IMG/VR virus record: IMGVR_UViG_3300037504_000176
Location: 1-34,261 of that record
Source of the DNA: a virus
Length of the DNA stretch: 34,261 bases
Direction: 5' to 3' (one strand)
Part shown: positions 1-34,261 of the stretch, one piece after another
Numbering within the stretch: position 1 is the first letter of the stretch
How the letters are laid out: each line of letters begins with the position of its first letter
Made by a program: the position numbers and the translations under genes
The notes under the pieces: model-generated
What the model was told of the DNA's origin: nothing
The model's database searches: none
What the model saw: the letters and a program-made list of their open reading frames with translations, nothing else

Positions 1-110
1 CCCGGTGTTACGCCAAATTTGCGGCTTTTGTACGCAGCATCTGCGACCTGCTCAATCATGCTCCAGTTTTCGGGGGTTAATACCTGTCGTCGTGCTAATT
101 CGTTTGCCAT
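1..110 (-). CDS. RecT-like ssDNA-annealing recombinase, N-terminal part (runs off left end)
   Basis: The ATG is at 110-108 and 36 codons are visible before the window ends. The start reads MANELARRQVLTPENW, then a segment ending SRKFGVTP, which resembles the N-terminus of phage RecT-like proteins. Such proteins anneal single strands during recombination and replication. The gene directly follows an ERCC4-type nuclease. A matching RecT-like C-terminus enters from the right end of the window (33897-34261), so I infer one gene interrupted by the contig ends. The two pieces do not join in frame directly, so some sequence is missing between them. The family call rests on resemblance only. Confidence 0.6.
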   Translation of the reverse strand, partial: MANELARRQVLTPENWSMIEQVADAAYKSRKFGVTP

Positions 111-114
111 GTTG

Positions 115-819
115 TTATTCCTCCTGTGGCCTAACGGTTATAATCAAATCCAACTCGTCTTCCAGTCCTAATGCATTGCGAATGCGCGCCTTCGTCGCCG
201 GTCCGATGCCCGGTACGTCCTCGCCGTACTTTTGTGTCAGCATCTGTAAGGCCCAGGCCGGGGTGCCCGCGGCCTTCAGCACGGCGTCCAGCCGCTCCAG
301 GCCAATGCCCGGCAGCGCTGCTAAAACCGCCGCACCCGGTCCGTAGACGTTGGGCTGTCGTGGGGGGAGTACACGTACATCATCGCGTCGTCGCGCGGCC
401 AGCCGGATGATCGCCGGTTCCAGGTCCTCATCGTTGACTGCGTGTATAACTGAGACACCCAACTCCTGCACAGTCAGCAGCGCGCCCTGCAGCGCGTTCC
501 AGTTCCAGCCGGTGACGCGCTCAGTAATGGTCTTGCCGTCAGCGCCCGGTTGTAGCGGCCCGGTGATCAGCAGGTAAGCGAAGGCGGTCTGTTCACGCAG
601 CCGCGTTAGCTGGGGAAACAGCCGCTCACTTGCCAGTGTGTTGAGGAGATCGCCGCCGGTCTTCCGCTCGATACCGAGTGTGCGATTGTCTGATGTGGCT
701 ATCAGGAAGTCGCCAGCGTCTAATGGCGCGATGGCCTTGGGCACGCCGCCGAACTCCAGATTTTGCACCCAGGCCGGTTCGCGTGAATCGATGATGATTG
801 AGGTAATTTTATTGCTCAT
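115..819 (-). CDS. ERCC4 (XPF/Mus81)-type nuclease with helix-hairpin-helix tail
   Basis: A 234-residue protein. I start it at the ATG at 819, preceded by ACGAGGTG, rather than at an upstream ATG without a good ribosome site. The N-terminal half has the ERCC4 nuclease signature: IDSREP (D11), GDF (D37) and the ERK triad (residues 51-53). The C-terminal part has two helix-hairpin-helix-like segments (LPGIG and VPGIGPATKARI) that would bind DNA backbone. Family knowledge: these enzymes cut branched or flapped DNA. Lying directly upstream of the RecT-like gene, it probably serves phage recombination or resolves replication intermediates. Domain call is strong; substrate is inferred. Confidence 0.88.
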   Translation of the reverse strand: MSNKITSIIIDSREPAWVQNLEFGGVPKAIAPLDAGDFLIATSDNRTLGIERKTGGDLLNTLASERLFPQLTRLREQTAFAYLLITGPLQPGADGKTITERVTGWNWNALQGALLTVQELGVSVIHAVNDEDLEPAIIRLAARRRDDVRVLPPRQPNVYGPGAAVLAALPGIGLERLDAVLKAAGTPAWALQMLTQKYGEDVPGIGPATKARIRNALGLEDELDLIITVRPQEE

Positions 820-912
820 AAGCACCTCGTTGAAAAAACCCGCCCCGCCGTCAAGTCTTTCGTGTGTCATTGCACTCCAGACCACTCAGTCACGAACGGG
901 GCAGGCTTTTGA

Positions 913-1098
913 CTATGCGTCCTCGTTGAACAAGACAGCCTTGGCGGTTGCCAGCAACTGCTCGGCGGCCTCTTCGTCCTGCCGTTTAGCTTCCTCGGCG
1001 GCTTCCTCCAGCGTCATGCCGTCGGAGTGCCCCAGGAGATAAAACGGCGTCATATCCGTGTCAACGATTCTGATGTTCTCGCTCAAAATCGCGGTCAT
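913..1098 (-). CDS. small acidic helical protein, unknown function
   Basis: 61 residues. Its ATG overlaps the stop of the upstream 214-residue gene (ATGA), which suggests translational coupling. The C-terminal half is rich in Glu and Ala (TLEEAAEEAKRQDEEAAEQL) and should form one amphipathic helix. I do not recognise a family. Its place between a possible ssDNA-binding protein and the ERCC4 nuclease makes a role in the recombination module likely, but this is inference from position. Confidence 0.65.
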   Translation of the reverse strand: MTAILSENIRIVDTDMTPFYLLGHSDGMTLEEAAEEAKRQDEEAAEQLLATAKAVLFNEDA

Positions 1099-1739
1099 GA
1101 TGTGATTACCTCCTGAACTTCCTCAGAGTTGATGGTGAAATACTTGTTGGTGAGCGGATTCCCAGCGAGAAGTTTCGCCAGCTTCTCCTTGTTGCCCCCC
1201 GCCTGGTTCCACAGGGGCTTGATGAACATGCGCGCCGTTTCCCGCTCTTTATCACCATCACCATTGCTGCCAGCCTCAGCCGCGTTCTCGTAGGCGACGT
1301 AGGCTTGCTGACAAGCCTCTTGAGAATCAAACACGCCCACGATGACGAAGGCGGTTTCCTTTTTCTCCTCGCCGTCCTGACCGGTCCAGGTGCGTCCGGT
1401 CGGCTTGAACTCGGCGGCAACGTAGGCTTCGTGCAGGTTGCGGAGATCCACATCTAACGCCTGAATCGACGGCAGCGTCACGCGCCGCCAGGCTTTGGCG
1501 AAATGCACCATGTTGCGTTCCAGCGTGAAACCGACGTCATAGTCAGGCAGCGGCACCAATTCCATCTCTATGGCCGTCACGCGCTTGCTTTCCTCGTGGA
1601 CAGCCGGATCGAAGGGCACCTTGCCCTCGCCGCTGACCAACACGCACGGCCAGACATCGACGAAAAGACGCCCAAACCAGCGTTCGGTCTGTTTCGGTTT
1701 TGGGGGATTCATTGCTGCATTAAACGGATCGTATGTCAT
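1095..1739 (-). CDS. conserved-looking phage protein in recombination module (unknown; possibly ssDNA-binding)
   Basis: 214 residues with a strong ribosome site (AGGAGG) before the ATG at 1739. The middle is mixed alpha/beta (residues about 20-140), followed by a Gly/Asp/Glu-rich linker (about 150-170) and a C-terminal helix ending NPLTNKYFTINSEEVQEV. There is no signal peptide or membrane segment. Many phages place a ssDNA-binding protein next to their RecT-type gene, and the acidic low-complexity stretch is compatible with that, but I see no diagnostic motif. Treat the function as unknown. Confidence 0.75.
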   Translation of the reverse strand: MTYDPFNAAMNPPKPKQTERWFGRLFVDVWPCVLVSGEGKVPFDPAVHEESKRVTAIEMELVPLPDYDVGFTLERNMVHFAKAWRRVTLPSIQALDVDLRNLHEAYVAAEFKPTGRTWTGQDGEEKKETAFVIVGVFDSQEACQQAYVAYENAAEAGSNGDGDKERETARMFIKPLWNQAGGNKEKLAKLLAGNPLTNKYFTINSEEVQEVITS

Positions 1740-1767
1740 GCGTAAAACCTCCTATGTTGTAAAAAGA

Positions 1768-2001
1768 TTAACGTTTACCGTGATATTGTCCCTGTCGGGC
1801 AGCTTGCACCGAGTCTAACGCATGGTGCGCCAACCCCAACGCTTTGGACAGTTTTGCTACGATCTGCGCTTCTGTAACGTCTTCCAGCACCTCCTCTAAT
1901 ATCGCAATCAACCAAATGGCGTACAAAATGCCCCAAATCAACACGCCCAAACAGCGACTAATCAGCACCAAATCTATCTGAATCTGTAACAGCGTGTCCA
2001 T
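1768..2001 (-). CDS. small membrane protein, unknown
   Basis: 77 residues, ATG at 2001. Residues about 8-36 are strongly hydrophobic (LVLISRCLGVLIWGILYAIWLIAIL) and form one long or two short membrane spans. A soluble amphipathic helix and a basic tail ending HGKR follow. It is separate from the lysis cassette at 24-26 kb, so I would not call it a holin. It sits in a run of small accessory genes (1.7-2.9 kb) with individual ribosome sites. Function unknown. Confidence 0.6.
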   Translation of the reverse strand: MDTLLQIQIDLVLISRCLGVLIWGILYAIWLIAILEEVLEDVTEAQIVAKLSKALGLAHHALDSVQAARQGQYHGKR

Positions 2002-2012
2002 AGTCTGGTATC

Positions 2013-2234
2013 CTACAGATACTCAATGGCATAGGCGCCATGGTAGTAAACCAAAGAAGGAGAAGGATAATAGCCGTCGTGAATGTTTTCAGAGTTGACG
2101 CCATCGAATTCAACTGTGTTAACCCCGTTGTTGAGGGGGTCCGAGGTTGCGTAATACGTCCCAACCTGCGTGATCACCTTCGCCGCAACACGATACTCTC
2201 CACTAAACGTCCGAATGTTTCCGCTTTCATCCAT
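2013..2234 (-). CDS. small protein of unknown function
   Basis: 73 residues from the ATG at 2234, chosen because GGAGGTG lies nine bases upstream; the longer open frame has no such site. The sequence is soluble, beta-rich and aromatic (Tyr-rich C-terminus). No motif is recognised. It lies between two small membrane-protein genes in the accessory run upstream of the recombination module. Confidence 0.6.
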   Translation of the reverse strand: MDESGNIRTFSGEYRVAAKVITQVGTYYATSDPLNNGVNTVEFDGVNSENIHDGYYPSPSLVYYHGAYAIEYL

Positions 2235-2239
2235 GTGTT

Positions 2240-2326
2240 TCACCTCCAATTTTCTTGTGTGTGTACCCGTTCCAGTGCCGGGATTATCAGCGCGGCGGGG
2301 ATGCGATCCCCTACAGCCCGTAGCAC
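2240..2326 (-). CDS. possible 28-residue ORF
   Basis: A GTG-started frame fills the 110-base gap between the 65-residue membrane protein and the 73-residue gene. AAAGG lies just upstream of the GTG and its TGA is next to the following start region. It would encode a short amphipathic peptide (MLRAVGDRIPAALIIPALER, then eight more residues). Support is weak; the gap may simply be a leader. Confidence 0.25.
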   Translation of the reverse strand: MLRAVGDRIPAALIIPALERVHTQENWR

Positions 2327-2346
2327 CGCGCCTTTGAAGGAGGAGA

Positions 2347-2544
2347 CTACCGCCCGGCCCGTTGACTTGCTTCCGACGATACTTGAGCACAAGCGATTCC
2401 GACAAATGAAAATGCAAACGCAATGAGACCGAAAAGCCACCAGATTGAGGAGTTGAGGAGATACGTGATCAGCGCCCAAAACACCGCATTGAGTGAGCTC
2501 AAACCGATGTTGACCGCCAGTACAATCGCGCCTTGTTTGGTCAT
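2347..2544 (-). CDS. small two-span membrane protein
   Basis: 65 residues, ATG at 2544 with GGAG six bases upstream. Two hydrophobic stretches are visible (about residues 6-29 and 34-55, the second beginning WWLFGLIAFAFSF). The C-terminus is short and polar. No family recognised. Position in the accessory run suggests a host-membrane function rather than lysis. Confidence 0.6.
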   Translation of the reverse strand: MTKQGAIVLAVNIGLSSLNAVFWALITYLLNSSIWWLFGLIAFAFSFVGIACAQVSSEASQRAGR

Positions 2545-2547
2545 CGC

Positions 2548-2871
2548 TTACTCCAGATCCGCGTCAGCGCCGGGATGGGGCACCGACTGGTTGCTTTTGA
2601 CTGCACTCGCGACGTTCCCCGCCTCACGCTGCAAGGCTCGGTATTGCTGAAGCGCCGCTGTCAACTCGCCCGCCTTGCTGGGGGTGAGATACATGACAAC
2701 TTTTGTACCTTCGCCGTTCAGCAGACCGCGGTTACGCAGCGCCTCTTCAATCAGCAAAGCCGCCTGCTCGCGGGGGTCGCGTTTTTCCTTGTTGGCCAGT
2801 TTCGCCAGCGCTTCAATGCACTCGCGGGAAGGTTTGATCATGAACCGGTTAGGGATGTATTTTTCAGACAT
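2548..2871 (-). CDS. small DNA-binding-like helical protein
   Basis: 107 residues. The ATG at 2871 overlaps the end of the upstream 262-residue gene by eight bases and has GAGGTTAAGC before it. The N-terminal 50 residues (IPNRFMIKPSRECIEALAKLANKEKRD as its start) resemble a short beta strand plus two helices, as in ribbon-helix-helix proteins. The C-terminal half is a long helix. One copy of the dispersed GCTCGGTAT element lies inside this gene at 2637. The RHH reading is tentative; a regulatory role would be inference. Confidence 0.55.
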   Translation of the reverse strand: MSEKYIPNRFMIKPSRECIEALAKLANKEKRDPREQAALLIEEALRNRGLLNGEGTKVVMYLTPSKAGELTAALQQYRALQREAGNVASAVKSNQSVPHPGADADLE

Positions 2872-3652
2872 GCTTAACCTCTTCGAGTAAGTTCAGGAGC
2901 TCGCTGTGTGTTATTTGAAACTTCGCCCTCCCGTACAGAGACGCGAAGGTATTACGCAGCTGGTTTGTGTTGTAAACGGGATCGGCGTTGTGGGGGGCCT
3001 CCACGTGCTCAAGTTTCGTCTCCAGCACGCGCAGCCGTTCTTCGTAGATGTTCAGTTCGGTATGGAACATGTCACCGTACAGCATTTTACTGCGTTCGAG
3101 TTTACCGATGTGCTCGGCCAGTTTGTAGGACAATTTCCGCAGCCCGTCTATATCCAACTCCAATTGTTCCAACTGTTCATCGGTCAACTTTGTCCACTTG
3201 TCGTCAGCCTCGCTGATCGCTTCAAGCCCTCGGATTCGCTCCTCGAGGTCGTACAACGTGCGGTTGGTTTCTTGTTGCCAATCAAGCTTGCTGTTAGTAA
3301 GATCGGTAAATGTCCGAACCCACTCCTCGACCACTTCTAACCGCTCCTTGTGGTCATGTAAATCATGGTAGCAGTTTTTAATGTGCGCGCCCTGCGTGTT
3401 TTTGACGGCGACCATATCGATTTCCAGTCTTTCAAGGCGTTCCTCCAAACGGTCCAGATCCGCGCCTGCCTCTCGTACCCAATCAGACCAATCAAGCTCT
3501 TTTATGGCGTCTTTCAAGGTGCTTTCAGAGTAAATCTCGCTGCTTCCGTTGCACCGAGGGCAAACTGCGTGTGCATCCGTTTCACCTACCCCGTTACAAA
3601 AATGACAAGTTTGAACTTTGGTGATGATGAATTGCGGTTGGTAGTTGCTCAT
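2864..3652 (-). CDS. zinc-knuckle plus long coiled-coil protein
   Basis: 262 residues with AGGAGGCGATC before the ATG at 3652. Residues 16-34 hold two CxxC pairs (C16/C19 and C31/C34) in the CxxCxGxG style of the DnaJ cysteine-rich domain. From about residue 50 to the end the sequence is almost all heptad-type helix with many Leu/Glu/Arg, so a long coiled coil is expected. Proteins of this build can be structural scaffolds or chaperone adaptors, but nothing fixes the role here. It is coupled to the next gene by overlap and lies outside the tail module. Confidence 0.7.
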   Translation of the reverse strand: MSNYQPQFIITKVQTCHFCNGVGETDAHAVCPRCNGSSEIYSESTLKDAIKELDWSDWVREAGADLDRLEERLERLEIDMVAVKNTQGAHIKNCYHDLHDHKERLEVVEEWVRTFTDLTNSKLDWQQETNRTLYDLEERIRGLEAISEADDKWTKLTDEQLEQLELDIDGLRKLSYKLAEHIGKLERSKMLYGDMFHTELNIYEERLRVLETKLEHVEAPHNADPVYNTNQLRNTFASLYGRAKFQITHSELLNLLEEVKHV

Positions 3653-3661
3653 GATCGCCTC

Positions 3662-4174
3662 CTACTCTATCCTACTCAAACGATGCCGTTCAAACCCGTC
3701 CCAATCGCTGGCCAACGGAACCAGTGCAGTCCGTGCTGCTGCCAATTTTTCACGCTGGTTTTTTGTCAGCTCTTCATCTTCACTCTCGGCCATTCGCAGC
3801 CAATGATAGGCCAGCTGAGATTTCTGCTGATAGTCAGTGACGACGTCGAACGATCCACACCACAGCGGCCAACAGGAAAAATCTATATTGGCCCCGCGCA
3901 AATCGGCCCAGCGCAGATTGGCCCCGCGCAGATCGGCCTCGCATAGATTGGCATAGCGCAGATCGGCCCAGCGCAGATTGGCCCAGCGCAGATCGGCCCC
4001 GCGCAAATCGGCCCAGCGCAGATCGGCCCTGAACAGATCGGCCTCGCGCAGATCGGCCCAGCGCAGATCGGCATAGCGCAGTTTGGCCCGTTCTGGCTTT
4101 GCGTCTACGTCGTATCCAAGCCAAGCCAAGTGTTTCAGATACCATTCCTTTTGCAGATGCTGGGGGATGTTCAT
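3662..4174 (-). CDS. pentapeptide-repeat protein
   Basis: 170 residues, ATG at 4174 with AAAGGAG upstream. Residues about 30-100 are uninterrupted A(D/N)LRx repeats, roughly fourteen units, which fold as a right-handed quadrilateral beta helix. An N-terminal helical segment and a C-terminal helical domain flank it. Family members can mimic DNA and bind gyrase or other partners, but many have no known role. It is the first minus-strand gene after the divergent promoter region at 4175-4577, so it is likely the leading gene of that transcript. Target unknown. Confidence 0.88.
3890..4085. repeat. tandem 15-bp repeats within pentapeptide gene
   Basis: About a dozen near-identical 15-base units of the type gcagatcggcccagc, which encode the pentapeptide repeats. 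Nucleotide identity is higher than the protein repeat alone needs, so the array probably grew by recent slippage or recombination. It is not a CRISPR array: there are no spacers. Confidence 0.85.
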
Positions 4175-4234
4175 AAATCACTCCTTTAGGTTTCTTGATC
4201 ACATCTGTATCATTCAACTATCTCTATTCTAATG

Positions 4235-4240
4235 ATTATA
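4235..4240 (-). promoter_or_regulatory. candidate -10 box for pentapeptide-gene operon
   Basis: Read on the minus strand this is a perfect TATAAT, about 60 bases before the ATG at 4174. I see no good -35 hexamer at 16-18 bases, so it may depend on an activator or be only part of the real promoter. Confidence 0.4.
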
Positions 4241-4276
4241 GTTGTTATCACACGTGCTAAATGTCACGGGTGATAT

Positions 4277-4290
4277 ATGACATTTGTCAT
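4277..4290. promoter_or_regulatory. inverted repeat ATGACA-TT-TGTCAT (operator-like)
   Basis: Perfect six-base arms with a two-base spacer, just upstream of the minus-strand TATAAT. A related TCAC-GG-GTGA dyad lies about ten bases away at 4264-4273. The cluster suggests regulator binding; the protein is unknown. Confidence 0.45.
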
Positions 4291-4424
4291 GTCTACAGGT
4301 ATCCCAAGTAACTGGTTGCAGTTGTAAACTATATTCATGAGGAGTGATGAAAACACTCCCCGATCTGACATCAACTCGCCCAACCTCACCGTAACACACC
4401 CCCCAAAAATGAGCAACACCCCCA

Positions 4425-4443
4425 TGTTCTAAAAATTAGAACA
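4425..4443. promoter_or_regulatory. inverted repeat TGTTCTAA-AAA-TTAGAACA (operator-like)
   Basis: Perfect eight-base arms with an AAA centre, about 65 bases upstream of the plus-strand -35 box. The geometry suits a dimeric repressor or activator. No matching regulator is identifiable with certainty in the window. Confidence 0.5.
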
Positions 4444-4505
4444 CCCGTTCACCTAGCCACCTGACCAGTATTTCGACGAATTTGCCAAACTCGTGCATTT
4501 GCCCC

Positions 4506-4534
4506 TTGACATTGTAGTACTGTTATGGTACTAT
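4506..4534 (+). promoter_or_regulatory. sigma70-type promoter with embedded dyad
   Basis: TTGACA at 4506-4511, a 17-base spacer, then TACTAT at 4529-4534, 44 bases before the ATG at 4578. The dyad TAGTAC-N7-GTACTA (4515-4533) occupies the spacer and the -10 box, which is where a repressor would block polymerase. It should drive the whole plus-strand block. Confidence 0.8.
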
Positions 4535-4577
4535 ATAAACAGTGAAGGGACACATAGAGACCAAAGGGGAGATAAAA

Positions 4578-4859
4578 ATGAAACAGGGAATGCGAGTTAA
4601 GGTCACAGAGGGAATATGGGCAGGATTGATCGGAACCGTTGAGGAAATCACGAGACAAGGTGTCGTCAAAATTCGTTACGAAAAAGGCAAAGCCCTGATC
4701 GGCCCAGAGGGTGCTAAAAGCCTAGTTGAATACGAGCCCAAGCCCCAACACCAGACGACTCACCACAAACACGATGATGAACTCTCCTGCCACTACTGCG
4801 GAATGCGCGCCACCGATTTCGACTTTTTCGGCGCCCCGGTTTGCAGCGACTGCAAATAG
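4578..4859 (+). CDS. KOW-like domain plus zinc-ribbon protein
   Basis: 93 residues from the ATG at 4578, which has GGGGAG upstream; the longer frame starting at 4542 overlaps the transcription start region. Residues 3-35 (MRVKVTEGIWAGLIGTVEEI in part) have the pattern of a KOW/SH3-like RNA- or protein-binding domain. The C-terminus has C71/C74 and C89/C92, a small zinc ribbon. First gene of the plus-strand block behind a consensus promoter. A transcription- or ribosome-related role is possible from the KOW fold but is inference. Confidence 0.75.
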   Translation: MKQGMRVKVTEGIWAGLIGTVEEITRQGVVKIRYEKGKALIGPEGAKSLVEYEPKPQHQTTHHKHDDELSCHYCGMRATDFDFFGAPVCSDCK

Positions 4860-4908
4860 CCAACCAAGCGCCCCGCCGGAGGCCTCGTATCCGGCAAAGG
4901 ACAACAGC

Positions 4909-5265
4909 ATGTCACAGATCAAAATTTATGCAGGGACGAACACCAAACGAAAATGGGATGAGATTTGCGATGGCTTTACCAGCAACACAGCGGCCTTCGC
5001 AGTGTTGGTAGAAAGTTACTATCAGCAGCAGCAAGGCTCCGATTTTGAACCCTATCGAGAAGATGGCGACTATTTACAGGACGGTGTCAATCTCGGACAC
5101 CTACCCAAAGGCACAACCGTCATGTTTGCAGACGGGGAACTCGGGCGCGTCATTGAGGGCAACGCTCAGCGCTCACTAATCAGTTACCGAGCCGCACCCG
5201 GGAGCGGCGCCTCAGAACAGCGCGAGTGGTTTCACAACAAGGCGTTGTTTATCAAAACCCGATAA
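4909..5265 (+). CDS. accessory protein of unknown function
   Basis: 118 residues, ATG at 4909 with AAAGGA upstream. Residues about 1-45 (SQIKIYAGTNTKRKWDEICD, then a short helix) could be a small DNA-binding-like fold. The rest is beta-rich with no motif I know. It is followed at once by a conserved GC hairpin (5273-5294). Second gene of the plus-strand block. Confidence 0.65.
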   Translation: MSQIKIYAGTNTKRKWDEICDGFTSNTAAFAVLVESYYQQQQGSDFEPYREDGDYLQDGVNLGHLPKGTTVMFADGELGRVIEGNAQRSLISYRAAPGSGASEQREWFHNKALFIKTR

Positions 5266-5272
5266 CCACAAA

Positions 5273-5294
5273 GCCCCGCTCGAAAGGGCGGGGC
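5273..5294. repeat. intergenic GC hairpin repeat, copy 1
   Basis: GCCCCGC and GCGGGGC arms (seven bases) around an eight-base loop, starting eight bases after the stop codon. The flank ATAACCACAAAGCCCCGC, including the stop codon, is identical in copy 2. No U-run follows on the plus strand; on the minus strand TTT follows the stem. Confidence 0.75.
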
Positions 5295-5315
5295 ACAACA
5301 CAAAGGAGAAACGAA

Positions 5316-5630
5316 ATGAACCACAGACAGATTAAGAATAAAAAAGTGGATTTAGTCGAAGACAGCGCGGGCGGATTGTGCGCGATCTGTGAGGGAGTCG
5401 CTTATTGCGACCTCGAGCTGACAGAATCCACGTTCTCCGCAGACGCCCAAGCAATCATTGATGGCGATACCAGCGACTGGACAATCACCGTCTTCAGGGA
5501 CTATATACCAGAAGAGAGCTCTCAGCTTATCGCTACCTACAGTAACGGCAAGGTAACCATTGCGTGCCATTCGGATGGCGAGCCAGTCGCTGGATATTCT
5601 GGACGAGAATATTTGGGCCTTGATCAATAA
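5316..5630 (+). CDS. accessory protein of unknown function
   Basis: 104 residues, ATG at 5316 with AAAGGAG upstream. The protein is acidic and mostly beta strand, with four scattered cysteines (including LCAIC) that could form a small metal site. No family recognised. It ends in hairpin copy 2. Its position between identical hairpin-bearing junctions makes it look like an exchangeable cassette. Confidence 0.65.
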   Translation: MNHRQIKNKKVDLVEDSAGGLCAICEGVAYCDLELTESTFSADAQAIIDGDTSDWTITVFRDYIPEESSQLIATYSNGKVTIACHSDGEPVAGYSGREYLGLDQ

Positions 5631-5637
5631 CCACAAA

Positions 5638-5661
5638 GCCCCGCGCCAGCACGGGCGGGGC
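5638..5661. repeat. intergenic GC hairpin repeat, copy 2
   Basis: GCCCCGC and GCGGGGC arms with a ten-base loop, beginning eight bases after the stop of the upstream gene. It shares 18 identical bases of left flank with copy 1, and the right flank gggcggggcac with copies 1 and 3. Confidence 0.75.
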
Positions 5662-5674
5662 ACCAACACTAACC

Positions 5675-5884
5675 ATGACCGACGAACAGAAAAAAGCCTG
5701 CGACGCCGTAGACGAAATCATGGCCGCCGGGTGGACGTTCCACCCCTGGCCAAACGGCTACCGCAAAGGCTGGTGGCGCCTGCTCGATAGCGATAATCCT
5801 GTCCTCGCCATGCGGCGCGGAGACCCCAAAAACTTCTGGGTAGTCGCCCTGATCGTCAAAAAACTATATCTGGAGGAATCATAA
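5675..5884 (+). CDS. small aromatic-rich protein, unknown
   Basis: 69 residues, ATG at 5675. There is no clear Shine-Dalgarno, only the hairpin just upstream. The protein has a helical start (TDEQKKACDAVDEIMAAGW) and a Trp-rich middle (WTFHPWPNGYRKGWWRLL). It is followed almost directly by the RHH gene. Function unknown. Confidence 0.6.
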   Translation: MTDEQKKACDAVDEIMAAGWTFHPWPNGYRKGWWRLLDSDNPVLAMRRGDPKNFWVVALIVKKLYLEES

Positions 5885-5886
5885 CC

Positions 5887-6204
5887 ATGACAACAGTAAA
5901 CCAAACACTACGCATCCCGCAGTTGCTCGCTGCGCGCCTGGACCGCGTCGCTGACGAAACTGGTCGCTCGCGTCACCAGGTCATCATCGACACCTTGATG
6001 ACCGAGCACCTACCCGACGCCGCCGACCTCCTCGATCCCGACCTCATCATCGGCTACATCGAGGTTTACGACGGCGAAATCATCGGCGAGGACTGCCCGG
6101 AGTGCGGCCAACCCATGGACCGGGTCTTCGTCGGCTTCACCGTCGGCGCCACCCACCCCCAGACCTTCGGCCCAATCTGTGCAATCTGTGCCACCACAGA
6201 ATAG
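5887..6204 (+). CDS. ribbon-helix-helix protein with C-terminal zinc ribbon
   Basis: 105 residues with GGAGGAATC upstream. The N-terminus (NQTLRIPQLLAARLDRVADE, then TGRSRHQVIIDTLM) is a clear RHH fold as in CopG/Arc-type DNA-binding proteins. The C-terminus has C70/C73 and C98/C101, a zinc ribbon. RHH proteins bind operators as dimers, so this is a good candidate autoregulator of the plus-strand promoter, whose dyad at 4515-4533 has suitable geometry. That link is inference. Confidence 0.75.
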   Translation: MTTVNQTLRIPQLLAARLDRVADETGRSRHQVIIDTLMTEHLPDAADLLDPDLIIGYIEVYDGEIIGEDCPECGQPMDRVFVGFTVGATHPQTFGPICAICATTE

Positions 6205-6211
6205 CGCAGCG

Positions 6212-6240
6212 AAAAAGCCCCCCTGAGGATTGAAGGGGCC
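6212..6240 (-). terminator. Rho-independent terminator for the tail operon
   Basis: On the minus strand a GGCCCC...GGGGGGC hairpin is followed directly by TTTTTC. It lies about 60 bases after the last minus-strand tail gene and just before the convergent plus-strand genes. Confidence 0.75.
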
Positions 6241-6262
6241 AAGAGATCGCGTGGAGCCAAGA

Positions 6263-6286
6263 GCCCCGTGCCACGACGGGCGGGGC
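6263..6286. repeat. intergenic GC hairpin repeat, copy 3
   Basis: GCCCCG and CGGGGC arms around ACGGG-containing loop sequence, with the same right flank (gggcggggcac) as copies 1 and 2. It marks the end of the plus-strand block. Confidence 0.65.
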
Positions 6287-6299
6287 ACACCCAACACGC

Positions 6300-6413
6300 T
6301 CATGACTGCTGCAGCTGATTCACCCGCTTCTCGAGCTCTTTCACCCGCGCTTCAAGCTCCCTCAGCCGCTCCAGGATATTGTCGGGATAGTGATCACGCT
6401 GAATATTTGCCAT
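6300..6413 (-). CDS. 37-residue coiled-coil protein at end of tail operon
   Basis: ATG at 6413 overlaps the stop of the baseplate gene by one base (TGATG) and has AGAGGTG upstream. Residues 13-35 keep a leucine/valine heptad (NILERLRELEARVKELEKRV), so a short parallel coiled coil is likely. As the last gene before the terminator it may be a small tail or baseplate accessory protein. Function inferred from place only. Confidence 0.65.
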   Translation of the reverse strand: MANIQRDHYPDNILERLRELEARVKELEKRVNQLQQS

Positions 6414-7384
6414 CACAGCACCTCTTTTAGTTCCACGCTGAGCGTATCGCCGCGCCGCCACTCCATCGCAATGATACGAAATTCACCATCCACAGCGTGC
6501 TGCGGGTGCTCGGTATAGGCTGCCAGCCCGATTGTGTTCCCCGGGCGAATGTCGGAAAACGGTGGCTGCACGTTGCGCACTGTCGCATATTTGCGAGGCA
6601 TCTTGTACCGCTCCAGGAGTGCGTCAGTCCGACTTTGCAGCGTGTCTTCGTCAGTCGTGTCCAGGTACACCGGTCGATGCTCACGCCGTCCGTACAATCC
6701 GATAGACTGCGCATTGCTGGCAGTCACTGTAGTGCCATCCGTGCCGATCGCACGAATGAAATTATAAATCTGTTGTGGCTCCCACAGGTCAATGTTATCC
6801 GCAGCGGGCATCAACAACACATTGTCGGTTTTGTCGCTGCCGGCCGCGCTGTACCAATTCAGCCTGTAGGTCGCAATGCCGCCGACGAGCCTTGTTTTAA
6901 TGAGATAATCCTGCTCGTCGGTCAGCTGCTGAATGGAGTACAATCCTTCCGCATAGTCAAAATCGAGCGTCAATGAATCGCCGGTCTCAGCTATGTAGTC
7001 GGCGGTTAGTAGCGTGGGCGCTTGCGCGTTCAGATCGCCCAGGATACCCTCGGCTATCTGACCACGTGTGGCGCTGCTGAACGCAAGCCCTTTCGAGGTG
7101 TATCGCCAGGAAAGCGCTTTTTCAATGCTCGCAATGTTGAATTGCTTGCCATCACGCCATGTTGGCTTGCTCAAAATGCCGCCCCATGCTGGCAAGTCCA
7201 GATCCGCACTGAACTCAATCACCACAGGCGAGCCTTCGCGCCAGTACGTTCCGGCGTCCGCGTAGGGCTCGGTATGGTCTGCCTGCCCAACGGAATTGAG
7301 CCTCCACAATACCGAGCCGGTTACCCCCGCGGCTTGTTGTCGAGCCCGTCGGCTCCGATCACAAACAGTCAGGATTGCAGTCAT
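6413..7384 (-). CDS. tail tip/baseplate hub-like protein
   Basis: 323 residues, ATG at 7384, TGATG overlap with the upstream gene. The fold looks beta-rich, with a segment on joining points and offsets (PPFSDIRPGNTIGLAAY) and a C-terminal MEWRRGDTLSVELKEVL. Such endings are common in Tal/hub-type and gp18-like tail proteins that hold the tail tip together. Lying after the Dit-like protein supports this. No lytic domain is present, so it is a short hub without a spike enzyme. Moderate confidence. Confidence 0.65.
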   Translation of the reverse strand: MTAILTVCDRSRRARQQAAGVTGSVLWRLNSVGQADHTEPYADAGTYWREGSPVVIEFSADLDLPAWGGILSKPTWRDGKQFNIASIEKALSWRYTSKGLAFSSATRGQIAEGILGDLNAQAPTLLTADYIAETGDSLTLDFDYAEGLYSIQQLTDEQDYLIKTRLVGGIATYRLNWYSAAGSDKTDNVLLMPAADNIDLWEPQQIYNFIRAIGTDGTTVTASNAQSIGLYGRREHRPVYLDTTDEDTLQSRTDALLERYKMPRKYATVRNVQPPFSDIRPGNTIGLAAYTEHPQHAVDGEFRIIAMEWRRGDTLSVELKEVL

Positions 7385-7701
7385 CAGTATTCGCGCTCAT
7401 CCTCAATAACGAGCGACGCGCCGGGCGTCACCACCGGCTTGATCTGCGAGATCAACGTATGCAGATTGTCTACAAATCCCGCAAACTCTTGATCGGTGGG
7501 CGCGTCACTCATCTGATAGTCGTGGTTGGCAAGCAGCCCCTCACCTTCGGCCGGGGTCACTTTGAACCAATCCAGCATACCCCATCCTTCGAGGTTGGCA
7601 TAGGGGATCGCCCAGCCCTCGGGCCAGTCCTCACCGCTCAGTGTCATGCGCAGCCAACGCGTTCCGTCTGCGCCTTTCCAATACCGAAATTTTGCTCTCA
7701 T
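7384..7701 (-). CDS. tail module protein, unknown
   Basis: 105 residues, ATG at 7701 with AGAGGAG upstream. Soluble and aromatic-rich (FRYWKGADGTRWLRM near the start), with an acidic C-terminus ending EDEREY. It lies between the Dit-like protein and the hub protein, so it is probably a minor tail component. No family recognised. Confidence 0.65.
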   Translation of the reverse strand: MRAKFRYWKGADGTRWLRMTLSGEDWPEGWAIPYANLEGWGMLDWFKVTPAEGEGLLANHDYQMSDAPTDQEFAGFVDNLHTLISQIKPVVTPGASLVIEDEREY

Positions 7702-7712
7702 GTTTTACTCCT

Positions 7713-10700
7713 CTATTCAATGGTTCTTACGTCCCAATAGATGTCCACTTGTACTTTCTGTAAGCCAGTCTCCGTAAATTCTAATTCATTATCACCGGGC
7801 GCCAGCGGCAGCCACTCCAACCGCGTTTCATCCAGCGTTTTTGCGGTTAGGGCCGACGCGCCTTCATGGGTGATTGTCCGTTCATCAGTGTCTATCACCA
7901 GAGTATCATTGAGTACCAAATTGTAATTCAAGCTCATAGATTCCCCGGTCTCATTGTTAGTAATGGTGCAATTTAGTTCGTACACGCTCACTTCACTTCC
8001 AACGGATACCGTGACTATGCTCGATAGGGTGAGCGTACAAGTGTTGACTTCAGCGGCTCCATTTTCCGTGCCGCTTGTGTCTGAGTGATAGCAGTAGGCC
8101 GCAAAAATGACTTGATCGGTCGCCGTAAATGTTTGCGTCTTAGTATAGTTGCGCCACGTGTTGTCCAGCGTTAAATCGCCGGTAACATCGACGCCCTCGA
8201 GCCTCATCACCGAGTTTCCGACACCGTCGGCGTTGCTGGTAAAATTATAGTCGATGTCCCAGCTCGCGCCGGTTATCATATTTTGGGGGAATACTGGCGT
8301 TCTCCATCTTCCCCGCAGAGTCCCCAACGCAGTGCTTTGCGGCATATTGACGCCGGCCTCCGTCCATGGATCGGCATTAGCGGTTTGATTGCCTGTGTAG
8401 TATTCTCCGCCGTACGTCAGAAGAAAATCGTCATCCTGTATCCAGTTATAGTTGCCGTCGCCATCGTCTGCGCCGAACTGGGTATATTTCCAACTGGTGT
8501 TAGTCGAGTCATCAAGGTCAAACCGTGGCTTGACGGAATCATCGGTTGTGGGCGCCGAGAGCGTCGAATCTCCATAATAGATGTAGAGATCATTTTGAAT
8601 CCAGTAAACTGTTGCCCCATCTGAGTGCGCCGCCGCTGACGTGTCACGCGCTGCCCTGCCGGTGATCATGATGGTTTTCGTCGCTTCGCTGTACCCTTCG
8701 TAGGTAAACGCCTCAGAGTCAATCAGCAAAACGCCGCTATAATCCAGCCCGGCGATGTCTTCGTTGACCGTGATAGCAGTCACGGTTTCACCGCTTGTGA
8801 TCGCGCCGTTCAGCGTCATACTCACGTCTGCCGAGAAATTCAAGTTACACCAGATTTTCACGTCAGAAACGAGGGTGCCGCCCAACCAGCGGTCAATCTC
8901 CGTCGATCCCAGGTAAACGCGGATGTCGTCACCGTCACCTTGCGCGGAGGCACTCAGATCGATGCCGCCGTCTGTGATATCCACTGGATAATTGGATATC
9001 GCAGACGATTCAGCGTATTTGACCGGGGCCCACCGCCGCTTCGTAAAACCGCTGCTCTTGGTGGTCTCTGGGGTGATCCCGAAAATCGGATAAGCGTAAC
9101 CGTCACCGCGATTATTCACCGTCACCGTGTCGCCGCTGCTTCTGACTGTCCATTGCTCTAAATCGCCGTCGCGCTGCCGCGAGAGGACATCACCGCTCGT
9201 CACTAACGAGGCAATTTCCGCACTTTTAACGACGCGCCGCCCCTCACGTAGCGGAGACGAGCCGTTGCACATGACGTTGATCCAGCGCGGATTGAGGTCG
9301 CCAGTATTGTACAGCGCGGAGACCTCTTCGGCGGTGAGGATGGAATCGAAAACAGCGGCCTCAGCTAGAGCGCCGTTGAAGAAATTCCCGCCAGCATTGT
9401 ACCTTGATAGCAGGATACAATCTGTGAGTGTGGGATGACTCAAACTGGTGGTGCTACTATCGTACAGAACGCCATTCACATACAACTTGTACTCGTCATT
9501 GCTAAAATCGACTGTCAGTACGAGGTGAATCCAATCACCGGCGCTAAATGTCTGCGCGCTCCCTGACGCAATTCTATCCCCTCCATTGATGTATACATCC
9601 CATCTATCATCAGTGGAATTGTACCGTAAGATAACGCGGTTGTTATTGTCCGCACCTCGCGTGTCGAAGACATAATTTGATATGTCAGGCCATGTACCAT
9701 CAGCGTCGTACTGCGGCTGCACCCATGCCGATAGTGTCCACGTGTCATTACCAGAGAGCAGCGTAGCATGGTCATCTAGATTTACCTCTGTGGCTGTGCG
9801 TGTGCTGGTACTATCGAACTCCGTGCCTGACCATGACGCCCACGATAATGAGCCATCTATATAGGATGTTTCGTACCCAGCCTCCTCTAACTGCATACCA
9901 TCCAAAATAACCTCAGCACTATCCCCGGAGTCCAGGTCGTAGACCAATACTCGTGCATCGACGATAGCCGTGCTTGCTGGAGACGTAGCTGTAAACGTAT
10001 ATCTATCCCACTGGTCATCTTCTGGATAGATGGGGTCAGAGTACGCTGAACTGATGAAGCCTAGACCACTATCACGCCAGGCAAATCCTATACGGAAGTG
10101 GCAACCGCTGCGGGCTATTTGATGAAGGTCTACACTGATGGTGTATTCCGTCGCAGCGCTAGCTGAAGAATAGCGTTGATATAATGCGTAAAACCCTGAA
10201 GACGTCACAGAAGAAACTTTGACGCGCTGCGCGCTCTCCCCGCGCCTTACAATGCTTGTCTCTTCTGAGGTTGCCACAGTTGCAGAGAATCCAGCAGAAT
10301 TGATTTCACTCCAATTCTGCGCTCTTCCGCTGGTATAAGTACCACCTGCCGGTGGGTTTTTAACCAAGTTGGTCGTCGCTTCTTCCACCATCAGCGCCCG
10401 CGTTCCAGGCCACGCCCCCGCCACCTGATGAAGCGCGCCGGAGAGTGTTGCCTCGATATCATCAGGCTGTAATATATCGCGGAGCTTCCAGGTGCCGTCA
10501 TCGCTGTATAAGTCGCCCCGCAACCACAGCAGCATATTTTTGCCGCCCGCGCCGTACAGCACATCATCAGCGAGCACAAGACGCTGTATTTCACCGCGCT
10601 CATAGAGTATCTTGCGCAGCAACAGCGCGCGGCTGTCCTCCTGGTCGTTGCCGGGGAAATAGGTCTCAAGCGTCAAGGCCCGCTGCCGCAACAATACCGA

Positions 10701-10853
10701 GCCTGTCGCCTCTGGGTACCTGCCCGCCCGCTGCGCGGCTACAATCTGCGCTTGCGTCAGGCCGTAGATGTCGGGAATGATAGAGATCCAATCGTTATTA
10801 CCACGACCATCAGAGATTACAAGACCATCAAGAGCAACAGGCACAGTCGTCAT
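7713..10853 (-). CDS. large distal-tail (Dit-like) protein with CBM-like and LamG insertions
   Basis: 1046 residues, ATG overlapping the tape-measure stop (ATGA). The N-terminal ~150 residues and the extreme C-terminus (IDTDERTITHEGASAL, then PLAPGDNELEF) resemble the two parts of siphovirus distal tail proteins. Between them, residues about 155-335 look like a carbohydrate-binding jelly roll of the CenC type. Residues about 355-520 look like a laminin-G/concanavalin-A-like lectin (WTLSAWVQPQYD, WIHLVLTVDF, YVNGVLYDSS). More beta domains follow. It is probably the main receptor-binding protein, recognising host-surface glycans. Confidence 0.75.
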   Translation of the reverse strand: MTTVPVALDGLVISDGRGNNDWISIIPDIYGLTQAQIVAAQRAGRYPEATGSVLLRQRALTLETYFPGNDQEDSRALLLRKILYERGEIQRLVLADDVLYGAGGKNMLLWLRGDLYSDDGTWKLRDILQPDDIEATLSGALHQVAGAWPGTRALMVEEATTNLVKNPPAGGTYTSGRAQNWSEINSAGFSATVATSEETSIVRRGESAQRVKVSSVTSSGFYALYQRYSSASAATEYTISVDLHQIARSGCHFRIGFAWRDSGLGFISSAYSDPIYPEDDQWDRYTFTATSPASTAIVDARVLVYDLDSGDSAEVILDGMQLEEAGYETSYIDGSLSWASWSGTEFDSTSTRTATEVNLDDHATLLSGNDTWTLSAWVQPQYDADGTWPDISNYVFDTRGADNNNRVILRYNSTDDRWDVYINGGDRIASGSAQTFSAGDWIHLVLTVDFSNDEYKLYVNGVLYDSSTTSLSHPTLTDCILLSRYNAGGNFFNGALAEAAVFDSILTAEEVSALYNTGDLNPRWINVMCNGSSPLREGRRVVKSAEIASLVTSGDVLSRQRDGDLEQWTVRSSGDTVTVNNRGDGYAYPIFGITPETTKSSGFTKRRWAPVKYAESSAISNYPVDITDGGIDLSASAQGDGDDIRVYLGSTEIDRWLGGTLVSDVKIWCNLNFSADVSMTLNGAITSGETVTAITVNEDIAGLDYSGVLLIDSEAFTYEGYSEATKTIMITGRAARDTSAAAHSDGATVYWIQNDLYIYYGDSTLSAPTTDDSVKPRFDLDDSTNTSWKYTQFGADDGDGNYNWIQDDDFLLTYGGEYYTGNQTANADPWTEAGVNMPQSTALGTLRGRWRTPVFPQNMITGASWDIDYNFTSNADGVGNSVMRLEGVDVTGDLTLDNTWRNYTKTQTFTATDQVIFAAYCYHSDTSGTENGAAEVNTCTLTLSSIVTVSVGSEVSVYELNCTITNNETGESMSLNYNLVLNDTLVIDTDERTITHEGASALTAKTLDETRLEWLPLAPGDNELEFTETGLQKVQVDIYWDVRTIE

Positions 10854-12844
10854 GGCTGCATGTCCTCCAGTTCTGAGAAGAAGTTATCTGTGTCACCAAC
10901 GCCCTGAAAAATCGGATTGTACATGGTAATGTTGTTGCCGCTGCCGCTCGGTATGGTCTGGGTACCGCCTGCGGGCGTCATCTGCGCGCCACCCTGCGGG
11001 CCAACCACGCCAGGTATTTGGAAGTCACCGCTCCAGATTGGATGATCTGCTAGGAGGTCAAGCGCGTTGCGATAATTACCCGCGTTTTGAATAGCTCGAT
11101 TGAATTCTTCGCGGGCTGTATTGCCATATTCGCGCTGTTTATCTTTCAGCCGTTGCAGTTGGGCTTCGGCGTTGGTAATCTCGTCTGCGTAGTCGTCCAT
11201 CGTGGGTGAGGTTTGCAGTTCGTCGCGCAGCTCTGAAACTTGCGTTTTCTGATTCTCGAGCGCACGTTTTGCCAGCGTCACGGCGCGTTCGAGTTCGCGC
11301 TGCCGGTCTGGGTCCGTCGCCTCGTTGAGCCGTTCCTGCGCATCCCCCAGGGAGAACGTGGTTTCGGTCAATCGCTCTTGAGCGTCCGTAACGCGCTCTT
11401 GTGCTTCTTCGACGGCCGCCCAATACTCTTCCTCGGATGCAAACTCATTAGATGTGTAGCCACCGCGCAACTCTTGAAGGGTGGCTTCGGCCTCTGTAAG
11501 CTCCTCAGTTGCGTCGGTGCGCCGCCGCTGTGCCTTCTCCACACGAAATTCGGCGCGCTCCGCATTGCCCGGATCTTGCGCAGCACGCAGCGCCTCTTGC
11601 GCTTGCTCCAGCTGGTAAGCTGCCCATTGCTGATCTTCAAGTGCTCGCGTCAAATCGGCTTGAATGACCGCTGCGTCGCGGGTCGAGTCCTGCACACGCT
11701 CTTGCATCTCATTGTACCGCGCCAACTCTTCCTCGGTGCGGTCAATCTGCACGGCCAACGCATCAAACCGCTCGTGATATTCAGCCGTGACCTGGTTGCC
11801 TGCATTGACTGCACGCGAGTACTCATCAACCAGTTGGTTTTGCCGGGCTTGGGGCTCGGTATTGCTGAGAGCTGTGTTGAGGACTTCGCGCTGCCGCGCC
11901 GCCGCCGCTTCCATCGCTGCATAGTCTGCCATTTGCCCCTGCGAGAGCGCATTGATGGTCTGATTCTCAATCATCCGCTGATTGAGATTGTCCAAAGCAC
12001 CCGCCGCGCCGCCGTATCGCTCTGCAAAATAGGCTGCGGAAGTCGCGGCTTCGCCCATCCCCTCACGGAGATCGTTAACTTGCGCCATGCCCTCCGTGAC
12101 TTCGGTAAGCAACAAGCCCAGCGCGCCGGTCGCCTGCCCTACCGCATCGGAGAAATTTTTACCAAGCTCAACGCGGAAGTTCTGCCACGCCGCCTGTCCT
12201 TGCTCGATAGCCAATTGATTGTCTTCAACGGCATCACCCAATCTAAGCAGCGCCTTTTCGCCCTCCTCCGCGGCGGCGATGCTGAACCGTTGTTCGCGGG
12301 TTAGGTTTTGGTTGGCCTCGGCGAGCTCTTCCATACGCATTCTGACTGCACCGGCCGAGATGCCAAACGTATCAAGACGCGGGATGGACTGGTTGGCCAT
12401 CATCATGTTCCAGTCCGCCATCGCGCCGGCTGCATCCTTGCCCATCGCGCCGCCGAGGCGGGTTGCCAGCGTTGCGTTGCGCCGCAATTCCTCAGCGTTA
12501 TCAGCCAGCCCCATCTGCAACATCTGATTTGCGGCCTGCATCAGGCCCATATCGTCAACCGCACCGCGAGTCGCCTCACGCATGGCCTCAAGGTTGTCTT
12601 CAGCCGCGTCCGTACCGCCGGCGATGTTCACAAAAGCAGATTCGGTGCGCTCCGCTTGCGCGCCCAACCTACCCAGCTCTACCGCTGTTCTCACGGCTTG
12701 CTGAGCACCCAGGGCAAACAACGCCGCCTTCGCTGCGTTGACGGCGCCTTCTAAGCCACTGATGTTTTGCTGCGCTGACTTCGCCCCTGGACCGGTTTTG
12801 TCCTTGAGGTCGATCACGCCACCTAACCGATAATCAGCCGCCAT
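10850..12844 (-). CDS. tail tape measure protein
   Basis: 664 residues, ATG overlapping the stop of the frameshift product. The sequence is Ala/Gln/Glu-rich and helical over nearly its full length, with very strong coiled-coil character at about residues 330-600. It begins with GGVIDLKDKTGPG, typical of tape-measure starts. Its place after the G/GT pair is diagnostic. By the usual relation of about 0.15 nm per residue, the tail would be near 100 nm. No peptidase or lysozyme domain is visible. Confidence 0.92.
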   Translation of the reverse strand: MAADYRLGGVIDLKDKTGPGAKSAQQNISGLEGAVNAAKAALFALGAQQAVRTAVELGRLGAQAERTESAFVNIAGGTDAAEDNLEAMREATRGAVDDMGLMQAANQMLQMGLADNAEELRRNATLATRLGGAMGKDAAGAMADWNMMMANQSIPRLDTFGISAGAVRMRMEELAEANQNLTREQRFSIAAAEEGEKALLRLGDAVEDNQLAIEQGQAAWQNFRVELGKNFSDAVGQATGALGLLLTEVTEGMAQVNDLREGMGEAATSAAYFAERYGGAAGALDNLNQRMIENQTINALSQGQMADYAAMEAAAARQREVLNTALSNTEPQARQNQLVDEYSRAVNAGNQVTAEYHERFDALAVQIDRTEEELARYNEMQERVQDSTRDAAVIQADLTRALEDQQWAAYQLEQAQEALRAAQDPGNAERAEFRVEKAQRRRTDATEELTEAEATLQELRGGYTSNEFASEEEYWAAVEEAQERVTDAQERLTETTFSLGDAQERLNEATDPDRQRELERAVTLAKRALENQKTQVSELRDELQTSPTMDDYADEITNAEAQLQRLKDKQREYGNTAREEFNRAIQNAGNYRNALDLLADHPIWSGDFQIPGVVGPQGGAQMTPAGGTQTIPSGSGNNITMYNPIFQGVGDTDNFFSELEDMQP

Positions 12845-13477
12845 TTAGTTCCTCTACCCAAGAAAGGGTTTTTGCTATTTCTTCCATGTCCACCGCTGGC
12901 ACTTGTCCAATGTTCCAGGCCGTGAACATAGAACAGCCATTTAAATGGTTCAACATTTTGGCAATTCGGGCTCGGTATAGGAGCGTGTCACTGGGAGGGG
13001 GCGGGGGAGGTTTGCCTTGTCGCCGCAACCGCCGCGCCCGCGCTGCCCAATTGAGCACGCTCACTTTTATTTTTTTCTGCGTCGCGCTCCGTGTTTGTGG
13101 ATCATCTCCCACGCCTGCTCGTTCATCCACTGGAATAGGCCCGGCGCCGTCTCGTAGATCATTTGTGCATCTTCGTAGCCGATGCCCCAGAGCTTGCTAT
13201 CGCATCTGATGGAGAGATCGGTCATCTCGTCAACGGCTTCACGGATCTCCTGTGCCAGCGCGTCACGCTCTTCCTGTTTCTCCGGCTCGTCTTTCTCGGT
13301 TAGCGCCTTTACATTTGCGCTTGCGACGCGGAAAGCATCCCACTGATCATAGAAATCCTGATCAGGATTGAGCCATACACGTACGTAGTCACCCTCGAGG
13401 TCGTCACTGTACCGACCCAACGACAAACGCCGCCGGATCACCTGACCGTCAGAAACGGCTTTAACCTTGTTCAGCAT
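12834..13477 (-). CDS. tail assembly chaperone GT (by -1 frameshift)
   Basis: Predicted fusion of 214 residues: all 136 of the G protein, then 78 from the -1 frame. The ribosome would slip at A-AAA-AAA (13070-13076), which sits exactly against the G stop codon TAA in the correct X-XXY-YYZ phase. The downstream frame has no start with a good ribosome site, supporting translation by frameshift. The added part is basic and has a run of six prolines. GT proteins recruit the tape measure and tail tube during tail assembly. Confidence 0.85.
13067..13477 (-). CDS. tail assembly chaperone G
   Basis: 136 residues, ATG at 13477 with AGGAGGTAGCC upstream. Soluble, acidic in the middle (EKDEPEKQEERDALAQEI) and basic at the end (GARRRKK). 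It follows the tail tube gene and precedes the tape measure, the standard place for the lambda-G equivalent. It is made in excess over GT through inefficient slippage at its end. Confidence 0.85.
   Translation of the reverse strand: MLNKVKAVSDGQVIRRRLSLGRYSDDLEGDYVRVWLNPDQDFYDQWDAFRVASANVKALTEKDEPEKQEERDALAQEIREAVDEMTDLSIRCDSKLWGIGYEDAQMIYETAPGLFQWMNEQAWEMIHKHGARRRKK
13070..13076 (-). promoter_or_regulatory. -1 ribosomal frameshift slippery site
   Basis: Seven A residues in the phase A-AAA-AAA, immediately followed by the zero-frame TAA. After slipping, reading continues ATA AAA GTG into the GT frame. Confidence 0.85.
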
Positions 13478-13496
13478 GGCTACCTCCTAACCTATG

Positions 13497-14498
13497 CTAT
13501 GAAATCTCATTGACCAACAGGATGTCCAACTCCAAATCTTCGGTCTCATTGTAGCCGACGCGCAATGTGCCGACCATCGTTGAATCGCCCTCGTCATCTT
13601 CCAACACGATGAACGAGTCAGGAAACCAGACGCCGCACATGTCGATGTTGAGCCGCTTGTTGGAGTAGGTATCTGAGGTTGTCAGTGCGGAGCCGGTGAA
13701 TGCAATTCTGATGACGCGCTCGGCGCCGTCCTGCGCATTGCCGCGCTCGGTGACACAGGTGTCATCATGTTCCAGGATAATCTCACATTCAGCACTGCCG
13801 CCCACCTGTTTGATCGTCGTGAAATACAGGTTGCTGTCGCCGTGCGTGACCGCTCTGAATTCACCCGTAATTGTGAGCGTGAAGCCCAAAAACGTACCGG
13901 TTTTCTGTGTGGTGCCGGGGCCGCTGCCGCCCGTGTCATCGATGTAGAGGGCGCCTTTGTTGAACAGGATCTCTTCGATGCCGGTAGGCAGTGACAAATC
14001 TGCGGTGAATGAATCATCGCTCACCTGCCGCCCCTGGATCGTGGCGCTTTCGACCATCACCGCACCGTTAGGCTGGCCGCTCAAGACCAACTCTGTCACG
14101 AATCCGTACTCCATTTCCAAACAATCCTGGTTGTCACCGCCCTCGACGGTCAGCGTTTCCGGATCGTTGCTGCTCGCATTAAGTGAATAGGAGCGGGTGT
14201 AGCCGCTACCGGTGCCGTCCGCGCTTGCCGTGACGCCGTTGATCATTGCGTCCAACAGCCAGTACAGCAGCTCGTAGGTCGCTTCGGCGCTCTCCAGATT
14301 AAGGCTCGCCGCCAGCGCCGCCTGGTAGGAGCGATTGGACCGGTGTAGGCTGCCTGGCTCGTGCACAAACTCGCGTGGCGAGTCATCGGCGGGGAATTGC
14401 CCCATACCGTTCCACAGGACAGTTGCTGCAACCGCTGTGCCGGGTGTGCTCTCTTTACCAAATTGAATCTTGCGTTTGCGGGTTATTCCGTATGCCAT
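13497..14498 (-). CDS. major tail tube protein
   Basis: 333 residues, ATG at 14498. The start MAYGITRKRKIQFGKES, followed by TPGTAVAATV, is characteristic of phage tail tube proteins, and the rest is beta-rich (FLGFTLTITGEFRAV). It lies between the tail terminator and the chaperone genes. At over 300 residues it is longer than minimal tube proteins, so it may carry an extra surface domain. It polymerises around the tape measure to form the tail. Confidence 0.88.
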   Translation of the reverse strand: MAYGITRKRKIQFGKESTPGTAVAATVLWNGMGQFPADDSPREFVHEPGSLHRSNRSYQAALAASLNLESAEATYELLYWLLDAMINGVTASADGTGSGYTRSYSLNASSNDPETLTVEGGDNQDCLEMEYGFVTELVLSGQPNGAVMVESATIQGRQVSDDSFTADLSLPTGIEEILFNKGALYIDDTGGSGPGTTQKTGTFLGFTLTITGEFRAVTHGDSNLYFTTIKQVGGSAECEIILEHDDTCVTERGNAQDGAERVIRIAFTGSALTTSDTYSNKRLNIDMCGVWFPDSFIVLEDDEGDSTMVGTLRVGYNETEDLELDILLVNEIS

Positions 14499-14510
14499 TA
14501 CTCCACCTCG

Positions 14511-14912
14511 CTATGGTCTGATTTTGACCGTAAATTTGAACTGGGGCCCGAGCGTCTCGACGCCGCCCCATTGCATAACACCAAATGAGTACGTTATCTC
14601 TCCAACAATCGTTTCCACGTTATCGCCCAACGTCGGGTCGTCTCGCAGCGCGTGACCTACATCCTCGATGTAACCAATTACTGCCGCGTAGTCGCGTGGA
14701 AGATCCTTGCGTGTACCGTGAATTTGCAATACCAAATCGTGGAAGTCCTTGCCTGCATCATCATTGCCTGTGAAGTTGCCGCCTTCGGGAAAGCACACAG
14801 CAAACGGATACACGCTTGCGTTATCGGGCGGGTCTTCGGGCGCCGACCGGATACCGCTAATATCCGAGACAATGCTGCTCTGTACGTATTTTGCTGCATC
14901 GTAGACCGTCAC
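14511..14912 (-). CDS. tail terminator/completion protein
   Basis: 133 residues. I choose the GTG at 14912, which has GGAGG upstream and overlaps the stop of the HK97 gp10-like gene; a TTG twelve bases earlier is the alternative. The alpha/beta sequence (YPFAVCFPEGG, LVLQIHGTRKDLPRDYAAVI) and gene order match tail terminators that cap the tail tube. Family assignment relies mainly on synteny. Confidence 0.75.
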   Translation of the reverse strand: MTVYDAAKYVQSSIVSDISGIRSAPEDPPDNASVYPFAVCFPEGGNFTGNDDAGKDFHDLVLQIHGTRKDLPRDYAAVIGYIEDVGHALRDDPTLGDNVETIVGEITYSFGVMQWGGVETLGPQFKFTVKIRP

Positions 14913-15412
14913 ATCGACCTCCAAAGCCGCTCAATCTCGCGTCCAGCCTCTCTCAAATACCGCTCCACATACCGGTCACCCTCGTCAAACGCATCTCTGA
15001 GAAAACGGGTGGGCCGCAGCCCGCCGCGCTTGTAGATGATCATCGCCACCTGATAGCCGCTCTCAAAGCCGTGACGCCGCGCCCAGGTTTCCAGTGCGTC
15101 CGGCGGTGGGAGGTGCCGTTTGCCCAAACTGTCGGGCGCTTCGCTCAATAAACCTGTGCCATATTCCTGTGGCCTGGCGTCCTTGGCATTGGTGCCCACT
15201 TTTGACCACAACGGCACTGGATTAGCGCTGATCTTAGTAGCGATCGACTGCTCCAACTGACCGCGGTCTGCCGGTGCGTTCTCACGCGCCATGCCCTGCA
15301 GCTTGGGCGTGGCCTTTTGGTGAAATCTGCGCAGCGGTTTGCCCAGCCACGTTTCAGGATGTTGCAGGCGGCGCTTGAGTTCGTCGAAGTCGTCGCCGTA
15401 GTCGAGGCTCAT
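14909..15412 (-). CDS. HK97 gp10-like head-tail joining protein
   Basis: 167 residues, ATG at 15412 with GGAGAT upstream, overlapping the methyltransferase stop (ATGA). The middle contains APADRGQLEQSI and KVGTNAKDARPQEYGT, the usual HK97 gp10 pattern of a released N-terminal helix and a beta sheet. The C-terminus ends in RPTRFLRDAFDEG, another typical piece. It should act at the neck or tail completion. Confidence 0.85.
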   Translation of the reverse strand: MSLDYGDDFDELKRRLQHPETWLGKPLRRFHQKATPKLQGMARENAPADRGQLEQSIATKISANPVPLWSKVGTNAKDARPQEYGTGLLSEAPDSLGKRHLPPPDALETWARRHGFESGYQVAMIIYKRGGLRPTRFLRDAFDEGDRYVERYLREAGREIERLWRSM

Positions 15413-16179
15413 GATGTTATCTCCAGCCGTAATTGCCGCGCTTCTGATTGCGCTTTTTCGATGCGTCGCTTGGCGATGTTGAAATAGCCTTCGTCGATCT
15501 CGATGCCGATGAAGTGGCGTCCGGTTTTGACGCAAGCGACGCCGGTTGTGCCGCCGCCCATTGCGGGGTCGAGTACCACATCGCCTTTATTAGTGTAGGT
15601 TTTCACGAGATACTCATAGAGTTCTACCGGCTTTTGCGTCGGATGAACGCTGCCATTGTTACCGTTGCTGTACTCTACAACTGACAGCGGGTATCTGCGC
15701 CCATCTTCACTCACGCTTCCCCCGTGCCCGTCGTGACTCCCATAATGTACAGCCCGGCCCATCTTGTCATGTTCACGATTGCGGACATATGGCTCGGCAT
15801 ACCAAAACTGTGGATTGTATGTTGGGTATCCAATTTCACTAAAAACCAAAATATTTTCGTGCGCTCTCAATGGTCGTCGGTTTGCATCTAAAAAGCCCGT
15901 CGCCATTGTCTTTTTCCAAATCATTTCATATCTAAACCAGTCAGGGTTACTCATAATCAAATAGCTCGTAAATGGCTGGTTGGACGTAGTGATGAATTGA
16001 CCATCTTGTTTAAGGACGCGCTTGACACAATCCCACATTGGTCCAAATGGAATAACCTCATCCCATCGGCAGGCGGTTGTGCCATAGGGTAAATCAGTAA
16101 TCACCGCGTCCGCACCCTCCGCCTCAAGCGTCGGCAGCACGTCCAGGCAGTCACCGTGGTGCAGCGTTACGTTACTCAC
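15409..16179 (-). CDS. DNA methyltransferase (beta-class, N6-adenine or N4-cytosine)
   Basis: 256 residues, GTG start at 16179 overlapping the connector stop (GTGA). Motif IV is TDLPYG (residues 28-33), a known phage variant of DPPY. The SAM-binding motif DPAMGGGTTG is near the C-terminus, giving the beta-class order. It also has PTQKPVELYEYL, common to this family. It probably protects phage DNA from host restriction; the target site is unknown. Its place inside the neck genes is unusual and its central part (15760-15960) is visibly AT-richer than its neighbours, a sign of later acquisition. Confidence 0.93.
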   Translation of the reverse strand: MSNVTLHHGDCLDVLPTLEAEGADAVITDLPYGTTACRWDEVIPFGPMWDCVKRVLKQDGQFITTSNQPFTSYLIMSNPDWFRYEMIWKKTMATGFLDANRRPLRAHENILVFSEIGYPTYNPQFWYAEPYVRNREHDKMGRAVHYGSHDGHGGSVSEDGRRYPLSVVEYSNGNNGSVHPTQKPVELYEYLVKTYTNKGDVVLDPAMGGGTTGVACVKTGRHFIGIEIDEGYFNIAKRRIEKAQSEARQLRLEITS

Positions 16180-16760
16180 AACCTCACCCGCCGATACCGA
16201 GCCAACAACTGCGCAACATCCGGGTCCATTTCCTTCAGCAATCGCATCTCACCCAGCTGAGGAGAACCAGCAATGCCAAATGGCGCGTCTTTGCGTTTGA
16301 ACAAACGCTCTACTTGCAGTAAACACGCCTCACGTACCGGCTCAGGTGTTGCGCTGGCATAACCCCAGGTCGCCGTGATCTTAGCAGATTTCCGCAACCG
16401 TGGCGCAAAGTACTTGCTGGAATCTGGGGCCACAAACAGCGCCGTGATGGGTACCGCGTTTAGCGGCTCGGTATCGTAGTCGGTTGCCACCCATTCAACG
16501 TAGGAACGCGCCGTGGACGTAGCAACCTCTACCGTGTCCAGACTCACCGCGTCGTCAATGTACAGCCGGTCACTCCACTTCGGCGTGAAGTACCGCGTTT
16601 CGTCAGTGGTATAGAATTCGCGGTTGCAGTAGCGGTCAATCCACCGACTGACACCCTCGACAATGTTTTCCAACTTGTTATCATCGTCAGTATCGAGCGC
16701 CTCAATATCCAACCGCGCCTTGAGCGCTGCCAGCGTGCAGTAGCCGTTGGTGATGCTCAT
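16176..16760 (-). CDS. head-tail connector (gp6-like adaptor)
   Basis: 194 residues, ATG at 16760. It starts GYCTLAALKARLDI, followed by a helical bundle containing WIDRYCNREF, which matches phage connector proteins of the gp6 type. It docks under the portal and closes the head-tail passage. Gene order (after the zinc-finger protein, before neck proteins) fits. The first positions overlap the upstream gene's stop (ATGA). Confidence 0.85.
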   Translation of the reverse strand: MSITNGYCTLAALKARLDIEALDTDDDNKLENIVEGVSRWIDRYCNREFYTTDETRYFTPKWSDRLYIDDAVSLDTVEVATSTARSYVEWVATDYDTEPLNAVPITALFVAPDSSKYFAPRLRKSAKITATWGYASATPEPVREACLLQVERLFKRKDAPFGIAGSPQLGEMRLLKEMDPDVAQLLARYRRVRL

Positions 16761-17032
16761 TTTGTGGTTGCTCCTCTGACCATCTTGTCACGCGGTGGGG
16801 TGTCCAGCGCCTTAAAATTGTCGCAGTAGTGTTGATGTAACGACAGGCCACGCTCTGAGTCGAACACGCGACCGCAGACGCATTTATGCTGCTCTTCCGC
16901 AACCGGCGCAAACGAGCCAGGCGAATCAGTGCGCAAATACTGAGCCTCTGCCGGATCTACCTCAATCACCTGACCGGCTCGGTATTTGCCGTGGTTGCTG
17001 CTGTAGTCAGACAACACTTTTAGCTTCGTCAT
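16757..17032 (-). CDS. head-module protein with C2HC zinc finger
   Basis: 91 residues from the ATG at 17032 (GGAGGTCCCG upstream). Residues 1-40 (KLKVLSDYSSNHGKYRAGQV, then IEVDPAEA) resemble small phage head proteins. Residues 51-70 (CVCGRVFDSERGLSLHQHYC) have a C-x-C ... F ... L-x2-H-x3-C finger like classical C2H2 fingers, with C51/C53, F57, H66 and C70. The gene lies between the caspase-like protein and the connector. It may be a minor capsid or completion factor that binds DNA or another protein. Confidence 0.75.
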   Translation of the reverse strand: MTKLKVLSDYSSNHGKYRAGQVIEVDPAEAQYLRTDSPGSFAPVAEEQHKCVCGRVFDSERGLSLHQHYCDNFKALDTPPRDKMVRGATTK

Positions 17033-17567
17033 CGGGACCTCCGTAAAACTCAAACTTCAATGTGTCGGCGGTCGCCTTCGGGTCCAGCCAGCGCCGCCAT
17101 GAGTACCGCAGCATCTGCCGCGCTTGTACAAAGGCTGCTTTTGGACTCTCGCCAGCAATCACACGGCGAATGACGCTCTGTGCCAGCAGTTGCGCCCCAC
17201 GTGCTGCACCCCGATCGTCCTCGCCGTAGTTGGGGCCGTCACCAGCAATCACCGCCGCGCCTGCGTCTTGAAACGCGCTCAAAAACGGCGATTGTGGCAG
17301 ATAGCATGTGGTGGCTACCACCAGCACGCTTTCCAACGTTGCCTGGCGCACAGTTTGAAAACTCAAAGCCGGCGTGTTGTCAAACGTGTACAGATAGCCG
17401 CCGCTGGGTTCGCCGTGCAGGTCAATGTAAACGAGATCGTAGCCTTCCAAATCGGCAGGCCCCAACCGACCGGCGGTCATGGGGGGAAACGCCCAAATAT
17501 GCGCATCGTCGCCTACCACATCAATGGTTTGCCGGAGATACCGACGGTCGGTCAGAGCGAGGATCAT
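17007..17567 (-). CDS. caspase/CHAT-like cysteine protease-fold protein
   Basis: 186 residues from the ATG at 17567, two bases after the upstream stop; a longer frame to 17630 overlaps that gene and lacks a ribosome site. The motif VYIDLHGEP (H51, G52) ends one strand and VVATTCYLP (C88) ends the next, followed by SPFLSAFQDAGAAVIAG. This His-Gly/Cys spacing and the hydrophobic strands are the mark of clan CD peptidases (caspases, CHAT, gingipain type). A C-terminal helical part and FEFYGG follow. It lies directly after the capsid and signal-peptide genes. Substrate unknown. Confidence 0.65.
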   Translation of the reverse strand: MILALTDRRYLRQTIDVVGDDAHIWAFPPMTAGRLGPADLEGYDLVYIDLHGEPSGGYLYTFDNTPALSFQTVRQATLESVLVVATTCYLPQSPFLSAFQDAGAAVIAGDGPNYGEDDRGAARGAQLLAQSVIRRVIAGESPKAAFVQARQMLRYSWRRWLDPKATADTLKFEFYGGPDDEAKSVV

Positions 17568-17568
17568 G

Positions 17569-18093
17569 TTAATTTGCGCTCGCGCCCAGCTGTACCCACT
17601 CTGAGCCATCGTAAACAGCGGAGAAGCCATCGTACTGATTCAGGTCAGAGTCAGATGTCTTGATAGCCGAGTCCAGCACCAGGTCAGCGTTGCCGGTACG
17701 CACAAAGTTGACCACGACGCCGGTGTCAACGGAGCCGAGCGTTAGCGTCAATGTGCTGCCGCCGCTCAGCAAGTAACAAGACGCCGTGGGGGTCAGGGTC
17801 TGCGTGCCGGTGATCGCGCTGGTTGTACACTCTGGATTCAACACACCGGCAAACGTCACGTCGCTTTCGCCGTCAATTGCTCCAGTTGCGCCGTCAACGT
17901 GCAATTTCTGCGTGCTGTGATCGTCGCTGTAGACGTACAGATCGGCGCCGTTGTACAGGTAGGAATCGGAGCGCGCATCAATGGCAATCCGCTCCCTGAC
18001 CGCCCGCTCTTCAGGCGCAAACGCCTGCATTGCTACCGCAGCCATACCGAGCACCACGGCGATAACAATCGCAACTTTCCAAATGTTCTTCAT
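17569..18093 (-). CDS. signal-peptide or N-anchored protein of the head module
   Basis: 174 residues, ATG at 18093 with AGGAGTTGAC upstream. Residues 1-26 (MKNIWKVAIVIAVVLGMAAV, then AMQAFA) form a basic start plus hydrophobic core, a signal peptide or membrane anchor. The rest is Ser/Thr/Asp-rich beta sequence (LYVYSDDHSTQKLHVDGATG, LTLTLGSVDTGVVV), like a decoration or adhesive domain. Secretion is unusual for a protein encoded between the capsid and connector genes. Function unknown. Confidence 0.75.
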   Translation of the reverse strand: MKNIWKVAIVIAVVLGMAAVAMQAFAPEERAVRERIAIDARSDSYLYNGADLYVYSDDHSTQKLHVDGATGAIDGESDVTFAGVLNPECTTSAITGTQTLTPTASCYLLSGGSTLTLTLGSVDTGVVVNFVRTGNADLVLDSAIKTSDSDLNQYDGFSAVYDGSEWVQLGASAN

Positions 18094-18170
18094 GTCAACT
18101 CCTTATCGGGGGGGGGAGGGTAACCGGCGGAGGTAACCGGTCACCCGCCCCGTCCTGTGTCTGTTGTTGT
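18094..18170 (-). promoter_or_regulatory. structured spacer after capsid gene
   Basis: 77 bases with GGTAACC repeated and a GGTCACC, a run of nine G on the plus strand, then AGGAG before the next ATG. The minus-strand RNA could form GC-rich stems (GGCGG/CCGCC). No U-run follows, so it may stabilise capsid mRNA or partly attenuate downstream genes. Confidence 0.4.
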
Positions 18171-19514
18171 CTATACGCTGATGTTGTAGATACCAGCGGT
18201 GTGGTCGTCGCCGCGTCCAGCGGTGGCGCCGTCGTCGCGGGCCGCAACCGCCAGGCGGAAGGATGCCACGAGGAAGGTCTGCCGGGTCTGGATGTCGCGG
18301 TCAACCTCGATCAGCAACTGCCGACGGTAGCCAACGCGCCACAGATTCTTGTTGACGAAAGCAATCTGTCCCAGGGTGTTGTTACCCGCTGTGTCGCTTG
18401 CTTTGCCGTCAGCCTCAGTGAGAGGCATCGACTCAGACGGAACAATCGGGATACCCCGATAACGCCCCAGCTCACCGGTCAGCAGCACAGCTTCAGAACC
18501 GTACTTGTCCAGCGTCTGCACGCCGTCCAAGCCCATGAGTCCCTTGAGATAGGTGCTCACGTCGGGGATCATGAAGCAGTCCGAGGGCCGCACCGCGTAT
18601 TTGCCCATTTTGGCGAGGGCATTCTTAATGTCGGCGTCGGTCAGTGCATCGCCACCAGCATCAACCCCCTGATCGGTATCGTCCACCAGGAAATAGTGCC
18701 GGATACCGTCCTTGCCATCGCTCAGGTAATACTCGGTATCGGCGGGGTCCGCGTCGTCGCTGTTGATGTTGCCCGTGCCGGCATTGGTCGCGTCCGCGTT
18801 GAGGACAAAGGCATCCATCTTCTCCGCGCCGCTGCGCTGAATGTTGCTGCGCAAGTTGGGCAACATCGGGATGATTGCATCTTCATCCAGCGTGTAGGAC
18901 CAATCGACTTCAGCCACAATCTCCGTGGCGGTCATGATCGGCTTGTCGGTGGCGATAGCGGTCGCCGTGGTCGCCGTGTTCTCGCTGCCTTTATACCACG
19001 TCACTTCGCCCCAAATCGGAATCTCGTAGGGGTTGGAGGGCATAGGGATCATCGGGCCAAGGTTCTGCACGACCAGCGACTGGAGGAAGAAATTGTCCCA
19101 CAGTTCGCCCGCCAGCATGGTTGGGACCAGATCACCGCCCACCGCGTCCGTGGTAGACATGTCGGCCTTCTGAATGGCATCATTCAGTTCCTTGCTGCGA
19201 GGCATCGCGCCCTTGCGAGCAAGCTCTTTCGCAACCCACAGCCCAAAGGCGTCCACGCCCTTGTACTTGCCGTCGGGAACCGCGTAGTTTTTGACGGCCT
19301 CGCGCTGCGCCCTGCTGCCAACGGCGGGTACGTCCTCAGTCTCGCCGTGACGTCGCGCCTTCCGGTCGGCTTCCTTGGCGGTCATGCGGTCCAGCAGCTG
19401 CTTGAGCGTCTTTTCCAGTTCGCCGTAATCAATGGTTGCCGGGTCGTCGGCGTGCGCCTTGACCGCCTGTTGCAATTCAGATACTTCCTGCCGTAGTTTC
19501 TCCAATTCAGACAT
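18171..19514 (-). CDS. HK97-type major capsid protein
   Basis: 447 residues, ATG at 19514 with AAGGAG upstream; the start overlaps the prohead-protease stop. Residues 1-60 are a coiled coil (delta domain, SELEKLRQEVSELQQAV) that would be removed by the protease. The middle and end show the HK97 fold: STTDAVGGDLVPTML, WYKGSENTATTATAI, then RQTFLVASFRLAVAARDD. It forms the icosahedral shell. Confidence 0.95.
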   Translation of the reverse strand: MSELEKLRQEVSELQQAVKAHADDPATIDYGELEKTLKQLLDRMTAKEADRKARRHGETEDVPAVGSRAQREAVKNYAVPDGKYKGVDAFGLWVAKELARKGAMPRSKELNDAIQKADMSTTDAVGGDLVPTMLAGELWDNFFLQSLVVQNLGPMIPMPSNPYEIPIWGEVTWYKGSENTATTATAIATDKPIMTATEIVAEVDWSYTLDEDAIIPMLPNLRSNIQRSGAEKMDAFVLNADATNAGTGNINSDDADPADTEYYLSDGKDGIRHYFLVDDTDQGVDAGGDALTDADIKNALAKMGKYAVRPSDCFMIPDVSTYLKGLMGLDGVQTLDKYGSEAVLLTGELGRYRGIPIVPSESMPLTEADGKASDTAGNNTLGQIAFVNKNLWRVGYRRQLLIEVDRDIQTRQTFLVASFRLAVAARDDGATAGRGDDHTAGIYNISV

Positions 19515-20277
19515 TGTATTTCTCCTTGAGTGGTTTGAGTGCTTGTTTCAATTCAGCCAATACCGAGAGCTCTTCCGGCGTGAGTTCATTGGTTTCATTG
19601 TTGGTTGCCTGGTTTCCCTCGGTGCTATCGACGCTTTTAGGTGCGTCGGGAACCTCATGTTGTATACAGTCCTCACATAATTGGGGGGCCTCACCCTCTA
19701 AAATCATTTTCCATAACGTTGCACTGGCTTTGTAGCCCCCCCCGCATTGATCACATTCCAGTGTATATTTGAAGGTGCCCTCTGGTTCATCAGAAGGCTC
19801 GGTATTGGGGGGGCTCGCGAGCCCTTTCACCGCCAGCCGTAGCGCTTCCTGGTTCGCGGGTACGGGGACCAGCGACCATTCCAGCAATTCCCAGGCCGTA
19901 AAATCGTAGCCGCCCGCCTCGTTCTCTTCCCATTCCAGCGGGTCGAAGCCCACACTTGCGGTGCGGATCAGGCCTTGCTCCCACAGCAGACGGATAACGT
20001 GCATCGGATCGCTCTCGCTTGCAGGTTGACGCAGCGAGAAATCAGCCACAATGCCGCCGTCGCTTATCTCCAAGTTGAGCGTTTCACCCACGGTTGCCCA
20101 CGGATCGCGGTAATTGTGCCCCCATTGGACAACAGGATTCTTCATATAGTTATCCAGCTTAACGCCCTGGGGGAGCACGCGGTCACGGTCACGGTCCACA
20201 GCGCCGGTGTTGATCACGATGCGCCCACCGTTTGCGTTCTGGTTCACTAGCTCAATATCAACATTTTTGCGTCTCAT
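19507..20277 (-). CDS. prohead protease (S78-type) with C-terminal zinc ribbon
   Basis: 256 residues, ATG overlapping the portal stop. The catalytic parts are visible: WGHNYRDPWATVG (His54), RTASVGFDP (Ser108) and LLEWSLVPVPAN. It cleaves the capsid delta domain during maturation. After residue 170 an unusual tail holds C175/C178 and C201/C204, a zinc ribbon, followed by an acidic linker and a coiled helix. Such a zinc tail is not usual in HK97-type proteases. Confidence 0.93.
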   Translation of the reverse strand: MRRKNVDIELVNQNANGGRIVINTGAVDRDRDRVLPQGVKLDNYMKNPVVQWGHNYRDPWATVGETLNLEISDGGIVADFSLRQPASESDPMHVIRLLWEQGLIRTASVGFDPLEWEENEAGGYDFTAWELLEWSLVPVPANQEALRLAVKGLASPPNTEPSDEPEGTFKYTLECDQCGGGYKASATLWKMILEGEAPQLCEDCIQHEVPDAPKSVDSTEGNQATNNETNELTPEELSVLAELKQALKPLKEKYNV

Positions 20278-22379
20278 ACGTCCTCTCCTATCAGCACTGC
20301 TGCCCTACTGCATCGACAGTTGATAATGTTCCCAGGAGAACCGGCTGGATCGCCTGGAAAAGCTAGCATCTCGCCGCCCACCTCAAACATCTGTCCCAAA
20401 CCAACCGTCTGATTATGTGCTTCTCGGTGTGCATCACGCTCGCGTCCGTCGATGTTCGTGAGCCAACGAGAGCCTTTCACAACGCCCGACTGACTCCAGG
20501 CCGCTTCGTCGCCCGCGCTGTTGGCCGCGGTCATGGTCGTGCGCGCAATCCGCTCTGTCTGATAGTCTGATTTGCGCCCCTCGAAATAGGCAGATAGGCG
20601 CTCCATCATGTCGGGGATTGTCTCGCCCTGCGCCTCTGCTTCTGTGAATAAGTCCGTTAGTTCATTGAAAGTTGTGTTGTTGGTCTCCTCGGCAAACTTA
20701 CCCAGGATCGCTGCCATCTCGCCGCGCACTTCGGGCCGGTCCACATCGAACGCCATCTCTATACCGAGCCCGTCCATCTCCTCTTGCCCGACCGCTTCCA
20801 GTGCCGCCAGAAGCAGCGGTTGAAAGGTTGCTCGAAAACGCTCTTTTTCCTGCTGTAAATCAAACAACTGAAGCACATTCATCTTTGTTTGCTTCGTTTC
20901 CAAACCGTCGCCGTGTCCTAACTGATTCTGGTCCCGCAGCGCGCGGCCAATTTCAATCTGTTGGCGCTGGAACTGTTTCTTCAACATCCGCTGCATCCGC
21001 TTCTCAAATGGCGCAATTCTGAATTGCTTGCGCTGCCACGTTTTGCGGTGCAGGTCGCCGCCGAACTCCCATGGATCTACCTGCTTTGTTGCTCGCGGAG
21101 CGGCTGCCTGCTCGGTATTGGTGGGGGGCTCTGGGGTGCGCGCCAGGTAAGGCGACTCTCCGACCGGCACCATGTTGATGGGCATATAACCCACATCGCC
21201 GCCGTCAATCACTAGATCCATGCCGACAGTTTGATAAGCCAGGTTCGGCGGCGTACCGTTTTGAATCAACTTCACCGCCTGCTCGATCTTTTTTCCTACG
21301 TCCTCACGGAGTACCTCAACGCCGCTTAGGTCCGTAGCGATACTCTCATTAGGGAGCAGGTCACCGCGTCTGCGGAAGAACTCGGTGAGCCAGTCGTCAC
21401 GGCTGCCGGCCAGCGGCACGAGCGTCAGTTCCCAAAGTGCCTTTTTCGCTTCGGGCATGTTCTCATAGGTGCGGTTACCCAGGCCCGCCAGCTCAGGGCT
21501 CACGCCGTACACCGCCAGAATTTCCTCACTGCTCTTCTCGCGTTGCTCAAGCCATAACGTGTCTTTGGGCGCCAGGTTAAGCGGCTTGATGTCAATCAAG
21601 CCTTCCTCGAGGATTACCGGCTTATGAGAACGCCGCCGCCCATGGTCTGCTGCCAGCGTGTCCTCGATGCGCTTTTTCTCGGTCTTGGTCACACCCTGCG
21701 GGGTCACGACGGCAAAGTCTGGCCTCGCCTGGTTACGGAAGAAGTCGCCAGTCCACGCCTGCGCAAACTCATCAATCAGAATACCGCTGCGCACCGCGCT
21801 CATAGGACTCAGGCCGCGCAATGGCTCTTCGGGATTATAGAACTTGGTATGAATGAAATCATCGTTGGGCACCAGGTACGGATCGCCCCGGTTATCATCG
21901 ACGAAAAATCCGACGATGTTGCGATACCGGCGCCCACCGCTCTCCAAACGCACGTTAAATTGGTGAGATTGGCGCGTCCACAGCTCTAACGGTTGCCCGC
22001 GTCCGTCTAGCGCCAGTTCCAGGCCACATTCTCCCTGTAACAGCATCTCCGTTGTCCACTCTCGCCACAGGTCGCTTGCTGCCATCGTGTCGTTGACCTC
22101 GGAGAGCAGGCGCGTCAGCGGGTGCCCGGCGATAGGCTCGCCGTCGCCGTCTATCACGCGCACGGGTAGAGGAGCAATGTTTTCGGCAATTTTCCGAATT
22201 GCCACTCGTGCCCAGGTGTTGATCCTGTAAAAGTACGGATTATCACGATCGCTGTATCGCTGCCGGGTGCCGGTACCGTCGCCAGAGTAGAGATGCACAC
22301 GTCCCTCAAGCTCCGGGTGCCGGTCATAGAGTGCGGATTTGCGCGCCCGTGTGATTACTCGTCGCAAAAGACTAGGCAT
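20274..22379 (-). CDS. portal protein fused to MuF-like head morphogenesis domain
   Basis: 701 residues, ATG at 22379. Residues about 1-420 are an HK97-family portal (YFYRINTWARVAIRKIAENI, AAKF-type wing, SEEILAVYGVSPELAGLG). Residues about 470-701 are a MuF-like domain ending in NCRCSRAAVL. Portal proteins form the dodecameric DNA gate and MuF-type proteins assist head assembly or are ejected. In many phages these are two genes, so a fusion is notable but known. The ATG overlaps the small membrane gene by eight bases. Confidence 0.93.
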   Translation of the reverse strand: MPSLLRRVITRARKSALYDRHPELEGRVHLYSGDGTGTRQRYSDRDNPYFYRINTWARVAIRKIAENIAPLPVRVIDGDGEPIAGHPLTRLLSEVNDTMAASDLWREWTTEMLLQGECGLELALDGRGQPLELWTRQSHQFNVRLESGGRRYRNIVGFFVDDNRGDPYLVPNDDFIHTKFYNPEEPLRGLSPMSAVRSGILIDEFAQAWTGDFFRNQARPDFAVVTPQGVTKTEKKRIEDTLAADHGRRRSHKPVILEEGLIDIKPLNLAPKDTLWLEQREKSSEEILAVYGVSPELAGLGNRTYENMPEAKKALWELTLVPLAGSRDDWLTEFFRRRGDLLPNESIATDLSGVEVLREDVGKKIEQAVKLIQNGTPPNLAYQTVGMDLVIDGGDVGYMPINMVPVGESPYLARTPEPPTNTEQAAAPRATKQVDPWEFGGDLHRKTWQRKQFRIAPFEKRMQRMLKKQFQRQQIEIGRALRDQNQLGHGDGLETKQTKMNVLQLFDLQQEKERFRATFQPLLLAALEAVGQEEMDGLGIEMAFDVDRPEVRGEMAAILGKFAEETNNTTFNELTDLFTEAEAQGETIPDMMERLSAYFEGRKSDYQTERIARTTMTAANSAGDEAAWSQSGVVKGSRWLTNIDGRERDAHREAHNQTVGLGQMFEVGGEMLAFPGDPAGSPGNIINCRCSRAAVLIGEDV

Positions 22380-22545
22380 TCCCTACTCCAGTTTGATAAC
22401 CTTCAACTGCCGCTGCTTGCCACAGTCGCCACAGTCGCACCGCCCACCCCACCACAATCCCCAAAACATAGGGCCCAGCAATCAGCAACCATAGCGCTGC
22501 GCGCTGTAACCAAATTAGCAGGTTGACGAGAAAATCTTCAAGCAT
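22372..22545 (-). CDS. small membrane protein between terminase and portal
   Basis: 57 residues in a frame that fills the terminase-portal gap. The ATG at 22545 overlaps the terminase stop (TAATG) and the TAG overlaps the portal ATG by eight bases, so all three are translationally coupled. Residues about 5-35 are hydrophobic (LWLLIAGPYVLGIVVGWAV) with one or two spans, then Trp/Arg-rich. Membrane proteins are rare at this spot. Function unknown. Confidence 0.6.
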   Translation of the reverse strand: MLEDFLVNLLIWLQRAALWLLIAGPYVLGIVVGWAVRLWRLWQAAAVEGYQTGVGNA

Positions 22546-23855
22546 TAGTTTTCCTCAACTTGTGGCACATACCGGCGCGCTCGCAACCAAACCCAACCTT
22601 CTAACGCCTCGCAGGCGTGATCATTGCCATCCTGCGGTTCGTCCTGGTAGCCGCCAGCCGGATCTTCTTTGTTGCGGTAGCCGCTTGTGATCTCATCAAG
22701 TAGATTCTTGCACCGCGAATGCACCTTCAAGGCTCGGTATTGGTTGCCGTCCTGGATCAGGGCTCGCGTCGCCTGGATCGCCTGTTTGCGCGTGCTCTTG
22801 GCGCGTCCGGCCTTGACGGCCATCCAGTTACGCGCCGGGATGTTGGCTTCACGCAAACGCCTGCGGAGCGATGTCGCCTCATGGCTCACTGCCGCCATTT
22901 CTGGCAGTTTGCCATCATAGCGTTCTTCGCACCGCTCAACAACGCTGTCAACGGTCTCCTCTTCCAATTTCTTGGTCTCGTACAGTTCATCGAACACAAG
23001 AATATGGTTGCCCTTCTTCTGAATGAACAATGTTGCCCGCGGGTCAATGTACCCATCATCGATGCCGAGTTCAATCGGCAGATTCGGGTCAGGCTCCTCA
23101 TTGGTGATGTTGGCCTCACCAAACGAGTCGAACACGAGCCCCTCAACCGCGACGTACCAGGAGCCGTCGCGCCAGGCCTCGCGCAACCGCCGCGGTAGGC
23201 TGTTCAGCATCGTCCAATAGTCATCATTCAGATATGGATTATCTTCCGGTAACGCCTTGACATAACTAAACTGATCGGCGATCTTGGCGAGATGCGCAAT
23301 CGGTCCGGTAAAGTCGCGCTCTACCCATGCTCGACGTACCCATTTGAAATATTTTCCATTGGGGTTCGTCGCTGCCACGAAAAATGTGTCATCAATCCCG
23401 GGCCAGCGCAGCGAGCCGCGCAGATCGTCAAACGCCTTGAGCGGGTTTTTAGTCAGCTCGTCGATGGCAATCCCCGCAAACTCCGCGCTCTGGTACCGCT
23501 GCCCATCTTTCAGGTTGCGGAGGAGGAGTACCCCCCCACCATACCGAGCGTGCAGATGGAAACCCAGGCCGTGCTCTTTGGACCGCTTCAGTTCGCCTAA
23601 CCAAACAGGCCATTTGCTGATCTTAGAAATCTGCCTGTCTTGCAACGATGGATAATCCTCGCAGAAAAGCCCCACCTTGACGCCGTAGCGACCTTCCGCA
23701 GCCCACTTCAGTAGCCGTCGCAATGCGTACCAGCGCAGCCAATGCGACTTGCCGGGACCGCGCGAGCCACCAAACAGCGTGTACTTGTGAGCGTCCGCCT
23801 GGCGCGTCGCTTCAACCTGCTTCTCGGTGAACGTGCAAAGATAGGAAAACTTCAC
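22545..23855 (-). CDS. terminase large subunit
   Basis: 436 residues, GTG start overlapping the TerS stop (GTGA), with GGAG upstream. The ATPase has a Walker A-like GGSRGPGKS (about residues 28-36) and a Walker B ending in AGIAIDE. The nuclease half has ELGIDDGYIDPRATLF and DEPQDGNDHACEAL, the acidic metal-binding set of terminase nucleases. It translocates and cuts DNA into the prohead with TerS and the portal. Confidence 0.94.
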   Translation of the reverse strand: MKFSYLCTFTEKQVEATRQADAHKYTLFGGSRGPGKSHWLRWYALRRLLKWAAEGRYGVKVGLFCEDYPSLQDRQISKISKWPVWLGELKRSKEHGLGFHLHARYGGGVLLLRNLKDGQRYQSAEFAGIAIDELTKNPLKAFDDLRGSLRWPGIDDTFFVAATNPNGKYFKWVRRAWVERDFTGPIAHLAKIADQFSYVKALPEDNPYLNDDYWTMLNSLPRRLREAWRDGSWYVAVEGLVFDSFGEANITNEEPDPNLPIELGIDDGYIDPRATLFIQKKGNHILVFDELYETKKLEEETVDSVVERCEERYDGKLPEMAAVSHEATSLRRRLREANIPARNWMAVKAGRAKSTRKQAIQATRALIQDGNQYRALKVHSRCKNLLDEITSGYRNKEDPAGGYQDEPQDGNDHACEALEGWVWLRARRYVPQVEEN

Positions 23856-24178
23856 AAATCGATCTCCACCATGATACCCTCGGTGCGCACTTCCTCTCTA
23901 CGCTCGGTATAACCGCGATCTTTGCCGACAGTGGATAGATACCAGCGCACGGTGCTCATATCGCCCTCGCGGATCGCGGTAATGACTTTTTCCTCGGCCT
24001 CGTCTAAAATGCCTGCGCGCTCCGCCTCAAACATCTTCTTCGCGCCGGCGCATCGCTCCGTGACGTATTTCTTCGCCGTGTACCAGTCGCAACCCACCCG
24101 GTCAGCGATGCGCTTCATGATGCCGCCAGTACCGGGTATCGCGTTTTCAAACACTTCGCAAGTGTAGTGCCTACCCAT
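23852..24178 (-). CDS. terminase small subunit-like protein
   Basis: 108 residues, ATG at 24178. The helical N-terminus (GIMKRIADRVGCDWYTAKKY) is a helix-turn-helix that would recognise the packaging site. A helix and EREGDMS-type region (ITAIREGDMSTVRWYLSTVG) match small terminases. It is directly upstream of, and coupled to, the large subunit. The family is clear from synteny and fold pattern. Confidence 0.85.
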   Translation of the reverse strand: MGRHYTCEVFENAIPGTGGIMKRIADRVGCDWYTAKKYVTERCAGAKKMFEAERAGILDEAEEKVITAIREGDMSTVRWYLSTVGKDRGYTERREEVRTEGIMVEIDL

Positions 24179-24220
24179 TCCTCTTCCCTAATAACTGCGT
24201 AGAAATAAACGTATACGCAA

Positions 24221-24484
24221 TCATAAATTGTCTACAAACCAACCGATCGCCACCCCAGCACCGAAAGGAAGATATGCCCCCAAATAGGATGCAGTTAGCC
24301 GTTTCTCACTGTCCAGATCATCAAGCTGCTCATGAAACACCAGCACAAACGGGAACACAAGCAGCACGCCCACGGTGTAGGACGTCAGCCGGTTCCAGCC
24401 ACGTTCCTCAATCCGGTCAATGTATCGCTGTAACTTGTGGCTCAAAAAGCCACCGATAATAGCGAGCAGAAATTCCTTGATCAC
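24221..24484 (-). CDS. membrane protein of lysis cassette
   Basis: 87 residues from the GTG at 24484 (GGAGGG upstream, GTGA overlap with the preceding gene). Hydrophobic stretches at about residues 4-17, 36-52 and 65-85 suggest two or three spans. It ends the lysis cassette before the terminase genes. A second holin or antiholin is possible; nothing proves it. Confidence 0.6.
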   Translation of the reverse strand: MIKEFLLAIIGGFLSHKLQRYIDRIEERGWNRLTSYTVGVLLVFPFVLVFHEQLDDLDSEKRLTASYLGAYLPFGAGVAIGWFVDNL

Positions 24485-24735
24485 AATGCCCTCCGGCTCT
24501 CTACGTTTGCGTTGATGCAATCCTCGATGCGACTCAGGCGCTCACGCAAATCCTCATCTCGCTCTTTCATAATCCGGTTGACCGCCTCGATAATCCGCGC
24601 CGATAATTCGGCTACCAGTTTTTCGGTGATGATCTCCACCGTTTTTTTAGACACCACATCGCCCCGAATAAAGAAGAACAAAATTGCTATAGAGACGCCG
24701 GTATTGATGAGTTCGATGAAAGCCGCTGCTTCCAC
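24481..24735 (-). CDS. one-span membrane/coiled-coil protein of lysis cassette
   Basis: 84 residues, GTG at 24735 with GAGGGG upstream. One hydrophobic helix (residues about 8-24, SIAILFFFIRG) is followed by a charged helical segment with heptads to the C-terminus. It could be a holin regulator or a spanin-like anchor. It is immediately downstream of the M23 peptidase. Confidence 0.6.
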   Translation of the reverse strand: MEAAAFIELINTGVSIAILFFFIRGDVVSKKTVEIITEKLVAELSARIIEAVNRIMKERDEDLRERLSRIEDCINANVESRRAL

Positions 24736-25464
24736 TCAGCCCCTCGCAAGCATGGCGTCAACAGCCGCCGGATCAATACGTTGCTTTAATCGTTCAACTG
24801 GATCAAACCACGAGACGCCGGCTGTCAGCCATTGTCTGGTTATGGGCTCATCCGCGCCGTCCACATGAGCATGATCGCCGTCTTTGTAATTCGCAAACGA
24901 CCCGAGCTTGTCACCACATGCAACTATGTCACCGCGCTTGACGCTCGGCACCAAATGAGCATATCGCCACCACTCCGGGCCATCTATCGTGTCGTGCCGA
25001 ATCACAACCATGCCGACGCCGCCCCAATCATCTGTGACATAGGTCACGATGCCACGAGTGATAGAGAAAACAGAGAGCCCTAACCGACGTTCTACGTCAC
25101 CTCGCTCGGCAAAGTCGAGGTTTATATCAATACCTGAATGTCGGCGAGGCAATCCAAGCGGTTGGCGTTTTGTGCCATGCAGATCGTGTATGGTTGCCAC
25201 ATACCATCGAGAGGGAGGAAAATCCCCTTCGCCGACAGGCAAGCGCCAGTGACTAACAGCGGGCTCGATAGTGTTTAGATACGCCTTGACCGCCGCCTCA
25301 CCGTGATAATCCACCACGGCCGCCAGCAGGTTGTCACGGTCCATACCACACAGGGCGATACTGAGCGCCCACTGACCAAAGTTGTCAACTGGCACCTGCT
25401 CCAGATTGACAACGGCGCGCTGGGCAATGTCGCTGCCTACGAGCCAGAGGATGGATTCAGCCAT
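24736..25464 (-). CDS. M23-family peptidase (endolysin candidate)
   Basis: 242 residues, ATG at 25464. The Zn-site motifs of M23 (LytM/lysostaphin) peptidases are present: H109-x3-D113 (RHSGID), H170 (YAH) and H198-A-H200 (DHAHVD). There is no signal peptide, so export would depend on the holin-like proteins beside it. It should cut peptidoglycan cross-bridges at lysis. The N-terminal 80 residues have no recognised domain. Confidence 0.88.
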   Translation of the reverse strand: MAESILWLVGSDIAQRAVVNLEQVPVDNFGQWALSIALCGMDRDNLLAAVVDYHGEAAVKAYLNTIEPAVSHWRLPVGEGDFPPSRWYVATIHDLHGTKRQPLGLPRRHSGIDINLDFAERGDVERRLGLSVFSITRGIVTYVTDDWGGVGMVVIRHDTIDGPEWWRYAHLVPSVKRGDIVACGDKLGSFANYKDGDHAHVDGADEPITRQWLTAGVSWFDPVERLKQRIDPAAVDAMLARG

Positions 25465-25465
25465 G

Positions 25466-25759
25466 TTAGGCCGTCACATCCTCATGATCAATCACGTCGT
25501 GGATCAATCCAGCGCCACCGCCAACCACAGCCGCCGTCAACACGCGCCCTGCCAAACCCTCCAGTCCGGGAGCTACCGCAAACAGATTGATGTCGGCCAG
25601 AAAGCCCAGCGCCGCGCCAGTCACAAACGCCACGTAGGTCAAGTACCAGAGATCCACGTCAGGAAACCGCTTGCGCACCGGTTCAGCTAGGTAGTCTACA
25701 ATCGCTTTGTTCGCCACCGCCAGTAAAAATGCAATCGCTAACAGTTGTTCGTCAAGCAT
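25466..25759 (-). CDS. holin-like membrane protein
   Basis: 97 residues, ATG at 25759 with GGAGGT upstream. Three hydrophobic segments (about residues 6-22, 38-58 and 69-88) are present, then an acidic tail (HDVIDHEDVTA). It is followed by the M23 peptidase three bases later, the typical holin-endolysin order. No specific holin family is recognised. Confidence 0.7.
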   Translation of the reverse strand: MLDEQLLAIAFLLAVANKAIVDYLAEPVRKRFPDVDLWYLTYVAFVTGAALGFLADINLFAVAPGLEGLAGRVLTAAVVGGGAGLIHDVIDHEDVTA

Positions 25760-25782
25760 GTTTACCTCCACAGGTAGACAAC

Positions 25783-25816
25783 AAAAAGGCTCAGAGATGC
25801 AGAAGTCTCTAAGCCT
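25783..25816 (-). terminator. Rho-independent terminator after replication operon
   Basis: Arms AGGCT-C-AGAGA and TCTCT-A-AGCCT (one mismatch) around an eight-base loop; on the minus strand the stem is followed by TTTTT. It separates the replication operon from the lysis genes. Confidence 0.8.
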
Positions 25817-25833
25817 ATTGTAGGTGATACCTA

Positions 25834-25848
25834 TACCAAAATTTGGTA
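25834..25848. promoter_or_regulatory. dyad TACCAAA-A-TTTGGTA
   Basis: Seven-base perfect arms with a one-base centre, between the small HTH gene and the terminator. It looks like a protein-binding site and may be the operator for that HTH protein or part of the lysis promoter. Confidence 0.4.
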
Positions 25849-25851
25849 ATT

Positions 25852-26058
25852 TTATGACACTTGTTCTAAAATCTCCCAAGTGTTACCGTTATCGCGGATC
25901 GGTAACACAACAGAGAGTTGCACAAGAGTTCGGCGCGCCACCCGCCCAGTAATACCGAGTCCATCAATCAATTGCTGCTCTGTCACGCGCCCATACCTCA
26001 TCAACCACTTGGTGATCAAGGCCGCTCTTTGCTGCGGAGTATATTCATCTCTGTGCAT
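25852..26058 (-). CDS. small helix-turn-helix protein
   Basis: 68 residues, ATG at 26058 with a G-rich ribosome site. The sequence (RAALITKWLMRYGRVTEQQL, then IDGLGITGRVARRTLVQLSV) is a winged-HTH-like fold of the DeoR/MarR kind. It is the last gene before the terminator at 25783, beside the lysis cassette, so it may regulate late or lysis transcription. It contains one GCTCGGTAT-type element (25952). Confidence 0.65.
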   Translation of the reverse strand: MHRDEYTPQQRAALITKWLMRYGRVTEQQLIDGLGITGRVARRTLVQLSVVLPIRDNGNTWEILEQVS

Positions 26059-26094
26059 GTGCCCCCCCTGTATGAAAAAATTGAAACATCTAGC

Positions 26095-26982
26095 TTAAAG
26101 CTGCATCCGTGACACCAGCTCTCGGATAGCCGCCTTGTTGTTCAAATCATGTACTCTTGCATATAAATTTATCACGTCCAGCGGTTTGGGCGTACAGCCC
26201 GCGTAACAGCCACAAATCTGATCGCGGGTATTAACCCACATGGACGGATCGTGATCGTCGTGCAGGGGGCAGCGGGTTAGGTAAAAATCCGCGCCGGTTC
26301 GCTTTTCGATGGGCAAGAGATCCTCCATGCGGAAATGAGATTTTATCCGTTGGATCGTGCCGTCGCCCATCTCGACCGGGTGCATGACCTCGTCCCAGAT
26401 GTCACGTTTTTTTACAATCGGCCTGGGTGCTGTGCCTTTAGGCTCGAAATCTGGACGGCGCAGCATCTCCGGGGGCAGAATCTCAGATAGCGCGTTGATA
26501 CCTACGATAAATTGACCGTTGACCGCTCGGTATTGGCGGCCGGACGGATGGATAGACGGTGGCGCCAGCACGTAGCCACCCCGAGACTTGATGTCAATGC
26601 CCCATCTTTCACCGTCGGGTTTGAGCAACGGGCGCGACTTGGTGGCCTCTGGCAGGTAAACGTACACGTGTCGCCCTTTCGCCGTTTTAACCTGGTGGGT
26701 GAAGCGCGCGACTTGCTTGGCCAAGGGACATTTTCCGCCGTAGGCTAACCAACGCTGGTATACCTGTCGGTCGTCGAAGTCAATCACGGTCAAACCTTGA
26801 TGCCCGGTAACCACGGCCAGGCCCGCACCGTTGGAGAACCACGTTTCGGTCTGGTCGGCGCTCGGTAGTTGGGTCTGATATTGCTTCCATGAGGACAATG
26901 CTGGGCGCTTTTCGCCGGAAACGATGGGGATGACGGAGATGTTTGTTTGTAACCAACGTTGCGCAGTTTGGAGTGTGTTCAT
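26095..26982 (-). CDS. prim-pol primase with zinc domain
   Basis: 295 residues, ATG at 26982 with GAGG upstream, ATGA overlap with the upstream zinc gene. It shows the bifunctional primase-polymerase N-terminal pattern: VIDFDD (D68/D70), GRHVYVY (H105) and GIDIKSRGGYVLAPPSIH (D130). The C-terminal part has a CHC2-like zinc segment beginning CPLHDDHDPSMW, with CGC and a further C. It would prime DNA and work with the D5/SF3 helicase encoded upstream. The two activities are split into separate genes. Confidence 0.9.
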   Translation of the reverse strand: MNTLQTAQRWLQTNISVIPIVSGEKRPALSSWKQYQTQLPSADQTETWFSNGAGLAVVTGHQGLTVIDFDDRQVYQRWLAYGGKCPLAKQVARFTHQVKTAKGRHVYVYLPEATKSRPLLKPDGERWGIDIKSRGGYVLAPPSIHPSGRQYRAVNGQFIVGINALSEILPPEMLRRPDFEPKGTAPRPIVKKRDIWDEVMHPVEMGDGTIQRIKSHFRMEDLLPIEKRTGADFYLTRCPLHDDHDPSMWVNTRDQICGCYAGCTPKPLDVINLYARVHDLNNKAAIRELVSRMQL

Positions 26983-27158
26983 AGACCTCGCTCCCGTAAC
27001 CATTTGGTTGTGCATTTCTGACAGCGCGGGCTTGCGGCCTTGGCCTGCTCGACCGTCGCGCCGCGTTCTATCATTCGCGCATACTGTTTCTTGGCATGAT
27101 ACCAAGTAAATTGTAGTTTCCGCCCACAGCCCTTGCATTGGATGTAATCGCGTTTCAT
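26979..27158 (-). CDS. small zinc-finger protein
   Basis: 59 residues from the ATG at 27158 (AGGGGG upstream). Two CxxC pairs (C8/C11 and C46/C49) bracket a helix (HAKKQYARMIERGATVEQAK). It overlaps and is coupled to the prim-pol gene, so a role with primase at the replication site is likely. Family not recognised. Confidence 0.65.
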   Translation of the reverse strand: MKRDYIQCKGCGRKLQFTWYHAKKQYARMIERGATVEQAKAASPRCQKCTTKWLRERGL

Positions 27159-27296
27159 TTGTTTCCCCCTGTGTTTTGGTCGAGGGTGTAGAGGGTACTC
27201 CCCCCTTAACCTATACTGCGCTGAGTCCATTCAACTATTTTTCAACAGACGAGTTCTCGTCTACTTAAAGGCTAGGAACCCTCTACAGCCTCTACC
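27159..27296. other. structured intergenic region; candidate replication origin
   Basis: 138 bases between the helicase gene and the primase-linked gene. It has the inverted pair TGTAGAGGGT (27187-27196) and ACCCTCTACA (27278-27287), a hairpin AGACGAG-TT-CTCGTCT (27247-27262) and a short AT-rich stretch. Origins often lie beside primase/helicase genes; no initiator repeats are proven. Confidence 0.4.
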
Positions 27297-28862
27297 CTAC
27301 GGTAAATTATTACGTATTTCTATGCCAACCCAGTAGGCTCTGCCGGTAATATGTGTTTTCTCAAGCCCTAAGCGCTGCCATTCCTGCGCCACGCTGGTAA
27401 TAGACTTGGCCTTGTGTCCATTGTCATAGCACCAATCTTTGTAGGCTTGATACAGTTGAGATGACTGGGTTTTTAACGAGGTATCCAACAAATCGACCTT
27501 GCACCGGTCTTCAACAAACGCGGCTTCGGGGTCGTTGTTGGCCTGAAATTCATCAGTAGCGTCGCGGATCTCCGGCGGGATCAGAAACCGGCCCCGTTTT
27601 CTCAAGCGGTCCAACCCGGTCAGCGCCCAGTTGAGAATGCCCGCGCCTTCCTCTTTTATCTGGTCTTTTAACGTAGGGTCGCGGTGCTGTTTAGGAAGCG
27701 GTTTGAACTTGACCACGTGCACGCGCCGGAACAGACCGTCACCGGCGTCACCGATGCGCGGCAGTTTGTTCATCGCCCATAGAATTTTTGCGCGGGGGAT
27801 CACCTTTACCGGGTCGCGGAACTTGCGTTCCATCAGCACCGCCTCGCCGGAGACTAGCGCGTTGAGCACGTCGGTCGTTTCCACGTAGATCGCCGGGCTT
27901 TCAAACGCATAGATCAGCGTTTTGCCCTCGATATTACTCAATCCAAAACGGGAACGTGCAATCTGCTTTAGGGACAGCACGCCGGCTCTTTCTCCTAACA
28001 TCGCGTTAAAGCCCTCGATGATTGTGCTTTTACCTGAGCCCGGCTGACCGTAGAACCAGACCGCCACTTCGTAATTAGTGTCGGTGGTCAAACAGTACCC
28101 TGCAAATTCCTGGAGAAACTGGGTCACCCGGTAGGGTAGGCGCGTTAGGGCGTCCTGGAACGCCGGACAGCCAGCTTTCGGACCGTAGGCGTAGGGCACG
28201 CCGGTGGTTTGGTAGGCCTGCGGATCGTGTTTTCTAAGCTCTTTCGTGGGGATGTGGAGCATCCCATTAGCGCAGACGAGCAGGTCTTTATCCGCATCCC
28301 AGGTATCCGCCGGGCGAAAGGTCTCAATGCGCGCTAACTCCGCGACTGAACCCAATAACCGCGCCGAGGGACGGATACCCTCCGGTTTGGCATCTTCCAG
28401 CACATTCATCAGCTGGCGTTCCACCAACGTCTCGTTGATCGGGGGCCAGACGCCGTCTTCGTAGGCACGCCATTCCCCTATCCCGTACAGCACCAATGGA
28501 TGTTGGGCCAGCCAGCGGTCACGGAGTTCATCGTCGGTCGGCTTGTGTCCATCGCGTTTCACCAATACCGAGCCTTCACCGTCCAAAACCTCTCGCATGG
28601 CCTGGCCTAATACCATGCCTAACAGTCGGTTTAATTTTGGATTGTCCTGGAGGTATTCATCTAATGACTGCGCTGGATCGCCGTACAGATTGAACCCCAT
28701 GGCTAAGGTAGACCATGGTTTAACCGTGCACAACTCCGGCTTTTTATCGTTGATCATGGCGGCAGCAATCTGCCGAGCCTCCTGCCACCATTTTTCAGTT
28801 ACGTCGAACTCGGACTGCAAAATCTCGCGGTCGGTGTCGTTGATGAGGGTAGTTTGAGTCAT
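27297..28862 (-). CDS. D5/SF3-type replicative helicase
   Basis: 521 residues, ATG overlapping the stop of the KOW-like gene (ATGA). Walker A is FYGQPGSGKST (about residues 270-280). Motifs with LIYAFES and ILWAMNKLPRI follow, typical of D5/P4-type helicases. The N-terminal half has the D5_N-like region with WLAQHPLVLYGIGEW and LLVCANGMLHI. It lacks an obvious primase domain; that is supplied by the prim-pol gene. Confidence 0.9.
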   Translation of the reverse strand: MTQTTLINDTDREILQSEFDVTEKWWQEARQIAAAMINDKKPELCTVKPWSTLAMGFNLYGDPAQSLDEYLQDNPKLNRLLGMVLGQAMREVLDGEGSVLVKRDGHKPTDDELRDRWLAQHPLVLYGIGEWRAYEDGVWPPINETLVERQLMNVLEDAKPEGIRPSARLLGSVAELARIETFRPADTWDADKDLLVCANGMLHIPTKELRKHDPQAYQTTGVPYAYGPKAGCPAFQDALTRLPYRVTQFLQEFAGYCLTTDTNYEVAVWFYGQPGSGKSTIIEGFNAMLGERAGVLSLKQIARSRFGLSNIEGKTLIYAFESPAIYVETTDVLNALVSGEAVLMERKFRDPVKVIPRAKILWAMNKLPRIGDAGDGLFRRVHVVKFKPLPKQHRDPTLKDQIKEEGAGILNWALTGLDRLRKRGRFLIPPEIRDATDEFQANNDPEAAFVEDRCKVDLLDTSLKTQSSQLYQAYKDWCYDNGHKAKSITSVAQEWQRLGLEKTHITGRAYWVGIEIRNNLP

Positions 28863-29047
28863 GGTTTTTCCGGGGTATAGTGCTCATCATCAGGTTTCAC
28901 AACGTGCAGATTACGCCGGTGGCCCCGTGGTGAGATATCAATAATGTATTTCGCACCCTGGGTTTTTGTGATCACGTGTCCAGTGTGGTGTAGCAATCCA
29001 TAGTTTTTGATAACCCTGATACGATCACGCGGTTTAAAATCCGGCAT
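28859..29047 (-). CDS. small KOW/SH3-like protein
   Basis: 62 residues, ATG at 29047 with TTAGGAGG upstream. It is a short beta-rich sequence (KPRDRIRVIKNYGLLHHTGH) with the look of a KOW or SH3-like barrel. It is coupled to the helicase gene by ATGA. The role is unknown; KOW domains bind RNA or proteins. Confidence 0.6.
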   Translation of the reverse strand: MPDFKPRDRIRVIKNYGLLHHTGHVITKTQGAKYIIDISPRGHRRNLHVVKPDDEHYTPEKP

Positions 29048-29048
29048 G

Positions 29049-29129
29049 TTATCCTCCTAACTCGCCATAGGCGCCGCTGGTTTTCTCCGCTTTTTTCTGA
29101 TAGTCGTTTAGCGTTAGTTGTTCTGACAC
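29049..29129 (-). CDS. 26-residue ORF resembling a truncated MazG-like start
   Basis: GTG at 29129 with GACGGAGG upstream and TAA directly before the next ATG. The peptide (SEQLTLNDYQKKAEKT, then a short end) resembles the first helix of MazG-type nucleotide pyrophosphohydrolases but stops before the catalytic EExxE motif. It may be a remnant or a genuine short peptide. Confidence 0.4.
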   Translation of the reverse strand: MSEQLTLNDYQKKAEKTSGAYGELGG

Positions 29130-29140
29130 GATTACCTCCG

Positions 29141-29620
29141 TCAAAATAATTTCAACTGCTTTGGTTCTCGTGGTGCTTGCAACTCAGCCTCGGCCCACGT
29201 TTCCCATTTCCAATTCCAGCGATATGCCCGCTTCCGCTTCAACGCGGGTGATTCCAGCCATACATCGATCCGCTTGCATTTCCTACACCACACATCCCAG
29301 CGGAATCGGCCCTCTAACCGTTCATGATGACTCGCAGAGATGATTGTGTAGGACGATCCGCATTCCGGGCATCGCTCGTCAAACGACCGATACGCATCCA
29401 GCGCCACCTCGTCATGTTGCGGGCGATAATGACGCACACACTCCGCCAATCCTGCCGGCCCAATCCACGCCTCGCGCGCAGCGCAACGCGCACAATACAT
29501 GTCATAATAATGCTGGCCCAGAATATCATAGTCAGCGTGCACTAACTCCAGCGATCCGCCGCACTCCGAGCAACACTCTGGCACCCCCACCTGCGCCCCT
29601 ATATCCACATACACAATCAT
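29141..29620 (-). CDS. double zinc-ribbon protein with clamp-binding-like tail
   Basis: 159 residues, ATG at 29620. Two zinc ribbons are visible: C17/C20 with C43/C46, and C84/C87 with C112/C115. The last five residues are QLKLF, close to the QL(S/D)LF motif that binds the bacterial beta sliding clamp. The gene lies just after the UvrD-like helicase. I infer a replisome-linked adaptor; the catalytic role, if any, is unknown. Confidence 0.65.
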   Translation of the reverse strand: MIVYVDIGAQVGVPECCSECGGSLELVHADYDILGQHYYDMYCARCAAREAWIGPAGLAECVRHYRPQHDEVALDAYRSFDERCPECGSSYTIISASHHERLEGRFRWDVWCRKCKRIDVWLESPALKRKRAYRWNWKWETWAEAELQAPREPKQLKLF

Positions 29621-29623
29621 CGT

Positions 29624-31060
29624 TCATCTCACAAAAAACAACTCTCGTTTGCTCCGCGTCAACGCCACATATTTGATGTTCTTTTCCTGCTGGACCTCCC
29701 AGGGTCTGCTTGCCATCGGGTGCGGCATCTGCCCCGGTTCCAGGATAAAAACGCGCTCAGCCTCTGTGCCCTTGGCCTTGTGGACCGTGCTGAAGGTCAC
29801 GCCTTTTTGTGTGTCGTCGAACACCTGGTGGACGCGCCGCTGCACGTCCTGGAGCGTCTCGCAACCCTCAGATAGCGCAAAGATCGTCTCTACACGGTCG
29901 CGTAACGACTGCGCCCTCGTAAATTTTTCTTGCCTGATGAACTTTCCAGCTTCTTGCTTTTTATAACACTCCAACTCATAGAGCAGGTCAAAAAGCCGAT
30001 CCGTACCGCTGTGATAACGCATTCTCTTCAGCAGCTGCATTAACCCACGCCCGATGTCACGCCCCAAAATCACGGCTTTTTTTCCGGCACGGATCAGCGT
30101 CAACGCCGCTGGTACGAGGGGGGCATTGGTCCGGCAAAGGACAAGATCGCCGCTTTTTACCCGATTCAGCATCTCGTCGAAACGAATATCCTGAATATTA
30201 CCCTCGATAGCGTTTGGCGCCCACTCGATGCTGGGGACCAGATCACGCGCCAGCGCCACGTGTAATTTAGGACAGCGGTAGGTGATGGAGAGCGGCAGTG
30301 TTTCGGCGTCCAACCGCTCGATAATGTGGGGGATCGCGCGCACGTCCGCCCCTCGAAAACCATAGATTGATTGCCAGCGGTCACCAACGGCAATAATCCT
30401 GCCGCCTGGCTTGATACTGCGGAATGCTAACTCCAACTGCGCCGCGTTCAAATCCTGCGCTTCATCCACAAAGAGCAAGTCAAACTGCTTCGTGGGCGCC
30501 CGGCCCGACGCGGGGAAGAAGATCATGTCGTCATAGTCGATCACGCGGGTCTGTTCCAAGCTCTCTGCGTAGACATTTTGCGCGATGGTAAACAATGCCC
30601 CCTGCTCATCACCACCAATATCGAGCCCCCAACGACCAGTGATATAATCTAGGTTATGCTCGGTAGGTTTTAACAAGGTCGCTTTGCATAAGGACACCAG
30701 CTGCTTAACAGCGTACCTTTTGCCGTTGACGTTGTACTGATCCAAGATGGTGTTGAGTTTTTTGGGGTTCACGTCTACGCGCCCGTACTCATGACGGATA
30801 CCAGAGAATCCTAAAGAATGTAACGTTGAAACGTGGACGTGTACCGGCAGCCGCGCTTCTAACTCTTGGGCAATATGTCGGTTAAAAGCGACAAACGCCA
30901 TGTTCATATTTTGTCGAGGTAGCATCTTGGCCGCAGTTTCCAGCGTTGTTGTCTTACCGCTGCCAGCCACGGCTTCCACGACGCCATGTTTTGCAGAAGA
31001 TAGGACAAAGTTGAAAATGTTCCACTGGTATTTTGAGGGTTGGTAGTCAAGCGTTTTCAT
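29624..31060 (-). CDS. UvrD/Rep-type SF1 helicase
   Basis: 479 residues from the ATG at 31060 (GGAGG upstream, ATGA overlap with the upstream gene), rather than the longer frame to 31189. Motif I is AGSGKTT (residues 32-38), motif II is VDEAQD (198-203), motif III is GDRWQSIYGFRGA (226-238), and motif VI is YVALTRSKREL near the end. It unwinds DNA for replication, repair or recombination. Confidence 0.93.
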   Translation of the reverse strand: MKTLDYQPSKYQWNIFNFVLSSAKHGVVEAVAGSGKTTTLETAAKMLPRQNMNMAFVAFNRHIAQELEARLPVHVHVSTLHSLGFSGIRHEYGRVDVNPKKLNTILDQYNVNGKRYAVKQLVSLCKATLLKPTEHNLDYITGRWGLDIGGDEQGALFTIAQNVYAESLEQTRVIDYDDMIFFPASGRAPTKQFDLLFVDEAQDLNAAQLELAFRSIKPGGRIIAVGDRWQSIYGFRGADVRAIPHIIERLDAETLPLSITYRCPKLHVALARDLVPSIEWAPNAIEGNIQDIRFDEMLNRVKSGDLVLCRTNAPLVPAALTLIRAGKKAVILGRDIGRGLMQLLKRMRYHSGTDRLFDLLYELECYKKQEAGKFIRQEKFTRAQSLRDRVETIFALSEGCETLQDVQRRVHQVFDDTQKGVTFSTVHKAKGTEAERVFILEPGQMPHPMASRPWEVQQEKNIKYVALTRSKRELFFVR

Positions 31061-31314
31061 GAATCCTCCAGTTTTTTGATAATCTCTGCGTGCAATGTCC
31101 GTTCGTACACAACCCCAACGGGCTGTAAAACGCGGTCCAAAACGTTCCCCTCCGGCCCGGTCAAGCGCCGCCACAGTTTCCGAGCGCAACGCATTTTGTA
31201 GATCGCCTTGTCGGCGACCTCGTAGTCACGTTCCGCGTAAGGGCGGTCAATCGCGTCAAGAAAAGCAAGTTCCGCCTTTATGAAGGCAACTTGGATTTTC
31301 CGCTTACGATCCAT
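31057..31314 (-). CDS. small basic helical protein
   Basis: 85 residues from the ATG at 31314 (GGAG ten bases upstream). It is basic and helical (MDRKRKIQVAFIKAELAFLD) with no recognised motif. It is coupled to the UvrD-like helicase by ATGA. It may be a helicase accessory factor, but this is inference. Confidence 0.6.
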   Translation of the reverse strand: MDRKRKIQVAFIKAELAFLDAIDRPYAERDYEVADKAIYKMRCARKLWRRLTGPEGNVLDRVLQPVGVVYERTLHAEIIKKLEDS

Positions 31315-31510
31315 GTTCCGACAGCTCCATCTGTGGTGCATGCACCGCGCGCCATGCCCTGTACAAAGCGTGCCCTAATACACATTCGCTCAAACATGCT
31401 TTTACCGCCTGAATATCCGTGCGATCCACATGATCGGCATGCAATTTCGCGTCCGCCGCACGGGCGTAAGCATCTCGTTTTTCCTCGAAACTACTGTAGT
31501 AGCTTTTCAT
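31304..31510 (-). CDS. small protein of unknown function
   Basis: 68 residues, ATG at 31510. It overlaps the next gene by eleven bases. A 20-residue frame (31569-31507) ends in ATGA on this start and may be a coupling leader, since no clear ribosome site lies directly before the ATG. The sequence is helical (SSFEEKRDAYARAADAKLHA) with two cysteines. No family recognised. Confidence 0.5.
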   Translation of the reverse strand: MKSYYSSFEEKRDAYARAADAKLHADHVDRTDIQAVKACLSECVLGHALYRAWRAVHAPQMELSEHGS

Positions 31511-31555
31511 TGAGACATCTTGATTTGAAACGTATTACCCTCGCGTTTGAAATCC

Positions 31556-31693
31556 TCAATCGCGTGCATAGTCGGGCCTGACAAACAGCTTGTTGCCCTG
31601 TGTTTTACCAATGACGCGCCCGCCGCGCTCTATAAAACCCTGCATGAAGGTGATGCGGTCGCCGATGTTGAATTGCTGTTGGTCTCCAGTCAT
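31556..31693 (-). CDS. 45-residue basic protein
   Basis: ATG at 31693 with a strong GGAGG eight bases upstream and TGA at 31556. The product (GDRITFMQGFIERGGRVIGK in its middle) is a small beta-rich sequence that could be an OB- or SH3-like barrel. The strong ribosome site is the main support. Function unknown. Confidence 0.6.
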   Translation of the reverse strand: MTGDQQQFNIGDRITFMQGFIERGGRVIGKTQGNKLFVRPDYARD

Positions 31694-31737
31694 CAAAAAG
31701 CCTCCATTGTTGGTCTGTTAAGCCCTTCTTAGTGGAT

Positions 31738-32439
31738 CTAACTCCATGCTATCATGATGTTTTCACAACTGCGCCGGAATGCTTCATACGGTGCGCCGGC
31801 AGTATCTGAACCATCACCCCATAATTGACCACCAGCGGCCTCGCGCAGCGTAGGCCACCAGCGATTTTTAGCATAGCGCGCCGTTCCCGGCATCCAGAAC
31901 TGGCAATATCGCGTTGCCATCTTTTGCGCATAATTGCCATCCGCGCTAACCACATTTAGATAGTGCATTAATTGCATTTGTGCGCGCGGTGACCCGCCGA
32001 GAAGGTGAACCGGTCGGCGTCCGAACTCCCACACCGGCACCTCGGTGCCCGCGTAGCGCGTCGGCACGCTATAGCCGAGTACCACATCCGCACCACCCAC
32101 CCGCTCAGGGATGCGTGGGATGATATCAAACACTTTCGGGATAATCACCACTCGCTCCACATACTGCGCCGCCTCCTCCGCCCAATCCATCACCTCGTTA
32201 AATTGCTCTTCGCGCTCCAAATCGAGCACCGTTGCCTGGTGTGGCCGGTGCTCTGCCAGCGCCGCCATGTACGCCTCGCGCCGAGGCTTCCTCCAATCCT
32301 GATCTGCGAACCATAAAGGTGCCACGTCAGTGTATACGGTGCCAGGCAATTGCGCCCCGTAGAGCCAGCCAGCATCTACTGCAATTTGTGCAAATCGCTG
32401 ATTACCAGCGGCGCAGTAAATCAGATCTGGAGTCGCCAC
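31738..32439 (-). CDS. DUF6610-type phage protein (possible TGT/DpdA-related fold)
   Basis: 233 residues, GTG start at 32439. Key pieces are VIIPKVFDIIPRIPERV, VLGYSVPTRYAGTEVP and RRPVHLLGGSP, which I recognise as the DUF6610 pattern seen in actinophage proteins. The pattern looks TIM-barrel-like and may be distantly related to tRNA-guanine transglycosylases or the DNA base-exchange enzyme DpdA. No deazaguanine synthesis genes (folE, queD, queE, queC) are in the window, so DNA modification is not supported beyond this gene. Family call is likely; function is tentative. Confidence 0.7.
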   Translation of the reverse strand: MATPDLIYCAAGNQRFAQIAVDAGWLYGAQLPGTVYTDVAPLWFADQDWRKPRREAYMAALAEHRPHQATVLDLEREEQFNEVMDWAEEAAQYVERVVIIPKVFDIIPRIPERVGGADVVLGYSVPTRYAGTEVPVWEFGRRPVHLLGGSPRAQMQLMHYLNVVSADGNYAQKMATRYCQFWMPGTARYAKNRWWPTLREAAGGQLWGDGSDTAGAPYEAFRRSCENIMIAWS

Positions 32440-32522
32440 AGCCGCAATTCTCTACCGGTTCGCGTCGTCTCCAGCAGCCTCAGCAAAACCCGCCGCTTCA
32501 CCGCAACCGTCGCTTTCTTCAT
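32421..32522 (-). CDS. possible 33-residue basic leader ORF
   Basis: ATG at 32522 with GAGGTAGGT directly upstream. It ends inside the DUF6610 gene, in a different frame, overlapping its GTG by 19 bases. The product is Arg-rich (MKKATVAVKRRVLLRLLE start). It may be a leader that couples translation into the DUF6610 gene, or an artefact; only the ribosome site supports it. Confidence 0.35.
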   Translation of the reverse strand: MKKATVAVKRRVLLRLLETTRTGRELRLWRLQI

Positions 32523-32558
32523 ACCTACCTCTATCCTTTAAGCCTTTCTTGGCGGAAC

Positions 32559-32732
32559 TTACAATTCGCTTAACTCAAAAAGTTTTTTCTGGCGTACGTC
32601 AACCTCGGGCGGCTTCAATTTTAACCTAGTGATTAATCTTGTGGGATAACTCTTTTCACAAACGTGGCAGTACCACAGGTCGTTACCGCCATATTTAACC
32701 TCATGCTTATACGGACATTTATATACAATCAT
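32559..32732 (-). CDS. 57-residue zinc-ribbon protein
   Basis: ATG at 32732 with AAAGG upstream, TAA at 32559. C6, H10, C22 and C25 (CPYKH ... CHVC) make a small zinc-binding site. The C-terminus is basic then acidic. It is one of several small zinc proteins in this genome. No function assigned. Confidence 0.6.
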   Translation of the reverse strand: MIVYKCPYKHEVKYGGNDLWYCHVCEKSYPTRLITRLKLKPPEVDVRQKKLFELSEL

Positions 32733-32753
32733 CTTTTGACCTTTCTTAGCAGA

Positions 32754-33014
32754 TCAAACACGCACCCAACTTCCATTCCCAGTCTTGCTCTGATAAAATC
32801 GAAATTGATACTTTTTAAGCCGCTTACGCACGATCTCAATAATCGCATTCGCTTTTTCCTCAGAACAATTAAGGACCGCACCAAATCCATCAATGCGCCC
32901 TCGCTCAGCCTCAATAACTGCTGATGGATCAATTAAAGGCCCAATCACAAATCTGAGGGCGGCGTCATTTTCGGCAAGCGTAATAAAATCACCAACATTC
33001 ACGGCGTAGACCAT
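32754..33014 (-). CDS. small soluble protein, unknown
   Basis: 86 residues from the ATG at 33014, chosen because AGGAG lies about ten bases upstream and inside the longer frame. Beta-strand start (VYAVNVGDFITLAENDAALR) followed by a helix with a lone Cys and a basic C-terminus. No family recognised. It lies between the nuclease gene and the zinc-ribbon gene. Confidence 0.6.
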   Translation of the reverse strand: MVYAVNVGDFITLAENDAALRFVIGPLIDPSAVIEAERGRIDGFGAVLNCSEEKANAIIEIVRKRLKKYQFRFYQSKTGNGSWVRV

Positions 33015-33067
33015 CAGCACCCATCTCCTAACCATCAATTATCAGAACAAAAAGTTAAACTCTCTCC

Positions 33068-33097
33068 ACTGCACTCTCTCCGTAGAAAAAGTGCAGT
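33068..33097. other. inverted repeat in nuclease/next-gene gap
   Basis: Arms ACTGCACT (33068-33075) and AGTGCAGT (33090-33097) with a 14-base loop, between the RecB/Cas4-like gene and the next small gene. The minus-strand U-run lies some 10 bases beyond the stem, so it is not a typical terminator but could act as a weak one. Confidence 0.4.
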
Positions 33098-33106
33098 AGG
33101 CGGCGT

Positions 33107-33904
33107 TTAACCGTACCGGCCCCGACAAATGCCCCAAAACTCACACCATTTTTCCGAGCACTTCCACGTATCTGGATTCATGGGAAATGCACCTTTCTTG
33201 ATAGAATCCCAGGTACTTTCAATCATGTCCAGCAACCATAAGAGAGCCCCGCTACTCCGTGAGCTCTCCAAAACCTGCGCCGTGGGATTTTTTGTTTTGG
33301 TGAACACGTAATGTCGAAACAGCCCGTTCGGGTTTTGGTCGTAGCCGTGCTGATTCAGCGCCGCCAGGTAAAACACAGGTTGCATCTCTTGTTCAGCCCG
33401 ATTGCTCGACCAGCGCCGGGACGAGGTTTTGAAATCGCCGGGCACGCCGTCGGCGGTGATAATGTCGATGTAGCCGACGATCGGGATGGAGACACCGGGC
33501 ACGGTCAGCGTTATGTAGTCCTCGATATGCACCCGTTCCTCGTCGCGCAATGGTTCAATCTCTGCCAGCGTTTCCTGCACGTCGGTAGCTGCAAACATGG
33601 AGATGCCTAAATTCTCCATGCTCTCTGGGGTCTCGTCGCGCCAGTCGATGTTTTCCAGGCCGTCCTTTTCCACGGCGGCGGTCCAGTGCTCCCCCCAATA
33701 CCGAGCCGGTGCCTTGCGTTTTTCTGGCTCCTCTTTGAGATAGGCCTCAATCGCGTTGTGGAACGCGGAACCGAAGGTCAGTGCCGTCGCGGTTTTGGTA
33801 GGAATCTGGTCAAGGTACCGAAACCGCCAAGAGCGCGGGCACATCTGGTACGTGTGAATTGACGAGTAAGACAGGTGATCTATTTTAGAAATCGTTCTAC
33901 CCAT
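33107..33904 (-). CDS. PD-(D/E)XK nuclease (RecB/Cas4-like)
   Basis: 265 residues from the ATG at 33904, which overlaps the RecT-like gene by eight bases. The nuclease signature is present: GSAFHNAIEAYLK (about 45-57), VGYIDIIT (D147) and DFKT (D157, K159). C22 and a C-terminal trio (KCSEKWCEFWGIC) are arranged like the 4Fe-4S ligands of Cas4 and AddB-type nucleases. It probably trims DNA ends for RecT-mediated annealing. Confidence 0.88.
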   Translation of the reverse strand: MGRTISKIDHLSYSSIHTYQMCPRSWRFRYLDQIPTKTATALTFGSAFHNAIEAYLKEEPEKRKAPARYWGEHWTAAVEKDGLENIDWRDETPESMENLGISMFAATDVQETLAEIEPLRDEERVHIEDYITLTVPGVSIPIVGYIDIITADGVPGDFKTSSRRWSSNRAEQEMQPVFYLAALNQHGYDQNPNGLFRHYVFTKTKNPTAQVLESSRSSGALLWLLDMIESTWDSIKKGAFPMNPDTWKCSEKWCEFWGICRGRYG

Positions 33905-34261
33905 CGCCGGTCTCGCTCTCGCCACGCAGCACTTCGGCAACCCTGAGTAAATCCTCGTCGGTGCTCGGTATTTTGTTTTTGTTGGCCGCCATGATTTTTT
34001 CAGCGCTGTATTCGGTAACCAGAGATTGCAGTGTGACGGTCTCTTGCTGTGCCAGCGCGGGCGTCTCTACCGCGGCCTCCGTGACCGTCTCGGTGCCCTC
34101 CTCTGACGTGTAGGACCATTCAGCATCTACCACGGCGCCCAGCTCTTCCGGCGTGTAGAGCGGCTGTGAGAAGACATCCGGTGCATACCAACGATAGGCA
34201 TTGGTTAGCGCTCGACCAAAGAGCATATTCCGTGGGTATTTCTGATATGTGTCGTTGGAGG
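33897..34261 (-). CDS. RecT-like recombinase, C-terminal part (continues past right end)
   Basis: The open frame enters at the right end and runs for about 120 codons to the stop at 33897. The beginning (YQKYPRNMLFGRALTNAYRW, then YAPDVF) matches the RecT-like family C-terminal region with the 'R-A-L' and 'PDV' positions. A Glu/Thr-rich tail follows. It continues upstream beyond 34261, and an in-frame ATG at 34226 is internal, not a start. With the piece at 1-110 it appears to be one gene. Confidence 0.7.
   Translation of the reverse strand, partial: SNDTYQKYPRNMLFGRALTNAYRWYAPDVFSQPLYTPEELGAVVDAEWSYTSEEGTETVTEAAVETPALAQQETVTLQSLVTEYSAEKIMAANKNKIPSTDEDLLRVAEVLRGESETGDG

Follow-up and report, generated by a model that had tools for sequence, protein, structure and literature searches.

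The window analyzed here is the whole stretch of 34,261 bases, equal in length to its source record, which is classed as linear in IMG/VR. It belongs to a tailed phage, as judged by its terminase, portal, capsid protease, major head, head-tail adaptor, and Dit-like tail proteins, and the phage also encodes a primase, a helicase, an exonuclease, and a DNA methyltransferase. Every one of these genes lies on the minus strand, and the block at 4506-6204 lies on the plus strand; AT skew is positive over exactly this stretch. The block is a separate plus-strand coding unit with a promoter match and a terminal gene whose product combines an RHH domain with a zinc ribbon. Elsewhere in the window, a DUF6610 family protein is encoded at 31738-32439 (E value 1.1e-37). 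The features of the block and its surroundings are as follows.

4175-4505, no strand assigned: divergent, dyad-rich control region separating the block from the leftward operon, with dyads at 4215-4244, 4246-4275, 4259-4285, and 4425-4443
4506-4534, plus strand: sigma70-type promoter TTGACA-N17-TACTAT with an extended -10 (TATGG-TACTAT), from a motif match and a counterpart in L002/L003
4515-4533, no strand assigned: dyad TAGTAC-N7-GTACTA, candidate operator, exact and the sole match in the window
4519-4543, no strand assigned: second dyad ACTGTT-N13-AACAGT (6+6), centred on the -10 and overlapping TAGTAC-N7-GTACTA
4578-4859, plus strand: gene 1, 93 aa, KOW/SH3-like N-terminus and zinc ribbon, from weak Pfam matches and codon score
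4909-5265, plus strand: gene 2, 118 aa, without relatives; a low-confidence model predicts a beta-rich C-terminus
5270-5296, plus strand: intercistronic hairpin GCCCCGCTCGAAAGGGCGGGGC, after gene 2
5316-5630, plus strand: gene 3, 104 aa, no relatives found
5637-5663, plus strand: related intercistronic hairpin, after gene 3
5675-5884, plus strand: gene 4, 69 aa, immediately 5' of the RHH gene
5887-6204, plus strand: gene 5, 105 aa, RHH DNA-binding domain and C-terminal zinc ribbon, proposed autorepressor
6219-6238, minus strand: site resembling an intrinsic terminator
6262-6288, plus strand: third related hairpin, after gene 5

The initial annotation had described five small genes opposed to the rest of the genome, and five plus-strand open reading frames with coding-like codon use are indeed present. 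Using a codon model trained on the phage's own large genes, we found that all five scored best in the plus frame, at 0.14-0.34 bits per codon compared with 0.17-0.49 for the large genes; gene 1 had the weakest score, and its antisense frame scored 0.11. Gene 1 matched the Pfam families KOW and Zn_ribbon_PriA (a PriA-type zinc ribbon) weakly, both below cut-offs, and profile and sequence searches returned no convincing relatives of genes 2-4. None of genes 1-4 matched a known family above cut-off, an entry in the defence library, or a known acr gene in libraries whose acr coverage is limited. Gene 2 was considered as a second RHH protein and set aside, as it had no profile support and the N-terminus of its structure model had a pLDDT of about 30-40.

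Gene 5 was the exception, with relatives in three contigs only (L002, L003, and L004) among the 2.9 million viral contigs scanned. None were found in annotated phages or plasmids, and the genome contigs yielded no convincing full-length relative; of three matches there, two were to a 12-residue motif and the third, in L013, was 36% identical over 64 residues. We also compared gene 4 of the window with the gene in the same place in L002 and L003; no relationship was detectable, giving no support for homology to the L002 gene.

The initial annotation had read the last gene as an RHH protein carrying a zinc ribbon, which profile and alignment evidence bears out. Gene 5 matched RHH_1 with an E value of 0.0022 and a score of 18.3 bits, just short of the curated cut-off of 20.5. 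The L002 and L003 relatives scored above the Pfam cut-off for HicB (25.3 and 27.7 vs 21), a family that we take to be classed among the RHH families. The zinc ribbon, CPECG-x24-CAIC, retains its four cysteines in all relatives, and it forms the better conserved half of the alignment (DCPECG-PMD--VGFT-G---P--FGP-C--CA-TE). A low-confidence structure model (pLDDT 58.7) gave a strand-helix-helix arrangement (E-H-H) followed by a beta-rich tail, and the best PDB matches to this model by Foldseek, all weak, were mostly RHH proteins (among them Arc, CdbA, VapB, PutA, and CopG). By profile, gene 5 is a member of the RHH (MetJ/Arc) superfamily with a beta-alpha-alpha domain. It resembles Arc and Mnt in its RHH fold, its strand, helix, and "GRS" turn are like those of Arc, and Arc ranks high among the weak fold matches; it differs in having a C-terminal zinc ribbon and in ending an accessory operon, and we recognized no ant or mnt genes.

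These matches also bring in a different reading, in which genes 4 and 5 form a type II toxin-antitoxin pair with a self-regulating RHH antitoxin and the remaining genes are passengers. In the L002 and L003 proteins, the RHH domain matches HicB in Pfam and a HicB-like antitoxin in PHROGs, with weak RelB-like matches besides, and the two genes are tightly spaced, being separated by 2 nt in the window and overlapping by 4 nt in L002/L003. However, gene 4 has no toxin-family match, its product in the window shows no detectable relationship to the L002 counterpart, and the conserved part of gene 5 is its zinc ribbon; we know of no antitoxin with such a tail. We consider a toxin-antitoxin pair improbable.

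Upstream of gene 1, the TTGACA-N17-TACTAT promoter proposed by the initial annotation is present at 4506-4534, with TG preceding its -10. By count alone such a promoter is within chance expectation, with 2 sites found vs 2.7 expected between 3600 and 7000 and three other sites matching at 10 or more of 12 positions elsewhere in the window. We regard the block promoter as credible because it lies 43 bases 5' of an ATG with a strong ribosome site, AAGGGGAG, and because an equivalent promoter, TTGACA-N17-TATACT, occupies the corresponding place in the related cassettes of L002 and L003.

The dyad TAGTAC-N7-GTACTA reported within the spacer and -10 of this promoter was confirmed as exact. When the promoter hexamers were held fixed and the spacer and flanks were shuffled, 13% and 15% of promoters in two runs carried an equally good dyad; given this frequency, the lack of a second copy in the window, and a sequence that is not conserved, we do not present it as a proven operator. 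Its exact 20-mer was absent from the viral contigs searched. The initial annotation had listed a lack of conservation of the dyad as something that would refute its reading, and TAGTAC-N7-GTACTA is literally missing from the promoter of the L002/L003 relatives. RHH proteins read DNA through their strand, and the residues that we take to do so, from alignment to Arc, are N5, T7, and R9 in the window protein and R6, V8, and R10 in that of L002. Because the DNA-reading strand differs between these relatives, a different operator is expected in each, and the missing dyad is weakened as a refutation. The L002/L003 promoter has its own imperfect dyad over the -10, GTGAATAC-N10-GTGTTCAC, which 23% of shuffles equalled, and the second dyad of the window, ACTGTT-N13-AACAGT, sits at roughly the same place. 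On comparison, the window and L002 both retain dyads over the -10, with differing sequences. The RHH fold, the last-gene position, and the promoter dyads together make it plausible that gene 5 encodes the autoregulator of the block.

Several promoters in the L003 and L004 records, including those at L003 8240-8420, have TATGGTACAATAT in common, and some of them carry a second ATGGTAC past the -10, like the TTATGGTACTATAT of the window. This feature may represent an extended -10 of the host type or else a family of operators.

On the other side of the promoter, the region at 4175-4577 gave 7 strong dyad calls vs 0.75 expected, with nested calls counted separately, and 2 of 300 shuffles reached 7. 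The dyads at 4215-4290 and 4425-4443 read CAACTAT-N16-ATAGTTG, TATCACACGTG-N8-CACGGGTGATA, AAATGTCA-N11-TGACATTT, and TGTTCTAA-AAA-TTAGAACA, and several of them surround a leftward-facing TATAAT at 4240-4235. They probably govern the leftward operon, which starts with a pentapeptide-repeat gene (3662-4174). L002 likewise has pentapeptide-type repeats, beyond its RHH block.

Such an arrangement could be read as a lysogeny or switch module, in which 4175-4577 pits the early leftward genes against the block and the RHH protein regulates both in the manner of Arc or Cro. The divergent layout, the dyad-rich intergenic region with its leftward TATAAT, and Arc-like PHROG matches are consistent with this, and the initial annotation had itself called the unit lysogeny-like. 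That suggestion fared poorly: the record, a possibly incomplete contig, contains no tyrosine integrase (PF00589), resolvase (PF00239), or HTH_3 repressor (PF01381). Moreover, the dyads on the leftward side are unlike those on the block promoter, and in L003 the similar unit follows a helicase gene in tandem and does not face an early operon. A switch module is, in our judgement, quite unlikely.

At the far end of the block, the terminator-like site at 6238-6219 would keep leftward transcription of the tail operon out of the block; no T-run terminator was found on the plus strand there. The three hairpins that follow genes 2, 3, and 5 are GC-rich, and their GCCCCG...CGGGGC core occurs nowhere else in the window. 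An 18-nt lead, ATAACCACAAAGCCCCGC, is identical in the two hairpins after genes 2 and 3, suggesting that gene modules were joined at these sites.

The window also contains a repeat, GCTCGGTAT, with 22 copies in 34 kb vs 0.2-0.4 expected, found on both strands and mostly within genes (sites include 6508, 21110, and 28565), with a wider consensus of gGCTCGGTATtG followed by a G-rich stretch. It is absent from the L002 phage, and the window copies that lie wholly inside aligned stretches are kept in L024 and L025, two fragments with 88-94% DNA identity. The initial annotation had noted that the block lacks this element. This is true, and the repeat is in fact missing from the whole 2645-6507 stretch; with about 1 copy expected per 1.7 kb, such a gap can arise by chance (Poisson P about 0.08), and we discarded it as a sign of separate regulation.

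To place the block among its relatives, we compared the window with the three contigs that carry the RHH-zinc-ribbon gene. L002 is a 32.8-kb phage whose overlap with the window is limited to a terminase (38% identical), pentapeptide repeats, and the RHH gene, yet its block has the same layout: on the plus strand and antisense to the structural genes, with a strong promoter, small open reading frames, and the RHH-zinc-ribbon gene last. L003 and L004 match each other almost perfectly across 17.9 kb and are set apart by their own terminase, portal, and helicase and by an IS607-like transposase pair. Between L002 and L003/L004, which are otherwise unrelated, DNA-level sharing is essentially confined to a single stretch, within which there is also a 34-bp match. 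This stretch comprises 125 bp of terminator and promoter at 97.6% identity and then 1247 bp at 85%; in order, it holds a hairpin GAGCCGGGCTTTCGCCCGGCT(T)n, the TTGACA-N17-TATACT promoter, gene 3, gene 4, and the RHH gene, and it ends 21 bases past the stop. L002 alone has two additional small genes just behind the leader.

Within this stretch, the non-coding parts are better conserved than the genes. Between L002 and L003, the terminator and upstream sequence were 98.6% identical, the promoter 97.6%, the spacer separating genes 3 and 4 94.6%, and the tail 95.2%, whereas the three genes reached 79.7%, 84.5%, and about 86-89%. Substitutions in gene 4 favoured the third codon position, as for a coding gene (13, 14, and 37 by position); the bias was less clear in genes 3 and 5 (16, 21, and 27, and 12, 9, and 17). 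The spacer between genes 3 and 4 (167 nt; L002 7391-7563 and L003 7327-7497) lies between genes that are 80-85% identical, carries a repeat of the leader motif TTCACAAATAGAG, and folds more stably than its shuffles (-84.8 vs -71.9 kcal/mol, z -3.0) into a predicted multi-hairpin RNA. Searches against Rfam gave no match in L002 or L003, and there was no tRNA or Rfam match in the window.

Because it is common to otherwise unrelated phages, this stretch is direct sequence evidence that an L002-type unit, complete with terminator and promoter, has travelled between them, with its control parts conserved in excess of its genes. The moron-type unit with its own promoter envisaged by the initial annotation gains support from this terminator-to-RHH cassette. 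For the window, we infer that its own copy is likewise a mobile, moron-type unit from the RHH gene and layout that it has in common with L002. Presence or absence of the block in close relatives had been proposed as a check; the only near relatives by tail, neighbour, and portal proteins were L024 and L025, short fragments that do not reach the block, and no near relative covered the site with or without it.

A plainer account is that these are ordinary small early genes on the other strand, read by the host polymerase with no special autoregulation, and that the targets of the RHH-zinc-ribbon protein lie elsewhere in host or phage DNA. Phages commonly carry small divergent early genes, most genes of the block are orphans, and the dyad is within chance. 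Against this, the homologous cassette travels as a whole from promoter to RHH gene, with non-coding parts kept better than genes, and we regard the plainer account as unlikely on balance.

Among known systems, the block most invites comparison with acr-aca operons, in which a strong promoter containing an inverted repeat within its core is followed by a gene for a DNA-binding repressor (PMC9410906). The block is alike in its strong host-type promoter, core-promoter dyad, small orphan genes, downstream DNA-binding gene, and probable mobility among unrelated elements. However, Aca1-10 are helix-turn-helix (HTH) proteins (PMC9410906), whereas the regulator here combines RHH with a zinc ribbon, and the block contains no known acr gene; for these two reasons we did not file it as an Aca operon. 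The counterpart of the Aca-type repeat would be the dyads in the window and L002 promoters, which differ from each other and are within chance.

Closer in fold are the clade II pLS20-family plasmids, where an RHH repressor controls establishment genes in a like manner and whose authors describe the phage counterparts known to them as HTH (PMC8708921). The Reg proteins of pLS20 and p576 are element-encoded RHH repressors with operators flanking strong promoters, and they produce transient early expression of anti-defence genes (PMC8708921). The likeness is one of description: Reg operators occur at several promoters of a plasmid and the block has one phage promoter, and the description of Reg does not mention a zinc ribbon, which the block protein has. 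Predicted anti-defence genes of archaeal viruses also include RHH proteins (PMC11065993).

Phage moron loci are typically antisense with their own promoter (PMC7067206), and they occur in unrelated phages (PMC7067206, PMC6469090). In the window, the block has a promoter match and lies on the opposite strand, and it may be transcribed independently of its neighbours. Occurrence in unrelated phages is seen for the L002/L003/L004 cassette, of which the window shares the RHH gene and layout only. The usual proof of a moron is a close relative minus the insert at the same site. The block differs from morons in having no plus-strand T-run terminator at its end.

Taken together, our preferred reading, to which we give about an even chance, is that the block is a mobile accessory operon of the moron type with a host-type promoter, probably auto-repressed, expressed in an early burst, and likely serving counter-defence. 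Transcription would start from the block's own promoter, independently of the leftward phage operons, and the RHH-zinc-ribbon protein would probably bind the promoter dyads and close the operon once enough of it had accumulated. The outcome would be a burst of small accessory proteins early in infection, followed by self-silencing; these proteins would most likely act on the host, with counter-defence as their likeliest use. We infer the autorepression, the early timing, and the counter-defence role from the promoter, layout, and domains described above.

A bolder extension, which we offer as a speculative and rather unlikely one, is that the RHH-zinc-ribbon protein represents a new, Aca-like class of phage autorepressors, of which it would be the first, and that this class marks portable anti-defence cassettes with counter-defence cargo. 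Its zinc ribbon might then sense or contact the host polymerase, a defence protein, or the metal or redox state, and so set the time of silencing. If the protein is such a repressor, it would provide a new bait for anti-defence genes where HTH-type Aca baits find nothing, and the "burst then silence" control that RHH proteins exert in conjugative plasmids would extend to phages. The L002/L003 cassette, which keeps its control parts better than its genes, is useful for mapping the regulation of such units. For this phage, the block suggests a portable accessory unit, perhaps directed against host defences, that may switch itself off.
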